Part shown: positions 1-64,000 of the stretch, piece by piece | Position numbering within the stretch: position 1 is the stretch's first letter | Layout of the letters: each line of letters begins with the position of its first letter | From: Apostichopus japonicus | Lineage: Eukaryota > Echinodermata > Holothuroidea > Aspidochirotida > Stichopodidae | DNA length: 64,000 nt | Assembly (NCBI RefSeq): GCF_037975245.1 | Contig: NC_092564.1 | Coordinates: forward strand, 22,967,984-23,031,983 | Direction: 5' to 3' | The notes under the pieces: generated by a model | The model's input: the letters and a program-made list of their open reading frames with translations, nothing else | Databases searched by the model: none | Told to the model about the DNA's origin: nothing | Position numbers and translations under genes: made by a program

Positions 1-699
1 CATCACCCTGCACTAACATTAACAAGCATTTGTCACTCCTGGGACAGGGAAAATATTTATTAACATTGTCCTCAATTAAATCATGACTTAAATTCACAAG
101 TATTATTTGTGCCCTTTGTACCATTACCGGTTCTAGCTTAAGAGTGCATTATGGTATTACAGATTGGCCAAACAGTGAAATTCGTTCAGTGGTAGTTTTC
201 ACGTAATACTTTCACTATATATATATATTTATATAGCTAGATACGGAAAGAAAACTATTCTTCCTGCTTGCTTAACCTGCAGGTTAACCAGAGGTACGGG
301 CTATAATCCTGATTAAGACGGATCCGGGTTAAAGATTGGTCAATCTATGAGCTTCAACATTCATGTGACTCATAAATAAAATATTCAATAAGGAAACAGA
401 AGATAGAAACCTCTTTTGCTAAGCAGGACCATTGCAGTTCAATAATATTTAATTACATCTTAAAACTATCTTTATATTATTAATCCCTCTTCTACTTTTT
501 TTACATAAAATTTCTCATTAAATTATTCGATTGAATTATTCTGTTTAGTTTTTATATTTTCAATTCTCTCTTATGTAACGAATCTAAAATATTATAAATT
601 CAACAAGTTTATAATTATGAAACGAGACCTTATATGACATTCGCTTCGGTCATTGTTTGAGTATCCGAAGACTAGGCTCACTCAAGTTTCTACACTATT
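1..699. other. AT-rich non-coding stretch
   Basis: No exon, RNA gene or transposon end is recognisable. A short TA run lies near 216-235. Composition is strongly AT-rich and stops are frequent in all frames. Confidence 0.6.
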
Positions 700-1170
700 G
701 CTAACTAAAACAGACCAAATAATGAAATAGAAATAACAAACTTAAACATAGACAAACTAATGCAATAGTAATAACGAACTAAAAACAGACCGAATTATGA
801 AATAGTACTGAAAACCTTAAAAGTAGACACAAAATACAATTTTTAGAAACTAAAACAATACACATAATAATAATATAGAAGAAACACTAAAAAATACACA
901 AAATAATGAAATAATATTGAAGATCTATATAATAGAAAAAATAATGAAATAATAATTACAAAATTAAAATAGACAAAATATTGAAACAGAAATAACAAAC
1001 TATAAATACACAAAATATTGATATATTAAAAGCAAATTAAAATTAGACAAACTAATGAAATTGAAATAACAAACTAAAAGTAAAAAAAAAGAATAGAAAT
1101 AACAAACTAAAAAGTGAACAAAAGAATGGAATGGAAGTAACTAAAAAATAGACAAAGAGGTAGTAAAATA
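700..1170. repeat. degenerate A-rich tandem repeat
   Basis: A loose repeat in which words such as AATAACAAACT, AGACAAA and AATGAAATAG recur every 30-45 bases. Copies have diverged a lot and the period drifts. It looks like an old minisatellite or low-complexity tract with no coding potential. Confidence 0.55.
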
Positions 1171-2239
1171 GAAGTTTTGTATGTTGAATTATTTCGTATG
1201 CGTAAAATTAATGATCCCATTCGTTTATTTTTACATTGACAAAAGAGATGAATATTTGGGGTTATATAGCATCCGAACAGAACCATCTTCAGCTAACATG
1301 TTTATCCAACGTTATTATACTCACCTAGTGACGGTGCCTCGGTGGTCGTTATTTCTGTCACGAAAGAGAAAAGACACAGTACCTTTTTTATAAGTAACGA
1401 TGAATTTGAACATTGTACATAAAAGAAAGAACAAACATGGTAATTGTCGACGTTTCTGTATATGGTGCCCTGCATTCCTCATTCGCTTCCTCCAGCCCTA
1501 CCCCATAAGAAGGTTCAATGTCTGAGCCTACAGACATACCAACAAACATATGAACATATATAGAACCGTCAAATTAATCACCGCTTAGCTTTTGATTAAA
1601 AAAACTGCTGAAGTTAATTACTTATTATTTCGTATGAACAAGCAGGGGAAAACCCAAGATGCTCTTTTTGCTGAGAGAAGGAAAAGAACATTGAGTATCT
1701 CTTCTGGAATGCAAAGTTATTTAAATTTTTTTCTTAATGCTGAGTGGTTTATACTACGAAATTTTGGTTTTCAAAAGGAAACCATTTCTTTGGGTACAAT
1801 ATTAAGCATTCCTATAATATTTGTAATACTTCACGCAAAACATTTCATTTACTTACTGTGTAAGACCTTAACTTGTCGGATTGTCTTTTCAAGTTTAAGT
1901 TTATGATGCATTTATATATGTATTTTAAACCCTCCTGCAAGCAGGAACACCCAAAGAAGCCATCATTGGCTTATCAAAGCCGCAAGCTGACCGACGTCAG
2001 TCGCTTATATTCACGCCAATGCATGATTATGAATTGTCAATGGTCAACAACTCTGTAACTGGACGACATAGATTAATCTTGGAACTCGGGACCTATGATA
2101 ATTTTTTGGAATACTACTTACATAGAAGCAAATGTAAGACACCAATTGATAACTTGTCATTTGCTACAGTTACCAATGTATTTCTTTCGTACAGTTTATT
2201 GTAATGTGTTATTATACAAAATACTGATACTTTTCGTAC
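1171..2239. other. intergenic stretch, no recognised gene
   Basis: Short open frames here have no recognisable protein motifs or convincing splice sites. Nothing else is seen before the TTAA-flanked element begins. Confidence 0.5.
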
Positions 2240-2454
2240 TTAAAGCAGCATTTTGCGTCCTTTTCTATGATATTTCTCAACTTCACTGTCTCCACTATGC
2301 CATAACGACATACATAACTAGCTTATCTATTTAAATCTTACTTCAAATGGTGGCATAAAAGTCGAAAAATTTGCAACTTTCAACTTTCAAAATTTCTCCA
2401 AGATATTTCCCGTTGGGATCCCAATTAACCTCGCCCATAATATGAATATTTAAT

Positions 2455-5400
2455 TCAATTTCAATTCAATTCATTTCATAAGACTTTATTTCAATCTCTC
2501 GCATTAAAGTATGCAATTATGACAATAGACGTGGGTAAATGTACAAGAGAACAAGAGATTGAGGAGTGCCAACAAGAAGCTCTGCAGAGCTTGTTTACGT
2601 TGACACCCCTTTACAAATAAAACATAGAAAGAAGGCTTAAGTATACAGAGAAAACAGAACAAAGATGGCAAAGAAAGGAAAATACAAAATCAATGATAGT
2701 TTGATATAAGATACTCTTTAAGACGTTATTTGAAGGTGTTCAGAGTTTTACAACAAGTAATAGTAGTAGGGAGGGAATTCCAAAGTTTTACGTCGACATA
2801 ACGAATACCAAGTTGTGCAGACCTAAGTCTAAAGTAAGGAACAGTCAATTGATTTGGCGCACGGTTGGGATAAGGATCGTTACGTAACTGAAAATAGTTG
2901 CGAAAAGTCGACGGAGCATTATCATGTAACCAATTGAAAATAAAAATACCAACATAGTAACGATTTATATCATAGATACTAAGAGCGTTAAGTGTAGTAA
3001 ACAGGGGTGCTGTATGCTGGAGGTAATCCGCATTACAAATATAACGAATGGCTCTCTTTTGAAGTAAGTAAAGGGGTTGAATTCTAGAGGCATGGGTACT
3101 GCCCCAAATAACATTACAATATGTAAGATAGGGAAGTATGAGTGTATTATACAAAGTGACCAATGTGCTTCTGGGAATGATTTGGCGAAGTCTATTAAGA
3201 ACTCCAGCGCCTTTAGACACTTTCATACAGATATTCTGAATATGATTATTCCAAGAAAGATGATTATCTATATAAACCCCAAGAAATTTAGTAGTCTTAG
3301 ACAGCATAACATCAACACCGCAAAGTCTGATACTATTAATGTTAGGATTTAAGTGCTTTGAAGGTGTACTAAACACAATAGAGGTAGTTTTCTTAACATT
3401 TAGTGACAATTTATTTGCACAAAACCAATCATGAATATATGTAAACTCATTCTGTATAGTATCCAATAGAAAATTAATGTCATTACTGGAAAAGAACAGG
3501 TTGGTATCATCAGCATAAGAGATTATATGAAAATTGTTGCTGGCTCTATAGAGGTCATTAACATAAATTATAAACAACAATGGACCAAGTATGGACCCTT
3601 GAGGAACACCACACTTAATTGGCTTAGAAACAGAATTTATATTATTAATAACAACAAACTGGTGACGATCAGCAAGATAGCTTTTGAACCACTGAAGTAC
3701 AGTTCCCCGGATTCCATAATGACTAAGTTTTACAAGTAAAATGTTATGGTCAAGGGTATCAAACGCCTTCGACAGATCCAGAAATATACCAGAAGCATAC
3801 TGATTATTTTCGAAAGCTTCCATAACTTTACAAGTAAAATGTAAAATAGCATGTGTAGTTGAGCGGCCAGGAAGGAAACCAAATTGATAGTTATACAGTA
3901 AATTATGCTTAGCATTCAAGTTATATAACCGTGAGAACATTATTTTTTCGATTACCTTGGAGAAACATGGGAGAACTGAAATGGGTCTATAATTATTCAC
4001 GGATTCCTTTTCACCGGCCTTAAAGACAGGAACAACTCGAACTATTTTTAAAGATGTGGGGACAACACCAAGCTCAAAAGAGAGATTACAAAGATATGTG
4101 AGTGGAATACATAATGAATGGGCAACATGTTTTACAATAATAGCAGAAACACCATCAAAACCAGCAGCGGATGGCTTGAGTGATAGAAGTACTTTAAGGA
4201 CCTCATCTCTTGTTGCAGGAATAATGAATAAAGAGTCAATGACTGGTGCTTGCAGGTACATTTTGTAGTGAGAATTAACATTAGGAATCTTATGTTGAGT
4301 GGCTGGACCAATAGTAGTAAAATAATCATTAAAAATGTTTCCAATATCCAATGGATTAGAAAAACTGACCCCCTGATAATTAATCTGGTCAGGAGTGCGA
4401 TTAGCTTGTCGACCAATTAAAAGGGTATTTATTGACCGCCACATACTTTTCGCATCCTGGTTGTTATTATTAAACATATTGGTGTAGTAAGACTTTTTGG
4501 CCAGCCTGATAACAGACGTAAGACGATTACGAAAACGTTTGAAGTCGTTCAAGTTGTTTGCAGTACGGCTACGGAGATATTTTTTATATAGACGATTCTT
4601 TGTACAGCAAGAATTAAGGATGGCAGGAGTCATCCAGTCATTCTTGTCACTAATACCCTTCTTTGAACTAGGAACATACGGAAGACAGTTGTTTAAATGC
4701 TTACTAAATATTTTATTAAACTGATCAAATGCAACGTTTACATCATTGCCATAAAAGACATCTTGCCAAGTTTCGTTTTCAATAGCAGACCGAAATAACC
4801 GTATAGTTGCTGGATTAATGTGCCTCCTTAAAGTAATTGACGGAATACTAGTTTTAACATTGTCAATGTCAACAATAGTAAAAACAGGGAAATGATCCGA
4901 AATGTCGTCACAAATTATGCCCGAGGTAGATGACAGTGATGGACTATTCGTAAAAATTACATCAAGAAGTGTAGCAGAGTGTGACGTTATCCTAGAAGGC
5001 AAATTGTGGAGTGGACGAAAAGAGTGAGAGTGTACAAGGTTGATAACTGATTACCGATGTTTTCCGATGTAATTAAGAGATTACAGTTAAAATCGCCCAT
5101 TAAGAAACAACTCCTGTCTTCTCGATTCAATGAAATAAATAAAGTAGAGAACATGTCAAGCACAGTTTCGCTAACACCGGAGGGGCAATAAATAACCCCT
5201 ATGATGATTGGCGAATGAGAAGCCTGTAGTTCTATAAAAGTCGACTCAAATACGCCTTCTACAAATATACTCAAATCTGAACGAGATTTGTATTTAAGAG
5301 ATGAATTGATATATAGTGCGACCCCTCCACCACGCCCTTGCCTAGAGGCATGTTCCATATTATACCCAGGGATGTTGTAGAGAGTATGTAAAGTATTAGG

Positions 5401-5490
5401 ATTACCAAGCCAGGTCTCGGTTATACCGATAACAGAAAAATTATGCCTAACACAGAAAAATTATGCCTAACACTAAACACTACGAACGTC
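2455..5490 (-). mobile_element. 5'-truncated CR1/Jockey-type LINE
   Basis: A non-LTR retrotransposon lying on the minus strand inside the TTAA element. Its 3' end near 2455 consists of short tandem words based on TTGAA (read on the minus strand), preceded by AATAAAG, a tail style typical of the CR1/L2 group rather than poly-A. The 5' end falls within the endonuclease domain near 5480, where a 20-bp segment is directly repeated (about 5429-5470), perhaps from the integration event. No ORF1 is present. Young-looking: most of the reverse transcriptase frame is still open. Confidence 0.85.
2689..5480 (-). pseudogene. LINE ORF2: AP endonuclease plus reverse transcriptase, broken
   Basis: The upstream frame (to about 4987) encodes the C-terminal half of an apurinic-type endonuclease: GITETWLG, RGGGVALYI, GVIYCPSG and LMGDFN, then in the next frame SDHFPVF. 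The following 758-codon frame (2726-5002) holds reverse transcriptase motifs: VVPVFKAGEKESVNNYRPIS, the LDLSKAFDTLDH block (motif A), GVPQGSILGPLLF (motif B) and YADDT (motif C), all catalytic aspartates intact. Two lesions are visible. One is a single-base frameshift around 5030-5070, between the LMGDFN and SDHFPVF blocks. The other is a TAA at 2726-2728; the same frame then reads on for 11 residues (RLKEYLISNYH) to a TGA at about 2689, which I take as the ancestral stop. The Jockey/CR1 clade is likely; a finer assignment needs a phylogeny. Confidence 0.85.
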
Positions 5491-5701
5491 ATTGACCAAT
5501 ACGTAACCCAACACCAAGCTTGATTTGTGTACAGTCTATATGACAGTTGTACCAGGGAGTTCCACTCCCTGGTTGTGCCAACGCAAAGTCTTGAATCTAT
5601 TTTTAGCAACGGCTCATAACTAAACCTGCAACTCTGATTGGTTGAATTCAAACCAGTGGGTTTGGGGTACTGTATGCAATTAATTTTAAATGTGGAATAT
5701 T

Positions 5702-6083
5702 GTCGTGGATACTTTTCTAATTCTCTGCAAATATCCTTAATTACTCGCCAATAGTAACGATGTTGGCAGGGAAAAACTTGGCTGATATCTTAGTTTGCTG
5801 TTTTGTGATTGATATATGTAAAAAACTCGATGGACGTGTCAAAGAAATAGAAAACGGCGACCAAACGCAAACTCTTGCCAAACGCAAACTGCTGCCAAAC
5901 GCAAATTTTTTTGTCGTGGATACTTTACTAATTCTCTGCAAATATCCTTAATTACTCGCCAATTAACGATGTTGGCAGGGAAAAACTTGGCTGATATCTT
6001 AGTTTGCTGTTTTGTGATTGATATATGTAAAAAAAATATCGATGGACGTGTCAAAAAAATAGAAAACGGCGACCAAACGCAAA
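5702..6083. repeat. 211-bp tandem duplication, two copies
   Basis: The word GTCGTGGATACTTT recurs at 5702 and 5913, followed in both copies by nearly identical sequence through CTCGCCAAT, GATGTTGGCAGG and CGACCAAACGC. The second copy ends at the transposon's terminal repeat. The first copy ends with short repeats of the word CCAAACGCAAA. This is an internal duplication of the TTAA element. Confidence 0.8.
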
Positions 6084-6095
6084 AGGCTGCTTTAA

Positions 6096-6719
6096 CTTTC
6101 ATACAGCATGTAAAGTTAATGTAAACAGAAGACAATATGAAAGAGTTACTGTACAATGTCATACAATTATGTTTTAGTATTAAATAAATTATTATGATCA
6201 TAAATATATATATGAACCCTTTCGTAGTGCTCCACTTTGTACCCCCACGGTATCCCACGAAGGCCATTCTTCAAGCAACATTGTGTAAACAGATTTATGG
6301 ATGAATGGTACCCGGACCCTGAGCTGACCCATGTGAAGTGCTAACCTGCCCTGTCCTATAATGGCCATTCCACTCCTGTATCCCCATCAGCCGATATTTT
6401 ACCATTTGTGTCAGTCCATGATGTGTGTATATGTATGTCAGTGTGAGTAGATCCGTGCGTGTATAGACCACCTCAAAAAGCACTTAAACCATTTTCAATG
6501 TTGCACATCAGCATTTCAAGGTTAACAAGGAAGTATACTATTACTAGCATTGTACGTATATAGAAATGAAGTTATAGATTCTTGCGACATATACTGTTCC
6601 TGATATATGGTAACTTTATTTTGCTTTTGAAACTACTCTTCCAAAAATGACTCGAAGTAGTATAGGTGAAGTTTACTTTCTTTTGTAGATGATCATTAGC
6701 AGAACGTTTGAGATCCTAC
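6096..6719. other. intergenic or intron stretch, no recognised feature
   Basis: If the candidate secreted-protein gene continues beyond its second exon, this would be its next intron. I found no further exon here. Confidence 0.4.
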
Positions 6720-7025
6720 CTTCTGGATACGACTGACAAACGACTTTCTTAGGTCTGCATCGTAATCCTTGGGTGCAACGATAGTCTGCAGTCGTCAAGC
6801 AGAGTAATTTGAGCGGCAACTTAGTGTCGGCGTCTTTGGACACGGCCACAATCCTAGAGGCAAAATTAGATTTTTCGAGGGCTGTTTTATTCAGGCATGC
6901 GTAGTCTATGTCGTCAGTAGAATTGGTTCTGAATTGACAGGTGCTCTCCAAAAACCCTCCAAAATGAAAGACTTTTCCTTGTCCACCTGTGTCGCAAGGA
7001 ATACCTGCGGTGCACTGCTGACCAT
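6720..7025 (-). CDS. candidate secreted Cys-rich protein, exon 2
   Basis: A 306-nt open segment bounded on the minus strand by an acceptor (TGTAACAG before 7025) and a donor (GTAGGATC after 6720). It encodes 102 residues rich in cysteine, including QQCTAGIPCDTGGQG, STCQFRTN, CLTTADYRCTQGLRC and KVVCQSYPEG. The cysteine spacing suggests a disulphide-bonded extracellular domain, but I do not recognise the family. The exon is symmetric (phase 1 at both ends), typical of extracellular modules. Its start phase matches the donor of the signal-peptide exon upstream, and joining makes a Tyr codon at the junction. A further 3' exon is expected but was not found. Function unknown; the exon call is inference from frame, splice sites and composition. 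Confidence 0.55.
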
Positions 7026-7851
7026 CTGTTACAGGATAATTAAATGTTAAGTCATTAAAGGTATTGTCCAGTAACTAATAAAAAGAATTCACACAGTCAC
7101 GTTTGGCTCTTATGCCGAGAAAGAATCGTAAAGTATAAGTATATAAGGAACCCCATCATCGCAATTCAAGACATGTGGGTTTTTTTGTCATGGTGATGAG
7201 GCATTTAAGAGGAATGGCCCACCTCATGAACAATGTCTGTTATTTATACTTTACATAGAAGTGTAACATTGTCTGGGGTAACGCTTACGGTAATTATTCA
7301 ACTATTGAATATTCGTATTTTACTGAACAAAATAAGATATTCCCATACTCTAACATTTACACTACCTAAATTTGTTCACACTATATGATATTAACCGCAT
7401 GCAATTGTTTTGTGCACAACTGGCTTCTCTCAGATACTCCTTGTATTGTTTAAAGATCTCTTCTTAATCCGTAGTAACACTCATTGTTATCCAACCAGTT
7501 TATCTCTAAAAATATCAATACTCCTTCAAATGTCTCCACCATTCTCACCACAATATTACTTTTCCAGGGGAGGGGGCTTGCTTTGTTTTGTTATTTAGCC
7601 TTTTATACGTTACACAATTTAATGCAATGGAGGACACATGCTTACAAGCTTTGTATTGCATTTAAACTAATTGCCTCAGTCGAAGAGGACGATAAATACT
7701 ACTCCCATTCCCGCCCTTTCTTTCTCTCTCTTTCCTTCTCGCTCTTTTCGTCCTCCGTCTTAACGATTGCGTACTGTCCTTTTCCGTACGGAAAACTTTG
7801 ATATTGTTGCTGGGTACTTTTTTGTTAAATGTAGAACCTGCATATACTCAC
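7026..7851 (-). other. putative intron of the secreted-protein gene
   Basis: The interval between the two phase-matched exons begins with GTGAGTATA and ends with TGTAACAG on the minus strand. It is AT-rich and includes a polypyrimidine tract on the plus strand near 7700-7750. I see no other feature. Confidence 0.45.
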
Positions 7852-7915
7852 AAGAGACAGAGGCTCCGATTAGGAAAAGCAAAACGAAATATCCTTGTCC
7901 CCGCTTCGTTTTCAT
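7852..7915 (-). CDS. candidate secreted Cys-rich protein, exon 1 (signal peptide)
   Basis: From the ATG at 7915 the minus strand reads MKTKRGQGYFVLLFLIGASV and then Ser, a textbook signal peptide: a basic n-region, a hydrophobic core and small residues before cleavage. It is followed by a good donor (CTT, then GTGAGTATA) after 7852. The phase (1) fits the acceptor of the Cys-rich exon at 7025, about 0.8 kb downstream. An in-frame ATG nine codons upstream at 7942 exists, but the 7915 start gives the canonical signal peptide. A TATA-like box about 90 bp upstream supports this as a first exon. Confidence 0.55.
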
Positions 7916-8004
7916 GATGTCCTCTGTAAAGCTGTGGAGCAAAGAAACATTTATTCTGATCTATACCAGTCCACATTTACGAAGTGCATCTCTCCCACAC
8001 CCAT

Positions 8005-8013
8005 CTTTATAAA
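8005..8013 (-). promoter_or_regulatory. TATA-like box for the secreted-protein gene
   Basis: TTTATAAAG on the minus strand, about 90 bp upstream of the signal-peptide ATG. A start site 25-30 bp downstream would give a 5' leader of about 60 nt. This is position plus motif only, with no independent support. Confidence 0.4.
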
Positions 8014-8613
8014 TTTTGCCTTTGTTGAGATACCAAATATTTAATATATCATTTTAATAGCTTGAGTTTTATAATTACATTATGATATATGCATGATGTC
8101 ATGTACAATGAATGAACTAACAACTGCTTTTGTTATTTCACGTCGGAAAACTGAGATCGAGTGACTTCGTCAAAAGTAAATGGAGAGTCAATAAGAGTCC
8201 TGATTGCATAAGTGAAAACAATCATGGCACAACATAGCTATTCATAGATTTGCACAGGCGAAAGTGATTGGTGGATTACTTTTGAATTCATCTGGTAACC
8301 ATCTTTGTTAGTAGGCTGGATTCCATTTTCTTAAACTATAGTTTAGTTTAAAAGTTTATTTGAAAACGATATTACCTAACTATCAATATTGTTTCATGCA
8401 AGGCATCAAATTTGGGCTAATTTCAACTCTGACCTACATTGTCGATTCAACTTAACCCTCAACATCCATAAAAGAATGATTTGTCTCATCATTCTCTACA
8501 TATGGTGTGGTTTAATGGCTTGATCCTACATGTTTAGAAGAAGAAAATGGCTAAACTCCAATTTAAGTTTTTCGACCTCTGACGTTAGACCTAGAATGTC
8601 ATCACTTGCGCAG

Positions 8614-8811
8614 GCACAAGATTACATGGTCAAGCACTTACCAACCAAGTTTGAACTTGATCGGGCTAACGGTGTAGGAGGAGTTAGCGACATCTCATCT
8701 CCCTATGCATTACATGAAGGGAGACGAGATCAAAAGACAGATTGCAAAGCTATCCATGCATGGTATCACAAATTTTACCAAGAGTTAGCCTTCTATATAA
8801 AAGATAAATAA
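8614..8811 (+). CDS. possible terminal exon, unrecognised protein
   Basis: An open frame after CTTGCGCAG (8605-8613) encodes 65 residues starting AQDYMVKHLPTKFELD and ending KFYQELAFYIKDK, with TAA at 8809-8811. An AATAAA overlaps the stop codon (8807-8812) and could be a polyadenylation signal. The residue mix looks protein-like and unlike the surrounding low-complexity frames. The open frame runs back to 8530, and another AG at 8588 is an equally possible acceptor. No upstream exon was identified and the sequence matches no family I know, so this is only a candidate. Confidence 0.35.
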   Translation, partial: AQDYMVKHLPTKFELDRANGVGGVSDISSPYALHEGRRDQKTDCKAIHAWYHKFYQELAFYIKDK

Positions 8812-11800
8812 AAAACATGCTGTATCGAAAGCACTATCCAGTTGGAAGTATTAGAACAATGTATTTTAGTATTTGTTATGACTTCCTCTGTGTTGTTTAT
8901 TTTTGACATTTAATTCTACATTTTCTATGAATGTTCTTGAATTGGCATCTAAATCACAGCGAAAATTGCAAAACATTAAAAGCTTTGCAGAATAATCAAA
9001 TTTTCCAATTAACTTTATAACTTTAATTAAGTTAATAGTGGAACTCAGACATTAATTTCTTGAATTTAGGTCAATGCCTTGATAACATTATAAAACAACC
9101 AAACCACCCAATTAAAAAGTTACTTCTAAATTTGAAATTTATGAAAACATGATGTATTTCATCAATATTACTCCATGTACGTAATCAAAAGCGAACCTTG
9201 ATCACCTAAGGCACGATTTGTAATGATGAAGTAATGTAAACAGCATCATTTTGGACAACATCTGCTTCAGATTAATGCTCTCCGTTCAAATTAGGGATTG
9301 TTTTGCAGATAGAATACTAAACTGATTTGTAATAGTTGTTTGTAAAAATGGTTTCGTTTAAGGCATGGAGTATAATAACATAATGGCTTATATAACATCA
9401 AATGAGCACCTCTAGCTTTTATGCATGATTTTTATGAATCTTGGCGAATTTAATATAGTTCATGCTTGTGGCTTTTCCCACAGAGACATTAAAACCTTAG
9501 TTGTAGGAAGTCAATGCTTACATGGGGACTTAATTAAGGCAGATATATAAGTCACAGTTACCATACGTGTATGTAGCTAACGATGAACAAAAAACAAGTG
9601 CTGGCAAATTACTATAGGTATTCCCGATTTAAAAATCAACTTATCAAGTTTAAACTATGCTTAATCCTTTAGAATTACTTTTGGCTCCTAGGTACAGGTC
9701 GTAATATAATGTTTAATCCAATTATGTTCTTTTGACGTCATAAAACCAACAGTGCTTTAATTGAGAATGATATGTGTGTTGAAGTCAGTAAATACCAGGC
9801 TATTTGAAAGGACTATCCAGAAGTTTGACACCATTTATCGCAAGATAACTGGTTTACTCGTTTAATTAAAGAACCTCCAATTTTTAAAGGGTCATTTCTC
9901 AACAAAATAAACTTGGAATAAAAATACAATCTGTAATGATATCGGTTTTCAAAATTAGTTTTGTATGACCTGAGAGAACCTGAAAAATAATGAAAGTACA
10001 TGCCATATGCCCAAATTGGCTCGGGTGCTTTGGCCCAAATGCCTCGCAATAATCAGGAGATATTTTAACTACAACCGCCAAATATATCAAAGAAACAGGA
10101 ATTAGTTGACAGTGCGTGCCAAATATATATTCCAAGATGCAGCAAAGCCATTCATTTAACAATTGGCCATTTTAACAGTGCATTCTTTGCATCAAACTTA
10201 ATCCTACTTAAAAGACGCATATATGCATGGCGAAAACTTCAGTAGCTATTAACAATAATACATTTCGCCCAGATTCATACATTCCAAGTAGGCTAATCTC
10301 GATACACCTGATATCACAGTTTAATTAATCAATGCCGTACTAGTATAATGGTTGGATTGTATTGAAATGCACCAACATTAATGCAAACGTATAAAATAAA
10401 ACGGTTTTTAATATCTTGTTAACTACGAAACAATCATTTCTTCAAATTATTACACCATAAATCAAACATTTATTCTTTCGCAACGTCGTCCGTCTATTTT
10501 GTCTTCCTTCCATAAGCTTTGATATGTTTTCAGTGTCCTTGTTATGATAATAATAACAATATACAGTTAAACTTGAATACTAGCGACAAGAAATAGTTGA
10601 TTTCTTAGTGACGGATTAGTAACGGCGCCAGTGCGTTAGTATCCTGTGCTGACTGATTAGCACCGGCCCAGGGGTATGAATCGTACATTGATCATATATC
10701 TATGCACACAGTACTCTCGGCCTATAGTGAATTCCCAAATCTCTAGATTTTTTTACGAGTCAGATAAAACGACACACGGATCGAAGGGATATCTCATTTA
10801 CGATCTGTTAAACTGAGTCCTGGACAAACCAATCATAATCATCAAGTTTAACATTATCGAGAATTTATTGCAAGACTGACTAACTAAAAGAAACTTGTTG
10901 ATAGGGAAATATAATGGATATTCAAAACTTACCTCAACATGTACGTTATATATTGACCGTCCTTTTCCGATGATCAACACAGAGCGTCGATTGTTGGCCA
11001 AATGCGGATCTGTTTTCTATATAGCTTTGATGCCGATTGAGCTGTCCAGGGAATATGGGGGAAACGAATTTATTTTCCCTTGTGAACAAGGAAGCAATAT
11101 ACCCTCATCATAAGCTCTACTCACTTGGCTGTATTCCTACATGTGGCCACGCCATGCTACTCTGGGTAATACGTCACCGAGATACACGTAGGCAGATGAC
11201 TCGCATTCGTAAACACGCATAGGGAAGGTTGTTTCCGTTATCGCCGAAAAGAAAACACTGTTCTGCATGCCTTCATAGAATTCGATTTCAACTTTGTTTT
11301 AATTTCCACTGACAGAAGCAAAAGATAAGCAAGAAAAACGATGAAACCATTTATGAACCTATCCTGTAGTTGACTTTCCCTTTCTGTTTCATGTCTCCAG
11401 AAATAATAAAATTTACCACCTATTGTTTGTTTTTATAAACATGGTCCTACATAAATAAAATTTGAAAATATAGAGACTAGTATATAATGGAGAACGTAAG
11501 TTTCATTGATCACACGTAATTACCTTAATTACAGCACCTACTGATTGAGGACCCAAGTAACATGGGCTTCTGTAATCAGCTTGAGCTATATAGCTTCATT
11601 GCTTCAGGGGTTAATCAAAACGTATGGACTGAATTGATTTGTTAAAGTACTATGGACACCTAGAGAATATGCACCATACTCAGTACATCGTGTGTGATAT
11701 TGATAAGTATGTTGAAAGGTTTCAACATTTCTTATTTTAGGTCTTAATAAGTTACCCACATAACATTTGAAAAATGTGATGTTCCGCTTTTCAAAGCAGA

Positions 11801-12180
11801 CAATAAAATATTTCAATACATCACCTAAGACCACAATCCTGGGCTCAGTTTCTTTAAAACGAAGTTTGTAAAAACAATGTGATACATAACAGAAAATTAG
11901 GCAGTCATTCCCTTTACATCATCAGTGAGCATAATTAGCTAATGTTTAGACATAAATGAAACTCGAATTAAGAAAAGACTTTCAGTTTGGTCAATCTTTG
12001 ATGGATTGTGATAGCAGTTGAACTGTGAGCTTTATTCATGAAGTCTAATGCATATTAGATTGACCTTAAACATAGGCACAGAATGATCTTTCTGGTGACA
12101 TTGATTTATATCCCAGTCTGATCAAAATTAACTTGCACTTTCCAAAAAATATGTAATCATTACAACCATGACACTTTTTG
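8812..12180. other. gene-poor stretch
   Basis: About 3.4 kb of AT-rich DNA. I found no transposon termini, RNA gene or convincing exon. One GAG/GTAAGT donor-like site near 10,931 (minus strand) follows a short open frame but lacks a partner acceptor. Scattered ATGCAT words are frequent. Confidence 0.5.
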
Positions 12181-12199
12181 ACTGAGTATTTATGGTTGG

Positions 12200-13995
12200 G
12201 AATATATCTATTTTGTAAGTTGAATTTGTAAAAATAGGCGGGCCTGACGTTTCGATCCTAGCAGGATCTTCTACAGAGACTGAATGACAAGTAACATTAA
12301 CAGAAGAGACAAAATACACACAGAATACCAACACGTTAATGAACAAGGTGAACACAAAAGAGAAAGATGTGAGAGGATTAGTAGACAAGGGATGGAGAGA
12401 GGATAATACCAACAGGGTGAAGAGCAGAGGTATGAGATAAACTGTAAAGGGACAAAGAGAGGATAAGGGAAGATAAGGGAATAAACTAGAAAAGGGCAAT
12501 TACATAGAAGTGTGAAGAAACAGTGAAAGTGAGCTATGAGAATAGGGGTGAGAGGAAGTAACAGAAGGGGACATGGATTGGGTGAAGCAGAAAAGGTTAG
12601 TCTTGACGTTCCTGAATTTTTAGCCCATGAATGGTAATAAGGCGTTACATCCGCAGTTTTTCTCTCTGCTGATTTGTATTTGGTCAGGACGGTTACCTAA
12701 GGATAAATCCCCTGTAGGGACATGTCATTAATGGTATGGTTGGGAACGTTTAAGTGTTATTCAACCGGGGTCTCAGTCTTCATGGTGTTGACTGAGGATC
12801 TGTGACCATAGAACAGCTTCTTGAGGGTGGTTTTGGTTTCACTAAAATACTGGATGCCGCAAACCCTACAAGAAATGAGATAGATGGCATTAGAGGTTGT
12901 GCAAGTGATGTGACCCATAGCCTTGTGTGTGAGTTGGGTTGTGGCTGGTGATGGAATTGGATTCGACAATGTGGTGGCTGCAGACGAGTACGATCACATT
13001 TGAAAGTACCATGCAGAATGTGTTAGAGATGGTGGGATATCTTCATCACTGGCCCAAACGAAGATGCCATCAATGTAGCGCCACCAGATAAGAGGACGAC
13101 AGGGAGATGCAAAGACCATGCGTTCTTCAAGACTAGACATAAACAGACAAACAAAGGAAGGAGCTATCTGGTACCCATGACAGTCCAGTGTTTGAAGGTA
13201 ACGATGGTCATGAAAGTGAAGCTGTCTTTTGTAAACCTGTTGCATGACAACTTTGATGTCATAGATGAGTGGAAAAGGGTGGACCTTCTTGGACAAGGCT
13301 GCACAGTTAGCTGCGATATCTGCAGAATGAGGGATGTTAGTGTAAAGAGAAGTGTCGCCGTGTTTACCGATGAGTGATGTAATGGTGATTTGGATCTTGA
13401 TATCTTCAAGTTTCCTTAGGAAATCTGGAGGGTCATGGATGCATGAATTTATCTGAGGAACAAACGGTTTAATGAAGTGGTCCGCAAATAATGATATCTT
13501 CTCTGTGGAGGACCCATTGCTTGATATCGTAGGCCAACCAGGGTTACTAGGCTTGTGAATTCTGGGCAGAAGATAAAACCTGGCTGCCTTTCAGTCTGTG
13601 CGAGAAAGGGAAGAAAGAGCCTTTTTAGATATCTGGTTCCGCTGGTACATATCAGTGATGGTCTGTTTGATCTGCTGGAAGAAAATATCTGTGGGATTAG
13701 AATCATCAAGAGTGTCATTATTCCTGTTGGAGAGATGATGCATGGCTTTCTTTGATGTAATCCTGTCGATCCTGGAGGACGACTGCAGAACTTTTATCGA
13801 CTGGCTTTTATCGACTGGCTTGATGATAACGTCACGGGAGACCTCAGTGAGGTGAGTGCTGCGCGTTCATTTCTTGGAAGGTTGTTGTGCGTTCTGCGGA
13901 GGGGAGATATTGGCTGGTTAGTCTCAGAACTGACGACTTCAGTGTTAGCTTCGAAAACAGGGACACTCTTCTTAGGACGCTCCATTGTGAGAGCT
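12200..13995 (-). mobile_element. Penelope-like retroelement, decayed
   Basis: A Penelope-like element on the minus strand, recognised by reverse transcriptase followed downstream by a GIY-YIG endonuclease. A 3' segment near 12,235-12,300 contains GAAGATCCTGCTAGGATC and GAAACGTC, the usual stem-like tail motif of these elements. The pyrimidine-rich segment between 12,300 and 12,640 (minus strand) looks like 3' untranslated sequence. Exact ends and target-site duplication were not located. Confidence 0.8.
12757..13985 (-). pseudogene. Penelope-like RT and GIY-YIG endonuclease, frameshifted
   Basis: Read 5' to 3' on the minus strand, the fragments appear in the expected order: an N-terminal piece with NLPRNERAALTSL; a piece with RYLKRLFLPFL and FVPQINSC; TSLYTNIPH (RT motif A region); FVCLFMSSLEE; WWRYIDGIFVW (motif C, where the usual YIDD reads YIDG); then a GIY-YIG nuclease piece (12,757-12,969) with AIYLISCRVCGIQYFSETK and GHRSS. 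At least three frame changes separate the pieces. The loss of the second catalytic Asp and the frameshifts mean the copy is dead. Confidence 0.8.
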
Positions 13996-14082
13996 TTTCT
14001 TGCTGAAATATAGGGGGAAACCCGAAGGCGAATTCTGCTTAAGAAATTAGTGACTCAATGATCTTATTAAAATAAAAACTGC

Positions 14083-14510
14083 ATGCTTCGTTTACAATTT
14101 TTTAAGCAAAAACTTAACCCCCTGCATTCAAAGATTTTATTCTCTACTAATAACGTTGTTCATCATTACGATACAACACATGCTTATAACATTCGCTGTT
14201 GTCCAGCTCGTACGAACTTTGAACTGTTAAGTTTAAGATATCGTGCCTGCATTAACACTTGGAATACAATACCAACAAATATGTATATGTTAAAGTCTGC
14301 TGCACTTTGTAAAAGAATAAAAACTAAACAATGCATTGAACATTATTAATATTATATTTCGCATGTAACTGTTTGAGCTCATAAATGGTATTCATGTTAC
14401 GTATCAACTTACCATCTGATTTATTATACAACAATCGACAAGGGTTTTAATGTATTAAACTTAATGTAGTGTAATTGTGAAATAAAATGCAAATAAATAA
14501 ATAAATGTTT
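14083..14510 (+). mobile_element. 5'-truncated LINE 3' end
   Basis: An 88-codon frame (14,083-14,349) resembles the extreme C-terminus of LINE ORF2: HHYDTTHAYNIRC, RTNFELLSLRYRACINTW-type spacing, WNTIP, and a Lys-rich end. The non-coding tail that follows ends in AATAAATAAATAAATG near 14,500, a short-repeat tail like those of CR1-type LINEs. It is on the opposite strand to the adjacent Penelope-like element and abuts that element's 5' end. Confidence 0.65.
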
Positions 14511-15130
14511 ATTTTGTATCTTCCTGGTTGGGGGTGTTCTACTTCATTAAACCTTCGTCAGGTTTTATAGAAGGCTTCCTTTCTCATCTGATTTATACAC
14601 AATGTAATATGTAATGTTTATTGTATTTCTGGCTGTCAGTTGTGGAAAAAAAATGAATTCAACTTGAATTATATGTTAAAACTGAAATTTAGAAACACTA
14701 TATACCAGAACTATAGTTTTCTTAGACTATGATACCTCAATTTTACATGAAGATGTTTCTTAATTACCCTTCCATTTTGCCTCCTTCACAGCGGGGATAA
14801 ACTAAAACGACCCACCCTATAGACAATTTACATGGATATATTGCTGCAAGTGTGGATCTTTCTTAGTAAACGAATATCCAGTTGATTTTACTCTGATTAG
14901 TGTTGGGAACACTATACGGTAAAGTCTCGGATGATTATGTTATAGTCCATCCATTAATTGTAGTGAGAAATATTTGTGATACATGTAGTATAATATTACA
15001 TATTAAACTCTTTTCTTTTTAACTTTTTCAAATCAATACTACAAAAAATTCCTAAATAAACCAAACATTTACTACGACTTTGTACGAAAAAACAACGTAC
15101 TGTAGAACTTGCAGCAGAAAACATTGAATA
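14511..15130. other. intergenic stretch
   Basis: No gene seen. CTTCGTCAGG near 14,565 is reminiscent of retroelement tail motifs but is isolated. Confidence 0.4.
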
Positions 15131-15136
15131 TTCAAA

Positions 15137-15328
15137 CTTGTAGAGACTTTATGGATGGATTCGGCATCAAACTTTCAATATTCAATCTTGTAGAGACTTT
15201 ATTGTTGAATTCGGCATAAAATGTTCAATTTTGAAAAGCATTTATTGATGGATTCGGCATAAAACTTTCAATATTCAATCTTGTAGGGACTTTATGGATG
15301 GATTTGGCACTTGAAATATTCAATCTTG
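15137..15328. repeat. about 50-bp tandem repeat, four copies
   Basis: Four degenerate units contain CTTGTAGAGACTTTATGGAT, ATTCGGCAT and TTCAATATTCAAT. The third copy lacks its first segment. Non-coding. Confidence 0.75.
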
Positions 15329-16165
15329 CTTTAATTTGTTGTTTTTTATTATTTTCATCTTTAATGAGTCCTGCTCGATGCAGAAACACTGCATTTCTAG
15401 AGGAGCCCACAAAACAAAAGACGCATACAATAATCTGCAGAAGCAAAACGGTTAACAACCAAGGCACAAAAGGACGGCAAAGAGATAGAAAAACAAATAT
15501 CATAAGGTTCAGGAAAAGAAAAGAACCCAAGAACTTGTTTAGTGTTTCTTGTGCGTTATATAAATGAGGAAATATGTTGCCAGCTTAGTTGAAAAGAGAA
15601 CTACTGATCCAATTAAGCACAAAGTTCATATGATGTTGCATGTGCTATATTTTCCCAACCAGTAGCATTTACTAAATACCGAATGTCAGCAACTTCATTT
15701 CATTCATGCTTTCCCAGATCCCCATCCCCATCCCCACCCAAACCCCCACCCCAGCCTAAAAGCTGTTTCCTAATGTCTGTTATTCTCCTGAACTCTTGCT
15801 GGCATTACCTCTTCTCATCGGATACCTTGATGTCTATTTGTGGTCACGTGATCAATTCCATTGTTTGAGATTGATGACACAACTGTACAAAGGAAACTGC
15901 TTCTTCAAGGAAGTTTAAACGTTGTCGACAAGGATACTCTATCTTGTTTATTATGTTTCGTATATATTTGTTTTCTTCAACAATGAGGAAATAATATTTC
16001 TTAACGCAACAAATTGACCAACACGCACACATATACCTTCAACTTGATACTACAAGTGGTATTGAGAATCCCCAACTGAATACATGTAAGGGATGCAATA
16101 ACGGCAAATAATGTGTAATGTATATATAAACACACATGTGTATGAACTTGTACATAATATGGAGT
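15329..16165. other. intergenic stretch with C-rich tract
   Basis: A C-rich stretch of CCCCATC and CCCACC words lies at 15,719-15,755 and could form an i-motif, with G-quadruplex potential on the other strand. No exon or element end is recognised. Confidence 0.4.
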
Positions 16166-16682
16166 ACAATATGTAGGCTATATCAATACAAATATGTTAC
16201 GTGAGTAAAATTGTATGTATATATGAATACAAAGTATAATATTTATAAAACACTGTATATAAATGTGAGAGTGTAAAGTCCACAAGCTGTACAATATGTA
16301 GGCTATATCGATACAAATATGTTACGTGAGTGAAAGTTTTATGTATATATGAATACAAAAGTAAAATATTTATAAAAAACTGTATGTAAATGTGAGAGTG
16401 TAAAGTGTAAATTCCACAAGCTGTACAATATGTAGGCTATATCGATACAAATATGTTACGTGAGTGAAAGTTTTATGTATATATGAATACAAAAGTAAAA
16501 TATTTATAAAACACTGCATGTAAATGTGAGAGTGTAAAGTGTAAATTCCACAAGCTGTACAATATGTAGGCTATATCGATACAAATATGTTACGTGAGTG
16601 AAAGTGTATGTATATATGAATACAAAAGTAAAATATTTATAAAACACTGTATATAAATGTGAGAGTGTAAAGTCCACAAGTT
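16166..16682. repeat. 125-135-bp tandem repeat, four copies
   Basis: Units start at ACAATATGTAGGC at about 16,166, 16,291, 16,424 and 16,559. Each continues through ATACAAATATGTTACGTGAG, TATATATGAATACAAA, AATATTTATAAAA and GTGAGAGTGTAAAG. Copies two and three are longest and most alike. Length differences come from a GTGTAAATT insertion before CCACAAGC. Confidence 0.85.
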
Positions 16683-18235
16683 GAATTGATTAAAAATGTC
16701 AACCGAGCACTAATATGAATTTATACACAGTATAATTTCTCTGACGTCATATATGAACATAAGTCAGAGTCCACAAGACACACGACAGATTGAAAAGCTC
16801 GCCTTAATGATATTAGGCAATGATGCAATGTCACTTCAGGGGAATTTGCTTTATATTTATATACGTGCATACAACAAAACACACACAAAACATAGCAGTT
16901 CCCTCTTATTCGTCGCAGCCAGCCACAACTGGGTGTATTTTACAGATGACGTGAGCGATAGAGCAAGGGTCAGCTCTCATCTTTGGCAGTTAAGCTGAGC
17001 TAGTAGATATTTTTGACACTTTTCCTGAATAACATCAAATTTAGTTATGCCATAATTGCTCCCCAGATCAACTTAAGTCGGACCCACCTTTCTTGGAGCA
17101 TGCGCCCTTAGGGCTAAATTTGAAAAAAAAACGGTATAATAAATTAATATACTGATTTACAGGTGAAACGTTTTACATCTGAATGGTTTAATCGATAGCA
17201 TAGACGAAATCATACAGTGTTTCGTCAGCGAAAAGTAAACGTTGTTCGAGGTTTAAAAGGTGTTGTATCTAATTATGTTTCAATCATTTGCCGAGGCCGG
17301 ATAAACATTTAAGTTACGTCATGTATCTGAAATGAATCTTTTAGAAGAAGAAAATAGTAAATGAATTAGTCATCTTCTCGATTTAGCTCTCAATACTATG
17401 TAATATATTACTGTTAATTCAGAAACAACAACAACATATAAATATTTTAAAAGTTACCATGTGGCGTCGGTGAAGTGGTGTGATCCATTCAGTATGCAGG
17501 TTCTGCGCCACATGACAGATGTAGACTGTTTTCATATTTTCTGGACGAGTTAAGTGAAAGGGAAGGTGAGACGGACTTTCTGGGAACATAGATTTTTTTC
17601 AAGGTGCACTAGATTTCCTATGTTTAATTATTTCATGGAAACATGATTGGGGTAAGACCTTTCCATTGTTTACAATACATTTCTATGATAAACGTACAAT
17701 CAGTAACATGCAGCGGGTACCATTATATGTGTGGGGTCACTGATATTGTGCTGCTATATCGAAACGTTACTCAACAGTTACCAGTTTTTTCACTGAAAAC
17801 TAAGTTTGCTATGAAGTAAAAACAATGAAAAATAGAATGGGAAATGTTAATAAACGTATAACTATAGAGCTTCGATTGGTGAAGAATCAACATAACTGCA
17901 GTCGTTATACACTGGAATTGGTCAAAATATCTCAGAGTAGATTGCGCGAGTTGTTTCAACATTCAGGCCTAAATTTAACACAAACAGGACCAGAAATGTT
18001 ATTGTTGACAATAAGTTGATAGAAACACACTATGCTTTCCTTACATAAACCATACTTCGAGATAGAAATGAGTATTCAAATTCCATCGGTTGGAAAGTGA
18101 GTGACACTGTATAAGTCAGTACATCTTATTAGGTATTCTCCCAAGTCAACCATTACGTTTTCAAAGCAGGAAGGAAGTTTCAAACCACTTAAGGGGAGAA
18201 AATAGTATCGTGGCGACAAAAACTGCTTATGTAAT
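16683..18235. other. intergenic stretch
   Basis: No convincing exon, RNA gene or transposon end. Short open frames have no recognised motif. Confidence 0.45.
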
Positions 18236-18507
18236 GTTTTCTCGTGAAGATTTATATTTAAAAGCTTACTTTATTTTATTTATTTGTCTAACATTATAGG
18301 GTATACTCGGTTACTGTAAAGCTAATCTCCCACGAGGCCCTGAAATGTAAAAACTACAAGTAACATAATCATAATGAAAATAATATAGAATAAAAAGGTA
18401 AACAATTAGACGACAATAAAACGAATAAAAAACACACAAAATTGACAACGGCATAAAATACATCATGGAACAATCAATGAATTGAATTAAGAGCATATAC
18501 AAAATTA

Positions 18508-20690
18508 GTTCAAGTCCTGTATGAAACGTTTAAAGGTATTTAAGGAGTTGGTATTCTTACACTCTTTTTTTAACTCGTCCCACTCCTTAGCAGCAACATA
18601 AGAAAATGTTTCCTGATTATACTGGGTATAACCACCCTCTAAGAATAAAGTATTTCGTGTGGTGGACCTTAGGTAGTAGATATGTACAGTATATTATTCG
18701 TGGGACGGAACCTGCCCACAATGTACTGTTTAGCCAGACCATTGAAAAGACCTATACACCATTGTCAATATTTAACATTTTTAAAACGTTTTTCATATGA
18801 GGACCAGTTCAACATTTTCAGAAGGTCTTCAGATTTTTTCATCAAATTTTGCATTGAGAATAATTCTTGCTGCAACTCTCTGTATAAACGACTACTTCAG
18901 AACACTTCTGGTATACTCATACCCCATAATAAACTACAATACTCAAACATCGGTAAAATATATCCGTTATCAAATAGAATACAAGTATTTGTATCAATGA
19001 TTGGTTTTATACGTCGAAGTAAAGCCAATCATACTAGAAACGAACTTCCAAACAAAATCAACTTGTTCATTCCAAGAGAATTCATTGTCAACTTTTACGT
19101 CCAAAATCTTTTCGCAGCATACACTTAAAGAATCTTCGACGACGATATTTAAGTTGTTATTTTGAATTGATTTCAACCTTTCTCTTGAACAAATCAACAA
19201 GCCTTTAGTTTTGTTACTTTTTATAACCAATTTTATTCACCATTTGCAAATATTAGTCATATCCTCATTTAAGTTGGTATTCTAATCATCTATAGACGTG
19301 CCCTTCATATCACATGTTGTATCATCTGCATACATATCCGCCGAGCAATGATTAATACTTTGACCAATGTCATTAAAATCAACATAACAAAGATCAACGG
19401 ACCCTGTCGCACCCCAAATGTCAATGGCAGTAAGGGGAAAAACACACCATTAACATACATACGTAGATTGTTGTCTATTAGATAAATAGGACTTCAACCA
19501 TGCAACAGAGCTTTCCGGAAGACCATACATAGTTAGCTTATTTATTAGATTAGAATGGTTTACTAGGTCAAATGCTTTTCACGGGTCTTGAAATACAGAT
19601 CCCATACATAAATGTATATCAATAGATCTGCAGTCGTCGATGATCTTATTCAGTAATGCAGTTTCACAGGAGTGCACTTCTCGAAAAACTGACTGGGACA
19701 TTCGTATTAAACCAAATGCAATTAAAAACTAGAATAATGCATTATGAACGTTTTATCTAATATATTAGATTAAACAGGTAGATAATTGATACTTCTAGAT
19801 TTGAATCACCGCCCAGACCGGTAGGTTTAGTAACATCCTTTGAAATAAGCGATTTGCAGCCATAACCCTCAGTCACGTTTGGATTTTGGAATGTAACACC
19901 ATTACGTAACTTTGAAGAAAGCATAACTCTTTAACACTAGCTAAATAATCATTATCCACATTGTTGTTAGTTTCTCTAGTTGGTACTTTGATTACTTGCT
20001 TCAAGTTTTAAATCTCCATGTAAAACGTTGCATCCAACGTTTGTTACTCCCACCTAATAGATTATGTTAAAGTCCCCGATAATAACTATGACAGAAAAAG
20101 AATTACACGGGGCAGCTATCATCTCATGAAATTTATCATTCCACTCGGCTGTTGAATCAGGGGAGATAAAATACACAATTCAACAAATTTGTAATATGAG
20201 GTAAAACAATTTCAACCCGAATCTCTTCAATTATATTGTTTCAAATTTGGAATTTCGAACAGACTGGTTTTGTTTTGTAACAGCAACGCCTCCTTCTATA
20301 TCTTTCCTGTCCTTGCGAATTACATTGTAACCGGGTATGCATACTTTATAATCCTGTATTGTATCATTGAAAAAGGTTTCGTTCAAGGCAAATATACTAA
20401 ATGATTTCGTATACCATCATATATAAAAGCCTGTAATTGATCCACCTTAGGTAAAAAGGTGATGAATATTCATAGAACCTATTGCGATGACATTATTGAT
20501 TTTCGTGGTGGTCATAACATTGTTGAATTTATTGTTAACATTGTTCAAACACTTACAAACATCAATGTGTGTACTATTCAGATGTTTATTATTGAATACT
20601 TTGTAGGATTTATCATGGGTGTCGTCAGGGGGTAATCGCAGGACAGGGTTCGTATGTATAGCGGCACTCTCGACCAAGAATTTTACAAAT
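18508..20690 (-). pseudogene. LINE ORF2 remnant (endonuclease plus RT)
   Basis: On the minus strand: an endonuclease start with IAIGSMNIHHLFTKVDQLQ and then IRKDRKDIEGGVAV (20,260-20,490); an RT core with CYVDFNDIGQS and CSADMYADDTT (about 19,320-19,420, catalytic YADD kept); a thumb region with KTKGLLICSRERLKSIQNNN and NEFSWNE (18,994-19,230); and a C-terminus with AAKEWDELKKEC and SLNTFKRFIQDLN ending in TAA near 18,508. Many stops and frame changes separate these blocks, and the motif B region is heavily altered. Not functional. Confidence 0.75.
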
Positions 20691-21060
20691 GTGTTTGTTG
20701 TTTAAGCATGAACTTTCCTTTTGTCCATGACGTCCACATGACCTACACTGAATAGTCGGTCAAAGCGATATCTTTCTGACTTGTGGTTGTTTTCGCCACA
20801 TTTGTAGCAACCCCTGTCGTATCTATCGTACGGTCTTCTATAAGTTTGTTTATGCCAATTGAACTGATGTGGGTTCTGCCTTCACGTGTAATATAGGTGT
20901 TCACGTTGGTCCAGGGGGGTCACGGAGGTAACGATCACGGTTGTTACTATTTTGAGGACGCTGTATGTAGATAACTGTCTGTAGCTTGGCCTGCATAGCC
21001 ATGGGACTTAATGTCACACAAAAGGAGAGTTATATCTTTCTCGTTGTCTGATGCTTTGGA
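20690..21060 (-). pseudogene. LINE ORF1 remnant with CCHC zinc knuckle
   Basis: The minus strand encodes MAMQAKLQTVIYIQRPQNSN, a PPGP-type linker and then CYKCGENNHKSER with the first half of a CCHC knuckle (C-x2-C-x4-H). The following DRLFSVGHVDVM segment looks like a degraded second knuckle. Such knuckles are typical of the RNA-binding ORF1 protein of CR1/Jockey-type LINEs. The frame is interrupted upstream by the hAT insertion at 21,073. Confidence 0.65.
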
Positions 21061-21072
21061 AACAGTCTAGAG

Positions 21073-21547
21073 CATGGGTTCCCTAACTGGGGTGCATGGA
21101 CCTCCAGGGGTGCATGAATCCATCCCAGGGGGGTCGTGAGACGTTTCGGAAAGTCAAAACTAGAGTACTTTTGTTGAACTGATATATATATAACTTAGTA
21201 ATGTACAAAAATCGTACCTATCGACAAACTCTTTTCGCGTTCCACATGCATATGTTGCCATAGTAGTATATCGTACCGTGCATGTGATAAAAAAACAGGA
21301 GCATCCGTCTCGTCGTGTGTGATGGTTGATCGTTGCGTGATACAATTCGTGATCTGATCTTGAATAAACATTTGTTCAACTCTTGTTTTTTATTACAATA
21401 TTACACTATGAACTTGATCTTTTAAGAATCACTGTTATGCGTATTATAGTATAATAATGACTCAGATCGAGTCTCGAAAGTTGGGGGTTCGTGACAACTC
21501 TGACATCCACATGGGGTTCGTGTGGGCATAAAGTTAGGGAAACCCTG
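21073..21547. mobile_element. small hAT-type MITE
   Basis: The ends are inverted repeats: CATGGGTTCCCTAACTGGGG at the left, and the complement of the right end reads CAGGGTTTCCCTAACTTT. They are flanked by an 8-bp near-duplication, GTCTAGAG (21,065-21,072) and GTCCAGAG (21,548-21,555), with one mismatch. An 8-bp target duplication and a CAG-GG-TTCCC terminus are hAT characteristics. There is no coding capacity (475 bp). It sits in or beside the LINE ORF1 remnant. Confidence 0.75.
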
Positions 21548-21747
21548 GTCCAGAGCCTAGATGTTCAATCTCTTTTTCCCATTCAGAGTATATTTAATCA
21601 AGTTTGTGTGCAATCTTTAGGAAACTATGACGTAATTGGTCAATTGGTGAATCAGCCAATATTTTCAAAGAACTCGTACAGTCGAGTATGAAGTAAATAC
21701 CTGATGCAACTCACGAAGGCCACGTTATTGTTCATTATTCGGGAGTG

Positions 21748-22278
21748 TCTTGATTAAAGCTGATGTAATTCGAGGGCGCAATTCAACTTTCGTTTATTAA
21801 GATATATATATGCTGATACGCAACAGTGGAATTCTGTGAAAAAAAAACTTTATCGTGTTAGACATTATCCCCCAGGTGGATAATATATCCTGGCGCGAAC
21901 TAGATATAAATGAATGAAACTGTAAACAGGAAGAGGGAAAAAAGGAAACTAAGGAAGTGATGTTTGCGAACTTGTAAATTTGTAGTCATTGTATGCCTAA
22001 TATGGTTTATAATTAATTATATAACTTTTTTGATTATTTTGATTATGGCTAGAGCGAAATTCGAGCCACTGAATCCAGAGGTCACTAGTCAGAATCCCGT
22101 TCTTCTAGTCAGTCAATTTCTTTGTTATTTTTCGTTGTCTAAAATTACCTAGTCAGTTTCCCTTATTCATTTATTTACATTATTATTGTTATTGTTAGAT
22201 CAATGTGACATACAATTAATTAACACTGTGCTATTTTAAGACATACAATAGACTTTGGTTCCAAAGCGTGTGTAGTTA
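21748..22278. other. intergenic stretch
   Basis: Nothing recognised apart from short AT runs. Confidence 0.4.
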
Positions 22279-22600
22279 GGTTAGTCCAAGGGCGTAGGAA
22301 CCGGGGGCTGGGGGCGCCAGCCCCCAGTGAAAAATATGGAGGGGCGGAAGTATCATTCCGCCCCCCCCCCCCGCTTTGCAAGTCAGAAAACCCCTTTTTC
22401 ATTTCCAAATGAGAAAAAATCTCATTTAGAGCACCAAATTGCATCTAAGGCCAGGTGAAAATGCAAAATTATATACAAAATGGAGTGGGTGGGTTGAAGT
22501 GTGCTATATTGCACCAAATTGCATCTGAGGCCACCTGGAAATGCAAAAATATCCAAAGGGGAGGGGGACACCCATGTATTATTCTTTGTGCAACGTAAAA
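22279..22600. mobile_element. one-ended hAT-like repeat with duplicated segment
   Basis: It begins CAAGGGCGTAGGAACCGGGG, a terminus very like the complete MITE at 27,822 (CAAGGGCGGCGGAACCGG). Next comes a G/C-rich hairpin (CTGGGGGCGCCAGCCCC) and then two copies, about 85 bp apart, of a unit containing GCACCAAATTGCATCT and GGCCA. No matching right terminus was found, so the copy is probably truncated. Confidence 0.4.
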
Positions 22601-22750
22601 GGGACACATTTCGTAGTTTTTCTTCCAGTACGTTGTATTACTCCATTGAGTTAAACGGTGAATATACAATTCTGTAGTGGTAAATATAACTCACTCTCAC
22701 GACAGTGTATATGCATTGTTGTAATTAGTAACTTAGTTCAAACAGTTGGA

Positions 22751-23238
22751 TTAAGATGGAACAAAAGCTTCCATTAAGTACTGAGAAGGAACAAGTCCAA
22801 CTGTCAGATTCTCCTTCTCCCCGATCCACCATCCTTCGTATTCCCGACTGATAATATGAACAAAATCACCTCTCTTCAATTCCAATTCGTCTGCCGCTTC
22901 CGATTTGCAATCCCACAATGCTCGGTAAATATTTGTGTAATCGTATCGCCAGCAAACCGTCTCTAAGGATGCGTTGTCTTCAACCGGTAGCTGTGGTAAC
23001 GGCGTTTCTTGGTTCTTTAACATTCCTAGCGGCGGTGTATCTTCTCCAACATGCTCAATTTTGATGGTTACTTCGTCGTACGTGTCCTCGTTATCAGTTT
23101 TAACTTCTTCGGAATCTTCTCCATTTAGTAAGATTTCTATTGTAGGTCCATCCTTTTTTATAGACTGGTGTCTTCTTTGGGAACCTCTATGTCGTTCAGT
23201 GAAACTCTGAGACTTCACGAATGGAGACAATCCTACAT
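22751..23238 (-). CDS. SKAP-like SH3 adaptor protein, last exon
   Basis: The minus-strand exon starts after a strong acceptor (a TTTTCTTCTTC tract, then GACCCAG) at 23,238 in phase 1 and ends at TAA 22,751-22,753, coding about 161 residues. The C-terminal 56 residues form an SH3 domain (about residues 102-157): ALWDC (ALYDY position), DELELKRGD (RT loop and diverging turn), the WW pair before IGE, and GLVPSQY with the ligand-groove Pro and Tyr. The preceding region is acidic with TYDEV, a possible tyrosine phosphorylation site, as in SKAP adaptors, which end in an SH3 and act downstream of Src-family kinases. The SH3 resembles vertebrate SKAP2 (WDC, DELSFKRGD, GLVP-x2-Y). The PH domain is not seen and should lie upstream at higher coordinates. 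Confidence 0.75.
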
Positions 23239-23430
23239 CTGGGTCAAAGAAGAAGAAAATCAAATCAGAATTAGCTTCAAATGATCAAAGATGCTAAGGG
23301 AGCCAGCATGATAGTTTTTAGGACTGTAAACCCGCCGCATACCCTCTCATCGTACCAACCTGAAGCTATCCCAGGATTCATCACAGGATTCATCCCAGGA
23401 TTCATCACAGGTATCCAACTCATCCCAGGA
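23130..23430. repeat. segmental duplication, copy 1 (functional exon edge)
   Basis: This segment holds the 5' part of the SH3-gene exon, its acceptor and adjacent intron up to the start of the minisatellite. It is repeated in direct orientation at 23,908-24,215 with only scattered differences. The shared stretch ends in both copies in CCAACCTGAAGCTATCCCAG and then the 12-bp repeat. Confidence 0.85.
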
Positions 23431-23740
23431 GTCATCCCAGGATTCATCTCAGGATTCATCACAGGATTTAAACTCATCCCCAGGATTCATCCCATGATTC
23501 ATCACAGGATTCATCCCACGATTCATCACAGGATTCATCATAGGATTCAAACTCACCACAAAATTTATCACAGGATTCATCACAGGATTGAAACTCATCA
23601 CATGATTCATCCCAGGATTCAACTCATAACATGATTCATCACAGGATTCATCACAAGATTCAAAATCATCAAAGGATTCATTCCAGGATTCATCACAGGA
23701 TCCATCTAAGGATTCAGTTTGATTACAGAATTCATGTACA
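23368..23740. repeat. 12-bp minisatellite, array 1
   Basis: Tandem units of GGATTCATC(A/C)CA, with occasional inserted words such as AAACTCATC. Because the unit is a multiple of three, several frames stay open on both strands, encoding FITG/FIPG-type, MNPV/MNPG-type or CDES-type repeats. I regard these as non-coding side effects, since the array lies within an intron. Confidence 0.85.
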
Positions 23741-23907
23741 TATAACGTGTGCAATTTATGGAAAGTGAGACCGCTATCCAGATTCATCCCCACAGAGATA
23801 TATCCCCACTTTCAGATTTCCATGGTTTAACCGTGCAGAAGATACACCATCAGATATATGAATATATATGAATCCTGTGGTGATTTGTTAACCAGGAGAG
23901 CAAACCT

Positions 23908-24016
23908 GAGATTTCTATTCCAGGTCCATCCTTTTTGATAGACTGGTGCCTTCTTTGGGAACCTCTATGTCGTTCAGTGAAACTCTGAGACTTCACGAAT
24001 GGATACAATCCTACAA
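23908..24016 (-). pseudogene. duplicated SH3-gene exon fragment with lost splice acceptor
   Basis: A copy of the first part of the SKAP-like exon (KSQSFTERHRGSQRRHQ is retained). In the real exon the acceptor reads GACCCAG before the exon. Here a single change at 24,017 makes it GACCCAA, abolishing the AG. The fragment also stops before the SH3 domain and runs into unrelated sequence with a stop. It therefore cannot act as an alternative last exon in the usual way. Confidence 0.75.
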
Positions 24017-24139
24017 TTGGGTCAAAGAAGAAGGTCAAATCAGAATTAGCTTCAAATGATCAAAGATGCTAAGGGAGCCAGCATGATAGTTTTTAGAACT
24101 GTAAACCCGCCGCACCCTCTCATCGTACCAACCTGAAGC

Positions 24140-24265
24140 TATCCCAGGATTCATCACAGGATTCATCCCAGGATTCATCACAGGTATCCAACATCCCAGG
24201 ATTCATCCCAGGATTCATCTCAGGATTCATCACTTGATTCAAACTCATCCCCAGGATTCATCCTG
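24140..24265. repeat. 12-bp minisatellite, array 2 (same direction as array 1)
   Basis: GGATTCATC(A/C)CA units following the second copy of CCAACCTGAAGCTATCCCAG. The array runs up to a sharp inversion point at about 24,265. Confidence 0.85.
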
Positions 24266-24432
24266 TCATGAGTTTGAATCCTGTAATGAATCCTGTGATG
24301 AATCCTGTGATAAATCCTGTAATGAATCCTGTGATGAACCCTGTGATGAATCCTGGGATGAACCCTGTGATGAATCCTGTGATGAATCCTGTGATGAATC
24401 CTGGGATGAATCCTGGGATGAATCCTAGGATA
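24266..24432. repeat. 12-bp minisatellite, array 3 (inverted)
   Basis: The same unit, now reading TGATGAATCCTG. The array ends at 24,432 in AGGATAGCTTCAGGTTGG, the reverse complement of the array entry word CCAACCTGAAGCTATCC. Arrays 2 and 3 thus form a large inverted repeat that could extrude a hairpin. Confidence 0.85.
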
Positions 24433-24867
24433 GCTTCAGGTTGGTTTCGTGGTCCACTCTTATCCTCTAGCGTACCCAAAGCTATCGACACGATAAAAAT
24501 ATTATTTTGCTTGATTCGGAATCTTGACTACAACCTCTCGAGGGTAACCATGTAATGTAATCTGGTTAGGCGATGTCACAGTACCCAGATACCAGTCAGC
24601 CCTCCTATACCAGCCATCTTACAATAACCAGAATGCTGAAAGTAATTACTAGTAACTTATATATGAATTCACCGTTCTTTGGGGATCCAGCGTATATGCA
24701 TGGCAGTAACATTGTATTTCTGGACACGTATATGGTGTTCGCCGCGAACACATCGTGGTTAACTGCACTTAAGGATCTTCGAAAACGTATATTCATTTAT
24801 GCATGATATATGAAAGCTTCCGCTGGTACACGCAGCAATCTCGTATCTTTTGATTTGAAATTCTTAC

Positions 24868-24990
24868 CATGCTTTTTGGATATCATAGTGAGGGCGCTGT
24901 GAACTTCTGTCATTAAATTCAACCTCTGCTTATCTGCGACTTTCTTCAAATGTTCCTTCTTCAGCGTCGTTGAGAGGTAAACACCCACAT
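24868..24990 (-). CDS. candidate internal exon, possibly of the SKAP-like gene
   Basis: 123 nt, exactly 41 codons, between an acceptor (TTTGTTTTTTAAAG) and a donor (GCATG, then GTAAGAAT) on the minus strand, phase 1 at both ends. It encodes a helical, basic segment including KKEHLKKVADKQRLN and HSALTMISKKH. Phase is compatible with direct splicing to the SH3 exon at 23,238, giving an Asp codon at the junction. I do not recognise the segment as part of SKAP, which would have a PH domain here, so gene membership is unproven. Confidence 0.4.
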
Positions 24991-25348
24991 CTTTAAAAAA
25001 CAAAGTAAACACCCACATCATTCAATAAAGTGCTAATATAATTACCTTGTGTATACGTGTTTATAAGCATAAAGCCTATGTTTTACTTAAAGCTGCATTT
25101 CACGTTGAATTTGCTACAACTTGGGAGGTTATATATCCGATAGGAGAGATTAAACAAGTAGTATGTTACTTTAAGTCCATCAAAATCGCGCAAGAAACGA
25201 TTCAATTGCCATACACTCCAAGTAATTGATTGCATTAACTTATCGGGTTCCAATTGCTTTTGTATTGGATAATTAAACTGTTAATAAATCACCAACAATG
25301 GAGACGATCAATGCAGTTGTAACGTCACAATTGACGTGATTATACACA

Positions 25349-25460
25349 GGTGCTGTGGCCGAGTGCTGGATAAAGGCGGTGGCATTTAAAGAAATGAAGC
25401 TTAGCAATCGGGAGGTTCGGAGTTCGATTCCCGGCCGGGTCAATGTATAAAGCAATGTAC
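25349..25460 (+). mobile_element. tRNA-derived SINE or tRNA pseudogene
   Basis: The sequence contains a tRNA-like A box (TGGCCGAGTGCTGGATAAAGG) region and a B box region (GAGTTCGATTCCC), with spacing of a class II (Ser/Leu-like) tRNA with a variable arm. The would-be acceptor strands (GGTGCTG and CCGGGTC) do not pair, so it is not an intact tRNA gene. A tail with AATAAAG follows near 25,478. Confidence 0.55.
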
Positions 25461-27600
25461 GGTTTTCCTATCTTAAAATAAAGTTAAAAATGTTGAATTG
25501 AAAGCCAAGCGACGTGTTAGTTGTAATCCAGAAGCCCTTGCGGGTTTCTCCTACATTTGTGGTCGCTTAAGAGTCGTAAAAATAACTACTGGTTATTATT
25601 ATCACTTTAACTTAGTGAGCTGGGTACCAGAAAGAGAACGTACATCTAGCTTAGGCCTACAAAAGTCCTACCTAGTATAGCGGATGGCAACTTTAAATAT
25701 ACGAATCGTGCGAGGTTGTTACTTTTTTCGTACTGTTTCATTAACTGATAAGACTCATTACCAGCTAAATGCACCTTTTTGTGATGAATATATCCACAAT
25801 TTTATAGTAACTTCATTAAATCTGCTAACACTTTTTAACAAGATAGGCAATAGGAATGTCTAAAAATGTGAACATATGTTTTTTTTATTATTATTATTAT
25901 TTTTTTGCTCTATTCGTACATAACACTGTAGCACTCATTGAAAGTAGCGTGCGAGAAATCATAAAAATACAAACAACAAACTGTGTGGTTTATGCATGAC
26001 TTAAACTAACGTTTCAATCAGAGCAAATTGCTACCGGCTCAGTGGACAAACCACATTGGACAAAAAGTATCGGCGCAATTGGCGCTTCGGATGAAACTAT
26101 AAACCAGAATGCAAACTGCTTTGAGGTTTCGATGACTTCATTGCACTAGACCGTCTGCTTGATGTTAACCAGAAACAGATGTCACAATAGTTTGATGCAC
26201 TACTACACTTTGACATGGTCAACACGCACAGGTCAGTCTACTCTGTTTATAGCTCCATGGTCTACTGTACCTGGAAATACAAACCTCCAACAAATTAATA
26301 GGGGTCTTGTACTTAATGTGATACAACCGCACACCATAGTTTGAGAAGTATCCACGATTCCCATATTTAGATATCATGTAAAAGGGTTTTCAAAGTTTGA
26401 CCTCTGGTGACCTCAAATGAGATTTGACCTCACAAGCAACAGGATTCTTGTACTAAATATGGCAAATCCATATACCATATGGACATTATTCTTAATTTCT
26501 ACCCTGAGAAATCATGTTTAAAGGTTTTCAGGCCTCGAAATATGAGTTAAAGTATTCGTTATTTGGCGACCGTGACTAAACATCCACTCGCCGAAACGCA
26601 TAAACTCACTCGACACTTTGATTGCTGTTCAAATCTCCATGGAACAGATCTACAACCTCAATACTTTCTGTCAATAAAGGTTAGGCACTTAGGCAGATAC
26701 ATGCTGCTACGTAATTGCACAATGAAAAATTATGTCTTGGACATGTAGTATGAAATTTAAACTTTTAAACCAAAAATAAGTGATGAACAAAGGAATAACG
26801 ACAAACTTGTCTTAAAACTCTATAAATTGTTGTATATTTTGCGAATTATGACTGATGGCTTGTAGGAAATGCCTTAGGAAATAATTTAGGAGATTTTTGG
26901 CCGTTGGTATTGGTAGTCTGATAAGAAACATTTTTTAAAAATGCTTATTAGTCTACCTGCATATACTCTAACTGTGAAGCCTGCGCATAGCCAAGCCGTC
27001 GTGATAGCGACGTTTATTTTTTTGTTTAATTGGTTGAGAAATTAATATATGAACACAAAATATTGATGTATGCTTTTAAAACATATGACGTACTTGGTAA
27101 GCTCAAACCGTTCCTTCTAGTTAATTGTTATTCCAGATTTGAAATGATGCTTTCGCTGCATGTTTGTACATGTTCCATGAAGTTAGTAAACAATCTCGGT
27201 CCGCACATGAAAACTTCCCGTACAGAATGCACGCGCAAATAGCGAACCATTTTACACAGTCAATTTCTCACTGAGATCGGCCAGTGATAAAAATCTATGT
27301 GAAGTGCTAGCTCAGTGGTTTCTTAAAACTACTTTCGTTTACTAAAAGTATCCATATTTTGGTACAAAACCTTTACCAATTTTAGAAAAAAGTAATAATG
27401 TGCTCGCCTGCGCGGTCAAAAACCATCCGGTTATATCACATGATGAACAAAATATATTTGAATACAAATATATGGCCACTCAGAGAGACACTGCAACCGC
27501 GCGCAAAGTGCATATTTTTGAGGTTACCGTTCATTACATTCTATTTCGTGGTTGACCCCCCTCCGCCGCACGTATCGCACATATTTTTGAGGTGACTTTC
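25461..27600. other. intergenic stretch with diffuse repeat
   Basis: No gene recognised. A repeat family with TTTGACCTCTGGTGACCTCA occurs at about 26,396-26,416, and a related copy (GGCCTCTGGTGACTACAAAT) at about 28,780. CATATTTTTGAGGT is present twice near 27,510 and 27,580. Confidence 0.45.
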
Positions 27601-27755
27601 CATCGGCCCCATCCCCTAGGTTCGATTACACTTAGATTTTTTTTTTTTTGGCTCCCTTTGATTTTTCACCGTCACTCATCGCGTTACCCAAATTTCTGTG
27701 GGAGCACTCTGCCCCCCCCCCCCCAACAGAACCCCCACGCTGGCTACGCCGCTGG
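27600..27755. mobile_element. hAT-like right terminus
   Basis: A poly-C tract is followed by ACGCTGGCTACGCCGCTG. Its complement, CAGCGGCGTAGCCAGCGT, is a typical hAT-type terminus. The partner end was not found. Confidence 0.35.
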
Positions 27756-27821
27756 CTGTTTGTACAAAGAGCACACCGTTTTGCACGCAATGTATATACT
27801 AAAAATATACAGCCTATCGGC

Positions 27822-28597
27822 CAAGGGCGGCGGAACCGGGGGGGGGGGGCACAGGGGGCACGTGCCCCCCCACTTTTCCTCAGCTTAAAAATGTGCCCTT
27901 TTTCTACATAAAAATTTCTAAATAAAAAAAGAGTTTACAAGGCGAAACCCACGTCGAATGAAATATTTCGGAAAGTTTTATATGTTTACTACCACAGGCG
28001 TAGGAGCCCAATTTGATCTGGGGGGCTGTAACGACTTGCCCGAAAAATATTACCAAAATTTTTCGCGCGCTTCGCGCGCGTTCAACATGTTAATGTGCAT
28101 ATCATATAGGCATGCGTTGGTTACTACATCGCATGCCAATAGCATACAATCATTTGCCGTGTTATAACCCTTCCAAATTGGTTATAATTATTGGGAAAGT
28201 CGTTACAATAATAATGATCATAATAATATCAGTTCAACCATTGAAAAACACATAGAAAATTAATTTTCTTTCAGTATTTTGACATATTTCATTTGCTTTC
28301 ATGCATGTATCGATCGCGCGTGCAGGGACTTGGACTTTATAATGATTTCACATCATTTTGTCTTTTTCCTTGTTTCCCAATTTGCACATTAGATACTGCA
28401 GTGCTAGTATGCATTGTTTCCTTGAGGGGGGGGGGGGGCGTTGATGCAGTGATGTGTATACGCAAATAAGATAATACAATAAGAGTTATAAAGGGTACTT
28501 AATATCAGGCTGCATCAGTCCAATCGAATTTCTGCAACGTGCCCTTCCACGTTGGTGCCCCCCCCCCCCCAGATTCAAAGTGCTTCCGCCGCCCTTG
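27822..28597. mobile_element. complete hAT MITE (776 bp)
   Basis: The left terminus CAAGGGCGGCGGAA and right terminus TTCCGCCGCCCTTG are perfect inverted repeats. An exact 8-bp duplication CTATCGGC flanks them (27,814-27,821 and 28,598-28,605). A poly-G tract follows the left end and a poly-C tract precedes the right end. A nested one-ended fragment may begin at 27,995 (CAGGCGTAGGAGCCC). No transposase frame. Confidence 0.9.
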
Positions 28598-28605
28598 CTA
28601 TCGGC

Positions 28606-30232
28606 ACGCTGAAGCCTACGAAATTTTGTTCGTGAGATTTTATTTGATTCTACGGATGCCTTTAAGCTAATTTCCAATTGCCAACATCCTCCTATTCTAA
28701 TAAGGCGTAACGCACATGCCAAATGATAGGTTGTTCGGTGGGCGGTTCGGTAGCTTATAAAACAAGGTTTCCACAATTTGGCCTCTGGTGACTACAAATG
28801 ACCTATGATCCCCATAAAAAACAATACGTTACTTGTACTGAACGTGTCACAACTACAAATAGAATATGAGATTCGGTATTATAATTAGAGATGTTAGAGT
28901 GGGCAAAATGACAGAGAAATAATGAAGGATAACAGGAAAGTCTACAGTCAACAATTAAAGCGACACATTGCCATTAATATTCATGGTAAATTAAGAATAA
29001 ATTGTATAGAACAATAGAAGAGAACCCCCCCCATTTTCACGGTTGGGAGGGGAATGACAGGTGGTAGGATGGGTAGGGGATCGAAGTGGGAGGTGTGCCA
29101 ATTACCTATACAGTCCTATAAGGTCTTAAGTGACTCTATTAGTCAGTGTACAACTCGAGTCTATTGATACAAATATATTTCCTTCTAGGAAGTTGTTTCC
29201 AATAATGAAGGGAACACTATACTTGATATGGCATTTGAAATATTAAACGCTTTTTTGGGAGGGGGGGGGGATGATTTGTTTCTGTTCCAGGTCAATATTG
29301 AACCTAAATAATCTTACGACAATGCTTTGCTGTCTGACACCAAATATCATACATGCTATATAACAATAGTTGAATGCACCCTCTCATGTTACGTATGACG
29401 TCATAGTGCTATATAGAGCATATGCTACTTACAATATGGACTTTGTACACTCATTGTACTGTATACTAATATGCATAATGCATGCTGCGTATACATTAGT
29501 GAAAAATATGTTTTATTTTATTGTATGACATATATGTATATCATCATATATGTATATATCTGTCCAGCAGGCATCCGATTGGAATAAACTTCTGACTTGG
29601 TTCAAAACGATGCATGATTAGCCTATCATTTAACATGTGTTAATAAAAAACTTCTAAGATCAGCTAGTTCCCATTATTAAGGAAGGAAAGTATTGGTTCT
29701 AAAACAATAAGGAACGTCGTAATGAAATTGCTGTCTTCATTCATCAGGAAGTACATGAGTGGGTGGAATAATGTTTTTATTGGTTTGTGATTTTAAACTT
29801 ATGAGTGTCAGTCTACATATATCAACCCCAACCCCCCCCCCCCCACCCTGGCCCCTTTCCAAACCCTATCGCACCATCTCTAATGATTTAGAGTTATAAT
29901 CAAACAAAGATTTCTCATCTGAAGTGCCGAGTATTCTATAAATAAGACCAGATGAACAGTACTATACTATACAGGCCTGAATTAACTGACTCTAATGCTG
30001 GTAATTCCTTCACGTTAAAGCCTGAGCATACGGTGCGGTTACATTAATGTAAATAAATCACTATGAACTAGCGATGATAATTGTTTACATTTTATTTATA
30101 ATCACGCAAATCCGGGTAGGCTGAACTTGAGTCTACGGGCAATGATACTTGTTAGCACTACGAGTACTGCTATAGCGGCTATTTTAATGTGGGTGGGGGG
30201 GGGGGGTGCTGCTGGTAATTACGTAATCCTTT
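28606..30232. other. intergenic stretch with G/C homopolymers
   Basis: Several G or C runs (29,262, 29,835, 30,195) but no complete element ends or exons. Confidence 0.4.
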
Positions 30233-30404
<172 letters not shown>

Positions 30405-30663
30405 ATTTATATATAGTAAGTCGCTTTGCCCTTACAACCATGCCGACATCTCCTCTATAAAACAGTTTCAATTCCTGCTACTCCTTGTCACTTTCGGTGA
30501 TCATGCACTGAAGAAGAGCTAGTTTTGCTCGAAAGCTCTGCAAAAACCAAACATTGGCTGTTTCACTTCCAATCACTTACCTCATTCAATTATTGTATCT
30601 CACTCGAGATCCAGCCTTTCTCTAAATGCAGCATAGTTGTTTAACAGTTTTTCCGTTATTCCT
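30405..30663. other. retroelement-tail-like island between AT microsatellites
   Basis: A non-repetitive island with ACTGAAGAAGAGCTAG and CTCGAAAGCTCTGC, a stem-like arrangement resembling the 3' tails of Penelope-type elements. It is bordered by TA arrays whose outer flanks are inverted copies (ATATCTCTACATATATA at 30,348 and its complement at about 30,746). Element identity is not certain. Confidence 0.35.
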
Positions 30664-30668
30664 ATATA

Positions 30669-30753
<85 letters not shown>
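30664..30753. repeat. (TA)n microsatellite
   Basis: About 85 bp of alternating TA, ending in TATGTAGAGATATAGATATAG. Confidence 0.9.
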
Positions 30754-30754
<1 letters not shown>

Positions 30755-31066
30755 GAGATATAGATATAGATGAGAATTAGTTCTCAACCAATTTCCATCT
30801 ATATGCTTCGCTCTGTCCACCGAACATAGAGCACTCTACGCCAAGATAGACGCCGATCACAAATGTGTATCTATATACATTTCAAGCTCTATATACATGC
30901 ATATCACTGATGCTGATTAATATATAACGTGGTTATCATTGTATATGAAATGCTAATGCAGTTAAAACCTACGTAGTCGCGGTCAGTATTCTCTTATTTA
31001 TAAGCATGATAAATAACAAATAAACACGATAAAATAAATATTAAATTGACAATTTTTTGTCCTTAC

Positions 31067-31121
31067 TTGTCAAGACATGTTGTATTTCCTGCCAATCTTG
31101 TTGGTCGGTCTCTGTAGCCAT
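31067..31121 (-). CDS. weak candidate first coding exon
   Basis: The minus strand reads MATETDQQDWQEIQHVLT from an ATG at 31,121 and meets a consensus donor (TTGACAA, then GTAAGG) after 31,067. The short acidic, Gln-rich N-terminus is plausible for a cytosolic or nuclear protein. No partner exon was found and there is no recognisable promoter, so this rests on start codon plus donor only. Confidence 0.25.
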
Positions 31122-34100
31122 TTCTAGTCACTGTCCCGTATCCAATCAAAACAACAATGCCTTCTTAACAAGGAAGTATATGTGTAGCCTCACTATAACG
31201 GCCAAGCCTGTGTACAATGAAGCACTTGTAACTAAGAATCATTAATTATTAGAGCTGAACTGACACATTTCACTTGCGATTGTCGAAAAATAGCAATTGC
31301 TTTCATTTCATTTTTCAACGCTTGCTAATGAACTTAAGATAATTGTAACCGAATACATTGCACTTTGAAAGCAGAATATATTAAAATGATCACAGAGTGA
31401 AGCGAAAGTCAAACGCTGAGAGTTAAGTGGCAATAGGAATAACAATCGTATGATTTTGTTTCTATTTTGGCCTTTTCTCGGGAAGGGGGGGGGGGTGATG
31501 GACTGAGTTTGGCACTTACCCCCCCCCCCCCCCCCTCCCGTATAATCGCGCTCCACTTCTCATTCCCATAGATATATATGACATCCCATGAGAAATATGG
31601 CTATATGTGCGTTTTACGCAAACCTTTAGGCACACGACACAGGATCTTTCTTGCCGAGGACGGAACCCCACCCCACTACTTTGAATCGATGCTCAGAAAA
31701 ATTAGACTAGATACCATCTTGAACTATGCTTGCTGTATAAACTTGTTTAAACACCGTCGGCAATCTCAGGGAAACTGTGCATAAATTTCAGTTCCGATCT
31801 GGATATATCCGCGACTTGATCGCGACCCACTTTTGAATTGTTTCCCATAGTTTGCAAGTGTCCTCGTTAATTCTCTACGGACACCTATATGAACAACATT
31901 TTCCTAATCACTCTAATAGGCATTAGCAATCATGAAAAAAAGCTGCAACTCCCATCAAAATTCATCAAAGATTGACCATTTTACAGGTCGGATCTTAATT
32001 CTAGTTATATGAATAAAAATTAGCCAACTTATGCACATTGATGGTGTATAGGGAGTGACTGCCTAAGTTTTTGTTATATTATCCCTTTGTCTTTACAACC
32101 TTCGTTTTAAGGACACTGAACGCAGTTCTTAAAACATCAGCTGCATAATTTGCCACCTTTTAATAAAAACAGGTAATTAAAGGTATTAAAGCAATTTTCG
32201 ACCATAAGTGGACACAATATACAAGTTTCACAAACTCGGAAATCAGCAAATGTGCCATTAGATCAAACCAATAGTGTCATATTAAGGAAGAAAACATGTT
32301 CTTTGCCATTTAACATCTATGAAACCACATCTGCTTGCTTCACTTTCCATATTGGTACAAAATGAAACACTTACTTGAGTTAGCTGTTTCTGCAAAATTA
32401 CCGTATGTAATATTGATGAAATATATGCTTCTCTGAACTATTGTTGTAATATTCAGCAAAAAAAAATCAACATATTTAATAACGAGGTACTTCTTTGGGG
32501 CAAGTAAGTTTATGCCCTTGCTACATAACTCACCCTATCCCGGCACATTATTGAGCGGGAATGCTCTGTAAGTTCAACAAGTGCGTAGCAGTATGTTCCA
32601 CTTGTTGGGGACTCGTGATGCCACCCGATACTCATAGCTAGTACAGTAACTACTGTTCATGTTCCATAACCTTGCATCAGTAACTACAAAGACTAGGAAG
32701 AATTCAATCCTCATCCCATGTACCCCACACCACGGCCCTCCAGCTAGAAAGCACACACGAGAAAAGAGAAAACAAGCTAGGTTACATGATAAGAAGGAGA
32801 AGGTATCAACCAAGTAATACAAACGAAACGAAAATTGATCTATAGCCATTTAACTCATTACTGGGGGAATACAAACAGGAAGCACATCTCACTGCTGCAT
32901 TGTTGGGGCAGAGAATGTTTGTAAATGATACATGCAATGGAAATGAGTGCTTTCGTTTGTGTAGTTTCCTTCTGATATACCCTTAAATTTATTCCCAATT
33001 GCAATAATAATTACAAAATTTGTAATAAGTACATAAAAACAATCATAGCCATTGAGATCCAATTCCTCCCTCCCCCACCCCAATGCAACTTAGGATGATG
33101 AATATGATGACTCAGATATACATATTATGTATATAATAGACTCATATATTGTCCGTGTATTGTTCATAGAGGCAGAAATTGTAATACGAATATGAAAGAG
33201 CGCCCTTACTTTTGTAGTATGGCAGTGGCTACGAATATTTTGTGGTTAACTCGTGTGCGTTACTCAATGCGGTGAGTGAAGTGATGTTGCCATATAATTC
33301 GTAATTGATAACATTTATGAGACCGTATGTGGACATGTATTTGTAGGCTATCGGAAAGGGAATCTAACCCTGGTCCACTTGCATGCTCGATAGAAGTAAA
33401 CAAACGTATTAATTATGTGTTACGGAACTATGCTACAGCGAATACATGTCGGCCTTAATCCTTCTAATTTTACATGTCGGCTTAATCATTCTTATTTACC
33501 TCTGGTAATATCCGTCTCCCCATATATAAACCGCCTTTACTGCTTCTATTCAATCAATATTGGCCTTATTTGTAACGTAACATAAAAGAGAAATTTATCC
33601 TTCCGCTTGTCCAACTAAAAAATACTGTTCTATGACGAGAAAATACATATACATGAAGGAAGATTTGATGTAGAAATGGCAGCTTGGATAATTAATAGTA
33701 TGGCTTAGTAAATATCAATTATTATAACTTTTTGAAAATGCTGCAGCAAAATTTAATATATACAGTTCTATGACGAATTTATTGTCGCTTTAAATGTATA
33801 GGCGTCTGATTTGGGGAAGGTAGACATGTTGCCCGAGTGTAGTTGTACCTGAGGGAAGATAGTTCAGTTTCCTCCTTTTCATGACATTTATGTCTCTGGT
33901 TGGTCTGTATGTACTTGATTGTTTCATGCAAAAGAGTAACAATAATCAATAACAATGGATAAAAGATCAACCGGCGTCAGAGAAGTAACAGTGAGCATTA
34001 CACCCCCCCCCCCCCTCTCCCGCCTCTAAGAAAAAATTAGTATTTATTATCATTGATATATACATATTATTTTCCCTCTTCAGCAATGAAACTTCGAATA

Positions 34101-34318
34101 CCTATTTATAAAAATCAGTTTTCAAACTCTGTCAACTCGAGTCCTGTCTAATGTTTGGTTTTTCTTATTTTTAATCGGAACAACATGTGAATATATCTTT
34201 TAAATACACACATTCAACAAGAAAGATATATAAAATACATCAAGAAAAGAAAGACAAGATGGGAAAAAAGAAAGACACACATATAATATAAACATGTTGT
34301 TCTAGGTTGAATTAAAAA
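31122..34318. other. intergenic stretch
   Basis: About 3.2 kb with G/C homopolymers (31,484, 31,521, 34,003) and no recognised gene. Frames up to 91 codons lack motifs. Confidence 0.45.
34313..34318 (-). terminator. pol III terminator of the 7SL gene
   Basis: Five T residues on the RNA-like strand immediately after the 3' end, the standard RNA polymerase III stop. Confidence 0.75.
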
Positions 34319-34615
34319 GGAAGCACGTTTCACTGTATCGTTCGGGCTGCTGACCGCCGACTATTCACAAGTGCAATCCCGCTACTGTTTCGCACGGGGA
34401 CTTTTGCCTGCTGCGTTTCCGCCCTGGGCCGGTTCGCCCCTCCTTAGACAACCAGGACGACCATACCTCCGTACGGTCAACCCTATTGATGCAGAACTTA
34501 GCGTGGACACTCGATCGCCATAGCACAACGAACCGCAGTGATCCCGAACTCAAGCAATCCAATGCCTCCGACTTCCATGTAGCTGGATTACAAGCGCACG
34601 CCACAACGCCCAGTC
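34319..34615 (-). ncRNA. signal recognition particle RNA (7SL)
   Basis: The minus strand aligns by eye over its full length (about 297 nt) with metazoan 7SL RNA. The 5' Alu domain reads GACTGGGCGTTGTGGCG and TGTAATCCAGCTAC (the loops that form the Alu tertiary contact). The middle shows GGATTGCTTGAG, GCTATGGCGATCGAGTGTCC and GCTAAGTTCTGCATCAATA (helix 6 region). The S domain (34,407-34,430) shows GGAAACGCAGCAGG, the helix 8 loop that binds SRP54, preceded by CGAACCGGCCCAG. The 3' arm reads GTAGCGGGATTGCAC and TTGTGAATAGTC. The RNA forms the scaffold of the particle that pauses and targets secretory translation. A TTTTT pol III terminator follows directly. Conservation of the functional loops argues for a real gene, but a recent pseudogene cannot be excluded. 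Confidence 0.88.
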
Positions 34616-35930
34616 GAGAAATCTAAAAGTTGCAAAATTACTTGAACAGCTCATTCGTAAAGTGTGCATATGGAATGTGTAGATGCATAATATGTTTATT
34701 CAAAGATCCGATTGTTATTTCAGGTTAGACTCGACCATGCAAACCCAGTCTGTTCGTTTCAAATTAAAGAATCTTAATGAGAGAACAGAAGTTACACTCT
34801 CGGAATATGCTCGCAATATTCCAAATTGTTTTTTGTTTGTCATATAAATGGTTTTTGAGCATATGATTATGGAAAATCCAAAAGATAAGAACCATTATCG
34901 TAGTACGTAATTATAAGCGACTGTTTAATAGCTGTATTTCTTAGGTCAACTTGTGACATCGGGAGGCAATATAATCAGCTCTACCATGATGTAGTTTATA
35001 CATAGGCTTTTTGTAAGTATGGTTGAGTGTTAGTGATGCGACCTAGAAAGCGATGTTTTGGATTCTACATTATGTGACCTAAGTTGAAAGGCTAACGTTC
35101 GTAAATAACCAAGGTTTACGGCTGGAAATATTGAAGGTTTGTTGTCTATATATGTCCATTGAATTTTTAACAGGTAAGGCCCAACGTAGTGCAACATCAG
35201 CAAGCTATGCATGGGTCTTTCTCTTGTTTGGTCCGATATCTTGCTTAGGATATGGAGTAGCCTAGACCAGAGATGTAAGTTACTCGGTGCGATACAAAGG
35301 TATTGGTAGACCTAACGTTAGATCTAGCCTGCCTTACACTGTTAATATTATACTAGCTATGCCTAACGTAAGGCCGTAGAACAACTGTAGGCCTATGACT
35401 AGATTCTGAATGTTGGAAAAGATATTGTGTTTGCAAAAGTCTGGTGAGCCGACCGAAGTAGCCCTATTCAACAAATTGAACATGTGCTCCATCAAGACCT
35501 CTGTGAAAAAAAGTGGTGCTTATAACCCCAAAATCTCACTTCAAGTTCAATTGTAAACCACCTTCAAGACAAGTTTGTATGCATTTCAAAGTTATTTTCC
35601 AAGGGTTAAACCAAACAACTGTGTACCATATATCCATGTGTGGTGCAGGGATTAGTTCTTTGGAGTTAGAACCAACATTCTTAGTTCCAGATTGTCAGAC
35701 AATCACATAGTTTTGTAGTATTCTTATATTTTGCGTCAGGAATAACTCCTGAAGAATAATTAAAAGCTGGCAGGGTTCAAATTTAATGGTCGTCCGATCT
35801 TCCGAGACAACCAGAAGTCATGTAGGACAACCTAAAATCCTGCTAAGGTTGTCAGACCGATGACAAGCTCATGTGCTGTAAGTGTTCAACACTTCCAACA
35901 AAACTCGCGATATAATCCCTATTCGTTAAT
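34616..35930. other. intergenic stretch, 7SL upstream region
   Basis: The 7SL upstream side lies here, on the minus strand. No CRE-like TGACGTCA element is seen within about 100 bp; AT-rich words (ACTTTTAGATTT) sit close to the start. No other gene seen. Confidence 0.4.
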
Positions 35931-35933
35931 TTA

Positions 35934-36386
35934 ATTAAAGCAGCTTTTTGTGTAATTTTCTTTAATTTTCTAGACTTCATTGACCCCACAATGCTATAAT
36001 GACATGTAACTAGCTTATCTATGCAAATCTAACTTCAAATGGTGGAATGAATGTCGAAAAATTTCCTCAAAGATATTTTCCATTAGGATTGCAATAAACC
36101 CTGCCCATAATGTGAATATTTAAATTCTATTAACTTCATTGAATAATGAGGTAAATAAATTTCACTTTGCCAGAGTTGTAAGCAACCCAGTACACCAATA
36201 TGTACGACGCAACTTTATCGGATTGTTGTGAATGAATCTTTTTTTCAGCAACGGCTCATAAATAAACATGGTAGTTATTCACTGATTGGTTGAATTCAAG
36301 CTAGTGGATGTGGGGAACTGCATGCGATTAATTTGAAATGAAGCATTTGTTGGAAGACACTCTACTCATTATCTGCATAAGTCCTT
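35934..36386. mobile_element. second copy of the TTAA element, 3' truncated
   Basis: It starts TTAAAGCAGCTTTTTGTG like the left end at 2240. It then shares CTAGCTTATCTATGCAAATCT, ACTTCAAATGGTGGAAT, AGATATTTTCC and GCCCATAATGTGAATATTTA with 2,290-2,455, and GCAACGGCTCATAAATAAAC and TGATTGGTTGAATTCAAGC with the part beyond the LINE (from about 5,608). Homology ends at CCTTAA near 36,386, without the right terminal repeat. Confidence 0.7.
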
Positions 36387-36697
36387 AAAGGTCAACTATG
36401 GAGACTTTTGGATGAACATAAAATCCCACCATTTTGCATGTATGTAATCCCTCACTCAGTCCAATTACATTGCTGTAATAAACTTTACAAATTTCGGACG
36501 TTAAATACGTGAAAATTGGGAAGAAAAGTCGGGTTTTTAGGAAACCTACTTCAGACATTCCTGAAACATTCCTAAGACATCAGGTGACCATTTGTCGTCA
36601 TATTTGGAATACCGCACTCACAAAAATACTTTTATTGTGTAAAGTTGTATACTTGAGCTGCCAAAAACATCAACAATATTACTCCTTTTTCCCCGAA

Positions 36698-36905
36698 ATG
36701 CCACAATACTGTGTTGTTGGAGGTTGCAGTTTTACCTCAGCCCAAAAAACATCAGCTTTTTTAGCTTTCCAAGTAGGAAACCCGACGTATAACGCCGTAG
36801 ACTTTGGATCAATATTGTGAGATCCACGCGGAAAGATTTTTCAGCAACCGGAGTATCTCATGCCCATGAGTCCACATGCATGACCCTGCCTCTGTGTATG
36901 CCGCA
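36698..36905 (+). pseudogene. THAP zinc-finger remnant (transposase-derived)
   Basis: From the ATG at 36,698 the frame reads MPQYCVVGGCSFTSAQKTSA, matching the start of THAP domains (MP-x2-C-x4-C). After a frame change the sequence continues LWINIVRSTRKDFSATGVSH, matching the W...RKDF-x-P/A-T...S segment. The final C-x2-H zinc ligands are not preserved. THAP domains are DNA-binding modules of P-element-like transposases and derived host genes. No transposase core is recognised downstream, so the copy is broken. Confidence 0.5.
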
Positions 36906-39129
36906 AATGTCTCATTCTAGGAAACTTACTTTCGACAGCTGTGGTGGACATAGCTATGTGAAATTGATCCTTTCAAGTCTCCTCGTTGTTCCGGCATCTG
37001 CATGGTCCAAGGAGTGAAATAAAATGGTACTATATAGCGATCGGACGTTTTATTTCGTTAGTGACTGTCTTGTGATTGTGGGATGTTACTGGTCAAGGCC
37101 TGTTTCAACTAGACCTACAGTGAGCTATGGAATTACACAGAGTCACGGTAGCATTTCACCCAGGGTTGAACGAGAAACGTGGATTTGGATATTCACTGCT
37201 AAATTTGGTTTAATATTGACAGGATAATTTTTCTGTTTTGTACTTTTGGATATTAAAACGAGTAAGTACTATGTTCAGCTGAAGCTTAGTCATGTATATG
37301 CTACCCTGGTCGATTCTGGCCAGCGTCTTCTTGTAGTTGTTTGATTATATTAAGTGTTTCTTTGGTAATTAGTTGACAGTAATGTAAACCATTTTCCCGT
37401 GACATATCACGCATGAGGCATCTTTTAGGTCTATTCTTGTGTTCAGTTTGTGGTATCTTGCGAACTAATTGTATTCGGCAAGCTGCTTGCATGTTTTACA
37501 GTATATTGTACCGGACATACCTTTTGACGTTCTGCTATGTTAACAATGCCTCCATTTGAGTGGAAATTTTGCAAATAAAATAACCAATATTACTAAATTT
37601 TCTGCTTAAAATTGTCTTAAAACTAGTTGTTTACCTTCATGTGTTCTTGGTTTAAGCTAACAGCTTTTCAAACGCTCGAAATTGGTCAAATAGTCAAATA
37701 CAGTACAATTGTTCGCTATCTGTGTATAAACAGTACCTATTTCAGCGTTTCATTTTTGCGGTATACCAAAGATGACATCACACGGTGACCGAAGGCTCCT
37801 TTGGGTCAATCTCTGTTTTCAGACATTCCAGAGGTACATGTCACGTAACTACCCAAAATGTCCATTTTCGTGGTCATTTTTTGATGGGCTATAGTAAGTT
37901 TTCAAAGATTGTTTTTCACACATGTTGATTATGGGTATTTAAACTCCCAAATTAATGGAAAATCCAAACAAAAAAATTGGTTTCCATAGTTGGTCATTAA
38001 TGATTCCCTAATAATAATACAAGTGTGCCATTTGCTGTAAAGTTCTCTTTTTTTACCAGGATCAGTAAAGCAATGTGCATGTTGGTCCATGGATTTGATG
38101 AAATATTTACCCAACAAGACAATACAGTATCAGTTTATGTGGGAGGGGGGGGGGGGGGAGGTGTGGATGGGTGTTATACTTGTTTATACAGTATGTGATT
38201 CTTATATCATGATAGATTGCTTTGATTGTTATGTATAAAGTTACCTGCATGTTGCTCCACATCTTCATATCTGCATACAATCTATGTAGGATTGTGTCAA
38301 CTGTCAAAGTTGTCTTGGACCCATTTTATGATTATTTGCAAACAAACAAACTGTGTCTGTGGACCAAGGTAGTGTTGTGTACAGCTGTATGGAAACTTAA
38401 GCTTCATTGTTTTACTACTGTACCTCTGAGGAGAATATGGGTATCTGATGCAAATAGTTTGACTCGCACACACATACACACACATAAGATAGCAGGTGGG
38501 ACATACACACAAGTTTATTCTCACCAGCTTTAAAATAGTAAATGTTAGCCTTGAACTCAGTAGTTGATGTCCAGACTAGGTTGATTTTGTGGATTTATGT
38601 ACTAAGGCCAAAAAGCCACTTTCGTGATTTACTCTTGGGCAAAGTGTAGTTACCATAGTACATGCAGAAACAATGTTATTGGACAGTAGTTTCAGAATCA
38701 AAGACTAACTCTGATTTGTTAACAAAAGTCCAGTTAAGTACTGTAACTTTTTTTGTTTATGTGACAAGTATTTTATATAGTATCATGACATGTAATTGAG
38801 ATGTATGATCTGTACAATTGATGTAGTCAATGGCACTTATTGGATGGCTTTTTTGCAGTGTCAAACTATATTGATGTCAGCTCAGTTCAAAGTTATACTG
38901 TATCTCATTCTCATACACAGGTCGTGCAGAAAATATATCATAAAGTGTGGAACAAAACAATATTATGTATGAAGGACACCAGAAAAGCATTAATGTATTT
39001 CGGGATTCTAAAAAATGCAGTAATTATACAAATAACGTTTAAGTTTCCTTTCTACCATAAATGGAATGATTGTACATGGACATACTGTACTTTGGGTTGC
39101 TATGACTGAATACAAACCTGTGTCTGAAG
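36906..39129. other. intergenic stretch
   Basis: A minus-strand frame at 37,301-37,492 (MQAACRIQLVRKIPQTEHKN...) looks somewhat protein-like but is unrecognised. It may belong to the same decayed transposon as the THAP remnant. A G-run lies at 38,140. Nothing else seen. Confidence 0.35.
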
Positions 39130-39528
39130 TAGTGTTCAAACGATTAACCTAATCGGAATTGGTACGATTATTGCATAATCGGAACATAATCGGAATCGGT
39201 AAAAATTACGTGGAATACCAGTTATGTCACCGATTATTCAAAAACATATGGAAGGGGAAAATATCAACTGATGTATTAGGTTTGTTCTTTTACTACGAAA
39301 TATTAAAATAAAGAAACCCTCTCTACGTCTTTCACAATATAATTTCATCAAATTAGGCTGCCAGGGTCGCCGATTTTGCTTCCCTCGTGGTTAGTGACTT
39401 CATACTGTATTTCTCGGCACAGTAAGCATGGCAGCAATACCAATTTCAGGAATTAACGAATGTGCTGGACAAGGTCGGAAATAAGCGGGGGCGTATGGCA
39501 AGCCGTTTTAACATTTACCTCGCAATTA

Positions 39529-39989
39529 GACTTAAGTCGAATACATTTCACTTAAGTGGAATACATTCTACTTAAGTGAAATGGAATTCCACTTAAGTGA
39601 AATGTATTCCACTTAAGTGGAATTCAATTTCACTTAAGTGGAATTCAATTTCACTTAAGTAGAAATGGACATTTCTATTTCACTTAAGTGGAAATGAATT
39701 CCACTTAAGTGGAATACATTTCCACTTAAGTGGAATTGTATTCCACTTAAGCTAAATAGCCCATCTATTTCACTTAAGTGGAATACAATTCCACTTAAGT
39801 GGAATGCATTTCCACTTAAGTGAAATACAATTCCACTTAAGTGGAATGCATTTCCACTTAAGTGGAATTGTATTCCACTTAAGTGGAATACAATTTCACT
39901 TAAGTGGAATAACATCTTTTGGGCGTCAATTTCACTTAAGTGGAATTCTATTCTGCTTAAGTAAAATACAATTCCACTTAAGTGGAAAT
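39529..39989. repeat. left palindrome array (CCACTTAAGTGG type)
   Basis: About 21 units spaced 20-25 bp, each centred on CTTAAG. Eight carry the perfect 12-bp palindrome CCACTTAAGTGG by hand count, and the others differ by one or two bases. The spacers are short words such as AATACA, AATGCATT and AATTGTATT. Each palindrome contains opposed CACTTAA and TTAAGTG, the core site of NK2-class homeodomains. Confidence 0.9.
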
Positions 39990-40090
39990 GTTGATATGTG
40001 GCTTACATATTTAGGGTAATGTTCGTCATAACGCATTCAATTGCTCATCACATATGATGATTTAGTCGATCCTCGTTGCACGTGTACATC

Positions 40091-40273
40091 ATGGCTATGG
40101 CTAATCATTCACATCTAACATTGCTGGAATGCGATCAAATAATTGTTGTTGTTAGAGACACAATTCGAAGTGTTGTTTCCTCACTTGCACAGGGGAACAA
40201 TCAGTATGATGAACAACAGAGGCGACTTACATCTTGTTTAAGTAACATAGGCAGAATTCGTAACTTTAGATAG
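40091..40273 (+). CDS. short protein-like frame inside the IS3EU-like element
   Basis: 60 codons from ATG at 40,091 (MAMANHSHLTLLECDQIIVV...) to TAG, ending SCLSNIGRIRNFR. Composition is protein-like (predicted helix, few low-complexity residues). It sits just inside the left array, where the N-terminus of a transposase might be expected. It could be a remnant of the autonomous parent's N-terminal domain; I do not recognise a family. Confidence 0.3.
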   Translation: MAMANHSHLTLLECDQIIVVVRDTIRSVVSSLAQGNNQYDEQQRRLTSCLSNIGRIRNFR

Positions 40274-40375
40274 TGAAACTTTTGACGAAATAAAAGATTC
40301 CATCCAAAACCCAAAATCCACAAAAAGTAAAACGTTTTCTTGCCCTTGTCAATGCGTTTTCGGCTGTAGCTCCAA

Positions 40376-41452
40376 CAGGCGCGGCGGAACGGAAAAATTA
40401 TTGGGGGGGCTAATGTGTGGAGACTATCTAAGCGGAGCGCCACCATCGGCGTACAAGAAAATTTTGGGTTTTTTCAAACCCCCAGATGGCCGGAAACGGC
40501 ACTTCCCGAGTGTTTAATGCTGCGAATACCTAGCCCTAAAATATGGGTCTCAAGCCTGCAATTTTTCAGATTGCACCTAAAAGTCTGTAAAAACATTGTA
40601 ATTTGTATGTTCGATGGTGTTTTAAGAGAGTAGCTATTCCTCGTAGTGTACTCGCAAAGACGTTTTTGAGTGTAGTAAGGGCAGTGGCGGAGCTAGGGGT
40701 ATTGGTCAGGGGGGGGGCAAGAATGGTCTGTAGTGGCGCTTTCGACACTATCTAAGCGGAGCGCCACCACAAGTTGGCGCGGAGCGTACAGAAAATTTTT
40801 GAGAAAAGATACTCCCTAGATTGCAGGAAATGACCCTTTCCGGGCCTTGCTAATTTGCAGATTAACGGAGAATAAAAAGGTGTCGTCGCCATTTTGTCGA
40901 AAAATTACACCAACAGAATATGACAAATGTCAATAGGTATATGAGAGCGCAATAAAATAGTCAATAATCGCGAATAAGTAAAAAGTAGTGAAAAGCTGAA
41001 AAGGGCGCCAGCACTCCATTTGAGTCCGTCAGGGGGGGGGGCATCTGCCCCCTGACTGTATCTATGGACGCTCCGCCACTAAGTAAGGGGATGTTGGAGA
41101 ACTGGTTGAAATGAGGCAAGTCATTGGCCTAAGACGAAGTTGTGTTACGCTTACCGGTACTCACACTCACTGCTTCCACTTTTCACGGGGCGTGAAGACG
41201 CGGTTGGGGTGACAATGTGGTCTATAGCCAGTGGACGGGCCGAGGGTCCCCCAGCAATTACTAAAATTATTACACCTATATATATAGAATACGTGTGCAT
41301 CGGACAGATCGACAAGTATACATTGAAAAATGGGCAGATGCACGTTTCGGAGCCTTGGTAAATATTGGGGGGGCTTATCATGCATTTGCCCCCTCAACTT
41401 TTTCATTGGGGGGGCTGAGCCCCCCCAAGCTCCCCCGGTTCCGCCGCCACTG
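40376..41452. mobile_element. hAT MITE nested in the IS3EU-like element
   Basis: Left CAGGCGCGGCGGAACGG and right CCGGTTCCGCCGCCACTG are imperfect inverted ends, flanked by an exact 8-bp duplication AGCTCCAA (40,368-40,375 and 41,453-41,460). Poly-G and poly-C tracts lie near the ends. It contains a further hAT insertion. No transposase. Confidence 0.88.
40682..41081. mobile_element. innermost hAT MITE (400 bp)
   Basis: Left CAGTGGCGGAGC and right GCTCCGCCACTA are inverted ends with one terminal mismatch, flanked by an exact 8-bp duplication AGTAAGGG (40,674-40,681 and 41,082-41,089). G-runs lie inside both ends. Confidence 0.88.
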
Positions 41453-41701
41453 AGCTCCAACCACTTATAATGTATTTGCCATGGCTTTATTTTGGTAATG
41501 GTATTCGTCAGGTACCAGGTCAGGTACGTACGTACACACCTTGCACGGATGTTAAGTGCTAGCTGGATCCCGATGGACAGCCGATATTCATTGTGCACAT
41601 ATTGACACCACGTACGTACGTACACGTATCGCGGCAAGTTGTTTATAATGGCGCGCAAAGGCATGGGCAAAGTTTGGCGGTAAATGTACTAGCCAATCAC
41701 A

Positions 41702-42132
41702 TTCCACTTAAGTGGACTAGCCAATCACATTCCACTTAAGTGAAATACACTATCCAATCACATTTCACTTAAGTGGAATGCATTTCCACTTAAGTGGAAT
41801 TGTATTCCACTTAAGTGAAATAGACAGGACATTCCACTTAAGTGGAATTGTATTCCACTTAAGTAGAATACAATTCCACTTAAGTGAAATGCATTTCCAC
41901 TTAAGTGGAATACAATTCCACTTAAGTGGAATGCAATTCCACTTAAGTGAAATAGAATTTAGCTTAAGTAAAATGCAGTGACAAGTTGATGAATTCAGCT
42001 TAAGTAAAATACAATTAAGCTTAAGTGGAATGGTATTCCACTTAAGTGAAATAGAATTCCACTTAAGTTAAATAGTATTCTGCTTAAGTGAAATTGAATT
42101 CCACTTAAGTGAAATGTATTCGACTTAAGTCG
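41702..42132. repeat. right palindrome array (CCACTTAAGTGG type)
   Basis: About 19 units centred on CTTAAG, five with the perfect 12-bp palindrome. The first units are joined by CTAGCCAATCACATT or TATCCAATCACATT spacers containing CCAAT. The array runs into the right terminal inverted repeat, and the last unit GACTTAAGTC mirrors the first unit of the left array. Confidence 0.9.
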
Positions 42133-43533
42133 AATTGCGAGGTAAATGTTAAAACGGCTTGCCATAGGGGCGACGGGCGATTCGCCCTCGCAAAGTCGCA
42201 AGTGCCAAAAAAGCCCCCCTAAAGCACAATTACGAGTGCGAAAAAGAAATATAAGAAAATCGCCCTCGTTATATCAGGTGTCTGTGTAAAATTAATTGTG
42301 ACGTGCGTTTGCTTTAGCTAGGAATTGCAGTTGCAGCGCGAATCGCGCAAACAGTTCTCACATCTTGCATCAAATTTGAAGCAGTGCGGGAGGGTCGCGC
42401 ACAATCACCGGGAATTTCCCGCAGAGTGACTGGCAAATTACGGCCTCCACAAAGCAATTTCAGTACCAGCGACAATAACCTAAAATCCCCACAAATCTCC
42501 GACCACATGGTAGCCTTACTTCACACTAAGCCAACTACATGGATATCTAACCTTGCCATCTGTTTATTCGCTCTAGTTGTGTCGCAAATAAAAAATAAAA
42601 ATATCCATGGAAACTGCAATTTTCGACCACATGTTAGCCTAACACCCACACTAAGTCCATTGGAAATGTAGCCTAACCATCGGTTTGCCAAAAAAAAAAA
42701 AATGCGTAGCTTAGTTTACAACTTTCAATTTGCTGGAAATCGGCATTTGTTTGGAAGGTATGTGCTATGTCTTATAGAGGGAATGTTATATTTTATATTG
42801 GAGTAGTTTCTAGTTATTATTATTTCTTTACATCAATCTGGTAACATTTTAGAGCAATTTTAAACAAGTTACGATGGTACAATTTGCTTTTCAGTTTGAT
42901 TGGCCTAAGCTTACATTTTCTAATTGAACCTGAATGGAGTTAAATAGGTAACGAATAGGTATGTTTAACTTCAAGTTCGTAACATTTCTATTTGTTCATA
43001 AACGGTATAATACTGAAAATAAGTAGAAAATAATGTCGGAATGAAGGCAATATGTTATTAAAATTTACACTTTGGTAAAGATTGAAGATGGATGGTTTGT
43101 CTGAGATACTTTGTGAGATGGATATATTGAGTAACTATTCTTAGCCCATTTCAAGCCATTAACAGGTGACATTCGCGTCAAGGTGGTTAGGCCATTCGCT
43201 TAGCACAGTGCTGAGTTGGTAGGATGTCATATTTTCGTATTTTGGAAATTAAAAAAAAAACAAATCTTTTTTTTTCTTTCCGAGAAACTCCAGAGGTAAT
43301 TTGGTACATACAAAAGGATACTAAGAGCTTTGTATTACAACGAAGCAAAAGGAAACAGAGGAAAATCACAACAATAATTGTTTCTATCACAAACTTAATT
43401 GCCGATTTCGTATAAACGGGATATTTTCTCAGCGTCAAATAATCGGAATCAGAATCGGTACGATTATGAAAAAAATAATCGGTAATCGGTGTTTTCTGTT
43501 ATGCATAATCGTTTGAACACTACTAGTCTGAAG

Positions 43534-45589
43534 TGCTTTCAATGTCAAACAAGCATGTTTTACTTTTACATGTACATGCAGCAAGTCTTACCACCCTACT
43601 GTTTGAAAGAAAAGTCTCAAGTATATATCCTGTATTTTAACATGTGTTGCTTATCATCAGTTAGATGTTTTGAATAACAGTTTATTGGTACTACAGCCGA
43701 TTTATCATTCACCATACCCACAAAAATTCCTGTCCCTTTGTTCTGCTGGTTTCTAAAGAACCCTTTAAAATCCAATCAAGTAAGGTTTTAAGCTGTCTCA
43801 ACAGCAGCTAAGATAATTGCACAGGTAAATGGCTCAATCAAAGTCTGTGTGAGCATGGACCCATGATTGAGGGGTTTTGAGGCCAGGAGAACTTTTCAGG
43901 AGTGGTAAGGTTACAAGGACTTCTGACAAAAGGACTAAAATGTTGACAGTCTATGGTCTGTTTAGTTGGAAAGTGCTGAGCTTCTGAAAGGTTTGATGGA
44001 GATCCCATGGAATGGTAGGCAGTCAATGGAACAATATTTGTCTGTACAAGGGAAATTCTGTTTGTGGCATCTTGAGATGAGCTTTTGAAATAAACATGTT
44101 CGTTTTTTATTGGTAAGAATTACATTGACTGTACTGTACACAAATGAAACTTTGTTTTGTATGGCATGTTTGCGTTACAAAGAATGGGGCGAGGAAAGGA
44201 ATGAAAGAAATTTTTTTGAGAGTGCTCCTGTACTGAATGTATATGTTAGGGACTTGTCCTGTTTTTAGAAGTAGTTGTGTAATTCAGATGCAACTGAAGT
44301 TTTGTTGGAAAGCTGCAATTTGAGATAAGTCAGAGAAATACCTGCAGTCACATAGTTTATAATTTGAGCTTTATGAATTTGCAGTAAATGTTTAAATATA
44401 TTTATATGCAACATTAGGAGGGACACATCTGGGAGTGAAGGAGGAATTTAATTCAATTTAACCACATCCAGGTGTTTACATTTTACACAGTAATTTTTTT
44501 AGGGTCAGGAATTTTATGCACAGTACATTGAAAATACAACTAGCTGTGATGTTTATATCAAAAATGCATAAGTTTGTGTGCCAGCAAGTTAGCAAACTCA
44601 TTCATTTTGAAGAAGGATTTTTCTATACTTTACCAGATTGGTATTCCCTGTTAGTGTTTTGTTAACTCTAGATCTACAGTACAATGTAGATATGCAATGT
44701 ACAAAAGTGTGCAGGTGATGTAGTCTGTTATTTCCTAGAGGTACCAGAAACAGGACATGAAGAAGATCTATGCTAAAGAGAAGTTAAAAAACTGTTCTTC
44801 TAAATGAATGTAGTTATTCAGTTCATGACTACAGTGCATCAGTCATTTCTATGCCATTGATAGTCTTTGCAGTAAGGGTGTTGTGACAGAATCTTGTGAC
44901 AGGTAAAGTCCAATGGTCATTCAAAAATCCGCCCTTTAGTCCATCTGCTGTTCATTTTTCATCACTGGCCACTTCTGCACCTTTCAAGGTTATTAGTCTG
45001 GAACATTAGCCTGTGTGTTACATAATCAGGAGCATGGAAAAGTCACTTCCTCAGCTCAAATCCCCCTCCCCCCTCCAGATCTACTGCGAGAGCCTATTCA
45101 ATTGCCCGAGGCAGGTAAACTGTTATGGCAGTGGTATTAAAAGGCGCATTTTCTAATGTACATTATATTTTATAAACATTTAAAATCACACACAAATGGA
45201 AAATTTATATCCAGAAGGACTAAATCATTTCATTGATGGTTAACTTGGCAGTATACAATCTTACACTATATTATTATGAGAACCTTTTCCACTAATAATG
45301 ATTTCACTAAATGTAAGGATTACTAATTAGCAATATGAAGCAAAATTGATATCAATGCAGTGCATGTCGTGTCTTTGTTTACTATCAGATAACAGAGGTC
45401 ATACATGTACATTCAATTAATATTATGAAATGGGTGGTGTACAAACAGACATACAGTACATGATATATAGTTTATTTTGATAATGACTTTTCATTAGCCA
45501 TATATACAGTAATAGTAGAAATTGGTAGATCTAGTTTGCAATGTTCAATTGTTCATTCTAACTGATTTTGCTGAATACCGGGATTTTAA
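43534..45589. other. stretch upstream of the plus-strand gene, possibly 5' intron
   Basis: TG-rich, intron-like sequence with many TACAGTA words. No exon identified. Confidence 0.4.
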
Positions 45590-46160
45590 CAGTTACCCCC
45601 TTGTATCATTCCATTTATTTCAGGAGCATCTTTGCATAGTGTATTTTTTTCTTGCTGTAATGTAATCTCTACTATTATACTAATCTGTGTGTGGGGGGGT
45701 TGCTCCATTTTTTGTTTTGATACTAACAGATTACCTGCTTGTATGATTCCATTTGTTGAGCATCTTGCTCAGTGTAATTTATTCTTGCTGTAATGTAATC
45801 TCTACTACACTACAGTCTGTGTGTTTGGGGGGGGGGGGAGGGGAGGTTGCTTCAGTTTTTGTTTCAACAGACTAACAGTTTACCCCCTTGTATGATTTCA
45901 TTTGTTGAGCATCTTGCTCAGTGTAATTTATTCTTGCTGTAATGTAATCTCTACTACACTAGTCTGTGTGTGGGGTGGGGGCTGGGGTGGGGGAGCACCT
46001 TCAGTTTTTGTAATATAAAAGACTAACATTTTACCTCCTTGCATGATTCCATGAGCATCTTTGCTCAGTGATATTTTTTCTCCCTGTAATTTGATTTCTA
46101 TTTAACTAGAGAGTGTGTAGGTGGGGAGTTTACTTTTAGTTTTTGTTATATAGCATACCA
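45590..46160. repeat. about 145-bp tandem repeat, four copies
   Basis: Each unit contains TTACC(C)CCTTGTATGATT, GAGCATCTTGCTCAGTG, TTCTTGCTGTAATGTAATCT, CTACTACACTA, a variable G-run and CAGTTTTTGTT. The first and fourth copies are most diverged. It lies in the presumed 5' intron of the plus-strand gene. Confidence 0.85.
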
Positions 46161-48459
46161 ACAGTTTACTGCTGCCAGATAATTGCTATAATTGTTGTTA
46201 TTGACTTGGTGGGCTGTGTAAAGGATTTGTAGGATTTATATGCATTGTTCAATAAGTAGCTAGAAGCTAATGCTCTTGTCATTGGATACTGTAGTTTGTG
46301 TGTGTTTAGCCCATTGGTGTGCACTCAAGTATGGTAGATCAGGTCAATTAGTTCCATGTGTGGTAGACTTGGTCTGTCAGTCAATTTATAGCATCTTTAC
46401 TTCATCTACTTTGAAAGTAAGACATTGGTCTGTTAATTGGTATTAGGCTGGACCTTTACAATAACATGTGGTTAGGTGACAACGTCTGTGTGATACCATG
46501 GAGCTATAAGCTCCATGGTGGTACATTGCATAGATATGTACATGGTAAGAATAAGCATAAAACAGACCTTCATGGTATAAGAGTGTGTGACTGTGTGTGT
46601 GTAACTGTATTTGTATACAAGAAAGGTTCTAGCATTTGAAGGTAAATAACCTTGGTACAGTGTATCCTATGTGTTAATGTAGGTTCATATTTTACTGTAC
46701 CAGACATGAACACAAATTTGAGATTGATATGTTCATTGAGGTATTAATTGAAGTCATGCTGGCCAACAAAAATTTAAGGCAACAGGAAGAATGTACAAGT
46801 ATTAGGTATTTGAAGCTAATTAAATATTAAACAGCAGTATGGTCAGTATATAAAAGGAGTATTGACCTACACAGTTCTAAGGGATATTTTACCACTAGGC
46901 ACCAGTACAGTATCTTTTCATATGGGGAATCATGCAGGAGGGGGTGAGGTGGGGGGTGTTGGTAAACTATGGTACAGTAGTTTGGTGCATATTTGAGAAC
47001 TTTTTAAATCAGTGGAACAGTTTGTTGCTTGTTTCTAACTATATTGCTATGTTACTGTGAATACTGTCACATACTACATTTCTGAAATTTTTGGGTGCTG
47101 TGAACATTTTTTTCTGATCCATCCAGTTTTGAATTTATCAGAAAATTGAAAGTTGTAATTTGTTTCTTGTGATAAGGTTGATTTACATATCTGAGTAACA
47201 TGTTAAGTCTGCAATATTGTTTTTGATTTTAGCCGTTTGAATGCTGACATTAAAGCTTATATTCACTGTATACAGCGAAACAAGTTGTACGTAGAATTCT
47301 TCATGCATAGACCACTGTATGTACAGTTTTGTGTATAGTGCTATACTGTGCATCTGCAGATATGCTGTTTACATGTACTGTATTTAACTGGAGGCATTAA
47401 ACCTTTATAAGAATAGTGCAGAGCTAGTAATAGCTTTGTCAGTGGGAGCATGTTGATTAAGCAGTGTGTGGGTGCAAAATTAATCCACTTTAGGTAAACA
47501 CACATTCACAGCCAGGGCAATAAAATTCTTTTCCAATATCAATAAATTTTGGGATTATAATGTGACATACACCCCTGGGGGTTCTTTAAATACTATGACC
47601 CTCCCCAGGGATCTGGTCGGGCCTGTTGAAAGGAGGAAAGTAAGTAAGCAGAAGAATGTTGGAAACTTGAAGACAAGTGGGAGAGTCCAAGTTTGTATCC
47701 CAGAGCAGATTTTCATCAGGAATTATAAAAGTAATTGCTGAAAAGTTGTTTAAGCTGCCAACTTTATAATCTGTTTGCCTATTGTGTATGACAAATCACT
47801 TCATATTCATGTGGGTATTAGTGGACCAATCAGAAGATATCTTTAGATGTAACTGAGTGGGTCAATTTCGTATCATGTATACTTATAGAGCAGCTATAAT
47901 TATTCTCCCAGGACAATGCGCCAAGGGTGTGACATTTGATTAACAGTAAAGTCTAGTTGTCCCGGGCAACCAGCAAACTTTTGCCCCATTCTCCAGGGTT
48001 AATTTCCTGATACTAAGTATTCATTAAATCTTAACTGTAGTATTTTTTTTTTTATAGAAAATATGTTCTTTAAGAGCATGTTGACATTTTTTAAAGAGTC
48101 AGTTTGTCTTTAATTGTCACAACAGTAGTATTAAGCCTGCAGATTATTACATTGAAATTAGTAGTTTTAAGTAAGACACATATCACACCATCTTTGCATC
48201 TCACTAAATGAATGTAATCAGCAAATATATACGACTCCATCATTGGCTATATAAGTTCTATTATTATAACTATTGTTATTCTAAATTAGTATTGCTGTTT
48301 CCGTTTATCTCACTAAACAGTCAACGGCCATATTTCAGAACCGATTCCATGTAACCCACTCAGTTTGCTGTGTACATGCTTTCCGTTGGGTAGGCTAACC
48401 TACACTGTGAACAAAAGTTGATGTTAGAATGTTAGTAGCCAAAGTGAGACCTACACAAA
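46161..48459. other. intron-like stretch
   Basis: No exon or element end recognised. Confidence 0.4.
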
Positions 48460-48935
48460 TTAACTATATGTCTGATCTTAATCTGTTTAAGTTGTATATG
48501 TCTGATCTAATCTGTTAATCTGTTAACTATATGTCTGATATTATCCTGTTAACTTTATGTCTGATTTTAATCTGTTAACTACTGTATATGTCTGATCTAA
48601 TTCTGTTAATCTGTTAACTATATGTCTGGTCTTAATCTGTTAACTATATGTCTGATATTATCCTGTTAACTTTATGTCTGATCTTAATCTGTTAACTATA
48701 TGTCTGATCTTAATCTGTTAATCTGTTAACTATATGTCTGATATTATCCTGTTAACTTTATGTCTGATCTTAATCTTTTAACTAAATGGCTGATCTTAAT
48801 CTGTTAATCTGTTAACTATATGTCTGATCTTAATCTGTTAAAGTTCTATGTCTGATCTTAATCTGTTAACTATATGTCTGATCTGATGTTAATCTGTTAA
48901 CTATATGTCTGATCTTAATTTATTAACTATACTGA
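48460..48935. repeat. 23-26-bp minisatellite
   Basis: Roughly 18-20 copies of TCTGATCTTAATCTGTTAAC followed by TATATG or TTTATG, with the partial words AATCTGTT doubled in some units. It lies about 370 bp upstream of the first coding exon of the plus-strand gene. Confidence 0.9.
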
Positions 48936-49308
48936 TTGACAAACGCTACAAATCCACTAAACTTGGAAAACAACGGCATGTTTGTTTCCACTTTCTTCCC
49001 TTCTTTTATCTGCTTTGAAACTTTACTGATCCAGCTATTAAATTTATTTCCAGGGTAAATATTAAACATTTGAAATTACATTTAAGTCAAAAGTGAAACA
49101 AGCTAAGTGCCAACTTTGTAAATTTAAAGTCGGGAGATTTTTCAAGTTAACTCGGACTGTAGTTAAGATGGCAAAGTTGCTTTTGAAAGTAAGAAAACAA
49201 GAAAGTTGACAATATAGTTTCTGAAGGGAAATAATTTAATGTTAAGATTTTTGTAAATGTATCTTAATGCTTATAAAACAGTGTTGTGGTCTCCTTTCTT
49301 CTTTACAG

Positions 49309-49673
49309 GCACATCATGTATGGCATTACTGTGAAATGGCCACGACTCTGAATGAACTCTCAATGTAATGGTCCTAAAAGAATGGATCAAGGGCAAGCCA
49401 ACAGCCATGGCCACATTTCTTACGAGGATTTTATTCATTACCATATGAGTAGTAACCCTGCAAATTTGAACTCTCTGAGCAATCAACACTTTTATGAAGA
49501 AAAGACAACCAGTCTGAGAGATCTACTGGAGCAGAAACGAAATACCACAGGAGGAGGTGGAGGAGGAGGAGGAGGAGGAAGAGGGTCAATCACGAGGGAG
49601 AGTAGCTCATCTAGTTTAACCCGGAGCACCGGAAAGTTAGGATCTCTCACTACCGGTAGTGAGAATAGTTTAG
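49309..49673 (+). CDS. unrecognised gene, first coding exon
   Basis: The exon starts after TTCTTTACAG and ends before GTAATG, in phase 1. The ATG at 49,352 is directly preceded by an in-frame TGA, so translation starts in this exon and the upstream part is 5' UTR. It encodes MNSQCNGPKRMDQGQANSHG, a segment with YEDFIHYHM and TTSLRDLLEQKR, a polyglycine run from a GGA microsatellite (about 49,549-49,580) and a Ser/Thr-rich tail (ESSSSSLTRSTGKLGSLTTG). It looks like a disordered N-terminus with one conserved helix. Frame and phase join cleanly to the exon at 50,801. I do not recognise the protein. Confidence 0.65.
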
Positions 49674-50800
49674 GTAATGTGTAGAACAATAAGAACAAGA
49701 GATTGTTTCATTCTGCTATCAGTGAGAATAGGAAAATAAAATATGTAGAAATGTGAAGGATTATTATAAAGGTGTTAAATCACTGTTAAGCAGGCTCACA
49801 TGAAAGGATGTGAAAACATGACAAACTTGACCAAGATTTCTGTACTGTGCTGAGGGGGGGGGGGGGGTGGAGGAGTGGGGGTGAGTGGTACGTGAGGGGA
49901 AAGATCAATTAATAGCTTGCTTTGGGAGGGGTTTATGTCCTCATCTCTTCCTGCCTCTGGACATGATTTGACATCTCTCTACTCCAGACTTAACTTTCAT
50001 GCATCAATCACAATTTACTTCACTATATACCTCCAGACAAGGCATTCTAATGAAAATCTTCAAATGGCAAAAATTTATTTCATTAAGTCATTAATCAATT
50101 TATACTTAAATTATGATGTCCTAAGTGACAGATGTTGATTACATGAAAACTTTGCGAAATCTTTCAAGCTGGATAACACTATTCCTTTTGGGTTGAAATG
50201 CATTTATTACTGTATATGAATGAAAGCTAGGATCATTTTGTCACCCCAGTGGTATTGTTGAACAGTGTTTATTGCAATGACTGAGCATCACTGACCAAGA
50301 GATCTGTTCATTAGCTTTATAAATCTTTTTTCCACTTGTTTTTTTTCCAAATGGTCAGCAACTGAAGTTGTACAATATTTGAAGCTTAAACTTCTACAGA
50401 GCAGCTGTTAGAGTAGTAAGCTATAAAACTGACACCTTAAGGGAAGATGTGATTAATGAAAGAGACCTGCCTCTGGTATAATTCTTCTTTTCCTCTGTTT
50501 ATGAAATCTTTCATTCAGGAATTTTCAATCCAGCTTCTACAGTACAGAAGGATTTCCCAACAGCCTATGTCCCCTATTGAGTAAAGTGTAATCACTGTGT
50601 GATCACAGTAACTGGTTGAGTGCAAAAACATCACAGCCCAGCTGATTCAGCATTTACCTGTATTAAGGATGACCGGTGTTTACCAGAGTTTCTTAACTTT
50701 CGGGGAAAATATGTTCAATGACGTGTAAGATCATCACGGTAGGTTATTGTGTAAATATTGACATGACTGTGTAACTGTTGTTGTTTTGGTTTGTAATTAG

Positions 50801-50946
50801 GGGCTTCATCATCATTGGCTAAGGAGAGTCTGGATTCAGGAGCCCGAGATTTGAGTCCAGAGCCAGGTTCCTATCTACAGATACTCATGGACAGTCTTCC
50901 ATTAACTGTTGGAGGAGCAAACATCGCTAACGAGACGAATAACTCA
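50801..50946 (+). CDS. unrecognised gene, second coding exon
   Basis: 146 nt between TTGTAATTAG and a consensus donor TCA/GTAAGT. It starts in phase 1, completing a Gly codon with the previous exon, and ends in phase 0. It encodes ASSSLAKESLDSGARDLSPE followed by PGSYLQILMDSLPLTVGGAN and NETNNS. The open frame continues into the intron but with intron-like composition. The SYLQILMDSLP helix suggests the start of a folded or alpha-solenoid domain; this is inference. Confidence 0.65.
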
Positions 50947-51585
50947 GTAAGTCAAAATCTAATCATTTATACTTTCTCCTCGTCCCTCTCCTCTTTCTCA
51001 CAACTACTTCTGACCACCTTCTCTTTCCCCTCTCTTCAGTCATATCAGATCATTCATAATACCTGTGAGTTAAATTTCTGTAAACCTCTCTGTGTGGATC
51101 TTAGAGGACATGTTACTCCCGTCCTAAGATTGAAACAACTGTTTCCATCATTGGTGGCTGTGTAGCAGCCAGTGTTATTCATTAATTACCATATATATAA
51201 AGATGGTGAAATACATACGGCAGATTTCACAGTTACAGGGTCCAAAAGGTCCCTCCAGATCCCAAATTTTCAAATGCTTTGTTTCAAAACAAATGACCTA
51301 CCATTTGTAACTTTGACATCCCAATTATCATTTGTGAAAACGCAGAGATAAAATAACCTACGGTTGTTACGAAATAAAAGTGAAACATAACACGAGTGGA
51401 AACTTTGCTATGGAAGATAATGAATGCATGTTAATCATACTTTCTTCTTTTTCATGTTTGAGGAGGAACTTTTTATAATTGTTTTGTTTTTAGAGGAGAC
51501 TATTAGTACTATGGATCTGATATCAACCATCAGATTCATCTGTACAGCTGAAGTTTACCATTTACTGGAGCGTGAAGACTTTTAA

Positions 51586-53790
51586 GGACTTGGACGGACA
51601 AAACTCATAAAATTTAAATGGAAAAATTCTTTTGAATAAGATATAAAAAAGGCAGGTACTTGAGTGTTTCATAGTTTATTAATAACAACTGGAGTATCAA
51701 ACATTTGAATGCAAATCAAACATTCAATGTTAATTCAACAAAAAAATTAGGTGAAACATCACTATTGCAAACATAACACTTGGACGGACAAAAGAAACAT
51801 ATGCATTGCAAACATAACCTTGGACGGACAGATTCACTATCAGTAAGACAATAGTTTAATCATTTGATATCATTAAATGATTACTTGAATGCTTTTATGG
51901 CATAGTAAAGATTCATCCAAATTCCATGTCATGCTATTAGAAACTGTGTTTTGCAGTTGTTACCCCTGGACACAAAAAAATGTCAAATGCACATTGCAAA
52001 CATAACCATTGACAATGAAGGACAAACTTACAATAAATAAGAAAATTATTTATTCAGCTAATATATGACAGGTAGTCACAGGTATACATGTACATTCAAG
52101 GTAAGGTAAGTTAAACTGCTTCAGGAAAGGTTTATGCAGCCACATAATAGCCATGGCCCACTCTCTCCCAGACCCCGAACTTGTCTAAAGAATAGTGTTT
52201 ACATGGGTCCAAAACTAGGGAACCGGGTACCCGAGAGTTGTTACCGGTCGGGTATCCAGGTACCCGGAAAAATTGTTTACCCTCGTGTATCGCGATTTTC
52301 AAGAAAATAATATTTTTTAGTCGTTCCGTCTATAATCCATTAGTAACACCTCGTAAAATACCTAGTCAGTATTCCATGTACAAAATAAACGAATGTATAA
52401 AAAATAATTGTGAGAATTCTTTCAACATCATCCACATGGTAGCCTAACACCACACTAAGTCAATGGGGAAAATTCTAGCCTATACTGCAATTGTGACGCA
52501 GTTATAAGATATCCGTGGAATACTTTCATTATTGCTGTTATCTTCGACCAAGGGGTTGCCTAACACCACACTAAGTCAATGGGGTAATCTAGCATAACCA
52601 TGTTTATTAGCTGAAATTGTGACGCAGTTATAAGGTATCCATGGAATACTTTCGTTATTGCTGTTAGCTTCGACCACATTGTAGCCTAACACCACACTAA
52701 GTCAATGGGAATTTTGCCTAACCATCGGTTTGCAAAAAAAAATTAAAAAAAAAAGAAAAAAATAAATAATAATAACACTGCGTAGGATTCGGGTAATAAA
52801 TTAGGAACCGGGTAGTTTCGCGGATACCCCGTGCAAACACTACTAAAGAATAGTGATATGAAGAGGTTTAGTGGGTGGCTGAGCCTAAAATACTTTTGCA
52901 TCAAAATTTGCGATCAATGACTAGAGGTGTAGGGATAAGGACTACAAAATTTCGCGCATTAAAGTTATTGTTTTCCGTCCCGCGTTATGTTCGCATTTTA
53001 GGAGCGTTACGTTCGCCTTGTCAAATAATTGTTTTGACCTATCCTTACAGAGTGCTATATGTACACATGGAAGTAACGTTACTTTGTAGCAGACGGTCAA
53101 AATAAATCAAATTATTCATACCACCAGTCCAACAAAACTTTTAAGTTAAAAGTTTTAATACTTTTCCTAAGTTAAATTCTGCGAACGTAACGGTAAATCG
53201 AACGTAACGCAGTTGGACGGAAGTTGTCAAAATGTGATTTTTTCGTTACGTTTTGTACTTACGAAAATTTTTGGCCTAACACAATTGAAGACTGACTTCA
53301 TACAGACTAAATAATCGTGCGATAACAGAACATTGGTGACGATAAGTTCGTTCACCTTCAATGAAGTTTCTGTGGTGATCGACCAAACGTGACATGGAAG
53401 TTTGGACAGACATAACGTTCGACATCAAAGATTGCTTATAACTCACACATTTTTACAATTACTGCCATGTTTTGGACAAGATGATGACGGGCGATTACCA
53501 ATGTTGTAATCACATTGACTGACGCGAGAATTTGTTTCTTTGTTTTGAAGGAAATGATAGATACACATTTTATCACAAATTGGACAGAATTTTAGAAGTT
53601 CAAGGTAAAGAATTTCAATGTCTGATTAGAGAAAATTGAATGGGGAGTTGAACCAAAACTAACTATTTTTTGTTTTGTTCCACTATCCTGTTTTAAAAAA
53701 TGGTGGACAATATTTGAAGGGGTGGGTCATTTAACAAGGGAGGCCTCAAGAAATTGAGGTGTATAAACATGTGGGACCCTATTCCGTCCA
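51586..53790. repeat. region with dispersed TTGGACGGA motifs
   Basis: TTGGACGGACA occurs at about 51,590, 51,779 and 51,823. Variants (TTGGACGGAAG, TTGGACAGA) lie near 53,213, 53,402 and 53,580, and the complement TTCCGTCCACAA is at about 53,782. The hAT element at 52,193 lies inside. This may be one older element whose ends and subrepeats carry this motif, but no clear terminal repeats or target duplication were found. Confidence 0.35.
52193..52842. mobile_element. hAT-type MITE (650 bp)
   Basis: Left TAGTGTTTACAT and the complement of the right end TAGTGTTTGCAC are inverted ends flanked by an exact 8-bp duplication CTAAAGAA (52,185-52,192 and 52,843-52,850). GGGTACCCG-type words recur near the left end. 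Three internal units carry ACACCACACTAAGTCAATGG at about 52,450, 52,564 and 52,691. Related units occur in the outer hAT element at 42,515-42,660, as does AACCATCGGTTTGC before an A-run. Confidence 0.85.
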
Positions 53791-53799
53791 CAATATGTA

Positions 53800-55880
53800 G
53801 TTCCACTTAATAAAAATTCTTCGGACACAGACAAAAAAGACACCACATAAAGATCATTATTTTTTTTATTTCTACAATCATATAACTGCATAATTCTGGA
53901 ATCACAATTTTTTTTAAATTGAATATGTTGCATTACCTCAACTCATATTTGAAAAGTATAATTGGACCCCTTTACTGTGAAATCTGCCATACACAATGGA
54001 GGTAGATCTAGGGTGATACTTCCATCCATGCACATGCAAGAGAAGTGGAAGGAGGGACATACCTTATAGTAGGTTTGCACAATTGTACTTTGTTACCTCA
54101 CTTACATGTCTCCACACAACATTCATATACTGGAGGACTGATTTTGAGGTGGGATGTCCTTGTACCTCTAGTCTAAATAGCAAACACATGTTTCCTACAA
54201 GGTTCATTTATATTTGAAGGAATCACTGCCTTTGGACAACATTGTATGTACCAGAACAGAATGATACACGGTAGCAGGAGGTCAAAGGTCACAATTTTAA
54301 TGCTCTATTTACAATTGGCAGATTACAATTATTATTAGAGACAGGTAAGTTTCTCAATAATAAATATCCAAACCAGGAATTGTCCCTACAGTACACCAGA
54401 TGCTGTTACCCATATCTGCACCCCAGGTTGTCATTGGGTGCACTGAGTAGCAGATCCTGAGGGGTGATAATCTCAATTTGTGTCTGTGAATGCTTTTCTT
54501 TCAAATACACTGAGTTGATATTTAGTACATTTTTGAAGTACTGTAGTTGCCTTTTATAGAATGCACTCTTACATGGCACCTCTTTGTCAAATCTTCATTG
54601 GAATGTCGCCCTCTATTTACAAACACTGTTTGAATTCCATTTGGTATTGCAGTCACTGTTGTGATTATGAATTCACATTCACACCCATCCATGTAGAAGC
54701 ATGCCAGCGTCGTTAGCATAGTAAAAGATAGAATGGAGGTAGGAAGGGCAAGAACCACTCACTCAGGGCTGTTTTCACAGCAGTTGTATTACTAATTGAA
54801 TAGTACTGTGTGTAGCAATGTGAACAATACTCATGATCTTCACATAGATTCACATCATTTTGATATTCCTTTTCCAGTTTCTCAAATGGTTGGTCTTAGC
54901 CATACTTGTAAAAACTTCATCTCACTAGAAAGGTCCCATCAGTTTAAATACTTAGAAGGAAAATTGTTAAAGAAAACTTGCCTTAGAAATGTCTTTGTAT
55001 AGTAGTTATAGAGCTATTAGTGTATAGTATTGTATAGTATTTGTAGTATAGTATAGTATTTGTATAATATCTATATAGCAATTAGCGGTATTCAATTAAT
55101 AATCCCTCACTCCTCCCAGCCACCCCTCTATCTCTCTCTTATTTTCCAAATGTGGTTCAATGCTGAATCATCTACGAGAAATATCAAATATGTTCAAACT
55201 AAAATGAACAAGAAGTGAATGTATATATTCAAAATCTTTCTGGTCAGGAGTAGCAATACGAAATTCGCACCCGATGAAATGCAAAGTTGATACTGCAGTT
55301 TTGTTTATAGTTGCTACAGGCATGGTCATATCAAAATGCTATGTTAAGAGAAAGAGCTGCTGCCAGAAAATATAATCTAACCCTAACCCTAACCTAATAT
55401 TTTAAGCTAGTCCATAGTGATGACATTAGCCATGAGATTTGCAAATGAACAAGACAAAATGTTGCATTTATGTAGGACACAGCAATTTCTGCATTGAATT
55501 CCTAATAATCCCATAGAACTCTGTGCTAACCTAAGGAGCATCCACTTATGTTTGAATATTACATAACTGGGTCAGCAAGGATGCAATGTTCCCATGCAAT
55601 GCAATAATACAACTATAAAGCTTCTCCAACAGTTCATTTTCTCTGAAGTAGGTCTTGTACCGCCAAGGTCATTAATAGCTCCCATCCTGGAGGTTTATGG
55701 GTGTCCTCAAGGTTACATAAAAATGATTTGATGGTGATGCTAAGACAAATCACAGGGTTAAAGTAGGTTCATAAACCAGGTTTCACTTTCACTGATTCAT
55801 GTGAGCACCCAGAAGGGTAAGGCAGTGAATTTTCATCTCAAAGAAACTGGCTCTCCAATACCTGGCTATTGATAGCAGAG
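53800..55880. other. intronic stretch
   Basis: No exon or element end recognised. A very short CCCTAA run lies at 55,379-55,396. Confidence 0.4.
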
Positions 55881-56412
55881 CAGCAAATCTTCCCTGATAA
55901 TTAGGTCAAGGTTCACAAATTCATAAAACCATATTTATACCTTTAAGTATATATAAAGTATTTTCATACATGCTCCATTCTTTTTGTTTAATGACTACAG
56001 AGCTCAACAAATCTTCCCTGATAATTAGGTCAAGGTTCACAAATTCATAAAACCATATTTATACCTTTAAGTATACATAAAGTATTTTCATACATGCTCC
56101 ATTCATTTTGTTTAATGACTACAGAGCTCAACAAATCATTCCCTGATAATTAGGTCAAGGTTCACAAATTCATAAAACCATATTTATACCTTAAAGTATT
56201 TTCATACATGCTCCATTCTTTTTGTCTAATGACTACAGAGCTCGACAAATCTTCCCTGATAATTAGGTCAAGGTTCACAAATTCATAAAACCATATTTAT
56301 ACCTTTAAGTATGTATAAAGTATTTTCATACATGCTCCATTCTTTTTGTTTAATGACTACAGAGCTCAACAAATCTTCCCTGATAATTAGGTCAAGGTTC
56401 ACAAATTGATAG
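55880..56412. repeat. about 122-bp tandem repeat, five copies
   Basis: Units begin ACAAATCTTCCCTGATAATT at about 55,883, 56,007, 56,131, 56,243 and 56,367. Each contains AGGTCAAGGTTCACAAATTC, ATAAAACCATATTTATACC, TACATGCTCCATTC and GACTACAGAGCTC. Copies are over 90 percent alike by eye; the third lacks about 12 bp and the last is partial. Confidence 0.9.
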
Positions 56413-56439
56413 AAAATCATATTTGTATCTTTTAAGTGT

Positions 56440-57300
56440 AAAAGTATCTTCTGATGGTTGGTTGATGGTGTTTGGTTCCAGTGCTTTGCCTTTGCAAACT
56501 ATCGCAAACTATGCAGTTAAGTTGGCGTATGCGTGGGTGTGCGTGTGTGGGGGTGCGTGTGGATATGACACCCAGGCTTGTAAACATGGTATATCAAGAA
56601 GGAAATATGTGATTGATGTCATACATGTTGATCTTAATTGTTTTTGTAGGGCTATATCTTTGAATGTTAGTGAGTGGGAAGGGCTAAATGTAAACTTCTG
56701 AAAATGTCAAAATCTCTTCAACCGTATGTCCGATTTAGTTCATACTTAGCTCATATGGTGATGTAACTACATAGTTACGTACATGTTCTTTGCAATAACA
56801 AGTTTACCTCATTAATATTGATGAGTGGATTTGGCTCGATGGGAAATCTTCAAAACAGCTCGTAAACACGACATCTCAACAAACACAAGTTGAATCAATG
56901 TCATACTGCCCTGTAGTACTGTAGGTAGCTGCCCTGTGATGAGTAGATAGTTTTTGGTTCCCGCCATGAATATTAATGAATGGGCAGGGCTTAACGTCAA
57001 ATTTGGTTCAAGCTGGGAATTTGATGTTGGTACAATGTAAGCACATTTTCATGACATTTCCATCTTTATGTCATTAATATTCATAAATTTGCAGCATTTA
57101 AACACAAGACAAGAACCAAATGTTCCATGATTTTCATCCTTGACATATTAGGTTTGTCACGCTACATTCATACAATCAACCGTGTTGTTTTTGAACAAAA
57201 AATTCTTTATTAGATATCTCTGAAATAGTATTTGCTGTATGTCCGATTAGCTTTATACGTACTTGGATAATACATGTAAGTACAGTATATAGATACAGTA
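56440..57300. repeat. diffuse repeat family with GTATGTCCGATT words
   Basis: GTATGTCCGATT occurs at about 56,722 and 57,238. ATTAATATT(C/G)AT(G/A)A words occur at 56,813, 56,968 and 57,075 with G-rich neighbours such as GGGCAGGGCT. Probably a decayed repeat; no ends found. Confidence 0.35.
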
Positions 57301-58976
57301 CATGCTTATGAGATCATAAAATTTGACATCTGTTTTCATACGCTGTCACTAAATATACTTTGTCAACATGATAACTGATTCCTAGTACCTTCCTTTATAT
57401 GTTGCTGCAGTAGTCAAATACAAAATCCCTCATCATTTTGGTGTCCACAAGTTCATGGATGTTAACATACATGGCTTTCCACACTACAGTATGAACGTGT
57501 CTGGGCATCGGAACCACTATACGTTTATGTTTTCTGGTTACTCATTTTGCTTCCATATCTTCAAATTCTGATCATTCATTAATTGTATAAAATCTAATCA
57601 CGGAATTGAAAACTTCAAATGTACTATTCAGTGGTAATACAGACCATAGTCATCACATCAATTGTGATAGTTCTGTACCTGTTGCGTGGTGTAATGGTGA
57701 AATGGTTAAATGTGAATTTTGTTTCTAAGAACATATGAGGTTGCCATTCAGCATAGACATTATAACATACTTTAAGCTCCTTTAATGATGTAGTGTCTAC
57801 CACTTAAACTGGCACCCTGCTGTTGTATCTCCATTTTCTAGACTAAACTGTGGGAAATAAAACAAAGTACTTGTAAGCCATAAACTCTGTAATCTTCAAT
57901 AAATTTTCATCTGTCCTGGTTCACAACCCTGGGAAAGAAATATAAAAATTTCAAACTTTGCTCTCATGTGATGTTTTTCTTATAATTTTTCTTTGTTTCT
58001 TAGTATATAAATGCTTTTTTTTTGTTGTTGTCAAGTAATCGTTACTACTTGTTGCAGTTTAACTGTCTAATAGACTATTTCAACTTTTGAAATTGGACAC
58101 ATATATCAGTCTTTTATTGTGAATTCCAGGAGTTTATTATGAATGTCATGTAGTCTCAGATACTTTTCAGACTTCTGAGGGTTGTTAGAGATTGGCTGAT
58201 TATAATTTTGCATGAAGGTGCTGATATCATGTGGGTCACTTTACGCTGCTGTACTGCATGAATTGGGCTGCAGTATTTTTAGTGTTCTTTGCATTTTGTT
58301 TGGAATTTGATAAGTTTCTGTGTGGAAGCACTTTACCTTTTGTTTTGTCGTTTCTCTGTGTTTTAAATCTCATGAATAATTTGGTGTATTCTAATATCAC
58401 CCTTTGACAGGCAACCAAGATGCTTCTTTGTTTGTGCCTGAGTTTGTACACAGTAGAGTAATAATACCAAACAGCGTCAGGTACAGATTCACGGTTTCAG
58501 TAATTATTGTTATTGGCCAGAATAGCCACTGACAGCAACATGCAGGTTTCCTGGGGAAGCCAAAAGTGAAAGTTTCCTAATATTGCTAGTGAGATTTCTG
58601 TTTCACACTGGAGATATTTTGGTGTTGTGAGTATATTCCCTGAGGTCAAAGGTCAGTGTTTGACTTCAAAATGATAGTGATAATTAAAGTGTTTCCAGGG
58701 AGGGTTTTAGCAACCTCTCTCTTCTTCAAGTGTGATTCTCTTCCAATGGGATAATATTTGGTCATATCATATTTAATATTGTTGTCTCTTGTGTGCCTGT
58801 TTGCCAGTGCCCAAGGGGATGAACTTGTGTTTATTTGGGTGCAGGCCAACCTTGTAATCTAAGCTGCAGTTAAAAAGCTCTTCTTTCTTTCACAGACCTG
58901 CATGGATTGAAATATATAGATCAGTAATATATCACACTTTCTGTGTATAATGTTACGATTCAGTTTGTTATTACAG

Positions 58977-59079
58977 CCCGGTTGGGAGAGGAACCTCCTC
59001 AAAAGTATGAATTTCATCAATTATTTTGACCGTTTCATTTCTCGACCTATTAAGGAACAGTTTAATAATGATGTTGCAG
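58977..59079 (+). CDS. unrecognised gene, third coding exon
   Basis: 103 nt between GTTATTACAG and GCAG/GTATAT. It starts in phase 0, matching the donor at 50,946, and ends in phase 1. It encodes 34 residues, PGWERNLLKSMNFINYFDRF then ISRPIKEQFNNDVA, an amphipathic helical segment with strong protein-like character in otherwise intronic DNA. The 8-kb preceding intron and exact phase match support membership of the same gene. Further exons should lie beyond the window. Confidence 0.6.
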
Positions 59080-62000
59080 GTATATTTGTGTAGCTGTAAT
59101 GAGAGCAATCCTATTGCCATATAGTACTAGTCATTTAACTGTATTCATGGAAATACCAATGCAATTGTGGTCTGCTTGTCAGGAGTTTCTCTATATTTTT
59201 GCAGCCCTGTACAATTGGACTGATTGTTTGTTAAAAAATTCTGCAGTATTTTGAGAGAGGCTGTGCTATTGTTCAATATTTTGTTAATTATACCATCAAA
59301 GGCAGATAAAAAATCTTTGAATTTGTGTGTGTAGGAGGGATTACTAATAAACTGCACTTAGATATTTCGTCAGCAAAAGTGTGTGTCCTACTTGTTAAGT
59401 CACTTGCACTGCTAATTTGCCTGTTGCACAAACTGCTGTGTAAGGTTCAGGAAGGAACTGTACATCTTTTAAATGTTTTAGTTTGGATTTCATTTGTTGT
59501 GGGATTTCATATGTTGTGGCAGTTTTCCATTGTGTTTGGAATGGCAGACATTTTGGATCCATTTTGTTGTTTTCTTGAGTCCAGTTGAGTTCCTGTCATG
59601 TGTTTTCAAGTTTCCCTTTTCGTTTATTGTTGTTTGGAATTGGCTCTCGAGTAATCTCGAATCGTGACGTGCACTTGTATTGAATTTTCTGTGTTTTATA
59701 ATGACTGCAGTAACAGTGTTGCGTGAAATCCATTGTTTAAATAACTTTCCCTTTCACATGTGCAGTCGTCTACTAAAAGGCATACAGTACTACAGGTAAT
59801 ATTCTGCAAGTGTAAAAGCACAGCAAAAAGATCGTTTTTACGGATTGCTTAGTATTACCATATACATGGTATATAAACTGCATTCAAACTCACATCAAGT
59901 TGCAACATGATATGAGAATTATGATAATTTTGACTTAAATTTTTTTGAATAATTTTGAATTTAAAAAAATATGATAATGTATGATAATTTTCTTTGGCAT
60001 TTCTTTGTTTTTATAATTTGACAGAGGTTTCTCTGTATTTGAAAGATCAGAACTTTGTGACATTCACGCTACAAACACACTCACAGTACATTGCTTGTAC
60101 AGTACTTAATGGGACGAGGATGTTGCTTTAAGAGTTCACAACACTGTAGTAGTTATTAGTCATTATGTGGTATTATGGTTCAGCAGTAATTAAATTGAAC
60201 ATGAATGGGTAAGTTGTCTGCATGGGTAGTTACTTACTCTCATTAAATTGAATCAATTAGCGTTTCGGTGCCGTTTCGTACCCATCGAGTATGGCTGATC
60301 GGAGATAAGGAAGGTTAGCAAATATTTCGAATTGGTCCTGGCTCCAGGATTTGGTCATTGCTCCTCTGTCAATCAACATAACCAATTAACTCCATCATTG
60401 TGACTGTGAGTTAAGTGGGTCTACTTAACCATGAGGTTCATTGCTGATTTAGTCCTCTATTTAATGTCATAATTCAAAGTTTGGCTGCTTCAAAGTTTGC
60501 CTGCAGTGTTTATGTCATTAATAGGTATTACACTGTATAGGTAGTGCTTCAGTCAAGTTTGTGTGTATGAATCTTACGATCACCAAAACTGCTTGGGAAA
60601 CAATTAAATTGTACATGGCAACAATCGAGAATTGGCAATTAAACTGACAGTGCACCAGGCAGATGGACTTTCTTTTATCATGAGTAGTTTGAGCTATATT
60701 TGAAAAGATAATGAACAAATTTAACTTTCTATTTTGTACGTACAAAAAGCAATATAATATGTGTGGCTTAAATATAGTAGATCTATGTTGTTTGGGTTGG
60801 GACAATAATGCTGAGGTATGAGGGATCATCATGAAGTAGTTTGTTTGCTCTCAGCGTTTACTAAATTTTGATTAAATTTCAAACAATTATATACTAGACT
60901 ATTGCTGGTTGACAGATACTGTACAGATCACAGTTAGCAAACACTAGCAGTTAGCACTTCAAAGTGAATGAAAAGTGGCTATGTTAGTATTTAATAGGAT
61001 GACTTGAGCTACACTCATACTGTATACACTTACACTGTAGAAGTGTGGATAAGGGCTGGAATAGCCATTTCAATGTTTGTTTATCACTTCTAGATTCACA
61101 TTCTACTATAAATCATTCAAGATACTGTAGTTAACAATGCTAGTTGAACATCTGCTCCTTGCCACCACAGTATTTATTAATGGTGTTCCAATAACAATTA
61201 CAGTGCGCCATGTGGCTGCTGGGTTATAATGCACTACACCATGATGTATAATGTATCATGAAGTACTACACAGAGACAGAATTAAAGGATTCCTGGTATT
61301 TAACGATGGCAAGTTGCTGTTAATTGTTATGTGAATCTAGTGTGTATAAATCAAGTGTGACGTCTATACAGCTCCTGAAATTTTGACTACGGAATGTCAG
61401 TGGCATTTGGCACATCCATATCATTAGCTGCAATGATTCTTGCTATGATGGGTAATATTGAGAGCTATACTGTACTACTGTATGGTATGTATGCTAGACA
61501 AAAGTATAGTGGTGTTTTTTTTTTCAGATGTAATTTAATACAGAGTGTTTTGTGGAGACTATCATTCATGTTATTAATAACCATTTTCCCCCCACTAAGT
61601 ATATGACAGAATTTCAGTGCATTCTAGCAACATTAAACATGATATTTTAGCCCAAATTGTAGTAAGTGTGATATATGTGATGATTTCACTGCCTGTGAAT
61701 TTTATAATTGATGTCCATTCCTTTTGTAAAACTTGAAATTGTTTACTTTCTATTCCTACCCTAGAGAGTTCTTTCAGGGTGATAGCAGATGAACTACACA
61801 CATGGTGTGGAGGTTGTGCTGCACTAGAAAGCTTTTAAAACATCATCATTGTAGCCTCCCAAGTCCCAATGTCAGGTTGCTTAGATTGCTAAGATTGTGC
61901 TGGTATCCAAAGTAATTTACAAGAGGTCATGAACCATAAAATTATTCCCAGACATTGTAAAGTGTTTATTAGAGGATGAAAAGTCTCAGTGAGTCTCACG

Positions 62001-64000
62001 GTAAAATGCATGGTGAAATATCTGCATTATGTAGTGACCATTAATTGACTTTCTAGCATATTCTGCCCCTGGCAATGCTAAAGACCTATTAGAGAGCTAT
62101 GTAGTATGGTTATGTTGCTTAAGATGGTCATAATAACCAGATACAGTGACAGTAAATGTACATGATTCATGGGCGTGTAATTCACACACAAAGCTATAAG
62201 GATGAAATAGACCTTGTGGAGATTATTGAACCGTATCAGGCTGTCAAATGACTGTATGCGGCCATTTGAAAGGTTTACTGACATAGTTGGAGCTACTGTA
62301 TCATATGCCAATTATCACTGAATGACTCCAGCTACATTTCACACCACACAGGTGAGAGGGTTTATCTGTTTTGACAAGCTTAGGGAGCTTGTTAATTCTT
62401 GAAAATTACTGAGAGGCTAGAGAGAAACTTTTAGAAACAGATTTTTTTTATGCCATGTAGCTTTCCAAAGAGATTGTTGATAACTTTGGGCAGTTTCTTT
62501 CAGTTATATTATTCTCATTGCACTGTGTACTTTACTCCAAACAGCTAACTACCATACATCATAAGAGGGTATAGCATCATCGTCGGAGTCTAAATTTATG
62601 GTCAGATAATAATTGACTGTATGATCTCTCCAAAAACGACTTTGTCATAAGTATATAAAATATAATGTAAACATGAATGACTCTATTGTATTTCACACAA
62701 CTGTATAATGATGTATATGAATCAACGTAGCATCAGTCCCGCTCTGTGCCTTTAATAGCTAAGGAACAACTGAAGAGACGATAGAACAAAAAGACCATTG
62801 TTAGACAGTAAGGACATCCTGATTGGTGGTTTTACAAATTCAAAATGTACACCAAGGACCTCTGTGTTCCCAAGTCACACAAAATAAAATACAAATAAGA
62901 AAAAGTAAGAAACAACAAGAATGTAAAAATTTAATGCAAGAAAGAGAAGAAATAAAGAAAGGCAAAATCTGGTAGGTATGATCTCACCCATCTATGGTAA
63001 ATGTAAAAGGAGAGGCCTTTACCGATGGACTGTGACTGGAAACTAGGTCATTTCAAAGAGGACGGGAGTCTTCTTGTTAAAGGGAAGTGAATCCGAATCT
63101 AGAATGGTTTTATAATTGAGATCCCGTCCTGTAAGGGATAGGCCTTGATTATCTTTGGCATGAAGCCCTGTCAGTCATCACCAACTCGCAGAGGGTTTGT
63201 GCCTCTCCTGACCCAGCTACTTCTTCTCATCCAGGCAAGCTACCAGCTGCCTGAGACATCACTAGAAACCACATCAAATAAAGCTTGATTTTTCATTGAA
63301 GAATTCTGGCTTGAAAATACTTGACACACTCAAGATATGTGTTGTATTTAAGCTTTAAGCACCTTTGGGACATTATTGGATGACTTCTCTTAAAAGGGAC
63401 TAATAATGCAATAAATATCACTACCTGAGATAACATTTATATAATAGGACAGCTTTCATATATGTGGACGATGGCCATTGCCTAATGGTCGCCATTGGAC
63501 TTTGTGAAGTTATTTAACCGGGAATCTTTATCTGCTATGTTTATTGAGAGAACCTTAGAGGAAGAGGCAAGTCTCCCGGTTTGGCCTCTAGCAATAATCC
63601 TTTTTGGTCGTTGATTGAGATATGAAACATCTTTATAATCTCCTTTCTGTGTTGTTGCCTTTTTGATTACACAGCTAATTAGATTCTGGGGATGGACTGT
63701 TATGGAGATTGATTGGTAGTTTAGTCAAGAATCAATGGGGCAGTGCATGCTAAATGCACATAACACAGGACTTAGTGGGATCTACTGTATATACAGTAGC
63801 TAGCAAACTTTTAATTTCACCAGCAACTTTATTGGATTACTGTACTCTTTATTGACTTTTGTCACCCTTAGGGAGAAACCATTTCAAAATGTTTATATAC
63901 GTTATTTTTCAAACTAATTGGTTTGTGCAAAGTGATTTTGGAATGATGGTTGCCTAGTTTAATAGCCTTACTGTTAGTTAATTTTAGGTCTTGCTGCAAG
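59080..64000 (+). other. intron-like stretch to the window end
   Basis: AT- and TG-rich DNA with many TACAGTA and TACTGTA words. I searched for phase-1 acceptors with a long open frame and found no convincing next exon. An open hydrophobic frame at 59,337-59,588 follows a weak acceptor but looks like translated T-rich intron. Confidence 0.4.

Follow-up and report, generated by a model that had tools for sequence, protein, structure and literature searches.

The window analysed here, a 64,000-nucleotide stretch of the Apostichopus japonicus genome, contains a 2,673-bp element (positions 39494-42166) packed with short palindromes centred on CTTAAG. This raises the question of what kind of element carries such arrays and which protein reads them. 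NK2-class homeodomain proteins bind T(C/T)AAGTG, and an earlier note had taken the arrays for NK2-type sites.

Anatomy of the palindrome-bearing element

We counted 40 CTTAAG, 34 ACTTAAGT, 28 CACTTAAGTG and 13 CCACTTAAGTGG within the element; 500 dinucleotide-preserving shuffles contained on average 0.8 CTTAAG (maximum 4) and never CCACTTAAGTGG. These figures bear out the earlier description of about 40 palindromes, 13 of them perfect. The CTTAAG sites fall into two clusters, with 21 in the left array (39531-39982) and 19 in the right (41707-42129). The ends are formed by terminal inverted repeats of 72 nt that are 97% complementary, the left arm (39494-39565, forward strand) starting with TATGGCAAGCCGTTTTAACATTTACC and the right arm (42095-42166, reverse strand) ending with GGCTTGCCATA. 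A 6-bp target-site duplication, GGGGCG, lies on either side (39488-39493 and 42167-42172). Together with the many genomic copies described below, these features confirm that 39494-42166 is a transposon. The arrays had been placed just inside both terminal repeats; they are indeed two subterminal clusters, but the outermost palindrome lies within the terminal repeat itself. The repeat unit also had to be redrawn, from 12 bp to an 18-bp palindrome with the consensus ATTCCACTTAAGTGGAAT. Units are mostly spaced at 21 bp (14 of 20 intervals in the left array and 13 of 18 in the right); a few intervals measure 20 or 27-36 bp.

Between the arrays, tblastn identified a remnant of transposase exon 1 on the forward strand at 40091-40273 (C4:23008074-23008256), 93% identical to residues 1-61 of an 83-aa query and carrying one internal TAG. 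A second piece of the same remnant, in another frame of that strand, covers query residues 60-83 (40266-40337; C4:23008249-23008320). A Pfam search with the 83-aa exon-1 remnant gave no match at cutoff. Elsewhere in the window, a 774-aa reverse transcriptase frame on the reverse strand (2726-5050; RVT_1, 6.9e-36) probably represents a LINE-type element.

Genomic copies and two subfamilies

Across the genome searched (671.58 Mb in 35 contigs), CCACTTAAGTGG occurs 1248 times, compared with 24 for its reversed control, while the 26-nt terminus, allowing up to 3 mismatches, has 394 matches on one strand and 392 on the other, and its reversed control none. For comparison we used 46 short two-ended copies and 2 long ones. 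The short copies were mostly the first-listed matches to the 26-nt terminus, with a few added from the CCACTTAAGTGG search and the exon-1 tblastn, and this choice, made mainly by exact terminus, favours young copies. Outside the 46 are loci at which a single end was recognised or sites are few (L007, L008, L010, L011, L049 and L050), L057 (two ends, 32 CTTAAG) and additional ends in L005, which L002-L004 overlap, and in L013, where one element is nested inside another; L001 lies outside the examined set. Pieces with few sites thus exist, since L010 and L011 have the terminus and only 5 and 3 CTTAAG, respectively.

The 6-bp duplication is exact around 38 of the 46 short copies and both long ones; of the eight other two-ended copies among the 48, four have one mismatch and four have more. 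Alternative duplication lengths of 4, 5, 7 or 8 matched in 0-1 of the 46 short copies. The 40 exact duplications comprise 28 distinct sequences, with G at position 2 in 24 and C at position 5 in 21; the insertion target of the family is symmetric, and this diversity does not suggest a single target gene. TATGGC..GCCATA stands at both ends in 46 of the 48 copies, which were largely selected by that terminus, the exceptions being L045 (GCCACA at one end) and L056 (TATTGC). The arrays persist in the collected copies: two are present in 45 of the 46 short ones, including L014, whose right array lies ~0.9 kb from its end, and the exception is the 899-bp copy L051, which is almost all array, with its arrays fused. 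Array size ranges from 13 to 35 sites per end.

Near some contig ends, copies recur about every 170-200 kb (C19:31.0-32.36 Mb, C20:0.28-1.24 Mb, C21:0.2-0.79 Mb, C4:29.27-29.49 Mb and others). One flank, with the duplication TGCACG, is common to several copies, at loci L042-L044, L046, L047, L050 and L008. The sequences suggest that a long repeated chromosome segment, with one copy per unit, lies behind this recurrence.

The copies form two subfamilies. Subfamily A (27 copies, including the window element) carries mostly TCCACTTAAGTGGA and its one-base variants, and subfamily B (19 copies) mostly TYTACTTAAGTARA and relatives. With units seeded on the outer ATT/AAT, CTTAAG forms the middle of 724 out of 770 in A and of 673 out of 710 in B, the B set taking in a long copy of 21.4 kb. 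Centre positions are conserved at 98-100% in units seeded in this way; with the centre fixed by the search, the outer ATT/AAT bases are conserved at 88-99%, compared with 41-66% for the 3-bp spacers. The median pairwise identity of the internal cores, leaving out three atypical copies and the long copy, is 95.8% in A and 94.6% in B. The copies are therefore fairly young, so conservation within a subfamily is by itself no proof of selection, and the comparison of A with B is the better test. Some B-type short elements contain an extra internal terminus, TATGGCAAGCCGTTATAACATTTACC (L019:734, L020:734, L021:1562 and others), possibly a trace of their origin.

Long relatives and placement among IS3EU elements

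The subfamily-A coding remnant gave 120 tblastn matches in the genome, among them one open frame, 38% identical, on C16. This locus has a B-type array and terminus, with the other end 21.4 kb away, and defines a first long element (C16:5792413-5813831, 21,419 bp) with CGAACC on both sides. A second (C1:12260970-12283636, 22.7 kb between ends) has CGGCCG on both sides. The 21.4-kb copy was read throughout, and the second at its ends and over 1.4 kb containing the integrase, whose frame (C1:12277292-12278095) is 97% identical to that of the first. Both belong to subfamily B. We found no long subfamily-A element; A is represented by its exon-1 remnant, 38% identical to exon 1 of B.

Frames assigned to the transposase run inward from the right end of the 21.4-kb element, in the order exon 1, helix-turn-helix (HTH) exon, a frame that holds what is presumably the first catalytic Asp, and the integrase exon; the DDE residues, including that Asp, were judged by eye. 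The integrase exon matches rva_4 (PF24764, E 2.7e-76). The HTH exon, which starts with a GRP arm, matches HTH_7 at 1.8e-4 with 22.0 bits, below the Pfam cutoff of 23.8 bits. When its profile was compared with solved structures, 2lvs (an uncharacterised protein, 7.1e-6) and 8vd6 ('CAP repeat') ranked ahead of the Hin DNA-binding domain (E 0.018). The residues of this exon vary between families, with 36-44% identity to the first. NCBIfam gave no match at cutoff for three transposase frames. On the opposite strand, several frames run from the left end and would form one putative gene; one of them, of 362 aa, matches the C-terminal part of the HECT profile (1.1e-11). Both gene models, transposase and HECT, are predictions from these frames. 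In two more IS3EU families a frame resembling HECT is likewise convergent with the integrase (38.5% over 353 aa in one, 27% over 343 aa in the other), which brings the families with such a frame to three. A 161-bp satellite of 17.7 copies (L052:1094-3933) lies between the two frame sets of the 21.4-kb transposon.

Placed by its ends, its duplications and the transposase of its relatives, the window element fits a non-autonomous IS3EU DNA transposon of subfamily A. IS3EU elements are described, in the available portions of two papers, as having TA..TA or TAYGG..CCRTA ends, 6-bp target duplications, an integrase-like transposase and another gene in the opposite orientation, which in fungal elements is an alpha-kinase with TET/JBP between (PMC10045372, PMC12730594). 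The likeness to IS3EU (IS3EU/GingerRoot) thus extends to ends, duplication, integrase and gene orientation. In contrast, a HECT frame takes the place that the alpha-kinase has in the described fungal elements, and subterminal palindrome arrays go unmentioned in the same portions of those papers. Among the open PMC papers searched we found neither an IS3EU element with a HECT frame nor one with a phased 21-bp palindrome array.

The earlier note knew of no described element with this architecture, which goes too far. In CACTA elements, palindrome-forming subterminal repeats are bound by TNPA-type proteins, and the soybean Tgmt* group includes a 20.5-kb putative autonomous element, a repeat word that varies between subfamilies and a 3-bp duplication (PMC2613891, as far as its accessible text goes). 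Many palindrome-forming subterminal repeats, a long partner and a subfamily-specific word are therefore common to CACTA elements (En/Spm, Tgmt*) and the element studied here, whose mode of action is probably similar by analogy. The superfamily differs, however: CACTA ends and a 3-bp duplication stand against TATGG ends and 6 bp here, so the element is not a member of CACTA (En/Spm), and the accessible text of PMC2613891 describes no 21-bp phased array of separate 18-bp palindromes.

Two further affiliations were rejected. Dada elements share the 6-bp duplication and have short subterminal inverted repeats; as described in the part of PMC3706591 available, they insert into small RNA genes and have no terminal inverted repeats, unlike the 72-nt repeats found here. 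Tc1/mariner and Kolobok duplicate TA and TTAA, whereas the repeated flank here is 6 bp.

An integrase search of the genome gave 90 listed matches, 37 of them on contig C17 (hand count). We compared 14 IS3EU loci, comprising the 2 long elements and 12 further loci at which the stretches are short and the loci may be truncated. Long palindrome arrays of 20-21 bp occur in 6 of the 14, in three families: the two long elements make up one, a second has ~28 copies of ATTTGCTGATATCAGCAAAT and is represented by three loci, and a third, at a single locus, has 16 AATTTCAGATATCTGAAATT-like units. The latter two families have palindromes centred on GATATC, with no NK2 word in the consensus, arranged at 20-21 bp beside a TATGG terminus and upstream of the integrase exon. 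They are known from one end, so arrays at both ends are documented for the CTTAAG family only. Among the other eight loci, one carries a palindromic array with GATATC whose period is longer and which continues past the stretch read, and another has a ~22-bp repeat whose palindromic character is not clear. Palindromic repeats number just 2-3 copies at three loci, two of which belong to one family, and the stretches read at the last three show no such array. Because only 6 of the 14 carry them, long arrays are not required by every relative. We scanned 83 kb of other sequence and saw no array that reached 8 copies at a period of 18-24. In the ATTTGCTGATATCAGCAAAT family, the homology edge between copies lies at, or 4 bases before, the terminus TATGGCAAGCC; a TATGG-based search, which presupposes that motif, found termini in 7 of 13 scanned stretches.

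Candidate roles of the arrays

We consider it likely that the window element is a subfamily-A IS3EU transposon moved in trans by a long relative, and that its arrays are binding sites for the element's own protein. The earlier note had itself allowed that the arrays may bind the transposase, and binding by an element-encoded protein is the best reading of the sequences. A rival reading, in which the arrays serve as NK2 homeodomain sites and persist because the element is driven or targeted by NK2 proteins of the host, draws on subfamily A, where two opposed TTAAGTG words (CACTTAAGTG) occur in 67% of palindromes. This proportion falls to 2% in subfamily B and to 3 of 46 CTTAAG in the 21.4-kb element, although B retains the CTTAAG core and the outer ATT..AAT, and the two GATATC-centred families have no such word in their consensus. 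The arrays share their palindromic form, a period of 20-21 bp and AT-rich outer bases; AAGTG is not among the shared features. We therefore regard an NK2 identity of the arrays as very improbable, even if NK2 proteins may bind the subfamily-A arrays by accident. A misleading regulatory claim is thereby removed.

The arrays might instead be functionless subterminal repeats that grew by replication slippage and became fixed as non-autonomous copies amplified their inner sequence. The variable array size, the 899-bp copy made almost entirely of array and the lack of long arrays in some relatives speak for such growth, but the centre and outer bases are far better conserved than the spacers, two arrays persist in nearly all short copies and the period is kept in separate families despite different words, which makes this account unlikely. 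It is similarly doubtful that the arrays are operators serving only the transcription of the element's genes. In the 21.4-kb element the right array stops 22 bp short of the first in-frame transposase ATG and 40 bp short of the next, and ~260 bp separate the other array from the first ATG in the presumed second gene; yet gene-less derivatives retain both arrays, which a pure operator role explains only if the arrays hitchhike. A further possibility is that the palindromes work through hairpin formation in DNA or RNA (a cruciform or other structural signal) and not as protein sites. The consensus unit is self-complementary over ~18 bp, CGA half-sites are strongly paired with CGA in A (26 versus 1.4 expected), and CTA with CTA is mildly in excess in B (51 versus 37.5 expected). 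The CGA pairs, however, are the outermost unit in the terminal repeat, while in A, where copies are related and not independent, CCA with CCA occurs at expectation (303 versus 302) and TCA with TCA falls short of it (4 versus 55). Within the window element alone, half-site pairing gave a Fisher p of 0.07. With the common half-sites uncoupled, even though the outermost unit is coupled, we rejected the hairpin explanation as scarcely credible.

Recognition by the element's own protein is favoured over NK2 because some relatives' arrays use another palindrome; that related families retain arrays while their words change fits a recognition protein encoded by the element. We infer from these sequence patterns that the arrays are bound, by what, and to what effect. 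The binder is probably a transposase dimer using its helix-turn-helix; a dimer is suggested because the array unit is a palindrome, which such an element-encoded DNA-binding protein would read. As 21 bp corresponds to two helical turns, the sites lie on one face of the DNA, making cooperative loading of transposase dimers along both arrays possible. The loaded arrays would then pair the two transposon ends, and the transposase of the long relative would in this way mobilise gene-less copies in trans. Because one array lies directly beside the point where the transposase frame starts, the bound protein may also set transcription of the element's genes. End pairing and promoter control are roles that TNPA has on CACTA elements.

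A more speculative extension, which we hold only tentatively, is that IS3EU elements of animals use a rapidly changing self-recognition code: a dimer encoded by the element would read the helically phased palindromes at both ends, and word and dimer would change together when subfamilies diverge, with the HECT ligase tuning the level of this protein or of a host repressor. If true, each subfamily would mobilise and regulate only its own derivatives (CTTAAG with CCA or YTA flanks, and the GATATC sisters). This one genome offers a natural series of IS3EU families with differing palindrome arrays, in which the way a transposase changes its DNA word could be tested directly. At a further locus (L070:2535-2630), which is without a long array, two IS3EU-type termini (TATGGCAAGCCGTCGGGGTCATAACGTATG, on both strands) stand back to back, ~50 bp apart.
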